A stretch of 42,726 nt of DNA. Source: a virus. Below, piece after piece: positions 1 to 42,726 of the stretch (the stretch's first letter is position 1; each line of letters begins with the position of its first letter). The stretch lies in the IMG/VR virus record IMGVR_UViG_3300043446_003742, positions 1 to 42,726 of that record. One strand, given 5' to 3'. A program made the position numbers and the translations under genes. Below the pieces are notes generated by a model. It did not search any database. It was not told the origin of the DNA and worked only from the letters and a program-made list of their open reading frames with translations.

Positions 1-1
1 A

Positions 2-175
2 TTTGCAGAGGGAACAGCAGTCATTTACAAAGGAATGTATGGTGTGGTTGATTTTGTATGCGATGAACACATTGTAATACAACTTCCAGCACAAGCAAAT
101 AGAAATTCTCCAAGACTGTTGGTTTTTAGAGAGTATTATAAACAAATTACAATTCCCAAAGCATCAACCAAATGA
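2..175 (+). CDS. Conserved cyanophage-type hypothetical protein (C-terminal part)
   Basis: The reading frame is open from the window edge to a TGA and gives 57 residues of a protein whose start lies outside the window. The visible part has a beta-rich pattern (KGMYGVVDFVCDEHIVIQL) and ends in a basic tail. No function is recognised; short proteins with a G-x-VDF-x-D-x-Y/H-I-V pattern recur in cyanophages, as far as I remember. The stop overlaps the start of the next gene by an ATGA, so the two are probably translationally coupled. Confidence 0.7.
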   Translation, partial: FAEGTAVIYKGMYGVVDFVCDEHIVIQLPAQANRNSPRLLVFREYYKQITIPKASTK

Positions 176-432
176 AGAAACCAAAGAACTTATGGTATAT
201 TTGGAGCAAATCTCTTGGTGAGAAAGCATCATCTTGTAATAAGACATCAGATAAAGTTGCAGTAGTAAGAACCTTTATGTTCTTTACTTATTTGATTACT
301 AATATCTTCATATGCGCTGGTGTAATCAAGCACTGGAATGATGAAACAAAAGTATATGTAGAGGTTATATCTGATAATCCTACTCTACCAATGATACAGA
401 CAAAGAACAACCGAACAGGAGAGTTTGAATAA
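172..432 (+). CDS. Small membrane protein, cyanophage-type
   Basis: This 86-residue protein has a Lys/Trp-rich N-terminus (KKPKNLWYIWSKSLGEKA), then one hydrophobic span at about residues 34-52 (TFMFFTYLITNIFICAGVI), then a polar tail. It is therefore probably a single-pass inner-membrane protein. The NLWYIWSKSLGEKASSC stretch is familiar from cyanophage hypothetical proteins. The ATG overlaps the previous stop by 4 nt. Function is unknown. Confidence 0.75.
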   Translation: MKKPKNLWYIWSKSLGEKASSCNKTSDKVAVVRTFMFFTYLITNIFICAGVIKHWNDETKVYVEVISDNPTLPMIQTKNNRTGEFE

Positions 433-439
433 CTAAATA
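432..439 (+). promoter_or_regulatory. Late-promoter-like site (ACTAAATA)
   Basis: ACTAAATA lies just after the preceding stop and about 20 nt before the next ATG. It resembles the T4 late consensus TATAAATA, and the spacing matches the late sites before gp25, gp8 and gp13 in this window. Confidence 0.45.
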
Positions 440-458
440 TCTAAAAAGTCAAGGTGCA

Positions 459-824
459 ATGAAAACGTTTCAACAATTCAGCGAAGATGTTGACAGACTT
501 ACTCAAAGAAGACAACAACTTCGACAAAGACAGTTGAAACAAATGGCGGCACATAAAGAAAAGGTTGCTGCTTATCAAGAATCTCAAAGAAGAAAAAGGC
601 AAAAAGAAGCAGAAAGAGAGAATTTAAAGAAAGAAATTAAAAGAGAGTTGCAAACAGAACAAACTCCTGTTATGCAACCAAATCTTTATAATCAATTGAT
701 TGCAAGGAGACAAGCAACTCAAAAGGGACAGCAAATAAGACACGTTCACGGAGAACTTGGTGCTGAAGCAAGAGCACAACAAGCAGCAAAAAGACAAAGA
801 CTCAATAGACTTATGAGTAAGTAG
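459..824 (+). CDS. Basic Gln/Arg-rich coiled-coil protein
   Basis: The protein has 121 residues. Residues 10-70 are nearly all Gln, Arg, Lys and Glu with no helix breakers, so a long charged helix or coiled coil is expected. The C-terminal part (HGELGAEARAQQAAKRQRL) is also helical and basic. An AAGG Shine-Dalgarno-like tract lies 5 nt before the ATG and a late-promoter-like site lies further upstream. A DNA-binding or scaffolding role is possible, but no family is recognised. Confidence 0.75.
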   Translation: MKTFQQFSEDVDRLTQRRQQLRQRQLKQMAAHKEKVAAYQESQRRKRQKEAERENLKKEIKRELQTEQTPVMQPNLYNQLIARRQATQKGQQIRHVHGELGAEARAQQAAKRQRLNRLMSK

Positions 825-842
825 GGACACTTCAGGAACTGG

Positions 843-882
843 CACAAGACCACTTGTGTTGACCGACCTGATGGGATATAGT
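843..882 (+). promoter_or_regulatory. Early sigma70-type promoter with CACAAG/CTTGTG hairpin
   Basis: TTGTGT (854-859), a 17-nt spacer and TATAGT (877-882) make a plausible promoter. Its -35 sits inside a small inverted repeat, CACAAG-acca-CTTGTG. The same block (ACTGGCACAAG..CACTTG) precedes the next two genes, so it may be a repeated operator. Confidence 0.6.
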
Positions 883-907
883 ACCTTTGTTGATGAGACG
901 ACCCCTG

Positions 908-1174
908 ATGTCCCGTTTCCTGACTATTCTTTTTGGTGAGAGTGAGCACGGTTTCTGGAATGAACCAACCTATCATTCTACTCAACGTGCCGCAACTAAA
1001 TGGGGTATGAGTATGTGGAATGTTGGTGAAGTCCTTGGTTATGTGGTTGTGAAGATTGATCACGAGACCTGGGAAGTTGTTGATGAAGAATCCCGAATCC
1101 CTGACTATAGTGTTTCTTGGGATGGATTTGGATTTGTGAAGGTCAAACGTGCTCCTCAACTGGTGATGGTATGA
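908..1174 (+). CDS. Hypothetical protein, 88 aa
   Basis: I chose the ATG at 908 because the upstream -10 box ends at 882, which would leave an ATG at 893 almost leaderless. The protein opens MSRFLTILFGESEHGFW and is rich in Trp and Tyr, with strand-like runs (GEVLGYVVVKIDHETWEVV) that suggest a small beta fold. It is monocistronic, lying between two copies of the same promoter block. No family is recognised. Confidence 0.65.
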   Translation: MSRFLTILFGESEHGFWNEPTYHSTQRAATKWGMSMWNVGEVLGYVVVKIDHETWEVVDEESRIPDYSVSWDGFGFVKVKRAPQLVMV

Positions 1175-1188
1175 CGGTTTGAGAACTG

Positions 1189-1228
1189 GCACAAGGGCAC
1201 TTGAGATTGCTTGAGTGCCTGCTATACT
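1189..1228 (+). promoter_or_regulatory. Early promoter, second copy of the CAAG/CTTG block
   Basis: TTGAGA (1201-1206), a 16-nt spacer and TATACT (1223-1228) follow a CAAG-ggca-CTTG inverted repeat. The layout is the same as at 843-882. The -10 position rules out the upstream in-frame start and selects the ATG at 1250. Confidence 0.65.
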
Positions 1229-1249
1229 GTAAAAACACTCAAAAACAAA

Positions 1250-1465
1250 ATGAAGAATCCAGTTTATCTTGATTTCGGTATTTATGAAATTGAGTATGAA
1301 CCTAAAAACTATCTTAGTGTTCTCGACCGTTTTAATCTGGCAAAATGTGCTCGTCAACGAATGACTGAATATGTTGTAGATGTGATTCGATGGAAGGGTG
1401 AGCGACGTTCTTTTTATTCTGCACTACAGTCAATGAATGTTGATGAGGTTTGCTATAATGACTGA
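1250..1465 (+). CDS. Hypothetical protein, 71 aa
   Basis: The protein starts at the first ATG after the promoter (22 nt from the -10 box) with an A-rich leader (AAAAACAAA) and no clear Shine-Dalgarno sequence. It begins MKNPVYLDFGIYEIEYEP and is mixed alpha/beta, with a basic middle (AKCARQRMTEYVVDVIRWKG). No family is recognised. It is transcribed alone or as the first gene of a unit ended by the next promoter block. Confidence 0.7.
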   Translation: MKNPVYLDFGIYEIEYEPKNYLSVLDRFNLAKCARQRMTEYVVDVIRWKGERRSFYSALQSMNVDEVCYND

Positions 1466-1486
1466 TTGAAGGTCAGTCGCCAAACT

Positions 1487-1528
1487 GGCACAAGGGCACT
1501 TGCGGACCGCCTGGTGCTCTGCTATACT
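1487..1528 (+). promoter_or_regulatory. Early promoter, third copy of the CAAG/CTTG block
   Basis: TTGCGG (1500-1505), 17 nt and TATACT (1523-1528), preceded by CAAG-ggca-CTTG, give the same architecture as the two upstream copies. Confidence 0.65.
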
Positions 1529-1549
1529 ACATTTGTTCTTGAGATTTCT

Positions 1550-1729
1550 ATGACTCCCGACACTTACACGTTCAGCGGCGATGCTGTCACATTCCTTGGT
1601 TTTGTTGGTGTTGCTTCGACGCTTCTTATTGTTGTCACTTCTTTCCGTCGCTTCTTCAATTCTCCTTACAATGTTCGCGTGAATACTAAACTGAATCAAG
1701 AAACTACCACGGAAACTGAAAATGCCTGA
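1550..1729 (+). CDS. Small single-pass membrane protein, 59 aa
   Basis: The ATG at 1550 lies 22 nt after a TATACT -10 box and follows a pyrimidine-rich leader (TTGAGATTTCT). The 59-residue product has one hydrophobic helix at about residues 11-31 (AVTFLGFVGVASTLLIVVTSF) followed by a basic stop-transfer (RRFF) and a polar tail. Function is unknown. It overlaps the next gene by 8 nt, so co-translation is likely. Confidence 0.7.
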   Translation: MTPDTYTFSGDAVTFLGFVGVASTLLIVVTSFRRFFNSPYNVRVNTKLNQETTTETENA

Positions 1730-1916
1730 AACTGATACTGTTAATGTTCTTCCGCATCTTCAAGAACTTCGTGATACTTGGAGACGACAAGATTTTGCAT
1801 TTACCAAATCACAAAAGGAAGAATATGAAATGCTTCTTCAAGCACGACGTGAGCGTGTAAAGTATTTCTATGCCGAAGGTCTTGTAAGTAAGGGTCGCGC
1901 AAAAGCAGAAGACTAA
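1722..1916 (+). CDS. Conserved cyanophage-type hypothetical protein, 64 aa
   Basis: The 64-residue protein contains FAFTKSQKEEYEMLLQARRE followed by RVKYFYAEGLV, a pattern I recognise from small cyanophage proteins (F-T-K/E-x-Q-K-x-x-Y-x-x-LL-x-x-RRxRVKYFY). It is helical and charged. Its start lies inside the end of the membrane-protein gene. Biochemical function is unknown. Confidence 0.75.
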   Translation: MPETDTVNVLPHLQELRDTWRRQDFAFTKSQKEEYEMLLQARRERVKYFYAEGLVSKGRAKAED

Positions 1917-1933
1917 ATAAGACTCAAGAGACT

Positions 1934-1991
1934 GTGCCACCTGAATGAGTGGCACACAGCACTTCCCAAACCACGGATCAGGTGCTATGAT
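1934..1991 (+). promoter_or_regulatory. GTGCCAC hairpin followed by extended -10 promoter
   Basis: The inverted repeat GTGCCAC-N8-GTGGCAC (1934-1955) is followed by TGC-TATGAT (TATGAT at 1986-1991), an extended -10 element with a weak -35. A late-promoter-like ACTAAATA (1912-1919) overlaps the preceding stop codon. The next gene has a strong AAAGGAGG ribosome site. Confidence 0.6.
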
Positions 1992-2018
1992 ATGTTCATC
2001 AAGTCAAAGGAGGTTCTA

Positions 2019-2168
2019 ATGTATTGCAATGAACTGATGCTTCACGACGATTATCAATCTTTTGCTGAGAACTATCTTGGTATTGATTATGAAGACTATG
2101 TTGAAATGTTGAGTGAAATTGAACTTCCCGATGATGAGTTTGTCCTTGAAAATGGTCTAAGTTTTTAA
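2019..2168 (+). CDS. Acidic hypothetical protein, 49 aa
   Basis: The ATG is preceded by a strong Shine-Dalgarno sequence (AAAGGAGG, 8 nt upstream) and by an extended -10 promoter. The product begins MYCNELMLHDDYQSFAENYL and is very acidic. Nothing recognisable is seen. Acidic mini-proteins of this kind are frequent in this window and in phage early regions generally. Confidence 0.7.
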   Translation: MYCNELMLHDDYQSFAENYLGIDYEDYVEMLSEIELPDDEFVLENGLSF

Positions 2169-2214
2169 TTATTATGGGAATGTGTTTGCCCTAAAGTTAC
2201 ACATTTGCCGTGGT

Positions 2215-2262
2215 TCAACTACTCTTAATAAAAGCAGTGGGGCATTTATTAAGAGTAGTTGA
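2215..2262 (+). repeat. Perfect 18-bp inverted repeat with 12-nt loop
   Basis: TCAACTACTCTTAATAAA pairs perfectly with TTTATTAAGAGTAGTTGA across a G-rich 12-nt loop (AGCAGTGGGGCA). No T-tract follows, so it is not a standard intrinsic terminator. It sits 25 nt before the tRNA and may be a processing or transcript-stabilising structure. Confidence 0.9.
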
Positions 2263-2287
2263 TTTAGATTCACAACCTCATGGCATT

Positions 2288-2358
2288 GGGGAATTAGTTT
2301 AGTGGTAAAACAGGTGCTTTGCAAGCATCAATCACCAGTTCGACTCTGGTATTCTCCA
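2288..2358 (+). tRNA. tRNA-Ala(UGC)
   Basis: The cloverleaf folds fully: acceptor GGGGAAT/ATTCTCC (one G-U pair), D stem GTTT/AAAC, anticodon stem GGTGC/GCATC with loop TTTGCAA (anticodon TGC), T arm ACCAG-TTCGACT-CTGGT, discriminator A. The 3' CCA is not encoded, so the host CCA-adding enzyme must finish it. It reads GCA/GCG alanine codons; GCA is common in the flanking small genes. Phage tRNAs commonly offset codon-usage differences from the host. Confidence 0.93.
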
Positions 2359-2400
2359 TTGGGAATTAACCTTCCCAAACATTCACTTGAATTCTTTATT

Positions 2401-2586
2401 ATGTCCACCAAACTGATTGCTCTTGCTGCTGAACTCGTTGACACCAACCCTGCTGCTGCTCAACTGATTTCTAGTCTGGATAAAGCAGAGTCTTCTGTTG
2501 AGATTGTGGAAGCACTGGATGCTTATGATGCTGCAGTTGCTGTTGTGAATAGTGCTCAACCGACTCTGGAACCTGTTGATTTTTGA
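2401..2586 (+). CDS. Ala/Val-rich helical hypothetical protein, 61 aa
   Basis: The start is the ATG after the tRNA (2401); in-frame upstream codons lie inside the tRNA and cannot be used. The protein (MSTKLIALAAELVDTNPAAA...) is rich in Ala, Leu, Asp and Glu and should be fully helical. The leader is pyrimidine-rich (TTCTTTATT) with no Shine-Dalgarno sequence. It may be co-transcribed with the tRNA. Function is unknown. Confidence 0.7.
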   Translation: MSTKLIALAAELVDTNPAAAQLISSLDKAESSVEIVEALDAYDAAVAVVNSAQPTLEPVDF

Positions 2587-2611
2587 TTTTTAGTTCTTTA
2601 TTTGATATATG

Positions 2612-2671
2612 GTGTGCCACTTCTTTTAGTGGCACACTATTTTTGCGTAGGTGCTATGGACCTGCTATGAT
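2612..2671 (+). promoter_or_regulatory. GTGTGCCACT hairpin/terminator followed by promoter
   Basis: A perfect 10-bp stem (GTGTGCCACT/AGTGGCACAC, 2612-2637) is followed closely by TTTTT and may end the upstream transcript. Then come TTGCGT (2643-2648), a 17-nt spacer and an extended -10 TGC-TATGAT (2666-2671), with the leader TTAACGGAGTTCA that is shared with the promoters near 9374 and 11636. Confidence 0.7.
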
Positions 2672-2692
2672 TAACGGAGTTCACAAGGAAAA

Positions 2693-2842
2693 ATGACACT
2701 AACTTCCCTAACTTTTGAGGAGATTGATGCTCTCCTCTCTTTGATTGAATTTCACGACGATTGGGAGTTTGTGAGTGAGCGTGTTGGTACTGATCTCAAT
2801 GCTATGTATGAGAAACTTAGTGAAATGAGAGATGAAGTTTGA
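2693..2842 (+). CDS. Hypothetical protein, 49 aa (LTxEEIDxLL type)
   Basis: The ATG follows AAGGAAAA. The 49-residue product starts MTLTSLTFEEIDALLSLIEF and is acidic and helical. The opening LT-x-E-E-I-x-x-x-L-x-x-L is shared with the 52-residue protein encoded at 7920-8078, so the two may be distant paralogues. Cyanophages carry many such short proteins of unknown function. Confidence 0.7.
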   Translation: MTLTSLTFEEIDALLSLIEFHDDWEFVSERVGTDLNAMYEKLSEMRDEV

Positions 2843-2884
2843 TTGATTATATCCTGAAGGTTTTTTAATTTTTAATTTCTTACT

Positions 2885-4117
2885 ATGCAGTTTTATCCCT
2901 ACCAGCAACGTGCGATTGATGCAATCAAGCAGCACAGTAAAGGTTGTTGCTATATTCCCACTGGTGGTGGTAAATCGGTTGTGATGATGCAGGATGCAAA
3001 GGACCGCATCCTTTCTGCACAACAACCTATGACTGTAGTTGTAGTCTCTCCGCGTATTCTTCTCACCAATCAACTCTGTGCAGAGTTTGAGGAATACCTG
3101 AAAGACTTTGATATTCAATATACCGAAGTTCACAGTGGAGAAACTCATAACTTCTCTACGACCAAACCCTATGCGATTCAACAACGCAATCAGGAAGTAA
3201 TCGCATCGGGTTCTCATCACTTTATCTTCACCACTTACAATTCTATTCATCGCATCAACGAATCTCAAATTGAGGTGAATGTTGTATATTTTGATGAGGC
3301 GCACCATTGTGTGAAGAAGTCGAACTTTGTGGGTATTGCTCACACTTCGCAGAACGCAGATAACGCTTATTTCTTCACTGCAACTCCCAAAATTGATAAC
3401 TCTCAACAGTCGATGAATAATACTGTTGTGTATGGACAGAAGATTATTTCTGTCCCTGCCACAGAACTGATTGCTGCTGGTAGTATCATTCCTCCTCAAG
3501 TGATCTCTTATGAGGCAGAGTCTATCCGCACAAAGGAGAACGCACACTTTGTCGATGCAGAGAATATCCTTGGTATTCTCAATGATATTGAGGATGATGT
3601 AACCCCCAAAGTTCTTGTTGCTTCTCCTAGCACCAAAGTCATTTGGAATATGTTTGCGGAGAGTGATTTGCTCAATGAACTCGAAGCAATGGGATTTGCT
3701 GTGTTTCATATCACTGCAAAACACGGTGCTTATGTAAACAAAAAGAAAGTCTCCCGTGAGAAGTTCTTTGAGTTGATGAATGAATATGGAAATGACCCTG
3801 ACCAAAAGATGATCGTGTTTCATTACTCTATTCTCAGTGAGGGTATCAATGTTCACGGTTTGACGCATTGTATTATGCTTCGCAATCTGCCGTGGATTGA
3901 AATGTGCCAAACGATTGGTCGAGTTGTGCGTATGCACCGCGATGACCGTAAAGCAATTCAGGAAGGTAAGATTGCAGCGGGTAATTACCAGTTCTACAAG
4001 AAGTCCTTTGGCAAGATTGTTGTTCCTGTGAGCAACAACTATGGTGATAAGATTGCCAATCAACTCCAGAATGTTGTTAATGCTGTCTTCGTGAAAGGGG
4101 AACTCTCTGCTACATAA
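2885..4117 (+). CDS. SF2 DEAH-box helicase
   Basis: This 410-residue protein carries the superfamily 2 helicase motifs in order: a Q-like start (FYPYQQRAID), motif I PTGGGKS at about residues 26-32, motif Ia VVVSPRILLTNQ near 53-64, motif II VVYFDEAHH near 133-141, motif III TATPK near 165-169, motif V-like SEGINVHG near 316-323 and motif VI QTIGRVVRM near 341-349. It should use ATP hydrolysis to unwind or remodel nucleic acid. It is shorter than T4 UvsW, lacks an obvious extra DNA-binding domain, and stands among unknown small genes. A role in recombination, repair or RNA work cannot be decided from sequence. Confidence 0.92.
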   Translation: MQFYPYQQRAIDAIKQHSKGCCYIPTGGGKSVVMMQDAKDRILSAQQPMTVVVVSPRILLTNQLCAEFEEYLKDFDIQYTEVHSGETHNFSTTKPYAIQQRNQEVIASGSHHFIFTTYNSIHRINESQIEVNVVYFDEAHHCVKKSNFVGIAHTSQNADNAYFFTATPKIDNSQQSMNNTVVYGQKIISVPATELIAAGSIIPPQVISYEAESIRTKENAHFVDAENILGILNDIEDDVTPKVLVASPSTKVIWNMFAESDLLNELEAMGFAVFHITAKHGAYVNKKKVSREKFFELMNEYGNDPDQKMIVFHYSILSEGINVHGLTHCIMLRNLPWIEMCQTIGRVVRMHRDDRKAIQEGKIAAGNYQFYKKSFGKIVVPVSNNYGDKIANQLQNVVNAVFVKGELSAT

Positions 4118-4146
4118 TTTACAAATCACTTGAGACTACTGTGAGA

Positions 4147-4230
4147 CTGTGCCACTTGTAGCGGTGGCACAGTAAAGTCCCGCAGACCCCCCAGATGCCC
4201 TATAATACAGAGACACAAGCAAAGGAGACT
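4147..4230 (+). promoter_or_regulatory. Hairpin + TATAAT promoter + A-rich leader (class A cassette)
   Basis: A 9-bp hairpin (CTGTGCCAC/GTGGCACAG) is followed by GATGCCC-TATAAT (4201-4206), then a leader with AGACACAAGCAAAGGAGAC ending at the ATG. The same cassette recurs at 5069-5162 and 5881-5966. There is no TTGACA at -35; the 17-nt-upstream hexamer is TCCCGC. The leader holds the ribosome site AAAGGAG. Confidence 0.75.
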
Positions 4231-4434
4231 ATGCAAACCACTCTCATTCCTAATTTTACTTATGATGAGGAAAGTGATCTTCTTGCTGCTGCATTTCATT
4301 CTGTTGCTTATATGAAGCAACTTGCTGATGATAGTGTTGATAATAAAGATTATTGGATGCAACGTGCAGAAAGTCTTGAAAAGGTTGCAGTTAAACTGAA
4401 CGAAGAAGTTCGCAATTTCTATTACAACAAATGA
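4231..4434 (+). CDS. Hypothetical protein, 67 aa
   Basis: The ATG sits 8 nt after AAAGGAG, and the -10 box immediately upstream rules out the longer frame. The product is helical and acidic (LLAAAFHSVAYMKQLADDSV; AESLEKVAVKLNEEVRN), with heptad-like spacing towards the end. It is the first gene of a four-gene operon (4231-5067) with 4-nt or 1-nt overlaps or a TGATTATG junction. No family is recognised. Confidence 0.75.
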   Translation: MQTTLIPNFTYDEESDLLAAAFHSVAYMKQLADDSVDNKDYWMQRAESLEKVAVKLNEEVRNFYYNK

Positions 4435-4634
4435 CTACCATTTCATTTACATCAGGGCAGATTCTAGATATTATCTCTGCTCTTGAAGAAAAAGAAGATG
4501 CACTCTACGATGCAGATAATAAACACCTTGCTGCCTACTATATGAATATGGGGGCACAGTTCCAACGTGTTTATGATAGGTTGCAGGATGTAGTGCCTGA
4601 GAAACGTGTTGCTAACCTTGTTCTTGCTGCTTGA
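4431..4634 (+). CDS. Hypothetical helical protein, 67 aa
   Basis: The gene overlaps the previous one by ATGA. The protein (MTTISFTSGQILDIISALEE...) resembles a two-helix pattern with EEKEDALYDADNKHLAAYY in the middle and a more hydrophobic tail (VANLVLAA). Nothing identifies a function. It is translated in a coupled way with its neighbours. Confidence 0.72.
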   Translation: MTTISFTSGQILDIISALEEKEDALYDADNKHLAAYYMNMGAQFQRVYDRLQDVVPEKRVANLVLAA

Positions 4635-4636
4635 TT

Positions 4637-4900
4637 ATGACTACTTCCAATCTTTCTAAAATCAAACCCAAACTCCGCACTCAAGGTGTTGTTTCTGGAA
4701 ATTTTGGTAAAGCAAAAGTAAAGGCAGGTTCACCTCTGCGTGAGATTGGTGTAACCAATGCTAAGGTAGTTAAAGTCAACACGCAAGATGAGTATTTGGG
4801 TCGTCTTTATACTGCATTTGATGCAACTGATGATGAGAAACTGAAAAAGTTCATTTATCAACAAATTCGCAACATTCATATTCAACGGGGGACTTGGTGA
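4637..4900 (+). CDS. Basic hypothetical protein, 87 aa
   Basis: The ATG at 4637 is chosen over an in-frame TTG at 4631 because the previous stop and this start form TGA-TT-ATG, a junction repeated elsewhere in the window. The N-terminal half is basic and Gly/Lys-rich (SKIKPKLRTQGVVSGNFGKA), the C-terminal half helical (DDEKLKKFIYQQIRNIHI). The basic half could bind nucleic acid; this is only an inference. Confidence 0.72.
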   Translation: MTTSNLSKIKPKLRTQGVVSGNFGKAKVKAGSPLREIGVTNAKVVKVNTQDEYLGRLYTAFDATDDEKLKKFIYQQIRNIHIQRGTW

Positions 4901-5067
4901 TGACTGGAATACAAATCGAATGTGAAATCCAAAAATCAGTTAAGCAACATCTGCTTGATTGTATGCAACGACCAGAGTATATTAACTATCCTCACTACGA
5001 CCTCATAGCAGATTACACCGCAAAGATTAAAAAGATAGATGAGTTCCTAGAGGAGTTTGATAGGTGA
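4900..5067 (+). CDS. Hypothetical protein, 55 aa
   Basis: The start overlaps the preceding stop by one base (TGATG). The product begins MTGIQIECEIQKSVKQHLLD, has two Cys, and ends in a charged helix (AKIKKIDEFLEEFDR). It is the last gene of the operon, directly followed by a GTGCCACT hairpin. No family is recognised. Confidence 0.7.
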   Translation: MTGIQIECEIQKSVKQHLLDCMQRPEYINYPHYDLIADYTAKIKKIDEFLEEFDR

Positions 5068-5068
5068 T

Positions 5069-5162
5069 GTGCCACTTGTTCTAGTGGCACAGTAAAAGAG
5101 CACGGGGGCACTGGATGCCCTATAATACCAAAACACAAGCAAAGGAAACCAACTGATTGATT
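5069..5162 (+). promoter_or_regulatory. Hairpin + TATAAT promoter + leader (class A cassette)
   Basis: GTGCCACT-N6-AGTGGCAC (5069-5090, perfect 8-bp stem) is followed by GAGCAC (5098-5103), 17 nt and TATAAT (5121-5126). The leader ACACAAGCAAAGGA is shared with the cassettes before 4231 and 5967. It drives the three-gene operon 5163-5868. Confidence 0.75.
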
Positions 5163-5420
5163 ATGACACTCACTCAAGACCAATACGATCAACTGCTCGC
5201 AAAATACTGTGAATCGCTTGTTGATGGTATGGACATGGATAGTTTGATTGAATTTGCGATGGATCAGATTGAGATTAACATTCGACGCAATTGTTCTCTG
5301 GATGAAGAACTGATTGAAGAAATAGGTCGTTATTATGATGAGAGTGATGTTGCTTCGATGATTGAAGATGTCGGTGCAAATCCTGCTGACTTTGGTATTA
5401 AAAACTGGTTGGATGATTGA
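5163..5420 (+). CDS. Acidic hypothetical protein, 85 aa (DQxExN/EEL family)
   Basis: ATG 5163 is preferred over TTG 5157; the start sits in TGATTATGAC. The protein is acidic, with MDSLIEFAMDQIEINI followed by DEELIEEIGRYYDE. The same arrangement (DLMRIVGDQMEENL, then DEELISEITEYYPE) occurs in the 61-residue protein at 9127-9312, so they look like paralogues. Function is unknown; related short acidic proteins occur in cyanophages as I recall. Confidence 0.75.
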   Translation: MTLTQDQYDQLLAKYCESLVDGMDMDSLIEFAMDQIEINIRRNCSLDEELIEEIGRYYDESDVASMIEDVGANPADFGIKNWLDD

Positions 5421-5422
5421 TT

Positions 5423-5602
5423 ATGACTTATAGGGAACTTCTTTCTAAACTTCAATCTTTCACAGATAATCAACTGGATAATGAAATCCTTGTGTATAAC
5501 TATGAGGATAATGTATTCTTTGATGATGGAACAGAACTTCGCATTAGTGTGAATGAAGTTCCTGGTTTTATTTCTAAAGACATTCCTTATCTGGTAGTTT
5601 GA
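5423..5602 (+). CDS. Hypothetical protein, 59 aa
   Basis: It is joined to the previous gene by a TGATTATG stop/start junction. The N-terminus (MTYRELLSKLQSFTDNQLDN) is helical and the rest strand-like and acidic (EILVYNYEDNVFFDD). The RELL-x-x-L-x-x-x-x-x-x-QLD pattern is common in short cyanophage proteins of unknown function. Confidence 0.75.
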   Translation: MTYRELLSKLQSFTDNQLDNEILVYNYEDNVFFDDGTELRISVNEVPGFISKDIPYLVV

Positions 5603-5604
5603 TT

Positions 5605-5868
5605 ATGTCTATCACCTCAATCGAAAGTATTTCCTTCGACGGAACATATGTAACAGTCACTGCTGTTGTAGAAGATGTAGTCCTCACCTATACTGGAAGT
5701 TATTATGACCCACCAGAATATGGACCTGCATTGTGTAGTTCCACCTTTGAGTTGGAAGAGGATGAAACACTGCCAACTGATGATGTTGAACTATTGAAAT
5801 ACATTCGGTCTCGTGATTTAGATTGGGAAGTGATGGAGAGTGATTATGATTACGATGATTATGCTTGA
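5605..5868 (+). CDS. Acidic beta-rich hypothetical protein, 87 aa
   Basis: It starts at a third TGATTATG junction in this operon. Residues 1-50 form alternating hydrophobic strands (SFDGTYVTVTAVVEDVVLTY), and the C-terminus is very acidic (DLDWEVMESDYDYDDYA). The acidic tail could mimic nucleic acid, but no family is recognised. It is the last gene before a hairpin/promoter cassette. Confidence 0.72.
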   Translation: MSITSIESISFDGTYVTVTAVVEDVVLTYTGSYYDPPEYGPALCSSTFELEEDETLPTDDVELLKYIRSRDLDWEVMESDYDYDDYA

Positions 5869-5880
5869 TTCTTGATGCCC

Positions 5881-5966
5881 TTGTGCCACTTGTTCTTGTG
5901 ACACAATAAACTCCCGCAGGGGCAGCAGATGCCCTATAATACAGAGACACAAGCAAAGGAGACTAA
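5881..5966 (+). promoter_or_regulatory. Hairpin + TATAAT promoter + leader (class A cassette)
   Basis: An imperfect TTGTGCCAC/GTGACACAA hairpin (5881-5906) is followed by GATGCCC-TATAAT (5935-5940). The leader up to the ATG is almost identical to the cassette before 4231, sharing ACAGAGACACAAGCAAAGG. The -35 region reads TCCCGC. Confidence 0.75.
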
Positions 5967-6197
5967 ATGACTGAAGCATCCCTAGTTCCTAATAGTTTTG
6001 CCCGACAGTGGATTGAAGACCATTTTGTTTGTGCTGGTGGTCAATCTGCTGCTGGTGCAAATATGGTGCAACTTGCAGAAGATGGTGTAATCTCTTGGGA
6101 AGATATTGCACGGGCATTTATCTATGATGCAGATGAAACTGCAAAGTATAATGCTTTTGTGCGTGTAGCAGAATGGCAACAATATACTCCTGTGTGA
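5967..6197 (+). CDS. Hypothetical protein, 76 aa
   Basis: The ATG lies 8 nt after AAAGGAG. The product has a Gly/Ala-rich turn (CAGGQSAAGANMVQLAEDG) and helices rich in aromatic residues (DIARAFIYDADETAKYNAFV). It is first in a four-gene operon (5967-6723) of overlapping or abutting frames. No family is recognised. Confidence 0.75.
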   Translation: MTEASLVPNSFARQWIEDHFVCAGGQSAAGANMVQLAEDGVISWEDIARAFIYDADETAKYNAFVRVAEWQQYTPV

Positions 6198-6344
6198 ATG
6201 GCAAAAACACTTACATTCAAGAAACCAAATAAAATGCGATTGATTCTCTTTTGTTTCATTGTTGCTTTTATTTGTTCTCCAGGTGTGAGGAATCTTACAG
6301 CAAACACACTTTATACTGTCGCAGACATTATTTCTACTAAATGA
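6198..6344 (+). CDS. Short membrane or exported protein, 48 aa
   Basis: The ATG abuts the previous stop. The basic N-terminus (MAKTLTFKKPNKMR) is followed by a hydrophobic helix (LILFCFIVAFICSPGV), giving either a signal-anchor or a signal peptide with a short mature part. It overlaps the next gene by ATGA. Small inner-membrane proteins like this are common phage early products; the target is unknown. Confidence 0.7.
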   Translation: MAKTLTFKKPNKMRLILFCFIVAFICSPGVRNLTANTLYTVADIISTK

Positions 6345-6526
6345 AAACTATGCTTGATAAAGTCCTGATGGTTGAAGAACTGCTCAACGAGAAGCAACTT
6401 AATGCTCTTCGTGATATGCTTTTTGTGTATAAAGATTTGCAAAAAGAAGTTCATAACTATCCTCCAGAGGATACTCTATTCACTCAATCTCAACGTGAAG
6501 TTTTCGACATTTTTGACATCAAATGA
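6341..6526 (+). CDS. Hypothetical helical protein, 61 aa
   Basis: It is coupled to both neighbours by 4-nt ATGA overlaps. The protein (MKTMLDKVLMVEELLNEKQL...) is leucine-rich and mostly helical, with a proline-containing turn near residue 41 (NYPPEDTLF). No family is recognised. Confidence 0.72.
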   Translation: MKTMLDKVLMVEELLNEKQLNALRDMLFVYKDLQKEVHNYPPEDTLFTQSQREVFDIFDIK

Positions 6527-6723
6527 CTTTTATTGAAGGACTCATTGCATCTGGTTATGTTTATGATGATGAAGATTATGATGGTTGTTATGTGAAACAA
6601 GATTCGGAAGGTTTCATACACTGCTATCAGGAAAATGTGGATGATGAAACTGATACTCTCTGGAATTATGTGAAGATGACTGATGATTTTGATGTAATCA
6701 CAGAAAAGACCTTTATTCCTTAG
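6523..6723 (+). CDS. Acidic hypothetical protein, 66 aa
   Basis: Overlaps the previous gene by ATGA. The product is rich in Asp, Glu and Tyr (YVYDDEDYDGCYVKQDSEG; NVDDETDTLWNYVKMTDDF). It has a beta-like pattern and no known motif. It is the last gene of its operon; a GTGCCACT hairpin follows 6 nt later. Confidence 0.72.
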   Translation: MTFIEGLIASGYVYDDEDYDGCYVKQDSEGFIHCYQENVDDETDTLWNYVKMTDDFDVITEKTFIP

Positions 6724-6728
6724 TGCGA

Positions 6729-6836
6729 TGTGCCACTTGTTCTAGTGGCACACTAAATGAGCACAGACCCCAAAATGTGGTATTCTTAAAGGGTGGAGGG
6801 AGTAAGTCCCACCCAAGTCCCATTCTTTATTCTTTC
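6729..6836 (+). promoter_or_regulatory. Hairpin + promoter + GGGTGGAGGGAG leader (class B cassette)
   Basis: A perfect GTGCCACT/AGTGGCAC hairpin is followed by GAGCAC (6759-6764), 16 nt and TATTCT (6781-6786). The leader contains GGGTGGAGGGAG, which can pair with a CCCACCC 11 nt later, then GTCCCATTCTTTATTCTTT directly before the ATG. Related leaders precede the genes at 8612 and 10213. Confidence 0.65.
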
Positions 6837-7511
6837 ATGGACCGTCAGCAAGTTATTGCTAAAATCCAGTCTATTCTCAAACTGCAGAATGGAACTGACT
6901 TTGAGGGTGAGGCATCTGCTGCTGCACAGATGATTGATAAACTGTGCAAACAGTATGGAATCACCGTCGATGAGGCAACAGAAACTCAAGTTTATGATGA
7001 AGAGTTTTCTTCATTCAAGAGAGTTAATGCTGCACTCTCTCTGCTGCTTAATGCTGTCGCAAACTTCTATGATGCTAAAGCATACCTGAAGAATGGTGAT
7101 ACTAAATCACTTCAAGTCATTGGTAGTGAAGCACAACAAATTCAAGTGCGACTCTATTATGATTACCTGGTGCAGGTGATGGAGAAAGAAGCAGAAGTTG
7201 CACATAAAGCAGAGAAAGTTCTTGCTGAAACTCTGGGCACTTCTGTTTCCCGTTCCTTCAAGTTGAACTTCCGCAAGGCATTTGCAGAAAAAGTTGCAGA
7301 CCGTCTGCGTGAAATGAAAAAGGAAGAGAACCGAGTTCATGATGATGCAGAGGCAGTTGATAAGAAACTCTCCACGATGCGATTTGGACGTGCAAAACGT
7401 ATGAATGGTGCAAGTGGTGCTGGTGCTTATTCTGGTGCAAACGTCGGTGCTGGTGTATCTCTAAACCGTCAAGCATCGGGTTCTGTGACTAAACAACTCT
7501 GCGGGGTGTGA
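6837..7511 (+). CDS. DUF2786-type protein
   Basis: The start is the ATG after the promoter (6837); the longer frame runs through the -10 box. The 224-residue product has the DUF2786 pattern at residues 1-45: a KIQSILKL helix, then EGEASAAAQMIDKLCKQYGI. A central helical part (KVLAETLGTSVSRSFKLNFR) and a Gly/Ala-rich C-terminus (GASGAGAYSGANVGAGVSLN) follow. Such proteins occur in many phages and bacteria; their biochemical role is unsettled. The TGA sits inside the terminator hairpin, so the gene is a unit by itself. Confidence 0.82.
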   Translation: MDRQQVIAKIQSILKLQNGTDFEGEASAAAQMIDKLCKQYGITVDEATETQVYDEEFSSFKRVNAALSLLLNAVANFYDAKAYLKNGDTKSLQVIGSEAQQIQVRLYYDYLVQVMEKEAEVAHKAEKVLAETLGTSVSRSFKLNFRKAFAEKVADRLREMKKEENRVHDDAEAVDKKLSTMRFGRAKRMNGASGAGAYSGANVGAGVSLNRQASGSVTKQLCGV

Positions 7512-7531
7512 GTTAATCTCACCCCTTTTTT
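7503..7531 (+). terminator. Intrinsic terminator after the DUF2786 gene
   Basis: GGGGTG pairs with CACCCC (one arm overlaps the stop codon) and is followed by six T. This is a standard Rho-independent terminator shape, unlike the GTGCCAC hairpins. Confidence 0.8.
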
Positions 7532-7556
7532 ACTTTATTCTTTTCTCCCTACGATT

Positions 7557-7886
7557 ATGACTACTAATTTCTCTGTTGATGACTGCAAAGTTTTGTGGGT
7601 GGTAGGGGCACTCGAACGTCTTGCAACTCTGGGTGTGTTGAATAGTGATGTTCCACTCACTCTTACACAAGATGCAATCGACGATTACATTTCGATTGAT
7701 AATGACCGTCAGTATTTGTTTGAGAGTGATTTTGAGATTGCACAAATCTTTCGGGCAGTTGCAAATGTGAGTAATGAACGTGATGTTGATGAAGATGATA
7801 TGTGTAGTGTGATTGAACTTCTGCTTCACTATAAGAATGACCGTGAAGAACTTGTGAAATATGCACTCTCACAATCATTTGTGTGA
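7557..7886 (+). CDS. Acidic hypothetical protein, 109 aa
   Basis: The ATG is within CGATTATGAC, after a pyrimidine-rich leader (TTATTCTTTTCTCC) and without a Shine-Dalgarno sequence. The protein is helical and acidic (DFEIAQIFRAVANVSNERDV; EDDMCSVIELLLHYKNDREE). No family is recognised. No clear promoter lies between it and the terminator upstream, so its promoter may be within that short gap or it may depend on read-through. Confidence 0.75.
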   Translation: MTTNFSVDDCKVLWVVGALERLATLGVLNSDVPLTLTQDAIDDYISIDNDRQYLFESDFEIAQIFRAVANVSNERDVDEDDMCSVIELLLHYKNDREELVKYALSQSFV

Positions 7887-7919
7887 TGTGTTAGAATCAT
7901 CCTATTATGGAGAATCAAA

Positions 7920-8078
7920 ATGTTTGATGTTCAACTCACACAAGAGGAAATAAACACTATTCTTCAAGGACTTTTTATTCTTGAAGACCAAGAATGGTTC
8001 AGGGGTCATAGTAAAACAGAACCCTTGATTGAGAAGTTTAATCAATTTCTCCCTGACAATAATCAAGAAACTCTTTGA
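7920..8078 (+). CDS. Hypothetical protein, 52 aa (LTxEEIxxIL type)
   Basis: The ATG follows GGAGAATCAAA, a good ribosome site. The product begins MFDVQLTQEEINTILQGLFI; the LT-x-E-E-I-x-x-x-L-x-x-L opening matches the 49-residue protein at 2693-2842. It is helical with an acidic N-terminal half. Function is unknown. Confidence 0.72.
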   Translation: MFDVQLTQEEINTILQGLFILEDQEWFRGHSKTEPLIEKFNQFLPDNNQETL

Positions 8079-8089
8079 CACTAAAGATT

Positions 8090-8410
8090 ATGAATCGTCA
8101 AGTCATCAACTATCCCGAAACTCAAGAAGAATGGGATAATCTCCCTCAAGATTTTTTTGATTATCTTAATGTTTTGGATGAGGCAAAAAGTATCAAAGCA
8201 GAACATACAAATAATCCAGTAGACCCACTCTATCCTACTTACGATTATGAGTGGGAACTTGATGGTAAACTCTCATTGGAGACTATTCTTTATTATTGGA
8301 ATCAAGTCGATAAAGAACTTCCTTCTAATGATGAAATCCTTGATGGAATCAACGAAGGATATGCAGAGGCAGCATATGATGATTATGTAAGTTCTGCATA
8401 TTCTTACTAA
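8090..8410 (+). CDS. Acidic Tyr-rich hypothetical protein, 106 aa
   Basis: The ATG at 8090 is chosen (AAAGATTATG context); the upstream TTG in frame overlaps the previous stop. The protein is rich in Tyr, Asp and Trp (EEWDNLPQDFFDYLNVLDEA; YDYEWELDGKLSLETILYYW) and strongly acidic. No family is recognised. The sequence TCTCAAGGTGAGTC, found after two other stop codons in the window, begins 10 nt after this stop. Confidence 0.75.
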   Translation: MNRQVINYPETQEEWDNLPQDFFDYLNVLDEAKSIKAEHTNNPVDPLYPTYDYEWELDGKLSLETILYYWNQVDKELPSNDEILDGINEGYAEAAYDDYVSSAYSY

Positions 8411-8419
8411 CAGACATCA

Positions 8420-8611
8420 TCTCAAGGTGAGTCTCTTATACTGTGTACCACTTGTTCTTGTGGCACACTAAAAGAGCACAGCGCCCAAAGGGTGCTATAT
8501 TAAGAGGGTGGTGAGGGAGGTCCGTCAGTTTCGCACTGTCGGGTCTCTGGTCTGGAATGTTCTTTATAGAAATCCAGACACTCACTACTTACCTTCCTTA
8601 TTCTCTACAAA
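8420..8611 (+). promoter_or_regulatory. Tail motif, hairpin, promoter and structured leader (class B cassette)
   Basis: The region has, in order: TCTCAAGGTGAGTC; an imperfect GTGTACCAC/GTGGCACAC hairpin (8443-8468); GAGCAC (8474-8479); 16 nt; an extended -10 TGC-TATATT (8496-8501); GAGGGTGG. A second hairpin, GTCTGGA/TCCAGAC (8550-8579), holds an inner TTCT/AGAA pair in its loop. A leader of about 105 nt for a small membrane protein suggests post-transcriptional control. Confidence 0.65.
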
Positions 8612-8953
8612 ATGGAACTGACTAATTCTTTCCCCCCTGTCGATGCTCTTGTTGAGTTTAGCAACAAGAAACTCAAAGAGTTCGATTATGTCCAATTTGG
8701 TCAAAATGGGATTAAAACTGCCGCAACTTTTGCTGCTATTGTTGTTGGTGTTGTTTCCTATGTGTGGACTGCACTGCAACTGTGGTGGGAAGATAATGGT
8801 GAAGCAACGCAAGTCAATTTTATTCGCTTTGTTGTGAATGTAATTGATTTTATCGGCGCGATTGTAACTGAAACTCCCAAAGTTTATCGTTGGGTACAAC
8901 TGAATAGCAATCGCCTGATTGATTCTCTGTTCTTTCAAGTCGCCTTTAACTGA
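8612..8953 (+). CDS. Membrane protein, 113 aa
   Basis: Two hydrophobic stretches are seen: about residues 33-59 (TAATFAAIVVGVVSYVWTAL) and about 74-88 (NVIDFIGAIVTE). The N-terminus is polar, and the piece between the spans is acidic (WWEDNGEATQ). A one- or two-pass inner-membrane protein is likely. The leader is pyrimidine-rich (CTTCCTTATTCTCT) and structured. Function is unknown. Confidence 0.78.
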   Translation: MELTNSFPPVDALVEFSNKKLKEFDYVQFGQNGIKTAATFAAIVVGVVSYVWTALQLWWEDNGEATQVNFIRFVVNVIDFIGAIVTETPKVYRWVQLNSNRLIDSLFFQVAFN

Positions 8954-8955
8954 TT

Positions 8956-9117
8956 ATGCTCTACAACATTAGAGTTGAGTTTAAGGATGGCACTGTTGAT
9001 AAGTTTCAACGCAGAAGCAACATCAAACCTATTAACAGTGTAAAACTCAATGATAAGATTGCTAATGAGATTTTTCCGCGAGAGTGGAAAGAAATCTCCT
9101 CTCAACCTGTTTATTGA
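8956..9117 (+). CDS. Hypothetical basic protein, 53 aa
   Basis: It starts at a TGA-TT-ATG junction with the membrane-protein gene. The product begins MLYNIRVEFKDGTVDKFQRR and has a beta-hairpin-like first half and a basic middle (RRSNIKPINSVKLNDKIAN). No family is recognised. Confidence 0.7.
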   Translation: MLYNIRVEFKDGTVDKFQRRSNIKPINSVKLNDKIANEIFPREWKEISSQPVY

Positions 9118-9126
9118 TTATCGTAA

Positions 9127-9312
9127 ATGAGCACTAAAATGAACCGCGACCAACTGACTGAAGCATACGTTGATCGTATTCTTGATAATATGAGCACCAA
9201 AGATTTGATGCGAATTGTTGGTGATCAAATGGAAGAAAACCTCAGTTCTTATAGTGATGAAGAACTGATTAGTGAAATTACTGAATACTACCCTGAATTG
9301 CTTGGGGAGTGA
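9127..9312 (+). CDS. Acidic hypothetical protein, 61 aa (DQxExN/EEL family)
   Basis: The protein reads DLMRIVGDQMEENLSSYSDE and then ELISEITEYYPELL, matching the pattern in the 85-residue protein at 5163-5420, here with a shorter middle. Two starts are possible (9127 or 9139); I keep the first. It lies 9 nt after the previous gene and closes the operon before a GTGCCAC hairpin. Confidence 0.75.
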   Translation: MSTKMNRDQLTEAYVDRILDNMSTKDLMRIVGDQMEENLSSYSDEELISEITEYYPELLGE

Positions 9313-9319
9313 GAACTAA

Positions 9320-9401
9320 TGTGCCACTAATTCTTGTGGCACAATACACTCCCCAAACGTCCACTGTCCCTGCTATGATGAACGGAGTTCATCAATCAAC
9401 G
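9320..9401 (+). promoter_or_regulatory. Hairpin + extended -10 promoter + AACGGAGTTCA leader (class C cassette)
   Basis: TGTGCCAC/GTGGCACA (9320-9343) is followed by TGC-TATGAT (9374-9379) and GAACGGAGTTCA, the leader also found after 2666 and 11636. The -35 region (CCCCAA) is not sigma70-like. Confidence 0.68.
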
Positions 9402-9605
9402 ATGCTTTTTCTCACTTATCCCGATCACGGTTGTGTTTATACTCTTTCGCAAGAGGATGGTGATGAACTCTATTATGCTCCCATTTATTCCAATGGGAAT
9501 GTAAATCTTGAGGAGTTTGCTCCTGTAGATTTGGATTCTATTGATATGGATGAGATGGAAATCTTTGATATTCGAAATCGCCTTGTGAAACTGAGTCAAG
9601 TCTAA
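9402..9605 (+). CDS. Acidic hypothetical protein, 67 aa
   Basis: I choose ATG 9402, about 22 nt after the -10 box, over ATGs at or within the promoter (9376, 9379). The product (MLFLTYPDHGCVYTLSQEDG...) is beta-like in its first half and acidic in the second (DSIDMDEMEIFDIRNRLVKL). No family is recognised. Confidence 0.7.
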   Translation: MLFLTYPDHGCVYTLSQEDGDELYYAPIYSNGNVNLEEFAPVDLDSIDMDEMEIFDIRNRLVKLSQV

Positions 9606-9649
9606 ATCCTCAGTTTCATTCTTTCACTCACTTTACTTTCTTTTTGATC

Positions 9650-10066
9650 ATGTCTGTTACTTTCACTGTGAACTACAAAGAAATCTACGGCACCGAGACT
9701 GTTGATAAAATTGATGAACTTCTTGAGAATAATTATGCTCTGGAAGACATCCTTGAGTTTATTGATCAAAATTCAGAAGAAGACTTCCGCGACTATTATG
9801 AAGAGTATGTGACTGCTGGTGAAGATTATTCTTACGCAGCAGTCGATGCTTTTGTTGAAGAGTTTGGACTTGATTGTGTTTCCTCCTTCACCGATTCTTA
9901 CCAAGGTGAGTATTCGAGTGAAGCAGAGTTTGCGGAACAGTTCTGCGATGACATGGGTTATGAAATCCCTGACTTTGTTGAAGTTGATTGGCAAGCAACT
10001 TTCGATCGCCAACTTCATTATGACTATTCCTATGTGAATGGTTATGTCTTCAACAAAAACTTCTGA
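9650..10066 (+). CDS. ardA: ArdA-like antirestriction (DNA-mimic) protein
   Basis: The ATG at 9650 gives 138 residues. The C-terminal half matches the ArdA pattern: AAVDAFVEEFG, then FTDSYQGEYSSEAEFAEQF, then IPDFVEVDWQATFDRQL and a final aromatic segment GYVFNKNF. The protein is highly acidic throughout. ArdA proteins are curved, acidic mimics of B-form DNA that occupy type I restriction-modification enzymes. Usual ArdA is about 165-170 residues; this one is shorter and its N-terminal 50 residues do not obviously match ArdA domain 1, so it may be a reduced form. It is the last gene before a regulatory cassette. The family call rests on motif memory. Confidence 0.72.
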   Translation: MSVTFTVNYKEIYGTETVDKIDELLENNYALEDILEFIDQNSEEDFRDYYEEYVTAGEDYSYAAVDAFVEEFGLDCVSSFTDSYQGEYSSEAEFAEQFCDDMGYEIPDFVEVDWQATFDRQLHYDYSYVNGYVFNKNF

Positions 10067-10212
10067 TCTCAAGGTGAGTCGCTGATGCTGTGTGCCACTT
10101 GTACTGGTGGCACACTAAACGGGCACTGGCACTTTTTTATGGTAGATTAAGAGGGTGGAGGGAGCGGGTCTCACCGTCCCGCCCCGAGTCCCATTGTTTA
10201 TTCTTTTTAGAA
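10067..10212 (+). promoter_or_regulatory. Tail motif, hairpin, promoter and GGGTGGAGGGAG leader (class B cassette)
   Basis: TCTCAAGGTGAGTC overlaps the end of the ArdA-like gene. Then follow a perfect 9-bp GTGTGCCAC/GTGGCACAC hairpin (10090-10115), an extended -10 TGG-TAGATT (10143-10148), GGGTGGAGGGAG, a GCGGG/CCCGC hairpin, and GTCCCATTGTTTATTCTTTT before the ATG. It closely resembles the leader before 6837. Confidence 0.68.
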
Positions 10213-10791
10213 ATGACTTCTTTCACTGTTGAAAAGCAAGGTCAAGAGATTAACTTTGAGAGTAAGTTTGATAATCTGCAAGATGCAAAGGAATATATTG
10301 TAAATAAACTGAACTATAATGATTTCGCAATGAATCTGGTTGAGAAGAAGAAAGTGAGTGAAAAGCAAATTGCTTGGATGCACTATCTTGCAACTCAAGG
10401 TGTCATTGATTCTCAAACTCCTGTTGAGGATGGTGAGTATATGAATGTGGTCAAGAAAATGTATGATGCAGGTAAGAATCGCAAGACTAAGTTTCAAGTG
10501 CGACTGCCTGGTATTACTCTTTCCACTGTAAATCGAGGTGCAAATATCGGTTGTGTTTATGTCTATGAAAACAACCAATATGTTGCTAAGATTACTCAAA
10601 ATGGTGAGTTGATTGGTAATGTCAGTGAGGATGTAAAGAATCTTCTGGAGGATGCAAATGAGAATCTTTTGCAACTGGCGAAGATTTATGGTCACGAATC
10701 TGGATCTTGCTCTATTTGTGGTCGCACACTGAACGATCCTCTCTCTGTGCAAATGGGAATTGGTCCTATTTGTGCAAAACTGTTCAACTGA
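10213..10791 (+). CDS. DUF6011-type zinc-ribbon protein
   Basis: The start at 10213 follows the promoter and leader. The 192-residue product has a helical N-terminal part with NDFAMNLVEKKKVSEKQIAW, a middle beta part, and a C-terminal CSICGRTLNDPLSVQMGIGP followed by ICAKLFN. The last part fits the DUF6011 pattern C-x2-CGR-x-L-x-DP-x-S-x5-GP-x-C, a probable metal-binding ribbon (three Cys, plus a likely fourth ligand). Similar proteins are common in cyanophages; their role is unknown. It heads a group of four small genes. Confidence 0.82.
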   Translation: MTSFTVEKQGQEINFESKFDNLQDAKEYIVNKLNYNDFAMNLVEKKKVSEKQIAWMHYLATQGVIDSQTPVEDGEYMNVVKKMYDAGKNRKTKFQVRLPGITLSTVNRGANIGCVYVYENNQYVAKITQNGELIGNVSEDVKNLLEDANENLLQLAKIYGHESGSCSICGRTLNDPLSVQMGIGPICAKLFN

Positions 10792-10812
10792 GTTCTTTAT
10801 TCTTTTTTTCCA

Positions 10813-11067
10813 ATGTTTGACCAACTTACATTTGTCCCGCATCTAAATGGTATTCCTGGTGCGATTGGTGCAAGGTATAAGTTTTCCAATGATTGGGAGA
10901 TTTCAGTAGTTTCTGGACCTGCTGGTTGTGGATTATATGGAAATGTTGATGATGAGACATATGAAGTTGCAATCTTCCGACCGAATGGACATATGACTGA
11001 AGATGTAAGTGGATGGAATACAAAACAAGAAGTATCTGCGATGATGTGGATACTGTCTCAACTCTAG
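10813..11067 (+). CDS. Conserved cyanophage-type hypothetical protein, 84 aa
   Basis: The leader is a pure pyrimidine stretch (TTCTTTATTCTTTTTTTCC) without a Shine-Dalgarno sequence. The protein has a beta-rich pattern (GARYKFSNDWEISVVSGPAG; YEVAIFRPNGHMTEDVSGW) and a final helix (EVSAMMWILSQL). I recall similar cyanophage proteins with Y-x-F-x-N-x-x-x-S-V-V and a DDVxG-x-x-x-x-EV ending, all of unknown function. Confidence 0.78.
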   Translation: MFDQLTFVPHLNGIPGAIGARYKFSNDWEISVVSGPAGCGLYGNVDDETYEVAIFRPNGHMTEDVSGWNTKQEVSAMMWILSQL

Positions 11068-11099
11068 TTTTTTAATCACTTCACACCACACTCTCAAAA

Positions 11100-11282
11100 A
11101 TGACTAAAACTGAAACAATCAAATTTCTCATCAATCAAATTGAAGGTGATTTGGAAGACCTGTCTTGGCAGATTCGAGAGGAGACAAATTATGAAGATAA
11201 TTCTGTTGATGATTTGAGTGAAGAGTATGATGAGAAGAAAGAACATCTAGAGAATCTCAAAAGCATTCTTTCCCAACTCTGA
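11100..11282 (+). CDS. Acidic coiled-coil protein, 60 aa
   Basis: The entire product is predicted helix with heptad-like hydrophobic spacing (IKFLINQIEGDLEDLSWQIR; KKEHLENLKSILSQL) and many acidic residues. A small dimeric coiled coil is likely. No ribosome site is evident; the leader is CA-rich. Function is unknown. Confidence 0.72.
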   Translation: MTKTETIKFLINQIEGDLEDLSWQIREETNYEDNSVDDLSEEYDEKKEHLENLKSILSQL

Positions 11283-11309
11283 CCTAAATTAACAAAGGGG
11301 AAAAAACCA

Positions 11310-11540
11310 ATGTCTAAAACACAACGCAAAGGTAATGATTCTGATTATTACCCATACCGCCGACCAAAGACATTTAATGAAATCAAGCAACTTGAAACTT
11401 TACTTCACGATAATGAGGTAGAACTTCGAAATAGGGATAAATCAAAGATTCATAATCTTCCCACTGTTTATGATGACATTGTAAAGAGTGGATATTATGA
11501 GGATTATGATTGGAAACATCATTGGGATAAAGAATCATAG
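11310..11540 (+). CDS. Hypothetical protein, 76 aa
   Basis: The ATG follows AAAGGGGAAAA, a good ribosome site. The protein is charged and Tyr-rich (DSDYYPYRRPKTFNEIKQLE; SGYYEDYDWKHHWDKES). No domain is recognised. TCTCAAGGTGAGTC follows the stop directly. Confidence 0.72.
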   Translation: MSKTQRKGNDSDYYPYRRPKTFNEIKQLETLLHDNEVELRNRDKSKIHNLPTVYDDIVKSGYYEDYDWKHHWDKES

Positions 11541-11664
11541 TCTCAAGGTGAGTCCAGCATAGCGATAAGGGATGCTGATAGGTAGAAGAACCCAAAGTGT
11601 ATCAGGGCGAACTACGGGGCACCCTGCCCCCATGCTATGATGAACGGAGTTCAAGGATGAGGAA
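11541..11664 (+). promoter_or_regulatory. Tail motif, hairpins and extended -10 promoter (class C cassette)
   Basis: TCTCAAGGTGAGTC (11541-11554) is followed by CAGCAT/ATGCTG and GGGGCA/TGCCCC hairpins (the latter at 11616-11630), then TGC-TATGAT (11636-11641) and GAACGGAGTTCA, and a GAGGAA ribosome site. The usual GTGCCAC hairpin is replaced by the other two. Confidence 0.65.
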
Positions 11665-11841
11665 ATGACCACTGCTCAACGGATGGAACGTCAATTCTTT
11701 ATTCAAATGATTGCTCTTGTGAATGAGATTCAATCTGACAAAACTATTCTTCACTCGCAATCTGGTTCTTATCGCAAATCTGCTTGGTGCAAAGTAATTA
11801 AAACTCCCAAGCAAGATCAATCTGCACTTGCTTCTGTTTGA
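11665..11841 (+). CDS. Basic hypothetical protein, 58 aa
   Basis: ATG 11665 lies 4 nt after GAGGAA; an upstream ATG at 11657 ends after three codons. The product (MTTAQRMERQFFIQMIALVN...) has a helical N-terminal half, and its second half is basic and Ser/Lys-rich (SGSYRKSAWCKVIKTPKQ). No family is recognised. Confidence 0.7.
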   Translation: MTTAQRMERQFFIQMIALVNEIQSDKTILHSQSGSYRKSAWCKVIKTPKQDQSALASV

Positions 11842-11860
11842 TTTTCTCTACACTCAATCA

Positions 11861-12046
11861 ATGATGAAACTTACTAAAGCACAAAAAGAGATTCTACTGA
11901 CTCTTGAGAATGGTGATGAAGTGAATAACTGGTCGCAACGTATGCGAGCACTTCAACCATTGATTGATGCTGGTATTGTTTACATTAAGGTGACGAATGA
12001 TAAGAATGGTATTACCGAGGATGTAAGAATCGCACTGGTCGATTAG
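11861..12046 (+). CDS. Hypothetical protein, 61 aa (winged-helix-like)
   Basis: The gene starts at tandem ATGs (11861/11864) after a CT-rich leader. The protein reads LTKAQKEILLTLENGDEVNN, then RALQPLIDAGIVYIKVTNDK, a helix-helix-strand order like small winged-helix or helix-turn-helix domains. A DNA-binding role is only suggested. It heads the run of tiny genes to 13084. Confidence 0.7.
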   Translation: MMKLTKAQKEILLTLENGDEVNNWSQRMRALQPLIDAGIVYIKVTNDKNGITEDVRIALVD

Positions 12047-12067
12047 TTCTTTTTTTCTCAAAACAAA

Positions 12068-12226
12068 ATGACATTCACTGAAGTTCTAGAATCTCTTCCG
12101 CAGTTTATTGATGAAATGCAACCTGATCTTGAGATGATTTATGATTTCATCACAGAACAACTCTGCACTGAAGATTTAACTGATGCAGAATGGAGTCAAA
12201 TTCTTAATCTTTACACTTCTTACTGA
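12068..12226 (+). CDS. Acidic helical protein, 52 aa
   Basis: The leader is CTCAAAACAAA without a clear ribosome site. The product (MTFTEVLESLPQFIDEMQPD...) is acidic and helical. Its stop overlaps the next start by one base (TGATG). No family is recognised. Confidence 0.68.
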   Translation: MTFTEVLESLPQFIDEMQPDLEMIYDFITEQLCTEDLTDAEWSQILNLYTSY

Positions 12227-12345
12227 TGAACGATTCTACACTTGATCTTTTTACAGATCATGAAGATGCAGAAGATGCAACAATCGAAGAACTTGCTGCT
12301 GCATTAGAAATCACTGTTGATTATTTTCTCGCGGAGTTTGTTTGA
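12226..12345 (+). CDS. Acidic mini-protein, 39 aa
   Basis: The 39 residues contain FTDHEDAEDATIEELAAALE and a helical C-terminus. Both ends overlap neighbours by one base (TGATG), the pattern of tightly coupled translation, which is the main support for this short frame. About a third of the residues are Asp or Glu. Confidence 0.62.
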   Translation: MNDSTLDLFTDHEDAEDATIEELAAALEITVDYFLAEFV

Positions 12346-12473
12346 TGATTAAGTACACCTTCGACATTATCACTCATCAACCAGTTTATGTTGTTTGTAA
12401 TGTAAATCACCAACCACAAGTCATTACAACTAACATCTGCACTGCAATTCACAAACTTCAACAAGTAAAATGA
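12345..12473 (+). CDS. Mini-protein, 42 aa
   Basis: The product begins MIKYTFDIITHQPVYVVCNV, a beta-hairpin-like pattern with several His. It is coupled to both neighbours (1-nt and 4-nt overlaps). No family is recognised. Confidence 0.62.
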   Translation: MIKYTFDIITHQPVYVVCNVNHQPQVITTNICTAIHKLQQVK

Positions 12474-12676
12474 TTTTTCAAGTTACTGAAATTGAATTCG
12501 ATTTCACTGATGATCTTGATGAAGAAGCATTAGATCAAGAAACACAAGATGAGATTTATGATGAGGTTATTGGTCAAATCTGGGAAGCAGATGATGAAGA
12601 TGATTTAATTGAAGAGATTACTTGTGCTACAGGTTGGTGCATTAAATCCATTGATTATCGACACGTTCTAAAATGA
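12470..12676 (+). CDS. Conserved acidic cyanophage-type protein, 68 aa
   Basis: The protein is very acidic (DFTDDLDEEALDQETQDEIY) and ends with DDLIEEITCATGWCIKSIDY, a pattern I recall from short cyanophage proteins (D-x-L-I-E-E-I-x-x-x-T-G-W-x-x-x-S-I-D-Y). Overlaps with both neighbours are 4 nt. Function is unknown; DNA mimicry is conceivable from charge alone. Confidence 0.75.
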   Translation: MIFQVTEIEFDFTDDLDEEALDQETQDEIYDEVIGQIWEADDEDDLIEEITCATGWCIKSIDYRHVLK

Positions 12677-12840
12677 CACAATATACATACACTGTTATTG
12701 GTGGAGTTAATGAGTATGAATGTGATGTTAAGTCATTACAACTGTTTGATCGAAAATCACAAGCAGAACAGTATGCAGAGGATATAAAGGAAAAGTGGGA
12801 TTATGAATATGTTTCTATCACTGTAAAGGAGATTCAATGA
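12673..12840 (+). CDS. Hypothetical protein, 55 aa
   Basis: The product reads MTQYTYTVIGGVNEYECDVK and then KSQAEQYAEDIKEKWDYEYV, a strand-helix-strand order. It overlaps neighbours by 4 nt at both ends. No family is recognised. Confidence 0.7.
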   Translation: MTQYTYTVIGGVNEYECDVKSLQLFDRKSQAEQYAEDIKEKWDYEYVSITVKEIQ

Positions 12841-12926
12841 AGAAGAAAAAGAAAGAAAAACATCAATTACTATCTAAAGCACAAGATGGTAATGAACTTC
12901 TTATTATTCTCAATGCACTGAAATGA
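12837..12926 (+). CDS. Very short Lys-rich protein, 29 aa
   Basis: The frame gives MKKKKKEKHQLLSKAQDGNE and a hydrophobic end (LLIILNALK). It is supported mainly by 4-nt ATGA overlaps with both neighbours, as in the rest of the chain. It could be a real micro-protein or a translational bridge. Confidence 0.5.
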   Translation: MKKKKKEKHQLLSKAQDGNELLIILNALK

Positions 12927-13084
12927 AACAAGAAGCACAACTGATTGATGCTCTCTATGAGGAACTTTATGCAAACAACTATTCACTCATCGAAAAGGTG
13001 ATTGAAGAGTATGTGTTGAACTTAAATCCTATTGAAATGAATACTCTTGAAGATTTGATTGTCAATAACTTTGGTATTGATTGA
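12923..13084 (+). CDS. Acidic helical protein, 53 aa
   Basis: The last gene of the tiny-gene chain starts in an ATGA overlap. The product (MKQEAQLIDALYEELYANNY..., then PIEMNTLEDLIVNNFGID) is acidic and helical. Its pattern loosely resembles the 85- and 61-residue acidic proteins at 5163 and 9127. The AT-rich origin-like region begins directly after its stop. Confidence 0.7.
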   Translation: MKQEAQLIDALYEELYANNYSLIEKVIEEYVLNLNPIEMNTLEDLIVNNFGID

Positions 13085-13246
13085 TTAAAGATATAATGAT
13101 ATTGTTATATTAAAAATGTATTAAAAAAGATATATGAGTGTTTTATCTTTTCCACAATAACTGTGGAAAAAGTATAATAAACTGTGGAAAACTTATGAAT
13201 CTTAAGTCTTTTAAGTGTCTATAAATGTGCTCAGGTCTTGTGATCT
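13085..13246 (+). other. AT-rich segment with three TTTTCCACA boxes (candidate origin)
   Basis: After the last tiny gene come about 60 nt of nearly pure A/T, then TTTTCCACA (13148-13156), its inverted copy TGTGGAAAA (13162-13170; 5-nt loop) and a further copy (13183-13191) 21 bp from the second. TTTTCCACA is the form I recall for cyanobacterial DnaA boxes. No gene is seen. An origin role is inferred, not shown. Confidence 0.55.
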
Positions 13247-13344
13247 TATAAATGCTCATAAATGCTCATAAATGCTTATAAATGCTTATAAATGCTCATA
13301 AATGCTTATAAATGCTTATAAATGCCTCAGAGTCTTGTGATCTT
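13230..13344 (+). repeat. Eight tandem 10-bp iterons (YATAAATGCT) inside a direct repeat
   Basis: Eight head-to-tail units (13247-13326) read TATAAATGCT or CATAAATGCT; the last ends in GCC. They are bracketed by direct copies of GTCTTGTGATCTT (13235-13247 and 13332-13344), each following ATAAATG..CTCAG. The 10-bp period puts every unit on the same face of DNA. Each unit also contains the core of the T4-type late promoter (TATAAAT). Replication iterons or a sigma/activator binding array are both possible. Confidence 0.9.
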
Positions 13345-13351
13345 GGCCCGC

Positions 13352-13380
13352 AGTCTATCAGCACTTGGAGATTTTGTCAA
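13352..13380 (-). promoter_or_regulatory. Minus-strand sigma70-type promoter facing the iterons
   Basis: On the minus strand TTGACA (13375-13380), a 17-nt spacer and TAGACT (13352-13357) form a near-consensus promoter. It points left into the iterons and TTTTCCACA boxes, where no minus-strand gene exists. A non-coding or replication-related transcript is the likely product. Confidence 0.65.
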
Positions 13381-13607
13381 GCACCCCCAGGACACATAAA
13401 AAACCCCCACACCTCACATTATAACAATATCACACTTCCGTTATATCATATAAGTCCACATAGCATACTCTCCCTACATATAAAACACTCTCAGACACTT
13501 CTATATGCCCCTACAAGGCACTTATAGACACTCTTAGGTCTTACACCCTATAATTCAGTTATCAAGGTTCTATCAGAACTCTTTTATTCTATCATAAAAT
13601 CTCCTAG
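13381..13607. other. Gene-free C-rich, G-poor stretch
   Basis: On the + strand this stretch has far more C than G (runs such as GCACCCCCAGG, AAAACCCCCACACC, CACTCT), unlike the coding regions. Short forward and reverse frames here have no phage-like composition or ribosome sites. No gene is called. The strand bias is consistent with an origin border or with regular minus-strand transcription. Confidence 0.6.
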
Positions 13608-13636
13608 TTGACAAGTGCTCATAATGTTGCTAGAGT
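13608..13636 (+). promoter_or_regulatory. Strong sigma70-type promoter P1
   Basis: TTGACA (13608-13613), a 17-nt spacer and TAGAGT (13631-13636). The transcript would open with GTCC/GGAC and AGTGT/ACACT hairpins and two GACCG..CGAAGG-like repeats, with no gene for about 600 nt. Confidence 0.72.
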
Positions 13637-13732
13637 AGGTTTGTTGCTGTTAAAGAGAGATAATATCAACAAGAACTTAAAGACCGTCCGAAGGACAACA
13701 CGACCGAAGGGAGTGTTTCTATAAGACACTGA

Positions 13733-13761
13733 TTGACAATTACTATAAGACCTGATAGAAT
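13733..13761 (+). promoter_or_regulatory. Strong sigma70-type promoter P2
   Basis: TTGACA (13733-13738), 17 nt and TAGAAT (13756-13761). The expected start lies about 12 nt before the first copy of the 70-bp-period repeat, so this promoter would transcribe the array. Confidence 0.75.
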
Positions 13762-13780
13762 ATAACAATCAGAACACACA

Positions 13781-14022
13781 AAGTTCATTCGTTATTAGAG
13801 AATGAATGTAATAGAATCTCTTATTGAGAATCAAAGATAATATCACTGAGAAATTCATTCGTGATTAGATAATGTTCGTATAGAATTTCATATAAAGCAC
13901 CTATTCTCAATAAGAACTCAAAGTTCATTCGTGATTAGATAATGTTCGTATAGAAGATAAACAATACATATTCTCTAAGTATTGATATAAAAGTTCATTC
14001 GTGATTAGATAATGTTCGTATA
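13781..14022 (+). repeat. Four 32-nt direct repeats at exact 70-bp period (CRISPR-like geometry)
   Basis: Copies begin at 13781, 13851, 13921 and 13991. Copies 2-4 share TTCATTCGTGATTAG followed by ATAATGTTCGTATA; copy 1 keeps AAGTTCATTCGT and then diverges into a perfect TTCATTC/GAATGAA hairpin. The 38-nt segments between copies differ from each other. No cas gene is present. Each repeat ends in TATAGAA/TATAAG, which resembles a -10 box, so tandem promoter or regulatory units are an alternative to a CRISPR-like array. Confidence 0.85.
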
Positions 14023-14089
14023 AGACTTTGCAGAGTATCGAAAAGTCATCAAATCCTAATGAAAAGTATTCGTGTATTCTGCACATGCG

Positions 14090-14097
14090 TATAAATA
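14090..14097 (+). promoter_or_regulatory. Perfect T4 late-promoter consensus TATAAATA
   Basis: This is the only exact TATAAATA I noticed in the non-coding region. The next gene is 140 nt downstream, after a TAAGTTC/GAACTTA hairpin (14117-14134), so a late transcript would have a long structured leader or be non-coding. Confidence 0.55.
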
Positions 14098-14174
14098 TTC
14101 ACCAAGTCTTGTGTATTAAGTTCACAGGAACTTAGTGAATTCTTATCAGTTTCGTGAGTCGTATAAGAGTGGGG

Positions 14175-14203
14175 TTGACGGGGGATATAAGTTCTGCTAC
14201 ACT
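14175..14203 (+). promoter_or_regulatory. Sigma70-type promoter for the 55-aa gene
   Basis: TTGACG (14175-14180), a 17-nt spacer and an extended -10 TGC-TACACT (14198-14203). The leader ends in TTCTTCTTCACTTCTT directly before the ATG at 14236. Confidence 0.7.
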
Positions 14204-14235
14204 TACAACAGTCGTTCAGTTCTTCTTCACTTCTT

Positions 14236-14403
14236 ATGTCTAGTTCGTATCTCCTAGCACAAAAGAATAAGTATCGTATCACGTTAGAACTTGACGTTCT
14301 CGGTGATTTCGATCCTCATCAGATTGATTGGAAGAAACTCTTTGACCTTGAGCATAATGAATCGGTCAAGAGTTATGTAGAAGATCTCTCAGTGCCTTGG
14401 TAA
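14236..14403 (+). CDS. Conserved cyanophage-type hypothetical protein, 55 aa
   Basis: The product begins MSSSYLLAQKNKYRITLELD and continues with DFDPHQIDWKKLFDLEHNES before a VEDLSVPW end. The ITLELDV..DFDPHQIDW..L pattern is one I associate with short cyanophage proteins. It has its own promoter and a pyrimidine-only leader with no Shine-Dalgarno sequence. It is the only gene inside the 1.7-kb structured region, so it may act on that region, but nothing in the sequence shows how. Confidence 0.75.
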   Translation: MSSSYLLAQKNKYRITLELDVLGDFDPHQIDWKKLFDLEHNESVKSYVEDLSVPW

Positions 14404-14828
14404 TTCTTATACATCAGTGAGTTTATTATCTCTTCGTGTAGATGTTCGTGTGATATAATTATACTTTGCGTTGTTCTTTATACATTCTTCGTGTCAGTTG
14501 TTGATATAAACTCAACAATGTGCTGGCAGTTACTATAAAGAACTACGTGGAGATATAATTATATCGTGCTGATTGTTCGTTGTGAGTATAAAGAACTGTG
14601 CTGATGTATTAGAATACACTAAGAATTGGTGGTAGTTAATATAAAGAATGACGAATAATAATACTTATTCGTTGTCAGTTCTTTATTCGTTATAGCAGCG
14701 ATTTTATGTTGTTTGTTATTGTTTATATCGGGCGTTGCGGTTATAAAAACGCTCCACTACCCTAATCTATAACAACTCCGTACACCGACCTCGATTTATC
14801 TCTCATTCAAAAAATTCCGGAGAAAAAA
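14404..14828 (+). repeat. Gene-free field of inverted repeats with 53-bp spacing
   Basis: TATAAAGAA occurs at 14534, 14587 and 14640, exactly 53 bp apart. A large inverted repeat pairs 14452-14482 with 14534-14565 (25 exact pairs) around an inner TTGTTGA/TCAACAA hairpin (14498-14518). A second long hairpin covers 14641-14686 (18 pairs with two bulges). The segment 14552-14565 is a perfect palindrome. A GCGTT/AACGC hairpin follows near 14750. No gene or tRNA is seen here. Structured RNA or protein-binding cruciforms are likely. Confidence 0.8.
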
Positions 14829-14939
14829 ATGTTTACAAAATGGATTCATAAAAACGGCAAATCAAGACCAGATAAACGCTGTAAAAATTGTAAGACCCAA
14901 GCAAAGGCAAATGGTGCGCGTAAGAGAAAGAAGAAGTAA
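14829..14939 (+). CDS. Very basic CxxC mini-protein, 36 aa
   Basis: A CCGGAG ribosome site lies 7 nt before the ATG. The 36-residue product (MFTKWIHKNGKSRPDKRCKN...) contains CKNC and ends in ARKRKKK. It could bind metal or nucleic acid; one CxxC alone would need a partner to bind zinc. The 3' end overlaps the next gene in another frame by 29 nt. Confidence 0.68.
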   Translation: MFTKWIHKNGKSRPDKRCKNCKTQAKANGARKRKKK

Positions 14940-15069
14940 ACCTTATTGGAACTTCTGGAAGGTTGTCTTAGTGGGATGGATAATTCGCTATCCTGGAAAA
15001 ATGTTTAAAATTATCGGAGTCCCTCTTGGAATTCTTATAGCAATGATATATAAATCGGTGACGAAATAA
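14911..15069 (+). CDS. Small basic membrane protein, 52 aa
   Basis: Starting inside the previous gene in another frame, with AAAGG 4-8 nt upstream, this frame gives a basic N-terminus (MVRVRERRSKPYWNFWKVVL) and two hydrophobic stretches (VVLVGWII and IIGVPLGILIAMIY). A membrane protein following the positive-inside rule is likely. The coherent composition supports it over chance overlap. Confidence 0.65.
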   Translation: MVRVRERRSKPYWNFWKVVLVGWIIRYPGKMFKIIGVPLGILIAMIYKSVTK

Positions 15070-15090
15070 AAAATTTCCCGGAAAAATTTT

Positions 15091-15291
15091 ATGAAAAACA
15101 TCGAAAAATTATATCACATATATGCAAAGGATCGGTGCATATATCACAATCTTCCAGAAAACAAATTCTATGAAACCTGGGATATGTTGCACAAAATGGT
15201 TGAGCTATTAGGTTCGAATATTTCAACAAAAGATTTACAATATGAGGAAGTATTTGTCAATAAACTTATATCACTAAACTCATCATATTGA
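15091..15291 (+). CDS. Conserved cyanophage-type hypothetical protein, 66 aa
   Basis: The protein reads MKNIEKLYHIYAKDRCIYHN, then LPENKFYETWDMLHKMVEL. This LY-x-x-YA-x-x-x-C-x-x-x-NL motif with a later FYETW is familiar from cyanophage small proteins. It is helical. The CCCGGAAAA leader gives a weak ribosome site. Function is unknown. Confidence 0.75.
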   Translation: MKNIEKLYHIYAKDRCIYHNLPENKFYETWDMLHKMVELLGSNISTKDLQYEEVFVNKLISLNSSY

Positions 15292-15296
15292 CAAAT

Positions 15297-15304
15297 ACTA
15301 AATA
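15297..15304 (+). promoter_or_regulatory. Late-promoter-like site (ACTAAATA)
   Basis: It lies 36 nt before the glycosyltransferase-like gene and resembles the late sites of the structural genes, suggesting late expression of that gene. Confidence 0.45.
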
Positions 15305-15339
15305 GGACGATAAAATTGATCTGAAGGTTGATTTAACTT

Positions 15340-16107
15340 ATGGCAAAAGGATTTACTGTAAAAGCAGCAGCACCCAAACCCAAAGAAGGGGAATGGGATT
15401 ATGATGCGATTAAAGAACGAATGAAAGGTAAGAGTATTGTCTTCTGTTTACCTGGAAGAGGATGTTCTTTTATTTTTCTAAAGGCATTTGTACAACTTTG
15501 TTTTGATCTTGTACAAAATGGAATGAGTATTCAAATTAGTCAAGATTACTCATCAATGGTTAACTTTGCACGTTGTAAGTGTTTAGGTGCAAATGTTCTT
15601 CGTGGACCAAAGCAAGTTCCTTGGGATGGAAAACTTCAATATGATTATCAACTTTGGATTGACTCGGATATTGTCTTTGATTCTAACAAATTCTGGCAAC
15701 TCTGTGATCTTTCTTTGAGTGAAGATGGTACTGAGCGTGAGATTACTGCTGGATGGTATGCAACAGAAGATGGTCACACAACCTCTGTCGCACATTGGTT
15801 AGAAGAAGATGATTTCCGCAAAAATGGTGGAGTTATGAATCACGAAACTGTGGAATCAATCAGCAAGCGTCGTAAGCCATTCACTGTAGATTACACAGGT
15901 TTTGGGTGGGTTATGATTAAGAATGGTGTTTTTGAAAATCTTGAATATCCCTGGTTTGCTCCAAAGATGCAAGTCTTTGAGTCTGGTAATGTTCAAGATA
16001 TGTGTGGAGAGGATGTATCATTCTGTCTTGATGCAAAAGAAGCAGGATTTGAGATCTGGTGTGATCCTCGAATTCGTGTAGGACATGAGAAAACTCGTAT
16101 TATTTGA
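15340..16107 (+). CDS. GT-A fold glycosyltransferase-like protein
   Basis: This 255-residue protein has a nucleotide-binding-like start (SIVFCLPGRGCSFIFLKAF, about 32-50), a DxD-type motif in YQLWIDSDIVF (about 103-113), and a late GEDVSFCLDAKEAGFEIWCD (about 229-248) followed by DPRIRVGHEK. This is the order seen in GT-A/family 2-like glycosyltransferases, where the DxD binds a metal and sugar nucleotide. Similar proteins are common in cyanophages. It may modify DNA, virion proteins or host glycans; the target cannot be told. It is preceded by a late-like promoter and followed 12 nt later by a small basic gene. Confidence 0.75.
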   Translation: MAKGFTVKAAAPKPKEGEWDYDAIKERMKGKSIVFCLPGRGCSFIFLKAFVQLCFDLVQNGMSIQISQDYSSMVNFARCKCLGANVLRGPKQVPWDGKLQYDYQLWIDSDIVFDSNKFWQLCDLSLSEDGTEREITAGWYATEDGHTTSVAHWLEEDDFRKNGGVMNHETVESISKRRKPFTVDYTGFGWVMIKNGVFENLEYPWFAPKMQVFESGNVQDMCGEDVSFCLDAKEAGFEIWCDPRIRVGHEKTRII

Positions 16108-16119
16108 TGGAGGTAATGT

Positions 16120-16260
16120 ATGGCAAAGGGTGGATCTAGTAAGGTAATTTTTGAACCTGGAGCTCCAAAGAAGACTCGTCAGGGTCGTTCTCCTCGCACT
16201 TTACTCAGTGCAACTTCTCGTAATGGACGTAAAAAAAAGTATAGGGGACAAGGTAAATAA
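16120..16260 (+). CDS. Small basic conserved cyanophage-type protein, 46 aa
   Basis: GGAGG lies 6 nt before the first ATG (16116), which gives only seven codons; ATG 16120 opens the real frame. The product (MAKGGSSKVIFEPGAPKKTR..., ending SRNGRKKKYRGQGK) is strongly basic. The KTRQG and KKKYRGQG pieces are familiar from cyanophage proteins of this size. Nucleic-acid binding is possible. It ends directly before an intrinsic terminator. Confidence 0.78.
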   Translation: MAKGGSSKVIFEPGAPKKTRQGRSPRTLLSATSRNGRKKKYRGQGK

Positions 16261-16268
16261 ATTTTTTT

Positions 16269-16302
16269 AGAGTGCTTAAATAAAAATAAGCACTCTTTTT
16301 TT
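16269..16302 (+). terminator. Intrinsic terminator
   Basis: AGAGTGCTT pairs with AAGCACTCT (9 bp, 10-nt A/T loop) and is followed by seven T. The next ATG begins right after the T-tract, and the loop holds a late-promoter-like TTAAATA. Confidence 0.88.
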
Positions 16303-16773
16303 ATGTTTTCAGAAAAAGAACTTTACATTCTCAATTGGATCAAGAAAGTTTCAGAATTAAGACCCGAACTAAATGGATTTGCAATTTGTCCATTTGCAGC
16401 AAAGTCTAAATTTAAAATTGTAGAATGTTCAGTAGAAGAAATATATCCTATTGAAGGGTATGAGGTAATTATTTTTATCGTTGAAGACTATCTAGACCTA
16501 AATTCCATTAACTTTTGGGTTGATCATCACAATTCAATGCATAAGAATTGGAAATTTTTTGAAGATTGTGGTTTATATGATACTTATATTAATGGGGTTC
16601 AGACCAATAATGGAAAATATAACTTGATTTTGGGACAACCAACTGATAAACTGCGTAAATTTCGCGAAAAATTAGCAAAAACTGATTATTATAAGATGTG
16701 GGATGAAGAATATTTGAAGGAAATTCTCGAAGATGACTATGATATAATTAGAAGTGGGATAGCAACCCCGTAA
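16303..16773 (+). CDS. Hypothetical protein with GFAICPFA motif (DUF1415-like), 156 aa
   Basis: The N-terminal part reads ILNWIKKVSELRPELNGFAI then CPFAAKSKFKIVECSVEEI. A helix followed by CPFA-A-K is typical of DUF1415-type proteins, whose biochemical role is unknown. The remainder is mixed alpha/beta (YEVIIFIVEDYLDLNSINFW) with an acidic end. The ATG directly follows the terminator T-tract and has no ribosome site, which is unusual; no other Met lies near the start. Confidence 0.7.
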   Translation: MFSEKELYILNWIKKVSELRPELNGFAICPFAAKSKFKIVECSVEEIYPIEGYEVIIFIVEDYLDLNSINFWVDHHNSMHKNWKFFEDCGLYDTYINGVQTNNGKYNLILGQPTDKLRKFREKLAKTDYYKMWDEEYLKEILEDDYDIIRSGIATP

Positions 16774-16806
16774 AAAGTTCTGATTTAACAGATCAGGAGC
16801 TAAAAA

Positions 16807-17064
16807 ATGACCAAACAAGTTGATAAAGACAAAAATTTTATGAGAAGTGAATGGGGAACTCAATATTTGTCTTCGGAGTACGGTTGGGAAGCAAAAATTG
16901 ACAATCAAAAAATGCTTCGTGAGATTGCAAATGACGATTTAACGCCCAAAAAGCATGATTTTTTCCATCAAAATGAAATTCATGCTCAAATTCGCAATGA
17001 TAATGACTATGATGACTGGGAATATGGCACAGAACCACTTTATGAATCAAAAAATCCCGAATAA
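16807..17064 (+). CDS. Hypothetical protein, 85 aa
   Basis: The ATG follows CAGGAGC by 6 nt, and a CTGAT/ATCAG hairpin (16780-16796) partly covers the ribosome site. The protein is charged and aromatic-rich (FMRSEWGTQYLSSEYGWEAK; NDNDYDDWEYGTEPLYESKN). It lies directly before gp25. No family is recognised. Confidence 0.75.
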   Translation: MTKQVDKDKNFMRSEWGTQYLSSEYGWEAKIDNQKMLREIANDDLTPKKHDFFHQNEIHAQIRNDNDYDDWEYGTEPLYESKNPE

Positions 17065-17067
17065 ATA
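17060..17067 (+). promoter_or_regulatory. Late promoter before gp25 (AATAAATA)
   Basis: AATAAATA overlaps the previous stop codon and is 20 nt from the gp25 start. This is the typical position of a T4-type late promoter read by a gp55-like sigma factor. Confidence 0.65.
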
Positions 17068-17087
17068 AGATAGAATTATCATATTCA

Positions 17088-17489
17088 ATGCCTCTAGAGA
17101 GAGTAAGTCAGGGATTTAAAGACATTAGTATGACATTTCAGGCGAATCCCCTGAATAACGATCTTATTGCGTTAAAAAATGAAAGTGCTATTGCACGTTC
17201 AATACGTAATATTGTTTTTACTCTCCCTGGAGAAAAATTTTTCAATGAAAATTTTGGATCTAAGATTTCTAGAACTATTTTTGAAAATGTAGATAATATC
17301 TCAGCATCAATTATAGTCGATGAAATACGTCAATCAATTATAAACTATGAGACTAGAGTTCAATTGATTGATGTCCAAGCATATCCAGACTATGATAATG
17401 GTAGTTTTGATGTGGTACTTATATACAATATAATAGGTGCAGATGTTCCTGCACAACAGTTACAATTTGTTTTGCAACCAACTAGGTAA
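17088..17489 (+). CDS. gp25: Baseplate wedge subunit gp25 (lysozyme-like)
   Basis: The 133-residue length equals T4 gp25 (132). The family signatures are visible: a helix with AIARSIRNIVFTLPGEKFFN, then NFGSKISRTIFENVDN, and later IRQSIINYETRVQLIDVQAY. gp25 belongs to the central baseplate wedge and sheath-initiator family (the EFG/NFG motif is shared with type VI secretion TssE). A late promoter lies directly upstream, and gp6 follows 1 nt after the stop, as expected for wedge partners made together. Confidence 0.95.
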   Translation: MPLERVSQGFKDISMTFQANPLNNDLIALKNESAIARSIRNIVFTLPGEKFFNENFGSKISRTIFENVDNISASIIVDEIRQSIINYETRVQLIDVQAYPDYDNGSFDVVLIYNIIGADVPAQQLQFVLQPTR

Positions 17490-17490
17490 A

Positions 17491-19416
17491 ATGCCGTTAG
17501 TCAATTTTTCTAACCTAGATTTCGATCAGGTTAAAACAACAATTAGGGATTACTTAAAATCTAATTCTAACTTTACTGACTATGATTTTGAGGGATCTAA
17601 TCTCTCTACAATTATTGATGTTTTGGCATATAATACCTATATTACTTCATATAATGCAAATATGGTTGCAAATGAAGTTTTCATTGATAGTGCGACCTTG
17701 AGAGAGAACGTAGTTGCACTTGCAAGAAATATAGGATACATACCTCGTTCAAGAAAAGCAGCAAGAGCAACAATTAGTTTTTTCATAGACACGACAAACA
17801 TAACACCAATTCCAACATCAATTACTTTAAAAAAAGGTTCTGTGGCTTCAACAACAGGATCTTTTGGAAATCAATCTTTTGTATTTTCAATTCTCAATGA
17901 CATAACGGTCCCTGTCATTGATGGTATTGCATCATTTAATGATATTGAAATTTATCAAGGTGTTTTACTGACAAGTAATTTTACTGTTGATTCGAGACAA
18001 CCAAATCAAAGATACATTCTTCCAAATAGCGGAATTGATACTGATTTAATTTCTGTAGTTGTAAAATCTAGTCAACAAGCAACCCAACAAGTAAAATATA
18101 GTAAACAAGATAGTTTATTTGATATTAATAGAGAATCTAAAGTTTATTTTTTACAAGAAATTGAAGATGAAAGATATGAACTGATTTTTGGCGATGGAAT
18201 TTTTGGAAAAAAACTTGATCAAGATAATTATATTACCGCAAATTACATTGTTTCAAATGGCGATAGTGCAAATGGAATAAGTCAATTTACTTTTTCCGGC
18301 ACATTATCATACACAAGAAATTCAATAGAATATACAGTAACCTCTGGAATTTCTCTTTTAACAACAGGATTGACTTCCTCGGGAGGAGAAAATATTGAGT
18401 CTGTGGAGTCTATTAAAAAATATGCTCCAAGGATATACTCTTCTCAAAACAGAGCAGTAACGGCAAATGATTATGAAACTTTAATCCCAGAAAAAATTTA
18501 CCCAGAAACAGAGTCCATATCTGTTTTTGGGGGAGAAGAATTGATTCCGCCACAATATGGAAAAGTATTCATAAGTATTAAACCAAGATCTGGTGACTTT
18601 TTACCAAATCTTATAAAAGAAAATATTAAAAGAGACTTAAAAAAATATGCAGTTGCTGGAATAGTTCCGGAAATTTTAGACTTAAAATATTTGTATATAG
18701 AGTCTGATTCAAAAGTTTATTATAATACTAATCTTGCTCCGAGTTCTTCTTACGTTTCTAGTATCGTTCAAAGTAACGCAAATAAGTATGCAGAATCTAC
18801 AGAATTAAATAAATACGGTGCTAGATTTAAATATAGTAAATTTTTGAAGATAATTGATGATAGTCACGAATCAGTTACTTCAAATATAACAACTCTTCAA
18901 ATGAGAAGAGATTTGAGAGTGGTATTAAATAGTTTTGCGGAATATCAAATAGGATTTGGTAATGAATTTTATATTAAATCTATGAGTGGATATAATATAA
19001 GATCCTCTTCTTTTAGAGTTGCGGATATTCAACAAGATGTTTATCTTTCTGATATACCAAATTCAGATAGACTTACTGGATCTTTGTTTCTTTTTACTGT
19101 TCCTACAGTAAATTCATCTTCACCAACAATTCTAAGAAGAAATGTTGGAAATATTAATTATAAAAATGGAATAATAACATTAAATCCAATTAACATCTTA
19201 TCTGGAAAAATAAAAGATGGACAAACAATTATAGAAATTTCTGCAGTTCCTAAATCAAATGATGTAATAGGATTACAAGATCTTTATTTGCAACTAGATA
19301 TAAGTAAGAGTAATTTTGAAATGGTCATAGATGAAATTTCATCTGGTTTAGATCCTTCGGCATCAAATTACATAGTAACATCCAGCTACAGTAACGGGAA
19401 TTTAGTAAGATCATAA
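17491..19416 (+). CDS. gp6: Baseplate wedge protein gp6
   Basis: The start is ATG 17491, directly after the gp25 stop; an earlier in-frame ATG lies inside gp25. The 641 residues compare with 660 in T4. Matching blocks include TDYDFEGSNLSTIIDVLAYN (about 30-49), NIGYIPRSRKAA (about 88-99), an ANDYETLIPEKIYPE segment (about 330) and SIKPRSGDFLPNLIKENIKR. gp6 dimers join the wedges into the continuous ring of the baseplate and belong to the gpJ/TssF-like family. The next gene begins 1 nt after the stop. Confidence 0.95.
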   Translation: MPLVNFSNLDFDQVKTTIRDYLKSNSNFTDYDFEGSNLSTIIDVLAYNTYITSYNANMVANEVFIDSATLRENVVALARNIGYIPRSRKAARATISFFIDTTNITPIPTSITLKKGSVASTTGSFGNQSFVFSILNDITVPVIDGIASFNDIEIYQGVLLTSNFTVDSRQPNQRYILPNSGIDTDLISVVVKSSQQATQQVKYSKQDSLFDINRESKVYFLQEIEDERYELIFGDGIFGKKLDQDNYITANYIVSNGDSANGISQFTFSGTLSYTRNSIEYTVTSGISLLTTGLTSSGGENIESVESIKKYAPRIYSSQNRAVTANDYETLIPEKIYPETESISVFGGEELIPPQYGKVFISIKPRSGDFLPNLIKENIKRDLKKYAVAGIVPEILDLKYLYIESDSKVYYNTNLAPSSSYVSSIVQSNANKYAESTELNKYGARFKYSKFLKIIDDSHESVTSNITTLQMRRDLRVVLNSFAEYQIGFGNEFYIKSMSGYNIRSSSFRVADIQQDVYLSDIPNSDRLTGSLFLFTVPTVNSSSPTILRRNVGNINYKNGIITLNPINILSGKIKDGQTIIEISAVPKSNDVIGLQDLYLQLDISKSNFEMVIDEISSGLDPSASNYIVTSSYSNGNLVRS

Positions 19417-19417
19417 A

Positions 19418-22400
19418 ATGACAGACAAAAGAGTTCAATTTAATACTATTGTTCAGAATCAACTCCCTGCATATGTTAGAGAGGAGTTTCCTTTAATTTC
19501 TGAATTTTTAAAGCAGTATTATCTTTCACAAGAATTTCAAGGTGCTCCAACTGATTTAATTCAAAATATTGATCAATATATTCGATTAAATGAGACCACA
19601 AATCTTGTAGATTCTGTCATTTTAAAATCAAACATATCTTTTGTTGATACTACAATTGAAGTAGATTTAGGATTTTCTCCTACAGGAACAAATGGGTTTC
19701 CGGATTCTTATGGATTAATTAAAATTGATGATGAAATTATTTTATATACCTCAAAAACTTCCACTGCAAATTCTGCTTCATTTAATGGATGTATAAGAGG
19801 ATTTAGTGGCATTTCTTCTTTGAACGATCAAACTGCCACTGGAGAATTGGTATTTTCTACCAGTTCTGCGGAAGAGCACATTGGAACAGAATATAATTCG
19901 GATGGATCAATAAAACAAAAGGGATCAACGATATTAAACTTAAGTAACTTATTCTTAAAACAATTTTTACTTAAGACAAAGTATCAACTTCTTCCGGGTT
20001 TAGAAGACAGAGAATTATTTTCTGACTTAAATGAAGATCTTTTTATAAAACAGTCTAAAGATTTTTATGGAAGTAAAGGCACTGACGAGTCTTTTAAAAT
20101 TCTCTTCAAGTCTCTTTATGACGAAGAAGTAAAAATTATTAAACCTAAAGATTTTCTTCTTACTCCATCAAATGCACAATACACTATCACAAATGATTTA
20201 GTTGTTGAAAGTATTTCAGGAGATCCTCTAGAACTTAAAAACTCAACACTATATCAAAATTCATATCTTGATAATTTTACAAAATCATATGCACCTATCA
20301 CATCAGTAGAAAAAATATCTTCTAGAGATGGAAAAACTTTTTATAAACTTAGTGTAGATGCTGGTTATAATAGGGATATTGTAGTTGATGGAGCAACTTA
20401 TGGAAACTTTTTAGTTCACCCAAAAACTAAAGTAATAGGAGAAGTATCTCCAAATTCAACAATTCTTGATGTAGACTCAACGGTAGGATTTCCAACTTCT
20501 GGGCAACTTTTTGCTAGTTATAATGACGGAACAGCGGGAGTTATTTCATATACATCCAAATCATTAACTCAATTTTATGGTTGTTCAAATATTGTAAAAT
20601 CTATTAATAATGCAGAGAATGTTGGATTAAACACTTATGCATCAAATAGTGATGGAAGTATTAAAGTCAGGATCAATTCTGTTATTAGTGGTTTAGATGT
20701 GAGAAGTGATACTCGTTATCTATCTCCCAAAGAATCTATACAGATAAAAACATTAGGAGTTTCTGCAAAAGACTTTATATCAAAAAACTGGTATTATAAT
20801 ATTTCATCCAGATACGAAGTTCAAGGTAGTCCAGTTTTAATAGATACCTCCGATAAAACATACAGATTAACCCTGAAAACTCCCCACTATCTTAAGATTG
20901 GAGATTCTATATCAATTGTAGATAGTAATAATGCATCGAAGTCCTCTACTGTAGTTGATATTAACTCAGAGTATTCAATAACCATTAGAGATCAAGGTGA
21001 ACTATCTTTATCAACAAACTACACTATTAAAAGAAATATTCTAAAACCAATTTCAAATACATTTTCAAATTTATCTTCATATACATCAAATGTTCAAAAT
21101 GTATATAAGGATTCTGGAAAAACTTTAGTAGCATCTAATTCAATTCCATCATATTATCGCCAACCATTAAATGTAATTGATAGATCTATTACTTTTTCCG
21201 GAACTTTTATTGGAGATGAATTTGTAATATCAAATAAAGATCACGGTTTTTATACTGGAGATGTAGTATATTATACTCCACAAAAGGTTACTACAACATC
21301 ATTTAGTGATGATGGAATTGAAATTCAACAAACATCTATACAGTCTTCTTTGTTTGATGAAGGACTTTATTTCATCAAACGAGTTAACGAAACCGCAGTT
21401 AAATTTGCAAAAAGTAAATTTGACATTTACTATTCTGAATTATATAAGGATGACTCATCTAAATCTAAGTATGTCAAATTAACTGAATCTAAAAGTGTTT
21501 CTGATAACAAAATAGAAATTTATAAATTTAATTCAAAAACAGTATTACCACAAAAAATACTTAGGGAAATACAAGATCCAATAAGTGATGGAAAAACCTA
21601 TCCAACCTCCCCAGGATTTAATGGTATACTTGTCAATGGAGTGGAAATTTTAAACTACAAATCAAGCGATGTAATTTATCATGGAAAAATAAACTCCATT
21701 GATATTTTATCGCCGGGATTGGATTACGATGTCATCAATCCACCGGAATTAAAAATTAGCGATAGAATTGGAACAGGAGCTACTGGATATGTTTCTGTTA
21801 ATGGTTCATTAAGAGAAATACAGATTATAGATCCTGGATTTGACTATGTTGATGTCCCAACAGTTAAGATTACTGGTGGTAATGGATCAGGAGCTTTAGC
21901 TTCTGTAAATATGAAGTTAATAGATTATTATGCAAGTTTTAATTCAGATTCCGCATCAAATCAAATTGGAATAGGTGTGACGGTTTCAACTATAGGATTT
22001 AGCACTTATCATAAATTTAGAGATGGAGAAACTGTAATATATGATCCAAAATATCAACAATCTGTAGGTGGTATAACCACAAACTCAACTTATTTTGTTT
22101 CAGTAAAAGATTCTAATACAGTAAAACTTCATAAAACATTTGATGATGCAGTTTCTGGAATCAACACTATTACTCTAACTTCTTATGGATCTGGAATACA
22201 TTACCTTAAATCGTATAATAAAAAGTCAGTAGTTGGTTCCATCAACGTAGTTTCTGGTGGTTCTAATTATCAAAATAAAAAAAGAACAACAGATATTACC
22301 GGAATAAGTACATCTTTAAATCAAGTTACTATCACCAACCATGATTATCAATCCGGAGAAATCGTAAAGTATGCAACAGAGGGTGCTTCTATTGGTGGTT

Positions 22401-25400
22401 TAATTAGCGGATCAGAATATTATTTAACCAAAATAGATGATAATAATTTTAAATTATCAAATATTGGCATAGGAGTTACTGAAAAAGACTTTTTCTATAG
22501 AACAAATCAATATATAGATTTTACTAGTGTAGGTGTTGGAACTCATACCTTTAATTACCCTAATATTTCTGTAACTTTATCTGGAAAAATTGGCATTTCT
22601 TCTATTGGATCTGAGACTTTTGAGGCACAAATTCAACCAGTATTTAGAGGAGAAATTACTTCAGTACATTTAAAGAATTCTGGAGTTGGTTATGGATCTT
22701 CAGATATTATCAATATTGTTAAAGAACCTGAAGTTTCTTTAGTATCCGGACAAGATGCCCAATTACTTCCAGTAATTAGTAATGGAAGAATTTCTGAGGT
22801 TTTGGTCCTAAGCACTGGTAGAAATTATAACTCTGTCCCCATCTTAACTATAGTTGGTGATGGTGTTGGTGCAGTTGTAACTCCTATTATTGAAAATAAT
22901 AGTTTAAAGTCAGTTAAAGTAATAGAACCTGGTCAAGGATATTCTTCAAAAAACACTTCAATATTAGTTTCTTTTCCAGGCAGCGGATGTTCATTTAAAT
23001 CAAATATTCAAACTTGGAGAGTTAATCTATTTGAACGAAATTTTAATACTTTTACTTCTGATGATGGATTTATTGAAAGTAGTATTAATGACGAATATGA
23101 ACTCCAGTACTGCAATATCTATGCTCCAAGAAAATTAAGAGAGAGTTTATTTTCCGTAGATTCTTTAGGAAAAACTTTATATGGAACAAAGGATCTGAGT
23201 AAAAATAATGCGGGAGTAGAAGAGTTTAATGCAATAAAACAAAAACATTCTCCAATTATAGGTTGGGCATATGACGGACATCCAATTTATGGTCCATATG
23301 GATATTCTAAAAAATTCGGCGGGGTGATCACCCAAATGAAGTCCGGATACAAGATGAATTCTTCAAGAGTATCTGGACCACCAACTTCAATTTATCCTTT
23401 AGGGTTTTTTGTAGAAGATTATACTTACTTTAAAACTAACGATGAAACGGTTCTCGATGAAAACAACGGAAGATTTTGTATAACACCAGAGTATCCAAAA
23501 GGAACATATGCATACTTTGCAACCATCAACAATTTATCTTCAGATTCTTCTGGACCATTTTATCAATACAGAAGACCTGTTTTCCCATATTTAATAGGAA
23601 ATAATTTTAAGTCAATTCCAAATAAATTTAACTACGACAAAAATTCAAATCAAGATAGTTATGATTTAAATAAAACTTCTTGGATTAGAAATACAGATCC
23701 ATATAATTTAAGAAATGGCAACGTTAATTATGAATACCTTTCTTTACCAAATAATTTAAATCAAACTTTAGAAGTTAAGTCAGTTTCACCCGGATCTGTT
23801 GAAAGTATCAAAATATCTTCGGGAGGTTTAAACTATAAAGTAAATGATGAAATTATCTTTGATAATTCAAATACTAATGGATTTGGTGCTTCAGCAAAAA
23901 TTTCTAAAATATTTGGAAAGTCTGTCAATAATATTAGTGTTGCCACAAGTTCCGTTACTGGAGTGGAAATTTATCCAGAAAATAAAATCGGATCTTATAC
24001 AATTTTTTCACAAAATCCTCATAATTTTAAAAATGGAGATCTGGTTCAAGTATCTGGGTTGAGTACGAGCACATTTAAAATCAACAATTCATACCCAGCA
24101 GGAATATCCACAAATACTCTCACTCTAGTTGGATTAGGATCAACTTCAATAGGAATTAAAACTACTGGAGTTACTGGAATTGTAACATATATCAATGTAT
24201 TAGGAAACTTAAATTACCCCAACATCAGAGAAAATGATATTCTTACAATAAATTCCGAAAAAATTAAAGTTTTAAATGTAGATGCAAAACTTTCTAGAAT
24301 CAGAATTATTAGAGAAATTGAAAGCACAGTAGGGTCCGCACACACTGTTGGATCTAAAATATATGAGAATCCAAGAAAGTTAATAGTTAATACTGAATTT
24401 TCTACCACATACAATTATAAGTTAAATAAAGAAATTTATTTTAATCCAATAGAATCGGTTGGACTAGGAACAACTTCTGGAGTTGGAATAGGAACTACAA
24501 TCTTCTTTTCAAATCCAGGAATTGGATTGACTGAAATCTTTATTCCAACAAAAACAATATATTTACCAGGGCATAACTTAAATACTGGAGATCAACTAAC
24601 ATATTCAACAAATGACGGAAAAGGTCTATCAGTCTTAATAGATTCCTCTTCAGGAGTAAGCACGTTAACAGATCAACAAATTCTTTATGTTGCTAAAGTG
24701 TCTGATGACTTAATTGGAATTTCTACTGTTAGAGTTGGACTTGGAACCACAGGTACTTTTGTTGGAATAGCAAGTACGCAAAGAAATTCTACTACATTAT
24801 TCTTCTCCGGTATTGGAACTGGAATTTATCATAGTTTTAAAACAAATTATGATAAATTATCAGGAAAAATTACAAAAAATATTGTTACTGTTTCTACAGC
24901 ACAAACACATGGTTTACAAAACGGAGACACTGTTTATATTGATGTAAATCCATCAATTTCTACTACGGTAACTCTAAAGTATAATGATTATCATAGAAAA
25001 GTTTTAATAAACGCCAAAACTTTTATTTCAAGTGGAGTTAACACTTCAACAAGTTTGATAACAATTGATAATCATGGATTTGAAACTGGAGATAAAGTTA
25101 TTCACACTTCCCCATCTCCAGCGCAGGGTTTAGAAAACAATAAAATTTATTACGTAGTAAAATTTGATGATAATTCATTTAAACTATCAAATACTTATTA
25201 TAACTCATTAAGTTCAAATCCTTCAATTGTAGGAATAGCAAGTACTTCGAATGGAGAAATTTCTTTAATCAATCCACCTTTAAATGCATATAAAAATTCT
25301 TCTATAATATTTGATTTATCAGATTCTTCTTTATCATACATTAAACAATCTACAAATTACCCAGCTTTTGATTTGAATTTTTATCTAGATGAAAACTTTA

Positions 25401-28400
25401 CTCAACTTTACGATAAAAATCCAGAAAGCTCCACATTTGAGGTTCAAAAATCCAGCGGCGTTGTTGGAGTTTCTACTGATGCAAAAGTAACTTTATTTGT
25501 CAATGAATATACTCCAAAAAATTTATTTTATAAATTAGACCCATTATTTGATAGTGATATTCCCATAGAAAAGCAAGAAATCAATGTAGATTCTTCGGTT
25601 TTATCAAATAATAAAATTAATGTTGAAAAGAGTGTTTATAGCGGAAAGTATACAATTTCTGCGGGATCAACTATATTTACATATTCACTAAATAAACTTC
25701 CGGAAAATAATTCTTATGTATCTACATCTTCATCTATTACATATCAAACCGATTCACTAAGCGTAACGGGAGCAATATCTGAAGTTGAAATTACAAACAA
25801 AGGAAGAAATTATTATTCTCTCCCTGGAATTTCTTCTATTGTTTCAACTAGCGGTAGTGGTTCTATTCTGGAACCATTTAGCAACTCAATAGGAAAAATT
25901 AAAAATACTACAATCAAAAACATTGGATTTGATTTTTCTTCAGATTATACAGTTAAACCAAGTTCTTCTTTACCACAATTATTAAAAATTGATCCACTAG
26001 CCTCATTTTCTTCTATTGGAATTAGTTCTTTTGGTAGAGGATATACTTCTGCACCAAATATATTAGTTTTTGATGGGAAAACTAACCAAATTATTACTGA
26101 TGTAGACTTAAGATATAATCTAGGAGATTCTCAAGTAACAATTTTTAAAAATACATATGGTATAAACAATGTTACTCCAAGATTTATTCCAGTACAAAAT
26201 TCAAATGGAGTTGGTATAAATTCAATTTCATTTAATTCAACAACTAAGGATGTTACGGTTAGATTGTCCGTTGGGTTTAGCACTATAAACTCATTCCCAT
26301 TTGAAGTAAATGATAAAGTTTTAATCGAAAATATCAGTGTTGGTGTAGATTCTACTGCAAAAGGATATAATTCAGAAAATTACGATTATGCGTTGTTTAC
26401 TATTACATCAGTAGATCAAAATATAGGTGGAATAGGATCCATAACTTATAATCTTTCTGAATTCCTTAGTGATGGAGAGTATCCTGGTACATATGATTCT
26501 ATAAATTCTGTTGGAAGAGTAATACCCGAAAAATATTTTCCAACTTTTAGTCCAATCTTGCAAATTGGAGATTATATTGAAGGGGAAACAGTAGAATCAA
26601 ATTCATCTTTAGGTATAGTTGAAAAATGGGATAAAAAATCCCAAATATTAAAAGTATTATCCAATCAAGATTTCAATAATGATGCAATTGTAAAGGGTCT
26701 ATCATCAAATACTCAGGGTATTGCTTCATCAATAACTTCTTTTGAATCATACTTAACTTTAAATTCATTATCTAAAGTAGAAAGGGGATGGGAAACAAAC
26801 TCTGGATTTTTGAATGAAAATTTACAAAAAATTCAAGACAGTTTTTACTATCAAAATTTTTCATACTCATTAAAATCTAAAGTTGATTTTGATTCCTGGA
26901 AGGATGCGGTTGGCACTTTAAATCATACATTAGGATTTAAAAAATTCTCCGATTATCAGTTAGAATCTTCTTTAGGGCAGCAAGAGCAAAATTCAATGCT
27001 GGTTGAATCAAACCTATCTTCGTTTGAAATTATAACTGACATTGTGGAATATGTAGATTTAAACTGCGTTTACGATTTTGATTTGGTTACGGAAAATTCT
27101 ATCGAATTAAATTCAAAAATAATTTCCGATGAAATAGTTTTTAATTCCAGAATATTGACCGATTACATGGAGTCTGTGGGAAATAGAGTTCTTTCTATAG
27201 ACGATATAAGTGGATTATTTAATAGCAATCCACGTTCCACACAATACTCAGAGGTCCATAGATTTTTATTATCAGATGCAAGATCTCAAAAATATATAAC
27301 TTTCGTAAGTGATAAAAGGTATACTGAGCAATCACAAACATCAATTATTACTCTTTTACACGATAATTATATTTCTTTTATGAATCAGTATGGAAGAGTT
27401 GAAACTTACTATGACCAAGGTTTTTTTGACTTTACTATTGAGGGTAGTGAAGGTGTTCTTTTATTCTATCCAACAAACTATCAAGTCAACAACTATAATG
27501 TTACAACTCTTTCATGGAATTTAAAGGACAATTTAATAGGAGTTGGATCTTCGTCCTTTGGAGACACCGTTCTAATAAACACAAGTAGCGTAAGTGTTTC
27601 TTCAGGATCAACAACTATAGTTGGTATTAATAGTTCTTTTAGTTCTGTTAAAGTTTTAGTAGAAATTTCAGGAAATAATGGAGAGTATGAGTTTAATGAG
27701 ATAAGTGTAATACATGACGGAACAAATACACATATGATTGATTATGGTCAATTATCGAATTTAAATTACACTCCATTTGAAAGTTCTGGATTAGGGACCT
27801 TTAATTCATATCTTTCAGGATCTCAAATAAAAATTGATTTTACTCCAAATGTAGGAACAGCAACTACCATAAACACGATACAAGTTGCAATTGCAAATAC
27901 ATCATCGACTGGTATTGGTACTTTTGATATGAAACACGCCAAACTGTCATCACAGTCGGTTTCAATCGCATCTTCATCATCTCCTACAGCAAATTCAGTT
28001 GCCAACCTATCAAATGACTATGATGCAACTTATTTTGTTCTTCAAGTTACTGATACAACTAATAATAGACTTCAACTCTCCGAAATTATGTTAATAAACA
28101 ATGACTCAGAAATTTATTTAACTGAGTTTGGAAATATTGAAACAAATTCTGGATTAGGAACTTTTGGTGCTTTTAGAAGTGGAACTGATACTGTTCTATC
28201 ATTTACACCAATACAAAATATTGATACACAAGTAAAAACTTTTTATACTTCTTTACGACATCAAGATGATTCTAAGGATGTTGTTGATTTAATCAATGCA
28301 ACAATAGAAACAAATTTTGGAACTTATTTTGGGGCAGAGACTGACATCAAACGCCAATTTGACTTAAAACATAAAAATGTTCCTATTTTTGAAAGAAGTT

Positions 28401-31400
28401 TTAATGGAGATGATACTTCAATTGTGAGTATTGACAGCAATACTATTACAATTCCAAATCATTTTTATGTAACGGGAGAAAAAGTTAATTATTATCATGC
28501 AGGATCCGGAACAACTCAGGCTATTGGAATTGCAACAACAACCTTTGTCTCAGTTGGATCCACAGACAAACTTGCATCAGAAGTTTATGTCGTCAAAATT
28601 AATGATGATAAAATTAAACTTGCTTCAAGTTCAGAAAATGCTTTGAAATTTGTCCCACAAACTATAGATATAACGAGTGTTGGTATTGGAACTTCACATC
28701 GTTTTGTATCGACAAACCAAAATGCAAAGGTCTTACTATCAATTGATAATGTTATTCAGTCTCCCGTTGTTTCTACTGCAGTTACTACAACATTATCAAA
28801 AAATATATTTACAACTGATGATACAATATACTTCAGCGGAATCACTTCATTTTTTGGAGGTGACCTGATTAAAATTGGCGACGAAATTATGAGAATTGAT
28901 GGGATTGGTATTGGAAGCACTAATGCAATATCAGTAACTAGACCTTGGTTGGGAACAGTAGTTTCAGGATATTCTACTGGAGATCTTGTTACGAAGGTAA
29001 TCGGAGATTATAATATTATTGATAACATTTTAAATTTTGTAACTGCCCCATATGGAAATACTCCGTTTGGAACAATTACAAATGCTCCAGATGAAAGAGA
29101 TTGGAGTGGAATATCAACCGGATCTAGTTTTCACGGGAGAGTATTTTTAAGATCCGGAGAACAAGATACTTCAAACGAGACATATCATAAAAATTATATT
29201 TTTGATGACATTTCTTCTAAATTTAATGGGTCGGAGAGAAATTTCAGATTAAAATCGAATTTATCCGATGTGACCGACATATCTTCAGAAAACGCGGTAA
29301 TCTTAATAAATAACGTTTTTCAAGGTCCAGAATTATCCAATGATTATACATTATCAGAGGTTGCTGGAATAACTACTATTTCATTTACTGGCACAGCAAC
29401 ATCTATTTCTTCGGATGTAAACACTTCAAATTTACCTTCAGGTGGAATAATTGTTTCTGTTGGTTCAAGCGGAGGATTTGGATATCAACCATTGGTATCC
29501 GCAGGTGGAACATCTGTAGTGTCAATATCAGGAACAATTCAATCTGTCAGTATCGGAAATAGTGGTTCCGGATATAGATCAAAATCAAAGTATGAAATTA
29601 CAACTAAAACTTCTCAAGCAGTTGGTGTTGGTTCAACAATAGTTTATTTGGAAAATGACAATAGTATATTTAATATATTAAGTCTTTTAAATTCTGGTTC
29701 AAATTGCAAGATTGGCGTTGGAACTTTTATAGATTTAACTACAATTGTATCTGCAGGATCCACATTTATTTGTATTGGGGTTGGAAGTACAAGTAACTAC
29801 ATTATTCCAGCAGAAACTTCTACGGCTATTGAAATAGAAAATCCCCAAATTGGAATAGTGAATGTTGAAGTTGTTACCAGCTCTTCTGGAATTGCAACTT
29901 ATACTCATGTTGGATTTGCTACAATAAGAAATGGTAATGTATCTTCTCCGGTTTTTATAACAAAAGTATCTTCGGGATATACTAACACAAATCCACCAAA
30001 CGTTGTTTTTGATGATCCACAATCCTATTCGGATATTCCATTGATTTACAGTTCCAATTATGCTTCTGGCGGTGGATCAAATGCAACTATAGACATTGTT
30101 GTTGGACAAGGTTCTAGTGTTATAGATTTTGAAGTTAAAAATACCGGATATGGTTATGGAATTGGAAATGTTTTAACGATTCCTGTTGGAGGATTAGTTG
30201 GAATTCCTACAACTTCCGGATTTAAAGAATTTGAAGTCACAATTCAAAATGTTTTCTCTGATAAATTTAGTGGATGGTCTATTGGATCTTTACAAGTTTT
30301 TGATAGTATTGATAGATATTTTGATGGAAGGAGAGTTTCTTTCCCACTTTCTTTATCAGGAAACATAACTACCATAAATTCTTCTAAAGGATCAAAAATA
30401 TCTCTCCAGGACACAATTTTAATCTTCTTAAATGATATTTTACAAGTTCCGGGTGAAGGATATACTTTTAATGGTGGCAGTGCAATAACATTTACAGAAG
30501 CACCAAAAGAAGGAGATCAGTCAAAAATTATTTTCTATAAAGGAAGTGGTGATGGCATCGATGTTATTTCCCGAGAAATTATAGAAACAGTTAAAATTGG
30601 AGATGATTTAAGAATTACTTATGATTCATCTCAGGGACAGTCACCTACTTTATCCGAAGACTTTAGAACAGTATATGATATCAAATCCACAGATTCAGTC
30701 AAAACAAATCCTTATTTTGGACCAGGTAACACTAACAATACTAACTTACTAAGACCAGTTGTTTGGTGCCGTCAAACTGAAGATAAGATTATTAATGAAA
30801 AAGTAGTTGGTAAGGATAGGGAAATTTATACCCCAAATATAAATCCATTTGCATACATCATTAAAAATGTAGGTATTGGTTCAACCGCAATTTATGTTGA
30901 TAATTTGAAACCTTTCTTTAATGCTCAAAATGAAAATGACACTTCATTATCTTTCCAAAACAGTATAAAATTTATATCACAAGATACTATTTCTGGGGCA
31001 ATTGGCACTGCAGTCGTATCCACTGCAGGAACAATTTCTTCAATTGTTATTAGTGATGGTGGTGTAGGATATTCAACTTCACCTACAATAAGCATTGGAA
31101 GCACTAATGGAATTGGAATTGGAACCACATCAACAGCCCTTGGAACAGTTTCAATTAGTATTGGTGGAACAGTAACTGGTGTAGCAATAACTAATCCAGG
31201 ATTTGGATATACAACTTCTAGTCCGCCATCGGTTTTAATATCCTCACCTACACTAATTTCAGAAACAAATTCAGTTTCTTCTTATTCAGGAGACTCTGGA
31301 ATAGTTGTTGGATTTGGAACAACAACTATTAGTACACAAACTCAACTAATATTTGATCTTTATATCCCACAAAATTCATATTTAAGGGATATTAAATATG

Positions 31401-31837
31401 TCGGTACAGCAGTGACTATTAGTTCTTTATCAAATAATGATTATTTTATTGTATATGACTCAAACGTTGGATCTTCTTCTACAACTTTAACTTCTCTTGA
31501 TGTTTCTAACAACACTATTGGTATAGGAACTCAATTTGTAGATAATGTATATGAGGTAAATTCATCACAAATAGTATCTACCAATGTCAGTGGAGTGGGA
31601 GTTACTTATGTCAGGAGAGTTTTTGTAAAAATTTCAGAGAATTTTGCTTATGGTTCAGGAATTTCTACTTCAAATTATTTTGGATCTTATAGTTGGGGAA
31701 AAATTAATTTAAAATCTAGAACAGGAATAAATTCACACTCTTCCTATACTTTAAATGGTGTGTCAGGAATTTCAACTTCAACTATTGTTCAGAGATCTAA
31801 TCCACTAAAATCAAAAAATTATGATATTTCAAATTGA
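19418..31837 (+). CDS. gp7: Giant gp7-like baseplate wedge protein with YHYH domain, 4139 aa
   Basis: Residues 1-250 match a block that lies late in T4 gp7: VREEFPLISEFLKQYYLSQE, then FIKQSKDFYGSKGTDESFKI, then LFKSLYDEEVKI (T4: ESRSYDFYSTKGIEASYKFL). Position between gp6 and gp8 agrees. T4 gp7 has 1032 residues; here the block is N-terminal and followed by nearly 3900 residues. These hold a YHYH-type segment near 1272-1300 (PIIGWAYDGHPIYGPYGY); at least eight HGF-x-x-GD-x-V-x-Y modules followed by YYVxKxDDxxFKLS (near 608, 973, 1718, 1885, 3014 and others); many G-x-GY-x-x-x-P-x-V repeats; and a tandem pair of similar domains near 2745-2950. It probably forms the wedge core plus a large exposed decoration. 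The name gp7 rests on the first 250 residues and synteny. Confidence 0.82.
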   Translation: MTDKRVQFNTIVQNQLPAYVREEFPLISEFLKQYYLSQEFQGAPTDLIQNIDQYIRLNETTNLVDSVILKSNISFVDTTIEVDLGFSPTGTNGFPDSYGLIKIDDEIILYTSKTSTANSASFNGCIRGFSGISSLNDQTATGELVFSTSSAEEHIGTEYNSDGSIKQKGSTILNLSNLFLKQFLLKTKYQLLPGLEDRELFSDLNEDLFIKQSKDFYGSKGTDESFKILFKSLYDEEVKIIKPKDFLLTPSNAQYTITNDLVVESISGDPLELKNSTLYQNSYLDNFTKSYAPITSVEKISSRDGKTFYKLSVDAGYNRDIVVDGATYGNFLVHPKTKVIGEVSPNSTILDVDSTVGFPTSGQLFASYNDGTAGVISYTSKSLTQFYGCSNIVKSINNAENVGLNTYASNSDGSIKVRINSVISGLDVRSDTRYLSPKESIQIKTLGVSAKDFISKNWYYNISSRYEVQGSPVLIDTSDKTYRLTLKTPHYLKIGDSISIVDSNNASKSSTVVDINSEYSITIRDQGELSLSTNYTIKRNILKPISNTFSNLSSYTSNVQNVYKDSGKTLVASNSIPSYYRQPLNVIDRSITFSGTFIGDEFVISNKDHGFYTGDVVYYTPQKVTTTSFSDDGIEIQQTSIQSSLFDEGLYFIKRVNETAVKFAKSKFDIYYSELYKDDSSKSKYVKLTESKSVSDNKIEIYKFNSKTVLPQKILREIQDPISDGKTYPTSPGFNGILVNGVEILNYKSSDVIYHGKINSIDILSPGLDYDVINPPELKISDRIGTGATGYVSVNGSLREIQIIDPGFDYVDVPTVKITGGNGSGALASVNMKLIDYYASFNSDSASNQIGIGVTVSTIGFSTYHKFRDGETVIYDPKYQQSVGGITTNSTYFVSVKDSNTVKLHKTFDDAVSGINTITLTSYGSGIHYLKSYNKKSVVGSINVVSGGSNYQNKKRTTDITGISTSLNQVTITNHDYQSGEIVKYATEGASIGGLISGSEYYLTKIDDNNFKLSNIGIGVTEKDFFYRTNQYIDFTSVGVGTHTFNYPNISVTLSGKIGISSIGSETFEAQIQPVFRGEITSVHLKNSGVGYGSSDIINIVKEPEVSLVSGQDAQLLPVISNGRISEVLVLSTGRNYNSVPILTIVGDGVGAVVTPIIENNSLKSVKVIEPGQGYSSKNTSILVSFPGSGCSFKSNIQTWRVNLFERNFNTFTSDDGFIESSINDEYELQYCNIYAPRKLRESLFSVDSLGKTLYGTKDLSKNNAGVEEFNAIKQKHSPIIGWAYDGHPIYGPYGYSKKFGGVITQMKSGYKMNSSRVSGPPTSIYPLGFFVEDYTYFKTNDETVLDENNGRFCITPEYPKGTYAYFATINNLSSDSSGPFYQYRRPVFPYLIGNNFKSIPNKFNYDKNSNQDSYDLNKTSWIRNTDPYNLRNGNVNYEYLSLPNNLNQTLEVKSVSPGSVESIKISSGGLNYKVNDEIIFDNSNTNGFGASAKISKIFGKSVNNISVATSSVTGVEIYPENKIGSYTIFSQNPHNFKNGDLVQVSGLSTSTFKINNSYPAGISTNTLTLVGLGSTSIGIKTTGVTGIVTYINVLGNLNYPNIRENDILTINSEKIKVLNVDAKLSRIRIIREIESTVGSAHTVGSKIYENPRKLIVNTEFSTTYNYKLNKEIYFNPIESVGLGTTSGVGIGTTIFFSNPGIGLTEIFIPTKTIYLPGHNLNTGDQLTYSTNDGKGLSVLIDSSSGVSTLTDQQILYVAKVSDDLIGISTVRVGLGTTGTFVGIASTQRNSTTLFFSGIGTGIYHSFKTNYDKLSGKITKNIVTVSTAQTHGLQNGDTVYIDVNPSISTTVTLKYNDYHRKVLINAKTFISSGVNTSTSLITIDNHGFETGDKVIHTSPSPAQGLENNKIYYVVKFDDNSFKLSNTYYNSLSSNPSIVGIASTSNGEISLINPPLNAYKNSSIIFDLSDSSLSYIKQSTNYPAFDLNFYLDENFTQLYDKNPESSTFEVQKSSGVVGVSTDAKVTLFVNEYTPKNLFYKLDPLFDSDIPIEKQEINVDSSVLSNNKINVEKSVYSGKYTISAGSTIFTYSLNKLPENNSYVSTSSSITYQTDSLSVTGAISEVEITNKGRNYYSLPGISSIVSTSGSGSILEPFSNSIGKIKNTTIKNIGFDFSSDYTVKPSSSLPQLLKIDPLASFSSIGISSFGRGYTSAPNILVFDGKTNQIITDVDLRYNLGDSQVTIFKNTYGINNVTPRFIPVQNSNGVGINSISFNSTTKDVTVRLSVGFSTINSFPFEVNDKVLIENISVGVDSTAKGYNSENYDYALFTITSVDQNIGGIGSITYNLSEFLSDGEYPGTYDSINSVGRVIPEKYFPTFSPILQIGDYIEGETVESNSSLGIVEKWDKKSQILKVLSNQDFNNDAIVKGLSSNTQGIASSITSFESYLTLNSLSKVERGWETNSGFLNENLQKIQDSFYYQNFSYSLKSKVDFDSWKDAVGTLNHTLGFKKFSDYQLESSLGQQEQNSMLVESNLSSFEIITDIVEYVDLNCVYDFDLVTENSIELNSKIISDEIVFNSRILTDYMESVGNRVLSIDDISGLFNSNPRSTQYSEVHRFLLSDARSQKYITFVSDKRYTEQSQTSIITLLHDNYISFMNQYGRVETYYDQGFFDFTIEGSEGVLLFYPTNYQVNNYNVTTLSWNLKDNLIGVGSSSFGDTVLINTSSVSVSSGSTTIVGINSSFSSVKVLVEISGNNGEYEFNEISVIHDGTNTHMIDYGQLSNLNYTPFESSGLGTFNSYLSGSQIKIDFTPNVGTATTINTIQVAIANTSSTGIGTFDMKHAKLSSQSVSIASSSSPTANSVANLSNDYDATYFVLQVTDTTNNRLQLSEIMLINNDSEIYLTEFGNIETNSGLGTFGAFRSGTDTVLSFTPIQNIDTQVKTFYTSLRHQDDSKDVVDLINATIETNFGTYFGAETDIKRQFDLKHKNVPIFERSFNGDDTSIVSIDSNTITIPNHFYVTGEKVNYYHAGSGTTQAIGIATTTFVSVGSTDKLASEVYVVKINDDKIKLASSSENALKFVPQTIDITSVGIGTSHRFVSTNQNAKVLLSIDNVIQSPVVSTAVTTTLSKNIFTTDDTIYFSGITSFFGGDLIKIGDEIMRIDGIGIGSTNAISVTRPWLGTVVSGYSTGDLVTKVIGDYNIIDNILNFVTAPYGNTPFGTITNAPDERDWSGISTGSSFHGRVFLRSGEQDTSNETYHKNYIFDDISSKFNGSERNFRLKSNLSDVTDISSENAVILINNVFQGPELSNDYTLSEVAGITTISFTGTATSISSDVNTSNLPSGGIIVSVGSSGGFGYQPLVSAGGTSVVSISGTIQSVSIGNSGSGYRSKSKYEITTKTSQAVGVGSTIVYLENDNSIFNILSLLNSGSNCKIGVGTFIDLTTIVSAGSTFICIGVGSTSNYIIPAETSTAIEIENPQIGIVNVEVVTSSSGIATYTHVGFATIRNGNVSSPVFITKVSSGYTNTNPPNVVFDDPQSYSDIPLIYSSNYASGGGSNATIDIVVGQGSSVIDFEVKNTGYGYGIGNVLTIPVGGLVGIPTTSGFKEFEVTIQNVFSDKFSGWSIGSLQVFDSIDRYFDGRRVSFPLSLSGNITTINSSKGSKISLQDTILIFLNDILQVPGEGYTFNGGSAITFTEAPKEGDQSKIIFYKGSGDGIDVISREIIETVKIGDDLRITYDSSQGQSPTLSEDFRTVYDIKSTDSVKTNPYFGPGNTNNTNLLRPVVWCRQTEDKIINEKVVGKDREIYTPNINPFAYIIKNVGIGSTAIYVDNLKPFFNAQNENDTSLSFQNSIKFISQDTISGAIGTAVVSTAGTISSIVISDGGVGYSTSPTISIGSTNGIGIGTTSTALGTVSISIGGTVTGVAITNPGFGYTTSSPPSVLISSPTLISETNSVSSYSGDSGIVVGFGTTTISTQTQLIFDLYIPQNSYLRDIKYVGTAVTISSLSNNDYFIVYDSNVGSSSTTLTSLDVSNNTIGIGTQFVDNVYEVNSSQIVSTNVSGVGVTYVRRVFVKISENFAYGSGISTSNYFGSYSWGKINLKSRTGINSHSSYTLNGVSGISTSTIVQRSNPLKSKNYDISN

Positions 31838-31838
31838 T

Positions 31839-31846
31839 GATAAATA
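31839..31846 (+). promoter_or_regulatory. Late promoter before gp8 (GATAAATA)
   Basis: GATAAATA starts 1 nt after the stop of the giant gene and 26 nt before the gp8 start, the normal late-promoter spacing. Confidence 0.62.
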
Positions 31847-31864
31847 GATAAAAAACTCTTAAAA

Positions 31865-33415
31865 ATGTCCGCAATTATAACTGATCAAATTAGAATATTA
31901 AATGCTAAAAATTTTGTTGCTGGCGTAGCTTCAAATTCTTACTATTCTTTTATTGGTTTGCCTAATTCTTCAGATTATCAATCAGATTGGGACAGCAATC
32001 CTCCCTCACCAAAAGATAATTTCAATGAAGAAAATCAATATTGGGATAATATGATAGCATTGAAAAAAATTAATGCTAGTGATGTAAGGCAAGTTGTTAC
32101 CAAAAAGGTTTGGTCATCTGGCACAACATATGATATGTATAGACACGACTATAGTTCTTCAAATATAACAAAAGTTACTGGTAGAACAAGTTTATATTCT
32201 TCATCATATTATGTTGTAAATAGTGATTACAAGGTTTATATATGTTTACAAAACGGAACTGATCCAGATAATCCAAACGGAAAACCTTCTTTAGACGAAC
32301 CAACTTTTACCGATTTAGAACCAAGATCAGCCGGTAGTAGTGGTGATGGGTATATCTGGAAATACCTATACACTATAAAACCAAGCGAAGTTATAAAATT
32401 TGAAACCTCTGATTATATCCCAGTTCCACCAAACTGGGAGTCTGGTGTAGAAAATGCTGCCGTTAGAGATAATGCGGTAGATGGATCAATTAAAATTGTA
32501 ACTATAAAAAATAGAGGAGTTGGTGTTGGGACTGCAAATACTCAATATACCAGAGTTCCAATAAAAGGTGATGGTGTAGGAGCAGAGTGTACAATAGTAA
32601 TTAATGGTGATAGCAAAGTAGAGAGTATTACTGTTTCGTCTCAAGGATCGGGATATACTTACGGAAATGTGGATCTTAAAGCAGGTGGAGTTCCAACCGG
32701 ATCTACAACACCATTATTTGATATTATTATTTCACCAAAAGGAGGTCATGGATATGATATCTATAGGGAACTGGGAGCATACAATGTTCTTTTATATTCT
32801 CGTATAGAAAATGACAATGAGAATCCTGATTTTATTACTGGAAACCAAATAGCGAGAATAGGCATTGTAGAAAATCCCAAATCTTCATCAAACCCAACTT
32901 CAAATTTAACAACAGATAAAGCAAGTGCGGTATATGCTCTCAAATTGATTGGAATTGGATATAGTTCGTCTACATTCATAGCAGACTCCACAATTACACA
33001 AACAATTTCAACTGGAACGACTGCTGTCGGTAGAGTTATAAATTATAATCAAACGACAGGAGTATTAAAATACTGGCAGGATAGGAGTATGTCGGGATTT
33101 AATACTGATGGAACCTCCCAAACAATCCCAAATTATGGATTTGAGTTGAATGAGTTTACGGGTTCGCCATTAACGGGAGGAAGTTTAACAATAGTTCCTT
33201 CCAGTGGATCGAATTTGACAATAGACTCCGGTTTTACTGGCATATCTACTGTAATAAATAGTAGAACCTACTATCTTGGTCAAAGTTTTATTGGTGGCGT
33301 ATCTGTTCCTGAAGTTAAAAAATATTCAGGAAACATTATCTATGTTGATAATAGACCAGCAATAACCAGGTCATCCAACCAAAAAGAAGATATTAAAGTC
33401 ATTTTGCAGTTCTAA
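31865..33415 (+). CDS. gp8: Baseplate wedge protein gp8
   Basis: The 516 residues are longer than T4 gp8 (334). Shared blocks are an N-terminal FVAGVASNSYYSFIGLP region, SSGDGYIWKYLYTIKPSEVI with SDYIPVP after it (T4: PGDGYVWEYLFEIPPD), and the last 28 residues (SGNIIYVDNRPAITRSSNQK; T4: GEMIYMENRPPIIMAMDQ). An insert at about 210-300 carries GxGxGYTYG repeats like those in the giant neighbours. gp8 is a dimeric outer wedge component that binds gp7 and gp10 in T4. It has its own late promoter. Confidence 0.93.
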   Translation: MSAIITDQIRILNAKNFVAGVASNSYYSFIGLPNSSDYQSDWDSNPPSPKDNFNEENQYWDNMIALKKINASDVRQVVTKKVWSSGTTYDMYRHDYSSSNITKVTGRTSLYSSSYYVVNSDYKVYICLQNGTDPDNPNGKPSLDEPTFTDLEPRSAGSSGDGYIWKYLYTIKPSEVIKFETSDYIPVPPNWESGVENAAVRDNAVDGSIKIVTIKNRGVGVGTANTQYTRVPIKGDGVGAECTIVINGDSKVESITVSSQGSGYTYGNVDLKAGGVPTGSTTPLFDIIISPKGGHGYDIYRELGAYNVLLYSRIENDNENPDFITGNQIARIGIVENPKSSSNPTSNLTTDKASAVYALKLIGIGYSSSTFIADSTITQTISTGTTAVGRVINYNQTTGVLKYWQDRSMSGFNTDGTSQTIPNYGFELNEFTGSPLTGGSLTIVPSSGSNLTIDSGFTGISTVINSRTYYLGQSFIGGVSVPEVKKYSGNIIYVDNRPAITRSSNQKEDIKVILQF

Positions 33416-33421
33416 GGAATT

Positions 33422-36400
33422 ATGTCACAGCAAACGAATCTTAACGTAGCTCCATATTTTGATGACTTTGATCCAAACAATGATTATTATAGAGTATTAT
33501 TCAAACCTGGTTACCCAGTACAGGCAAGAGAATTAACAACTTTACAATCAATATTACAAAATCAAATTGAAAAGTTTGGGCAACATTTTTTCAAAGAAGG
33601 TGCTAGGGTTATACCTGGAAATATTGGATATAATAGACTATACTATGCAGTCCAATTAAATAACACTTATCTTGGTGTTCCAGTTTCTGCTTATGCAGAT
33701 CAATTGGTAGGTTCTAAAATTCTTGGTCAGACTTCTGGCGTAAGTGCTTATGTGGATAAAGTATTACTGCCACAAGATTCTGAAAATGGAAATTTAACCT
33801 TATATGTAAATTATATTAATTCCAGCATACAAAATAATAATACTCAACAATTTTCAGATGGGGAAACTTTAGTATGTGATAGAGTCATTGCATCTGGTCT
33901 TTTAGGTAACACAACAATAGAAGCAAATAGTCCATTTGCCAGCACACTATCAACAAATGCAACTGCAACTGGATCTTGTTTTTCGATTACCAATGGAGTT
34001 TATTTTGTTCGCGGGAACTTTGTTAATGTAGAAACGGAGACTTTAATATTAGATCAATATACAAATTCCCCAAATTATAGAGTGGGTTTATTTATATCGG
34101 AAGAGATTATAAATTCAAATATAGATGAATCTTTAAATGATAATTCTCAAGGATATAATAATTATGCCTCCCCAGGTGCAGATAGATTAAAAATTTCAGT
34201 AGGTTTATTTAAAAAATCTCTAAATGACTTTGATGACACTAATTTTATAGAATTGGCAACAATTCAAGATGGTGTATTAAAATCTACAAATAATTTTACA
34301 TCATCTCAAAATTCCATATTTAATACAGAATTAAATAATGCTCTAGCTAGAAGAACATATGATGAATCGGGAGATTATTGTGTAAGACCCTATGAAGTTA
34401 CTATATTAGAGTCATTAAATGATAACCTTGGAAATAGAGGTGTATTTGATAAAGGTCAGATAACCTACGGAGGTATGACACCTACTGATAATTTATCAGT
34501 GTATAAAATTTCTCCAGGAAAATCTTTTGTTCGTGGATATGAAATTGAAACATTAAATTCAACTTTTATTGATGTAGAAAAACCAAGAACAACAAAAACT
34601 CTAGAAAGTCAATCAATAAACTATAATACCGGACCAACTTTAAAATTAAATAGAGTATATGGTACTCCAGAAGTTGGATTTGGGAATACTTACGTATTGA
34701 GTTTAAGAGATAGTAGAGTTGGAGTTTCTTCTACTTCACCTGCAGGAAATGAAATTGGCGTAGCTAGAGTTTATGACTTTAGGTTAGAATCTGGATCATA
34801 CAATTCATCGAATTCTAACATAAATCAATGGAATATAAGCTTATTTGATGTTCAGACTATTACAAATATCACATTGAATGTCTCATCAACATTTTCTGTT
34901 CCTACTTTTGTAAAGGGCAATAATAGCGGAGCAACTGGATTCTTAAAAGATTCCGTGACTGTTGGAACAGCTTTGACTTTATATGAGGTAAAAGGTTCTT
35001 TTATACCAAATGAGTCACTTTCATTTAATGGGGTTAATGATGGAAGAATAGCAATTGCAGTTACATCATATGGTATTTCTGATATAAAATCTGTTAGAGG
35101 AGTCGTTGGTTCAGGTTCTACATTTACAGCAGACGTAATTCAAACGCCTTCATTTTTAGTAGGTATTGCAACAATAACCCCATTTTCTGGAGTAAGCACT
35201 GTAAGAAGTTCAAATACTGCATTTCCAGGCAATATAGTTAAAATTGGGGATATTGTTAGATATTCAAATCTCAGTGCTTCTGCAGATCCAACTTTAGCAA
35301 CAGTTGTAAGCGTTGGATCATCCACAGTGCAAATTGTTGGAGTTACAACTGTTACGGGAGTGGCAAGCGGAACAATTTCAACAACTTCTGTAACGTCTGT
35401 AACTGACTTGCAAATTTTATCAACTAGTTTAGAATCATCCAGCGATAACACTCTATATACAAAACTTCCTAAAAATAACATTTCTTCTGTTGACTTAACA
35501 GGGGCATCTTTGACCATAAGAAAAGTATATAATGTTGAAATATCTGCAAATAAAATAAACACAATATCTGCAGGTCAAAATGAAATCTTTTTACCATTTG
35601 ATGAAGAAAGATATTCTTTAATAAGATCTGATGGAGCAACAGAACCACTTTCCTCAGACAAGATGGTATTCACTGAAGGTGGGACTCAATTAAAAATTTA
35701 CAACTTAGGTAGTAATTCTTCAGCAAAACTAATAACCACATTAAGAAAGTCAAATCCAACGTCAAAAATTAAAGTAAAGAATAGAGTTAATTCAATCATA
35801 GTATCTAATTCAAAGTATAGTGGATCTGGAATAGGATCTACTACGTTGGGTAATGGATTAACTTCAGGTAGTTATCCCTTTGGAACTAGAGTTGAAGATG
35901 ATATTATTTCTTTAAATACCCCCGATATAATTGAAATTCATGGAATTTTCGAATCAGTAGATAATTCAGACCCATCCGCACCTAAGATATCTCTCACATC
36001 TATTCGAAGTTCTTCAACAACTACTGCAGAATTATTGATCGGGGAATTGTTGATTGGACAAACAAGTGGATCCATTGCAATTTGTGTAGAAAAAATAAAT
36101 GACTCTGATATTTCATTTATTTACAAAAATAATAATAGATTTAAAGAAGGAGAAACTGTTGTTTTTCAAGAATCAAATGTATCCGCAATAATTTCTACCC
36201 TAAGTTCACCAAGTTTTGAAATCTCTTCTAATTATAAATTCGATAATGGACAAAATTCAACTTTTTATGGATACGGTTCTATAGTTAGAAAACCATTTTC
36301 ATATGAACCTACGAAAAAAATAAAAGTTTATTTTTCAAATGCATACTATGATGCAACTGATAATGGAGATGTAACGACTATAGCATCTTATAATCAATTT

Positions 36401-39400
36401 AATTATTCAAAAGAAATTCAAAGTGTTGATGGAATTTCAAACTCCGATATTATTGATATAAGACCAAGAGTTTCTTCCTATTCAGTAACAGAAAATTCCA
36501 GATCACCTTTAGAGTTTTATGGAAGATTATTTAATGGCGCTGGAAATTCTGCATCCAATATTCTTTCATCCGAAGAATCTATTTTAACGACATTTTCTTA
36601 TTATCTTGGCAGAATTGATAGAATATTTCTTTCCAAGAATGGAACTTTCCAAGTTAAATATGGAACTCCTGCAGAAAATCCAAGAAAACCTATTCCCGTT
36701 GATGATGCTTTAGAAATAGCAACAATTTCTTTACCGCCATATCTATATAATGTTTCTCAGGCATCTATTCAATTCTTGGATCATAAGAGATATCAAATGA
36801 CTGATATCAAACAAATTGAGAATAGACTTAAAAATCTTGAGTATTACACGGCTCTTTCAATATTAGAGTCAAATACAGTTAATTTATTTGTCCCAGATTC
36901 TGACGGATTTAATAGATTTAAGAGTGGTTTTTTTGTAGATAATTTTTCAACATTTAAGTCTCAAGACGAAACCATAGAAATTAATAATAGTATAGATGTA
37001 AAAAATAAAGAGTTAAGACCAAAACATTATACGGAATCTATTGATTTAATTTTTGGTCCAATAGTAGGTGCGAATCAAAGTGCTGACTTAGCGTTCTCTC
37101 CAATTGAAGGAATAAATGTTAGAAAATCCTCTGATATTGTTACTCTTGAATATGGTGAAGTTGAATGGATAAAACAAACTTCATCCACAAGATCTGAAAG
37201 TATTACTCCATTTTTAATTCCTTTCTGGCAAGGAACTATTGAAATGACACCCTCCTCAGATACTTGGGTTGATACTGCTACATTTGATTCAAAAATAACA
37301 CAATTTGGAGAAAGTTGCACAGAGACTTTTTCAAAAATATCTAAAACAAAAAATATAAATGAGCAGAGTGGTTTTGCATCAATTTTATGGAACTCTTGGG
37401 GAACAAACTGGGTTGGTGTTGATATTTCTGAAGATTCAAATGAAAAAATTAATTCAGTAAAAGTTAATAATCAATTTGGAAGATTGTTGACAAAATCCAA
37501 TACATCAACTACTGTTTTGCAAGATAATAAAAAGGAAGCAAGACAAACCCCATTAGACTCTAAAAAATATTTTAGATCTATTTTAAGCGATCAATTTGAT
37601 ACTACTTCGATTGGAGATAGAATTATAAGTAGAGACTTGATCTCATATATAAGATCAAGAAATATTCAATTTATTTCTAAAAAATTAAAGCCATCAACTC
37701 AATTATATGCATTTTTTGATGGAGTAAATGTAACAAGATACTGTATACCAAAACTTCTTGAAATTAGTATGATTTCTGGAACTTTTGAGGTTGGTGAAGA
37801 TGTAATAGGAACTTCTTTAGATACTGGTCTTGGTCCAAATTTAAATAAATTCTCCCCAAAAATAACCTTTAGAGTTGCACAATCAAATCATAAAGAAGGT
37901 GAGTATGATAATCCAACTACAACATATTCAAATAACCCATATACCAATCAAATTTTACCAGAGTCGTACTCTTCAACATCAACAATACTGAATATTGATA
38001 CTTTCTCTCTGGCAAATCAAACTCAAGGTCAATATGGTGGATGGATAGAAAGTGGAATGTCTCTTGTAGGCAAAACTAGTGGTGCAAGAGCTACTATTAC
38101 AAATGTAAGGTTAATTACAGACTTGTCGTCTACTCTAATAGGAAATTTCTTTATTCCCGACCCAAATAATATAAATCATCCTAGATTTGAGGCAGGACCA
38201 AAAACCTTTACTCTTACCAACGATGAGCAAAATAACCAAAATGCATCATCAACAGTTGCGGAAGAATCTTTCATAGCATCTGGTATTTTAGAAATAACAC
38301 AAGACAATGTAATTTCTGTGAGAAATACTAGAGTTGAAAATAAACAAGTATTTGAAAGTTCTAATACTAGCAGAACACTTGGAACGGAAACTGTTTTTGG
38401 TAAGCAAGGAAATAGTTTCAATACAAATGCTATTGTTGGTTGGTATGATCCCCTTGCACAGTCTTTCTTAGTTGAAGATGAAACTGGCATATTCTTGACA
38501 AAATGTGAAGTATTTTTCAGTTCTAAAGATGATATGGATATTCCAGTTTCTCTTCAATTGAGAACTATGAAAAACGGGACTCCATCCCAAAAAGTTTTAC
38601 CTCTTTCAGAAATAGTATTAAACCCAACAGACGTTAATACTTCAAATGATGGATCCGTTGCAACAACATTTGAATTTAAAGCACCGGTTTATCTTGAAGG
38701 TGGACAAGAGTATGCAATTTGTTTATCATCAAATTCAACAAAATATAGTGTATATGTATCTCGTGTTGGAGAAATTGATCTCTTAACACAAACTCTTATT
38801 TCAAATCAACCATATCTTGGATTTTTATTTAAATCTCAAAATACTTCCTCTTGGGAAGCAAGTCAATGGGAAGATCTTAAATTTACTCTTTATAGAGCTG
38901 AATTTATAAATTCCGGATCTGTTGAATTATATAATCCAAAATTAAATGAAGGAAATGGACAAACTCCAATTCTCTCTCCAAATCCTTTAATTTTAAATTC
39001 AAGAAAAATCAGGATTGGAATCGGATCCACTTTACAGGATTCTGGGTTGTTAATAGGCAATACTATTTTGCAGAAAGGAACAAATGCTTCTGGTAATTTG
39101 ACGGGATTTGCTGGTATAGCAACAGGAACACTGTCAATCAGTAACTCTGGAATTGGATATACTCCTTCCTCCGGAGGACTGACTTTTAACAATGTGAATC
39201 TTAGCACTATTACCGGAAAAGGAAAGGGTGCAATTGCAAATATAACTATTAGTAATGGCGTTGCTGTTGCTGCAACTGTTGTTAGTGGTGGATATGGTTA
39301 TCAAGTCGGAGATGTTCTCGGAATAACATCAATTGGAGCAAGTCCAGCTGGTCGTGATTCAAAATTCTCACTAGTTTCTATAGCAAGCACAAACTTATTA

Positions 39401-40891
39401 ATCTTAGATAATGTTCAAGGAGAATTTGTTGTTGGATCAGCAAAAACAATCCAGTATGTAAATAGTTCTGGAATAACAACTACCCTTAATAATTCCACAG
39501 GTGGTAATGTTCAAATATCAACTATTGATGTTGATAGTGATGGTCTTCATATTCAAGTTAACCACCAAAATCACGGAATGTATTTTTCAGATAATTTGGT
39601 AAAAATTTCTGGAGTTTTGCCGGATATTATTCCAACAAAGTTAAATGTAGAATATGATGCATCATCAACTAGTCCGATTTCTGTCGTCGATGCATCATCA
39701 TTCACTACATTTGAAAATGTTGGTGTCGGAACAACAAATGCAGGATTCTTACTAATTGGAGATGAGATTATAAAGTATACTTCCGTATCCGGTAATCTTA
39801 TTGGCGGAGATATTGAAAGAGGTTCAAATCCAATTACATATCCAACAGGAACTCCTGTTTATAAATATGAACTTGGTGGAATAAATCTTTCAAGAATAAA
39901 TAAAACTCACGATTTAAATGATGTAACAATTGATAATCCAATTACATTTGATTCTTATTATATTAAACTTGATACCTCTGAAAAGTTTGATGTAGACAAT
40001 GACGATAGAAGTGACGATACCGGTTACCCAAAACTTTATATCAATAAAACAAAATCTTCTGGTGGATATAATGTAAGATCTTCTCAAAATATTCCCTTTG
40101 AGATAATAACACCTATGGTTCAAAATCTTACTGTTCGTGGCACAACTATCAGTGCTGAAGTTAGAACAGTAACTGGTAGAAGCATCAGTGGCAATGAGGT
40201 TCCTTATCAAGATAGTGGATTTGAATCAGTTGTTTTAAATCAATCAAATTATTTGGATTCTCCAAGAATAATTTGTTCAGATGTAAATGAAGTTGAGCAA
40301 CTTTCATCTATTCCAGAAAATAAGTCTATGAACTTACGTTTGTTTATGAGCACTACAGATACTAGAGTATCTCCAGTGGTTGACGCTCAGAGGATTAGTA
40401 CTATTTTAACATCAAATAGAGTCAATAGTGTGATCACTAATTATGCCACTGATAATAGAGTAAATGGGATTGAAACAGATCCCACATCTTGCCAATACAT
40501 ATCTAAAGAAATTGTTTTAGAAAACTCCGCTTCATCCATAAAAATTGTATTGAACGCTTATATTAATGATAAATCTGATATTAGAGCATTTTATGCGACT
40601 AATAATTCTCAAGGATTTGATCCGATATTTATTCCTTTCCCAGGATATTCGAATTTAAATTCAAATAAACAAATCATTTCCCTAGAAAATAGTAATGGTC
40701 AATCTGATATTCTCATTTCGAAATCTAATAGTTATGATTTTGATAGTAGTTCCTTAGACTTTAAAGAATACACTTTCACTGCTGATAACTTGTCTGCGTT
40801 TAGATCATATAGAATTAAATTGCTACTAACATCAACTAGTCAGGTGTATGTTCCAAGAATAAAAGATTTGAGAGTAATTGCTTTAGCATGA
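33422..40891 (+). CDS. Large DUF4815-type virion protein, 2489 aa
   Basis: AAGGAATT precedes the ATG. Residues 10-65 (YFDDFDPNNDYYRVLFKPGY; ARELTTLQSILQNQIEKFGQ) fit the DUF4815 pattern seen in cyanophage structural proteins. Other landmarks are SDIIDIRPRVSSYS near 1007, a helix IKQIENRLKNLEYYTALSIL near 1130, and a tail-fibre-like AQSFLVEDETGIFLTKCEVF then PVSLQLRTMKNG near 1680-1720. Near 2115 is a LIGDEIIKYTS..ERGS module, and the end is VPRIKDLRVIALA. It fills the place of T4 genes 9-12 between gp8 and gp13. A role at the outer baseplate or in tail fibres is inferred. Confidence 0.8.
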   Translation: MSQQTNLNVAPYFDDFDPNNDYYRVLFKPGYPVQARELTTLQSILQNQIEKFGQHFFKEGARVIPGNIGYNRLYYAVQLNNTYLGVPVSAYADQLVGSKILGQTSGVSAYVDKVLLPQDSENGNLTLYVNYINSSIQNNNTQQFSDGETLVCDRVIASGLLGNTTIEANSPFASTLSTNATATGSCFSITNGVYFVRGNFVNVETETLILDQYTNSPNYRVGLFISEEIINSNIDESLNDNSQGYNNYASPGADRLKISVGLFKKSLNDFDDTNFIELATIQDGVLKSTNNFTSSQNSIFNTELNNALARRTYDESGDYCVRPYEVTILESLNDNLGNRGVFDKGQITYGGMTPTDNLSVYKISPGKSFVRGYEIETLNSTFIDVEKPRTTKTLESQSINYNTGPTLKLNRVYGTPEVGFGNTYVLSLRDSRVGVSSTSPAGNEIGVARVYDFRLESGSYNSSNSNINQWNISLFDVQTITNITLNVSSTFSVPTFVKGNNSGATGFLKDSVTVGTALTLYEVKGSFIPNESLSFNGVNDGRIAIAVTSYGISDIKSVRGVVGSGSTFTADVIQTPSFLVGIATITPFSGVSTVRSSNTAFPGNIVKIGDIVRYSNLSASADPTLATVVSVGSSTVQIVGVTTVTGVASGTISTTSVTSVTDLQILSTSLESSSDNTLYTKLPKNNISSVDLTGASLTIRKVYNVEISANKINTISAGQNEIFLPFDEERYSLIRSDGATEPLSSDKMVFTEGGTQLKIYNLGSNSSAKLITTLRKSNPTSKIKVKNRVNSIIVSNSKYSGSGIGSTTLGNGLTSGSYPFGTRVEDDIISLNTPDIIEIHGIFESVDNSDPSAPKISLTSIRSSSTTTAELLIGELLIGQTSGSIAICVEKINDSDISFIYKNNNRFKEGETVVFQESNVSAIISTLSSPSFEISSNYKFDNGQNSTFYGYGSIVRKPFSYEPTKKIKVYFSNAYYDATDNGDVTTIASYNQFNYSKEIQSVDGISNSDIIDIRPRVSSYSVTENSRSPLEFYGRLFNGAGNSASNILSSEESILTTFSYYLGRIDRIFLSKNGTFQVKYGTPAENPRKPIPVDDALEIATISLPPYLYNVSQASIQFLDHKRYQMTDIKQIENRLKNLEYYTALSILESNTVNLFVPDSDGFNRFKSGFFVDNFSTFKSQDETIEINNSIDVKNKELRPKHYTESIDLIFGPIVGANQSADLAFSPIEGINVRKSSDIVTLEYGEVEWIKQTSSTRSESITPFLIPFWQGTIEMTPSSDTWVDTATFDSKITQFGESCTETFSKISKTKNINEQSGFASILWNSWGTNWVGVDISEDSNEKINSVKVNNQFGRLLTKSNTSTTVLQDNKKEARQTPLDSKKYFRSILSDQFDTTSIGDRIISRDLISYIRSRNIQFISKKLKPSTQLYAFFDGVNVTRYCIPKLLEISMISGTFEVGEDVIGTSLDTGLGPNLNKFSPKITFRVAQSNHKEGEYDNPTTTYSNNPYTNQILPESYSSTSTILNIDTFSLANQTQGQYGGWIESGMSLVGKTSGARATITNVRLITDLSSTLIGNFFIPDPNNINHPRFEAGPKTFTLTNDEQNNQNASSTVAEESFIASGILEITQDNVISVRNTRVENKQVFESSNTSRTLGTETVFGKQGNSFNTNAIVGWYDPLAQSFLVEDETGIFLTKCEVFFSSKDDMDIPVSLQLRTMKNGTPSQKVLPLSEIVLNPTDVNTSNDGSVATTFEFKAPVYLEGGQEYAICLSSNSTKYSVYVSRVGEIDLLTQTLISNQPYLGFLFKSQNTSSWEASQWEDLKFTLYRAEFINSGSVELYNPKLNEGNGQTPILSPNPLILNSRKIRIGIGSTLQDSGLLIGNTILQKGTNASGNLTGFAGIATGTLSISNSGIGYTPSSGGLTFNNVNLSTITGKGKGAIANITISNGVAVAATVVSGGYGYQVGDVLGITSIGASPAGRDSKFSLVSIASTNLLILDNVQGEFVVGSAKTIQYVNSSGITTTLNNSTGGNVQISTIDVDSDGLHIQVNHQNHGMYFSDNLVKISGVLPDIIPTKLNVEYDASSTSPISVVDASSFTTFENVGVGTTNAGFLLIGDEIIKYTSVSGNLIGGDIERGSNPITYPTGTPVYKYELGGINLSRINKTHDLNDVTIDNPITFDSYYIKLDTSEKFDVDNDDRSDDTGYPKLYINKTKSSGGYNVRSSQNIPFEIITPMVQNLTVRGTTISAEVRTVTGRSISGNEVPYQDSGFESVVLNQSNYLDSPRIICSDVNEVEQLSSIPENKSMNLRLFMSTTDTRVSPVVDAQRISTILTSNRVNSVITNYATDNRVNGIETDPTSCQYISKEIVLENSASSIKIVLNAYINDKSDIRAFYATNNSQGFDPIFIPFPGYSNLNSNKQIISLENSNGQSDILISKSNSYDFDSSSLDFKEYTFTADNLSAFRSYRIKLLLTSTSQVYVPRIKDLRVIALA

Positions 40892-40892
40892 T

Positions 40893-41120
40893 ATGAATTA
40901 TTCGAAAATAGACGGTCACAGTGACTTATTGAGAGATTCAAATACAAATTCAATTATAAACACAAATTTATCCGAATACGAACAATATATTGCTAGACGT
41001 GAGGCAAAGGAACAAAAGAATCTTAAGATACAGTCAATAGAGGATGAAGTTGCTAATATTAAAAATGATATTGATGAAATTAAATTTTTATTAAAGGAGT
41101 TATTAAATGGATCCAAATGA
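40893..41120 (+). CDS. Small coiled-coil protein, 75 aa
   Basis: It starts 1 nt after the previous stop. The N-terminal 40 residues are polar; the C-terminal half (IQSIEDEVANIKNDIDEIKF then LLKELLNG) has clear heptads and should form a coiled coil. A small structural or fibre-trimerising role would suit its place among baseplate genes, but no family is recognised. It overlaps the next gene by 14 nt. Confidence 0.78.
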   Translation: MNYSKIDGHSDLLRDSNTNSIINTNLSEYEQYIARREAKEQKNLKIQSIEDEVANIKNDIDEIKFLLKELLNGSK

Positions 41121-41286
41121 AATTACATTAGAAAATCTAAGTAAAAGTTTTGAATATTTTAAGTTTGCATCAGAAATTGACAATATCGATGATATTGAAA
41201 ATCTAAAAAATATTGCAAAATCTTATTTCAAATTATATTTGAAACAACAAGAAGTTTTGTTGAACTTAGATAGCACTCTAAAATAA
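41107..41286 (+). CDS. Small hypothetical protein, 59 aa
   Basis: AAAGGAG lies 8 nt before this ATG, inside the previous gene. The product (MDPNEITLENLSKSFEYFKF...; KNIAKSYFKLYLKQQEVLLN) is helical. It is conserved in position in cyanophages as far as I recall, just before gp13. Function is unknown. Confidence 0.78.
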   Translation: MDPNEITLENLSKSFEYFKFASEIDNIDDIENLKNIAKSYFKLYLKQQEVLLNLDSTLK

Positions 41287-41289
41287 TTT

Positions 41290-41297
41290 CATAAATA
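41290..41297 (+). promoter_or_regulatory. Late promoter before gp13 (CATAAATA)
   Basis: CATAAATA lies 4 nt after the preceding stop and 29 nt before the gp13 start. Confidence 0.62.
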
Positions 41298-41318
41298 TCT
41301 TTAGGTAAAAGTAGATAA

Positions 41319-42173
41319 ATGGCGCAACCTACTACTAGGCAAGAACTAATAAATTACTGCAAACGAAAACTGGGTGCGCCAGTTTTGGAAATTAATGTTG
41401 CAGATGAACAAATTGAAGATTTAGTTGATGATGCCATCCAATTTTTTCAGGAAAGGCATTTTGATGGAGTATATCCGACTTTTTATAAGTACAAGGTTAC
41501 CCAAGATGATATAGATAGAGGAAGAGCTGGATACGCAAGCAATGCTAAAAGTGCGGTTGGTATAGCATCCACTAGTGCAACTACAAATATAGTTGGAACT
41601 GCAACAACATTTACTTTTTATGAAAATAGCAATTATTTGCAAATTCCACCAAACGTAATCGGCGTTAATAAAATATTCACTTTTGATAGTTCAAATACTA
41701 TCACCCACAATATGTTCAGTGTTAAGTACCAGTTATTTTTGAATGACATTTACTATTGGGGAACTACTGAACTTTTAAGTTATGCAATGGTTAAAACTTA
41801 CTTAGAAGATTTAGATTTCTTATTAAATACACAAAAACAAATAAGATTTAATAAAAGACAAGATAGATTATATTTGGACATTGATTGGAGTTCTGTTACT
41901 GATAACTACTATTTTATTGTTGATTGTTATGCGACATTAGATCCAAATGATTATTCTAGGGTTTGGAATGATTCTTTCTTAAAGCCATATTTAACATCTT
42001 TAATTAAAAAGCAATGGGGACAAAATATGATGAAATTTACAGGTGTTAAACTTCCCGGTGGAGTTGAACTTAACGGGAGGCAAATGTATGATGATGCCCA
42101 AAGAGAAATAGACATTTTAATGGAAAAAATGTCTAGTACTTATGAGCTTCCTCCATTAGATATGATTGGATAA
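41319..42173 (+). CDS. gp13: Neck protein gp13
   Basis: The 284 residues compare with 309 in T4. The N-terminal block YCKRKLGAPVLEINVADEQI followed by DDAIQFFQERHFDGV matches T4 gp13 ([28 protein letters not shown]). The C-terminal block TGVKLPGGVELNGRQMYDDA with ELPPLDMIG matches T4 GMMLPGGVTVDGQ and PPFGILVG. gp13 and gp14 form the neck collar that joins head and tail and closes filled heads. A late promoter precedes it and gp14 follows 3 nt after. Confidence 0.95.
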   Translation: MAQPTTRQELINYCKRKLGAPVLEINVADEQIEDLVDDAIQFFQERHFDGVYPTFYKYKVTQDDIDRGRAGYASNAKSAVGIASTSATTNIVGTATTFTFYENSNYLQIPPNVIGVNKIFTFDSSNTITHNMFSVKYQLFLNDIYYWGTTELLSYAMVKTYLEDLDFLLNTQKQIRFNKRQDRLYLDIDWSSVTDNYYFIVDCYATLDPNDYSRVWNDSFLKPYLTSLIKKQWGQNMMKFTGVKLPGGVELNGRQMYDDAQREIDILMEKMSSTYELPPLDMIG

Positions 42174-42176
42174 TAT

Positions 42177-42726
42177 ATGCTTAATCCCTTTTTCCTTCAA
42201 GGTTCTAAAACAGAGCAAGGTCTTATTCAAGACTTAATCAATGAGCAACTAAGAATGTATGGTGTTGAGGTTTATTATTTGCCAAGAAAATATGTTACAG
42301 AAAAAACTGTGATTAGAGAATTAATTGAATCCAGTTTTGAAAGTGCGTATCCAATAGAAGCATATGTTAATACCTATGAAGGATATGGAGATAATCCAAC
42401 AATTTTATCAAAATTTGGAATTCAAGCATTAAATGAAATAACCTTAACAATATCAAGAGAAAGATTTAAAAATTATATTTCTCCTTTAATTAAAGATAAA
42501 TCAAATATAAAGTTATCAACAAGACCAAAAGAGGGAGATCTAGTTTATTTTCCTTTAGGCGACAGGTTATTTGAAATAAAATATGTTGAACATGAAAAAC
42601 CTTTTTATCAGTTACAAGGATTATATACATATGAATTGAGATGCGAACTCTTTAGATATGAAGACGAAGTAATAGAAACAGGCATCGAAGAGATTGATGA
42701 TAATATCAATGGTACAGGTGAAGAGG
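42177..42726 (+). CDS. gp14: Neck protein gp14 (N-terminal part)
   Basis: The frame is open to the window edge (183 codons; T4 gp14 has 256). T4 gp14 signatures are present: INEQLRMYGVEVYYLPRKYV (T4: MRGVECYYVPREYV), AYVNTYEGYGDNPTILSKFG (T4: [20 protein letters not shown]), and PKEGDLVYFPLGDRLFEIKY followed by PFYQLQG. It is the partner of gp13 in the neck. The 3' end lies outside the window. Confidence 0.95.
   Translation, partial: MLNPFFLQGSKTEQGLIQDLINEQLRMYGVEVYYLPRKYVTEKTVIRELIESSFESAYPIEAYVNTYEGYGDNPTILSKFGIQALNEITLTISRERFKNYISPLIKDKSNIKLSTRPKEGDLVYFPLGDRLFEIKYVEHEKPFYQLQGLYTYELRCELFRYEDEVIETGIEEIDDNINGTGEE

Follow-up and report, generated by a model that had tools for sequence, protein, structure and literature searches.

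Results

The locus and its setting

The window, i.e., the whole stretch of DNA analysed here, is a linear IMG/VR virus record of 42,726 bases; being linear at 42.7 kb, the contig is a fragment of a phage genome. It belongs to a T4-type cyanophage, as its gp25 (at 17088) and gp6 (at 17437) match those of S-SM2, Bellamy and SynMITS9220M01. The protein encoded at 9644-10066 matches the anti-restriction-labelled PHROG family phrog_36653 (E 4e-36).

The features in Table 1 centre on a cluster of DnaA boxes in a non-coding gap that holds no good genes, with a minus-strand promoter 3.7 kb upstream of gp25. The initial annotation had described, from the letters alone, three 9-mers (an inverted pair with a 5-nt loop and a third copy 21 bp away), a nearly pure A/T stretch, a tandem array, a promoter facing them and a strand-biased flank. 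We confirm this observation: all three 9-mers are exact, the A/T stretch beside them is less stable than any other 60-mer of the window, and the flank is strongly skewed. Several further repeats were observed in the neighbourhood. Four copies of TTCATTCGTGATTAGATAATGTTCGTATAGAA with a 70-bp spacing (13781-14025) share the intergenic region with the boxes, inverted copies of TTCTCAATAA (13821-13830 and 13904-13913, 83 bp apart) lie about 630 bp to the right of the boxes, and three repeats around ACTATAAAGAACT, spaced by 53 bp, occupy 14521-14668.

Table 1. Features of the candidate element and its surroundings in the window, and recurring box arrangements in host genomes (L-numbered loci).
Feature	Position	Strand	Remarks
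Helicase	2885-4117		matches phrog_16; upstream of the element in most complete phages compared; differs from their UvsW gene
A/T-rich tract, candidate DNA unwinding element	13075-13134		least stable 60-mer of the 42.7-kb window by nearest-neighbour energy
DnaA box 1, TTTTCCACA	13148-13156	+	exact match to the cyanobacterial DnaA-box consensus (PMC4674748)
DnaA box 2, TTTTCCACA	13162-13170	-	exact match; inverted to box 1, 5-nt gap
DnaA box 3, TTTTCCACA	13183-13191	-	exact match; 21 bp from box 2, same orientation
Second leader-motif copy, GATCACAAGACCTGAGCACATTTATAG	13212-13248	-	second nhmmer match in the window, E 7e-5 to 2e-3
10-bp tandem array, CTTATAAATG	13245-13325		8.1 copies (Tandem Repeats Finder); expansion of the leader's CATTTATAAG motif
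Conserved leader, CAAGATCACAAGACTCTGAGGCATTTATAAG	13315-13346	-	just downstream of the promoter; kept in relatives with and without boxes
Promoter -10 hexamer TAGACT, TG-extended	13352-13357	-	TAnnnT in 45/48 loci, TG in 45/48
Promoter -35 hexamer TTGACA	13375-13380	-	TTGACA kept in 46/48 loci
C-rich, G-poor flank	13376-13560		upstream of the minus-strand promoter; GC skew -0.595
Host inverted pair	L483:1470-1522, L485:1475-1527, L486:1525-1577, L487:1451-1503, L494:1486-1538		
Second host cluster	L484:1175-1484, L489:1069-1379, L488:1027-1445		

These boxes are the only exact TTTTCCACA copies in the contig and fall within 44 bp of each other, so that the 9-mers are not scattered at random (Poisson scan estimate for the three-box cluster, P ~4e-7). 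Dinucleotide shuffles predict 0.96 exact copies per window, the pattern read backwards is absent from the contig, and none of 300 order-3 Markov sequences placed three copies within 60 bp. Copies with one mismatch number 24 against 24.9 expected and are scattered at chance level; hence, the signal resides in the exact, clustered copies. The 21-bp spacing between boxes 2 and 3 is also seen in S-SM2 and in the loci L021, L043 and L066.

The tandem array, claimed earlier as iterons, is real, but it was absent from all other loci fetched and we therefore reject it as a set of conserved initiator-site iterons. It is flanked by the two leader copies and is a window-specific expansion of the CATTTATAAG motif of the leader. 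Each of its units is also close to NATAAATA, the late-promoter motif of cyanophages (PMC2984593).

A promoter and leader conserved in T4-like cyanophages

In the window, TTGACA and TAGACT are separated by 17 nt, and the spacer is 17 nt in 39 of the 48 loci compared and 18 nt in the rest. Promoter-like sites are no commoner in the window than in shuffled sequences (17 versus 15.8), so that the support for the promoter facing the boxes is its conservation. An mRNA is an unlikely product of this promoter, since the median longest open reading frame on the minus strand behind the promoter is 24 aa compared with 35 aa in shuffles; on this ground a protein-coding transcript was rejected. An Rfam search of the window returned no family match except a tRNA. 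Cyanomyoviruses have no motA and are thought to rely, early in infection, on the unmodified sigma-70 polymerase of the host (PMC2984593), which fits a TTGACA promoter.

The conserved unit reads, on the minus strand, TTGACA-N17 or N18-TGnTAnnnT, followed by a leader resembling AAGATCACAAGACC..GAGCACATTTAAAAG and then by the box zone and A/T tract. Of 12 complete T4-like cyanophage genomes, 10 contain it, each as a single copy that precedes gene 25 by 2.7-7.5 kb; in S-PM2 it lies at 19231-19348 of NC_006820, and in Syn9 at 52553-52702 of NC_008296. Neither of our two profiles detected an element in the Prochlorococcus phages P-SSM2 and P-HM2, which also have no box cluster, and the T4 genome lacks both the unit and a box cluster. 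Model a, the first of these, was built from 15 loci with boxes and ends before the boxes; it detected the unit in almost every locus whose flank was long enough, on what is the minus strand with respect to the structural genes, and matched the box-less Bellamy and SynMITS9220M01 as well. Model b extends over the boxes of the five phages on which it was trained, and part of its score on box-bearing loci is therefore owed to the boxes.

The densest cluster of exact boxes lies a few kb upstream of gp25 in S-SM2, S-PM2, Syn9, S-SM1, S-SSM5, Syn1 and DSL-LC03, and in S-RIM50 a pair placed likewise is the top cluster by exact copies; the complete genomes of Bellamy and SynMITS9220M01 contain no exact-box cluster. 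Among 33 metagenomic loci picked independently of the boxes, through the neighbouring gene at 15340, the arrangement of the window type occurs in 13, at 1.7-3.1 kb upstream of that gene; L059 carries an array at a different spot, and most of the others are without the arrangement. Moreover, at least 120 loci emerged when 2.9 million viral contigs were scanned for inverted boxes only. Promoter profiles built from other loci matched 64 of the 120 listed (54 at E <=1e-4), and in 59 of these 64 exact boxes lie 40-350 nt downstream, on the transcribed side. The 120 loci may include duplicates, and the two sets overlap slightly, since a few of the 120 lie on contigs of the gene-15340 set. Thus, the expected recurrence in related phages holds for the composite of boxes, A/T tract and facing promoter, and does not hold for the iterons.

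In the S-PM2 record (NC_006820; L496), annotations of tRNA-Asn and tRNA-Leu overlap the DnaA-box cluster (19177-19333). ARAGORN found no tRNA in S-PM2 18000-21000, and this annotation is possibly misplaced.

The A/T tract differs in prominence among the phages. In S-SM2, Bellamy and SynMITS9220M01 it ranks among roughly the least stable 0.01-0.04% of the genome; it is weaker in phages of the S-PM2/Syn9/S-SM1 type, where 0.2-3% of the genome is less stable and the tract is on the promoter side of the boxes. Its ATTAAAAATGTATTAAAAAA segment is nearly identical in the distant phage S-PM2.

The box slot is phased and optional

Without any motif chosen beforehand, TTTTCCACA emerged as the most repeated 9-mer of the unit, with at least two copies in 16 of 43 non-redundant loci, five of which (S-PM2, S-SM1, S-SSM5, Syn1 and S-RIM50) were added by hand from genomes with already known clusters. 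The next independent motif that is not A/T, ATTCTCAAT, reached 4 of the 43. The preferred box spacings of direct pairs are 11-12, 20-22 and 42-44 bp; those of inverted pairs are 12-14, 22-25 and 33-34 bp. The best period is 10.5 bp (R=0.87 for 35 same-orientation pairs and R=0.77 for 63 inverted pairs), i.e., the helical phasing that cooperative DnaA binding would need, although the loci are related and not independent, so that formal p-values overstate it.

An exact box is present in 17 of the 42 loci that have the unit and enough sequence. In seven loci the same zone carries TTCTCAATA, which is nearly exclusive with TTTTCCACA (DSL-LC03 carries both), and the remaining unit-bearing loci have neither; ATTCTCAATAA fills the slot in some box-less phages (L022, L047, L070 and others). 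Clusters hold two to five exact boxes in many genomes, and seven across two neighbouring clusters in DSL-LC03. Since over half of the relatives keep the promoter and A/T tract without boxes, DnaA is apparently not needed for the class, and the boxes are not the core of the element. Judged by conservation, the stable core consists of promoter, leader and A/T tract, to which the box slot adds a variable, optional module.

DnaA boxes of the hosts

As the initial annotation had claimed, the phage boxes are of cyanobacterial form: TTTTCCACA is the cyanobacterial DnaA box, which DnaA has been shown to bind in Cyanothece and Anabaena (PMC4674748). Among picocyanobacterial loci with full flanks, 12 of 20 have it close to dnaN, for the most part upstream of the gene, compared with 0 of 20 for the backwards control, and at three more loci it lies within ~150 bp of a chromosome end adjoining dnaN.

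Two other host arrangements were observed. An exact inverted pair, TTTTCCACA-N35-TGTGGAAAA, is intergenic and far from dnaN, and is kept where its flanks diverge; it is possibly a regulatory or titration site for DnaA. The second recurring cluster comprises two TTTTCCACA copies 11 bp apart and a third ~300-400 bp away.

Discussion

T4-like cyanophages are abundant marine viruses, and how their DNA replication begins has apparently not been settled experimentally in the literature, as far as the records retrieved tell. Our literature search returned no link between cyanophages and DnaA boxes: both terms met only in genome studies of Nostoc and Prochlorococcus, and publications with both 'cyanomyovirus' and 'DnaA' were unrelated by title and abstract. 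We herein describe a non-coding element that is a strong candidate for the site where viral DNA replication starts. Its make-up, which follows that of oriF and oriG of T4, suggests that it probably serves T4-like Synechococcus phages as an early origin of replication. The origin hallmarks claimed in the initial annotation are borne out in part: the composite is a recurring element, but the iterons are not conserved, the boxes are not its core, and the skew does not point to it. The minimum that would be expected at a DnaA-box origin was not found; instead, several phages show a maximum of the detrended cumulative GC skew close to the locus. This maximum falls where the structural module starts, whether or not the genomes have boxes, and is confounded by gene modules; neither whole-genome GC skew nor third-position skew supports an origin at the locus.

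The features described above lead us to infer that the locus is transcribed, primes synthesis through an R-loop, binds DnaA and acts as an origin. Host sigma-70 RNA polymerase would start at the minus-strand promoter (13380-13352) and transcribe leftwards, crossing the leader repeats, then the DnaA boxes and finally the A/T tract, where the non-coding RNA would stay paired as an R-loop. The RNA could then prime leading-strand synthesis while the other strand is exposed to the phage primosome. Where it occupies the phased boxes, host DnaA may help to open the A/T tract or may tie firing to the host initiator; this step would be limited to the phage of the window and ~40-45% of its relatives. 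We consider the chances about even that the element is such a T4-style, R-loop-primed origin at which host DnaA aids opening or regulates timing. The wider proposal, that each T4-like Synechococcus phage has one R-loop-type origin with a fixed promoter and tract and an interchangeable initiator slot (filled by DnaA boxes, by ATTCTCAATAA, or by nothing), is put forward more tentatively. If true, lytic T4-type phages would begin their own replication by recruiting the initiator of the host.

The promoter could also belong to a regulatory region and not to an origin, giving rise to a short non-coding or antisense RNA, with DnaA at the boxes serving as a repressor, roadblock or timer. The promoter and leader are indeed better conserved than the boxes, located downstream on the transcribed side at a distance of 40-350 nt, and S-PM2 makes the antisense RNA CfrI, so that such RNAs are known in T4-like cyanophages (PMC2984593). 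Nonetheless, the window gave no Rfam match apart from the tRNA, the variable number and content of the box zone ill suit a functional RNA, and this reading leaves unexplained why the RNA would run into the least stable DNA of the window; hence, we regard it as unlikely. A transcript function of a narrower kind, in which the inverted TTTTCCACA/TGTGGAAAA pair folds into an RNA hairpin or terminator, is scarcely credible. An inverted pair is present in the window and often elsewhere, but many arrays, among them those of S-SM2, L021, L043, L066, L023 and Syn1, have direct exact copies only and no exact inverted pair, and a terminator scan was negative at the boxes; we have rejected this possibility.

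Other explanations keep the boxes as protein-binding sites. They might be bound by a phage protein whose site resembles a DnaA box. The near-exclusive swap of TTTTCCACA for TTCTCAATA in the same zone of seven loci suggests a changing DNA-binding protein, and other phages use ATTCTCAATAA in this slot; however, TTTTCCACA is identical to the cyanobacterial DnaA box (PMC4674748) and marks the regions upstream of host dnaN, and its helical-phase spacing is what DnaA arrays would show, which makes a phage protein quite improbable. Alternatively, the boxes could be decoys which, multiplied by the number of phage genome copies, titrate DnaA and halt initiation in the host. The clusters of two to five exact boxes in many genomes, or seven in DSL-LC03, and the high phage copy number late in infection, which would multiply them, are compatible with this, yet the boxes are few per genome, many relatives have none, and titration needs no fixed place beside a promoter and an A/T tract. 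We therefore consider a decoy function very improbable.

Returning to the origin with an optional DnaA step, action of host DnaA at the element would tie phage replication to the host initiator and could link infection to the host cell cycle. The element also offers one precise, conserved locus to test in the cultured phages S-PM2, Syn9, S-SM1, S-SSM5 and S-RIM50.

Part of this finding may already be known, given that a single theta origin was predicted earlier for Syn9 (cited in PMC2984593). That prediction agrees with ours in placing one origin in a T4-like cyanophage genome, but the review citing it is silent on DnaA. The likeness to a cyanobacterial oriC lies in the clustered boxes adjoining an A/T-rich tract: in the window, three exact host-consensus copies within 44 bp lie beside 13075-13134. 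Unlike oriC, however, the phage element has few boxes, does not lie beside dnaN, belongs to a lytic phage of a group with its own T4-type replisome, and can dispense with the boxes across relatives.

The closest parallel is with T4, whose minimal origins oriF (ori(uvsY)) and oriG (ori(34)) consist of a promoter and an A/T-rich unwinding element, the transcript forming an R-loop that primes synthesis (PMC3016281). The cyanophage element has the same order of promoter and downstream A/T-rich unwinding element, and gene 25 is a near neighbour of oriF too (PMC3016281), although it is kilobases away in the phages (3.7 kb in the window) and ~80 bp away in T4. The flanking genes of oriF, with uvsW on one side and gene 25, are not reproduced. 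Synteny through the helicase at 2885-4117 was rejected, as in S-SM2, S-PM2, Syn9, DSL-LC03 and Bellamy the gene that best matches T4 UvsW is a different one at a distant position; hence, gene 25 is the only neighbour in common with oriF. The cyanophage promoter is not a MotA-dependent middle-mode promoter: in place of a MotA box it has the host-type TTGACA, and cyanomyoviruses are without motA (PMC2984593). Furthermore, in contrast to oriF and oriG, one element was found per cyanophage genome, and host DnaA boxes are added to it. If host DnaA acts there, the element would be a T4-type origin carrying an added bacterial initiator site as a swappable part.
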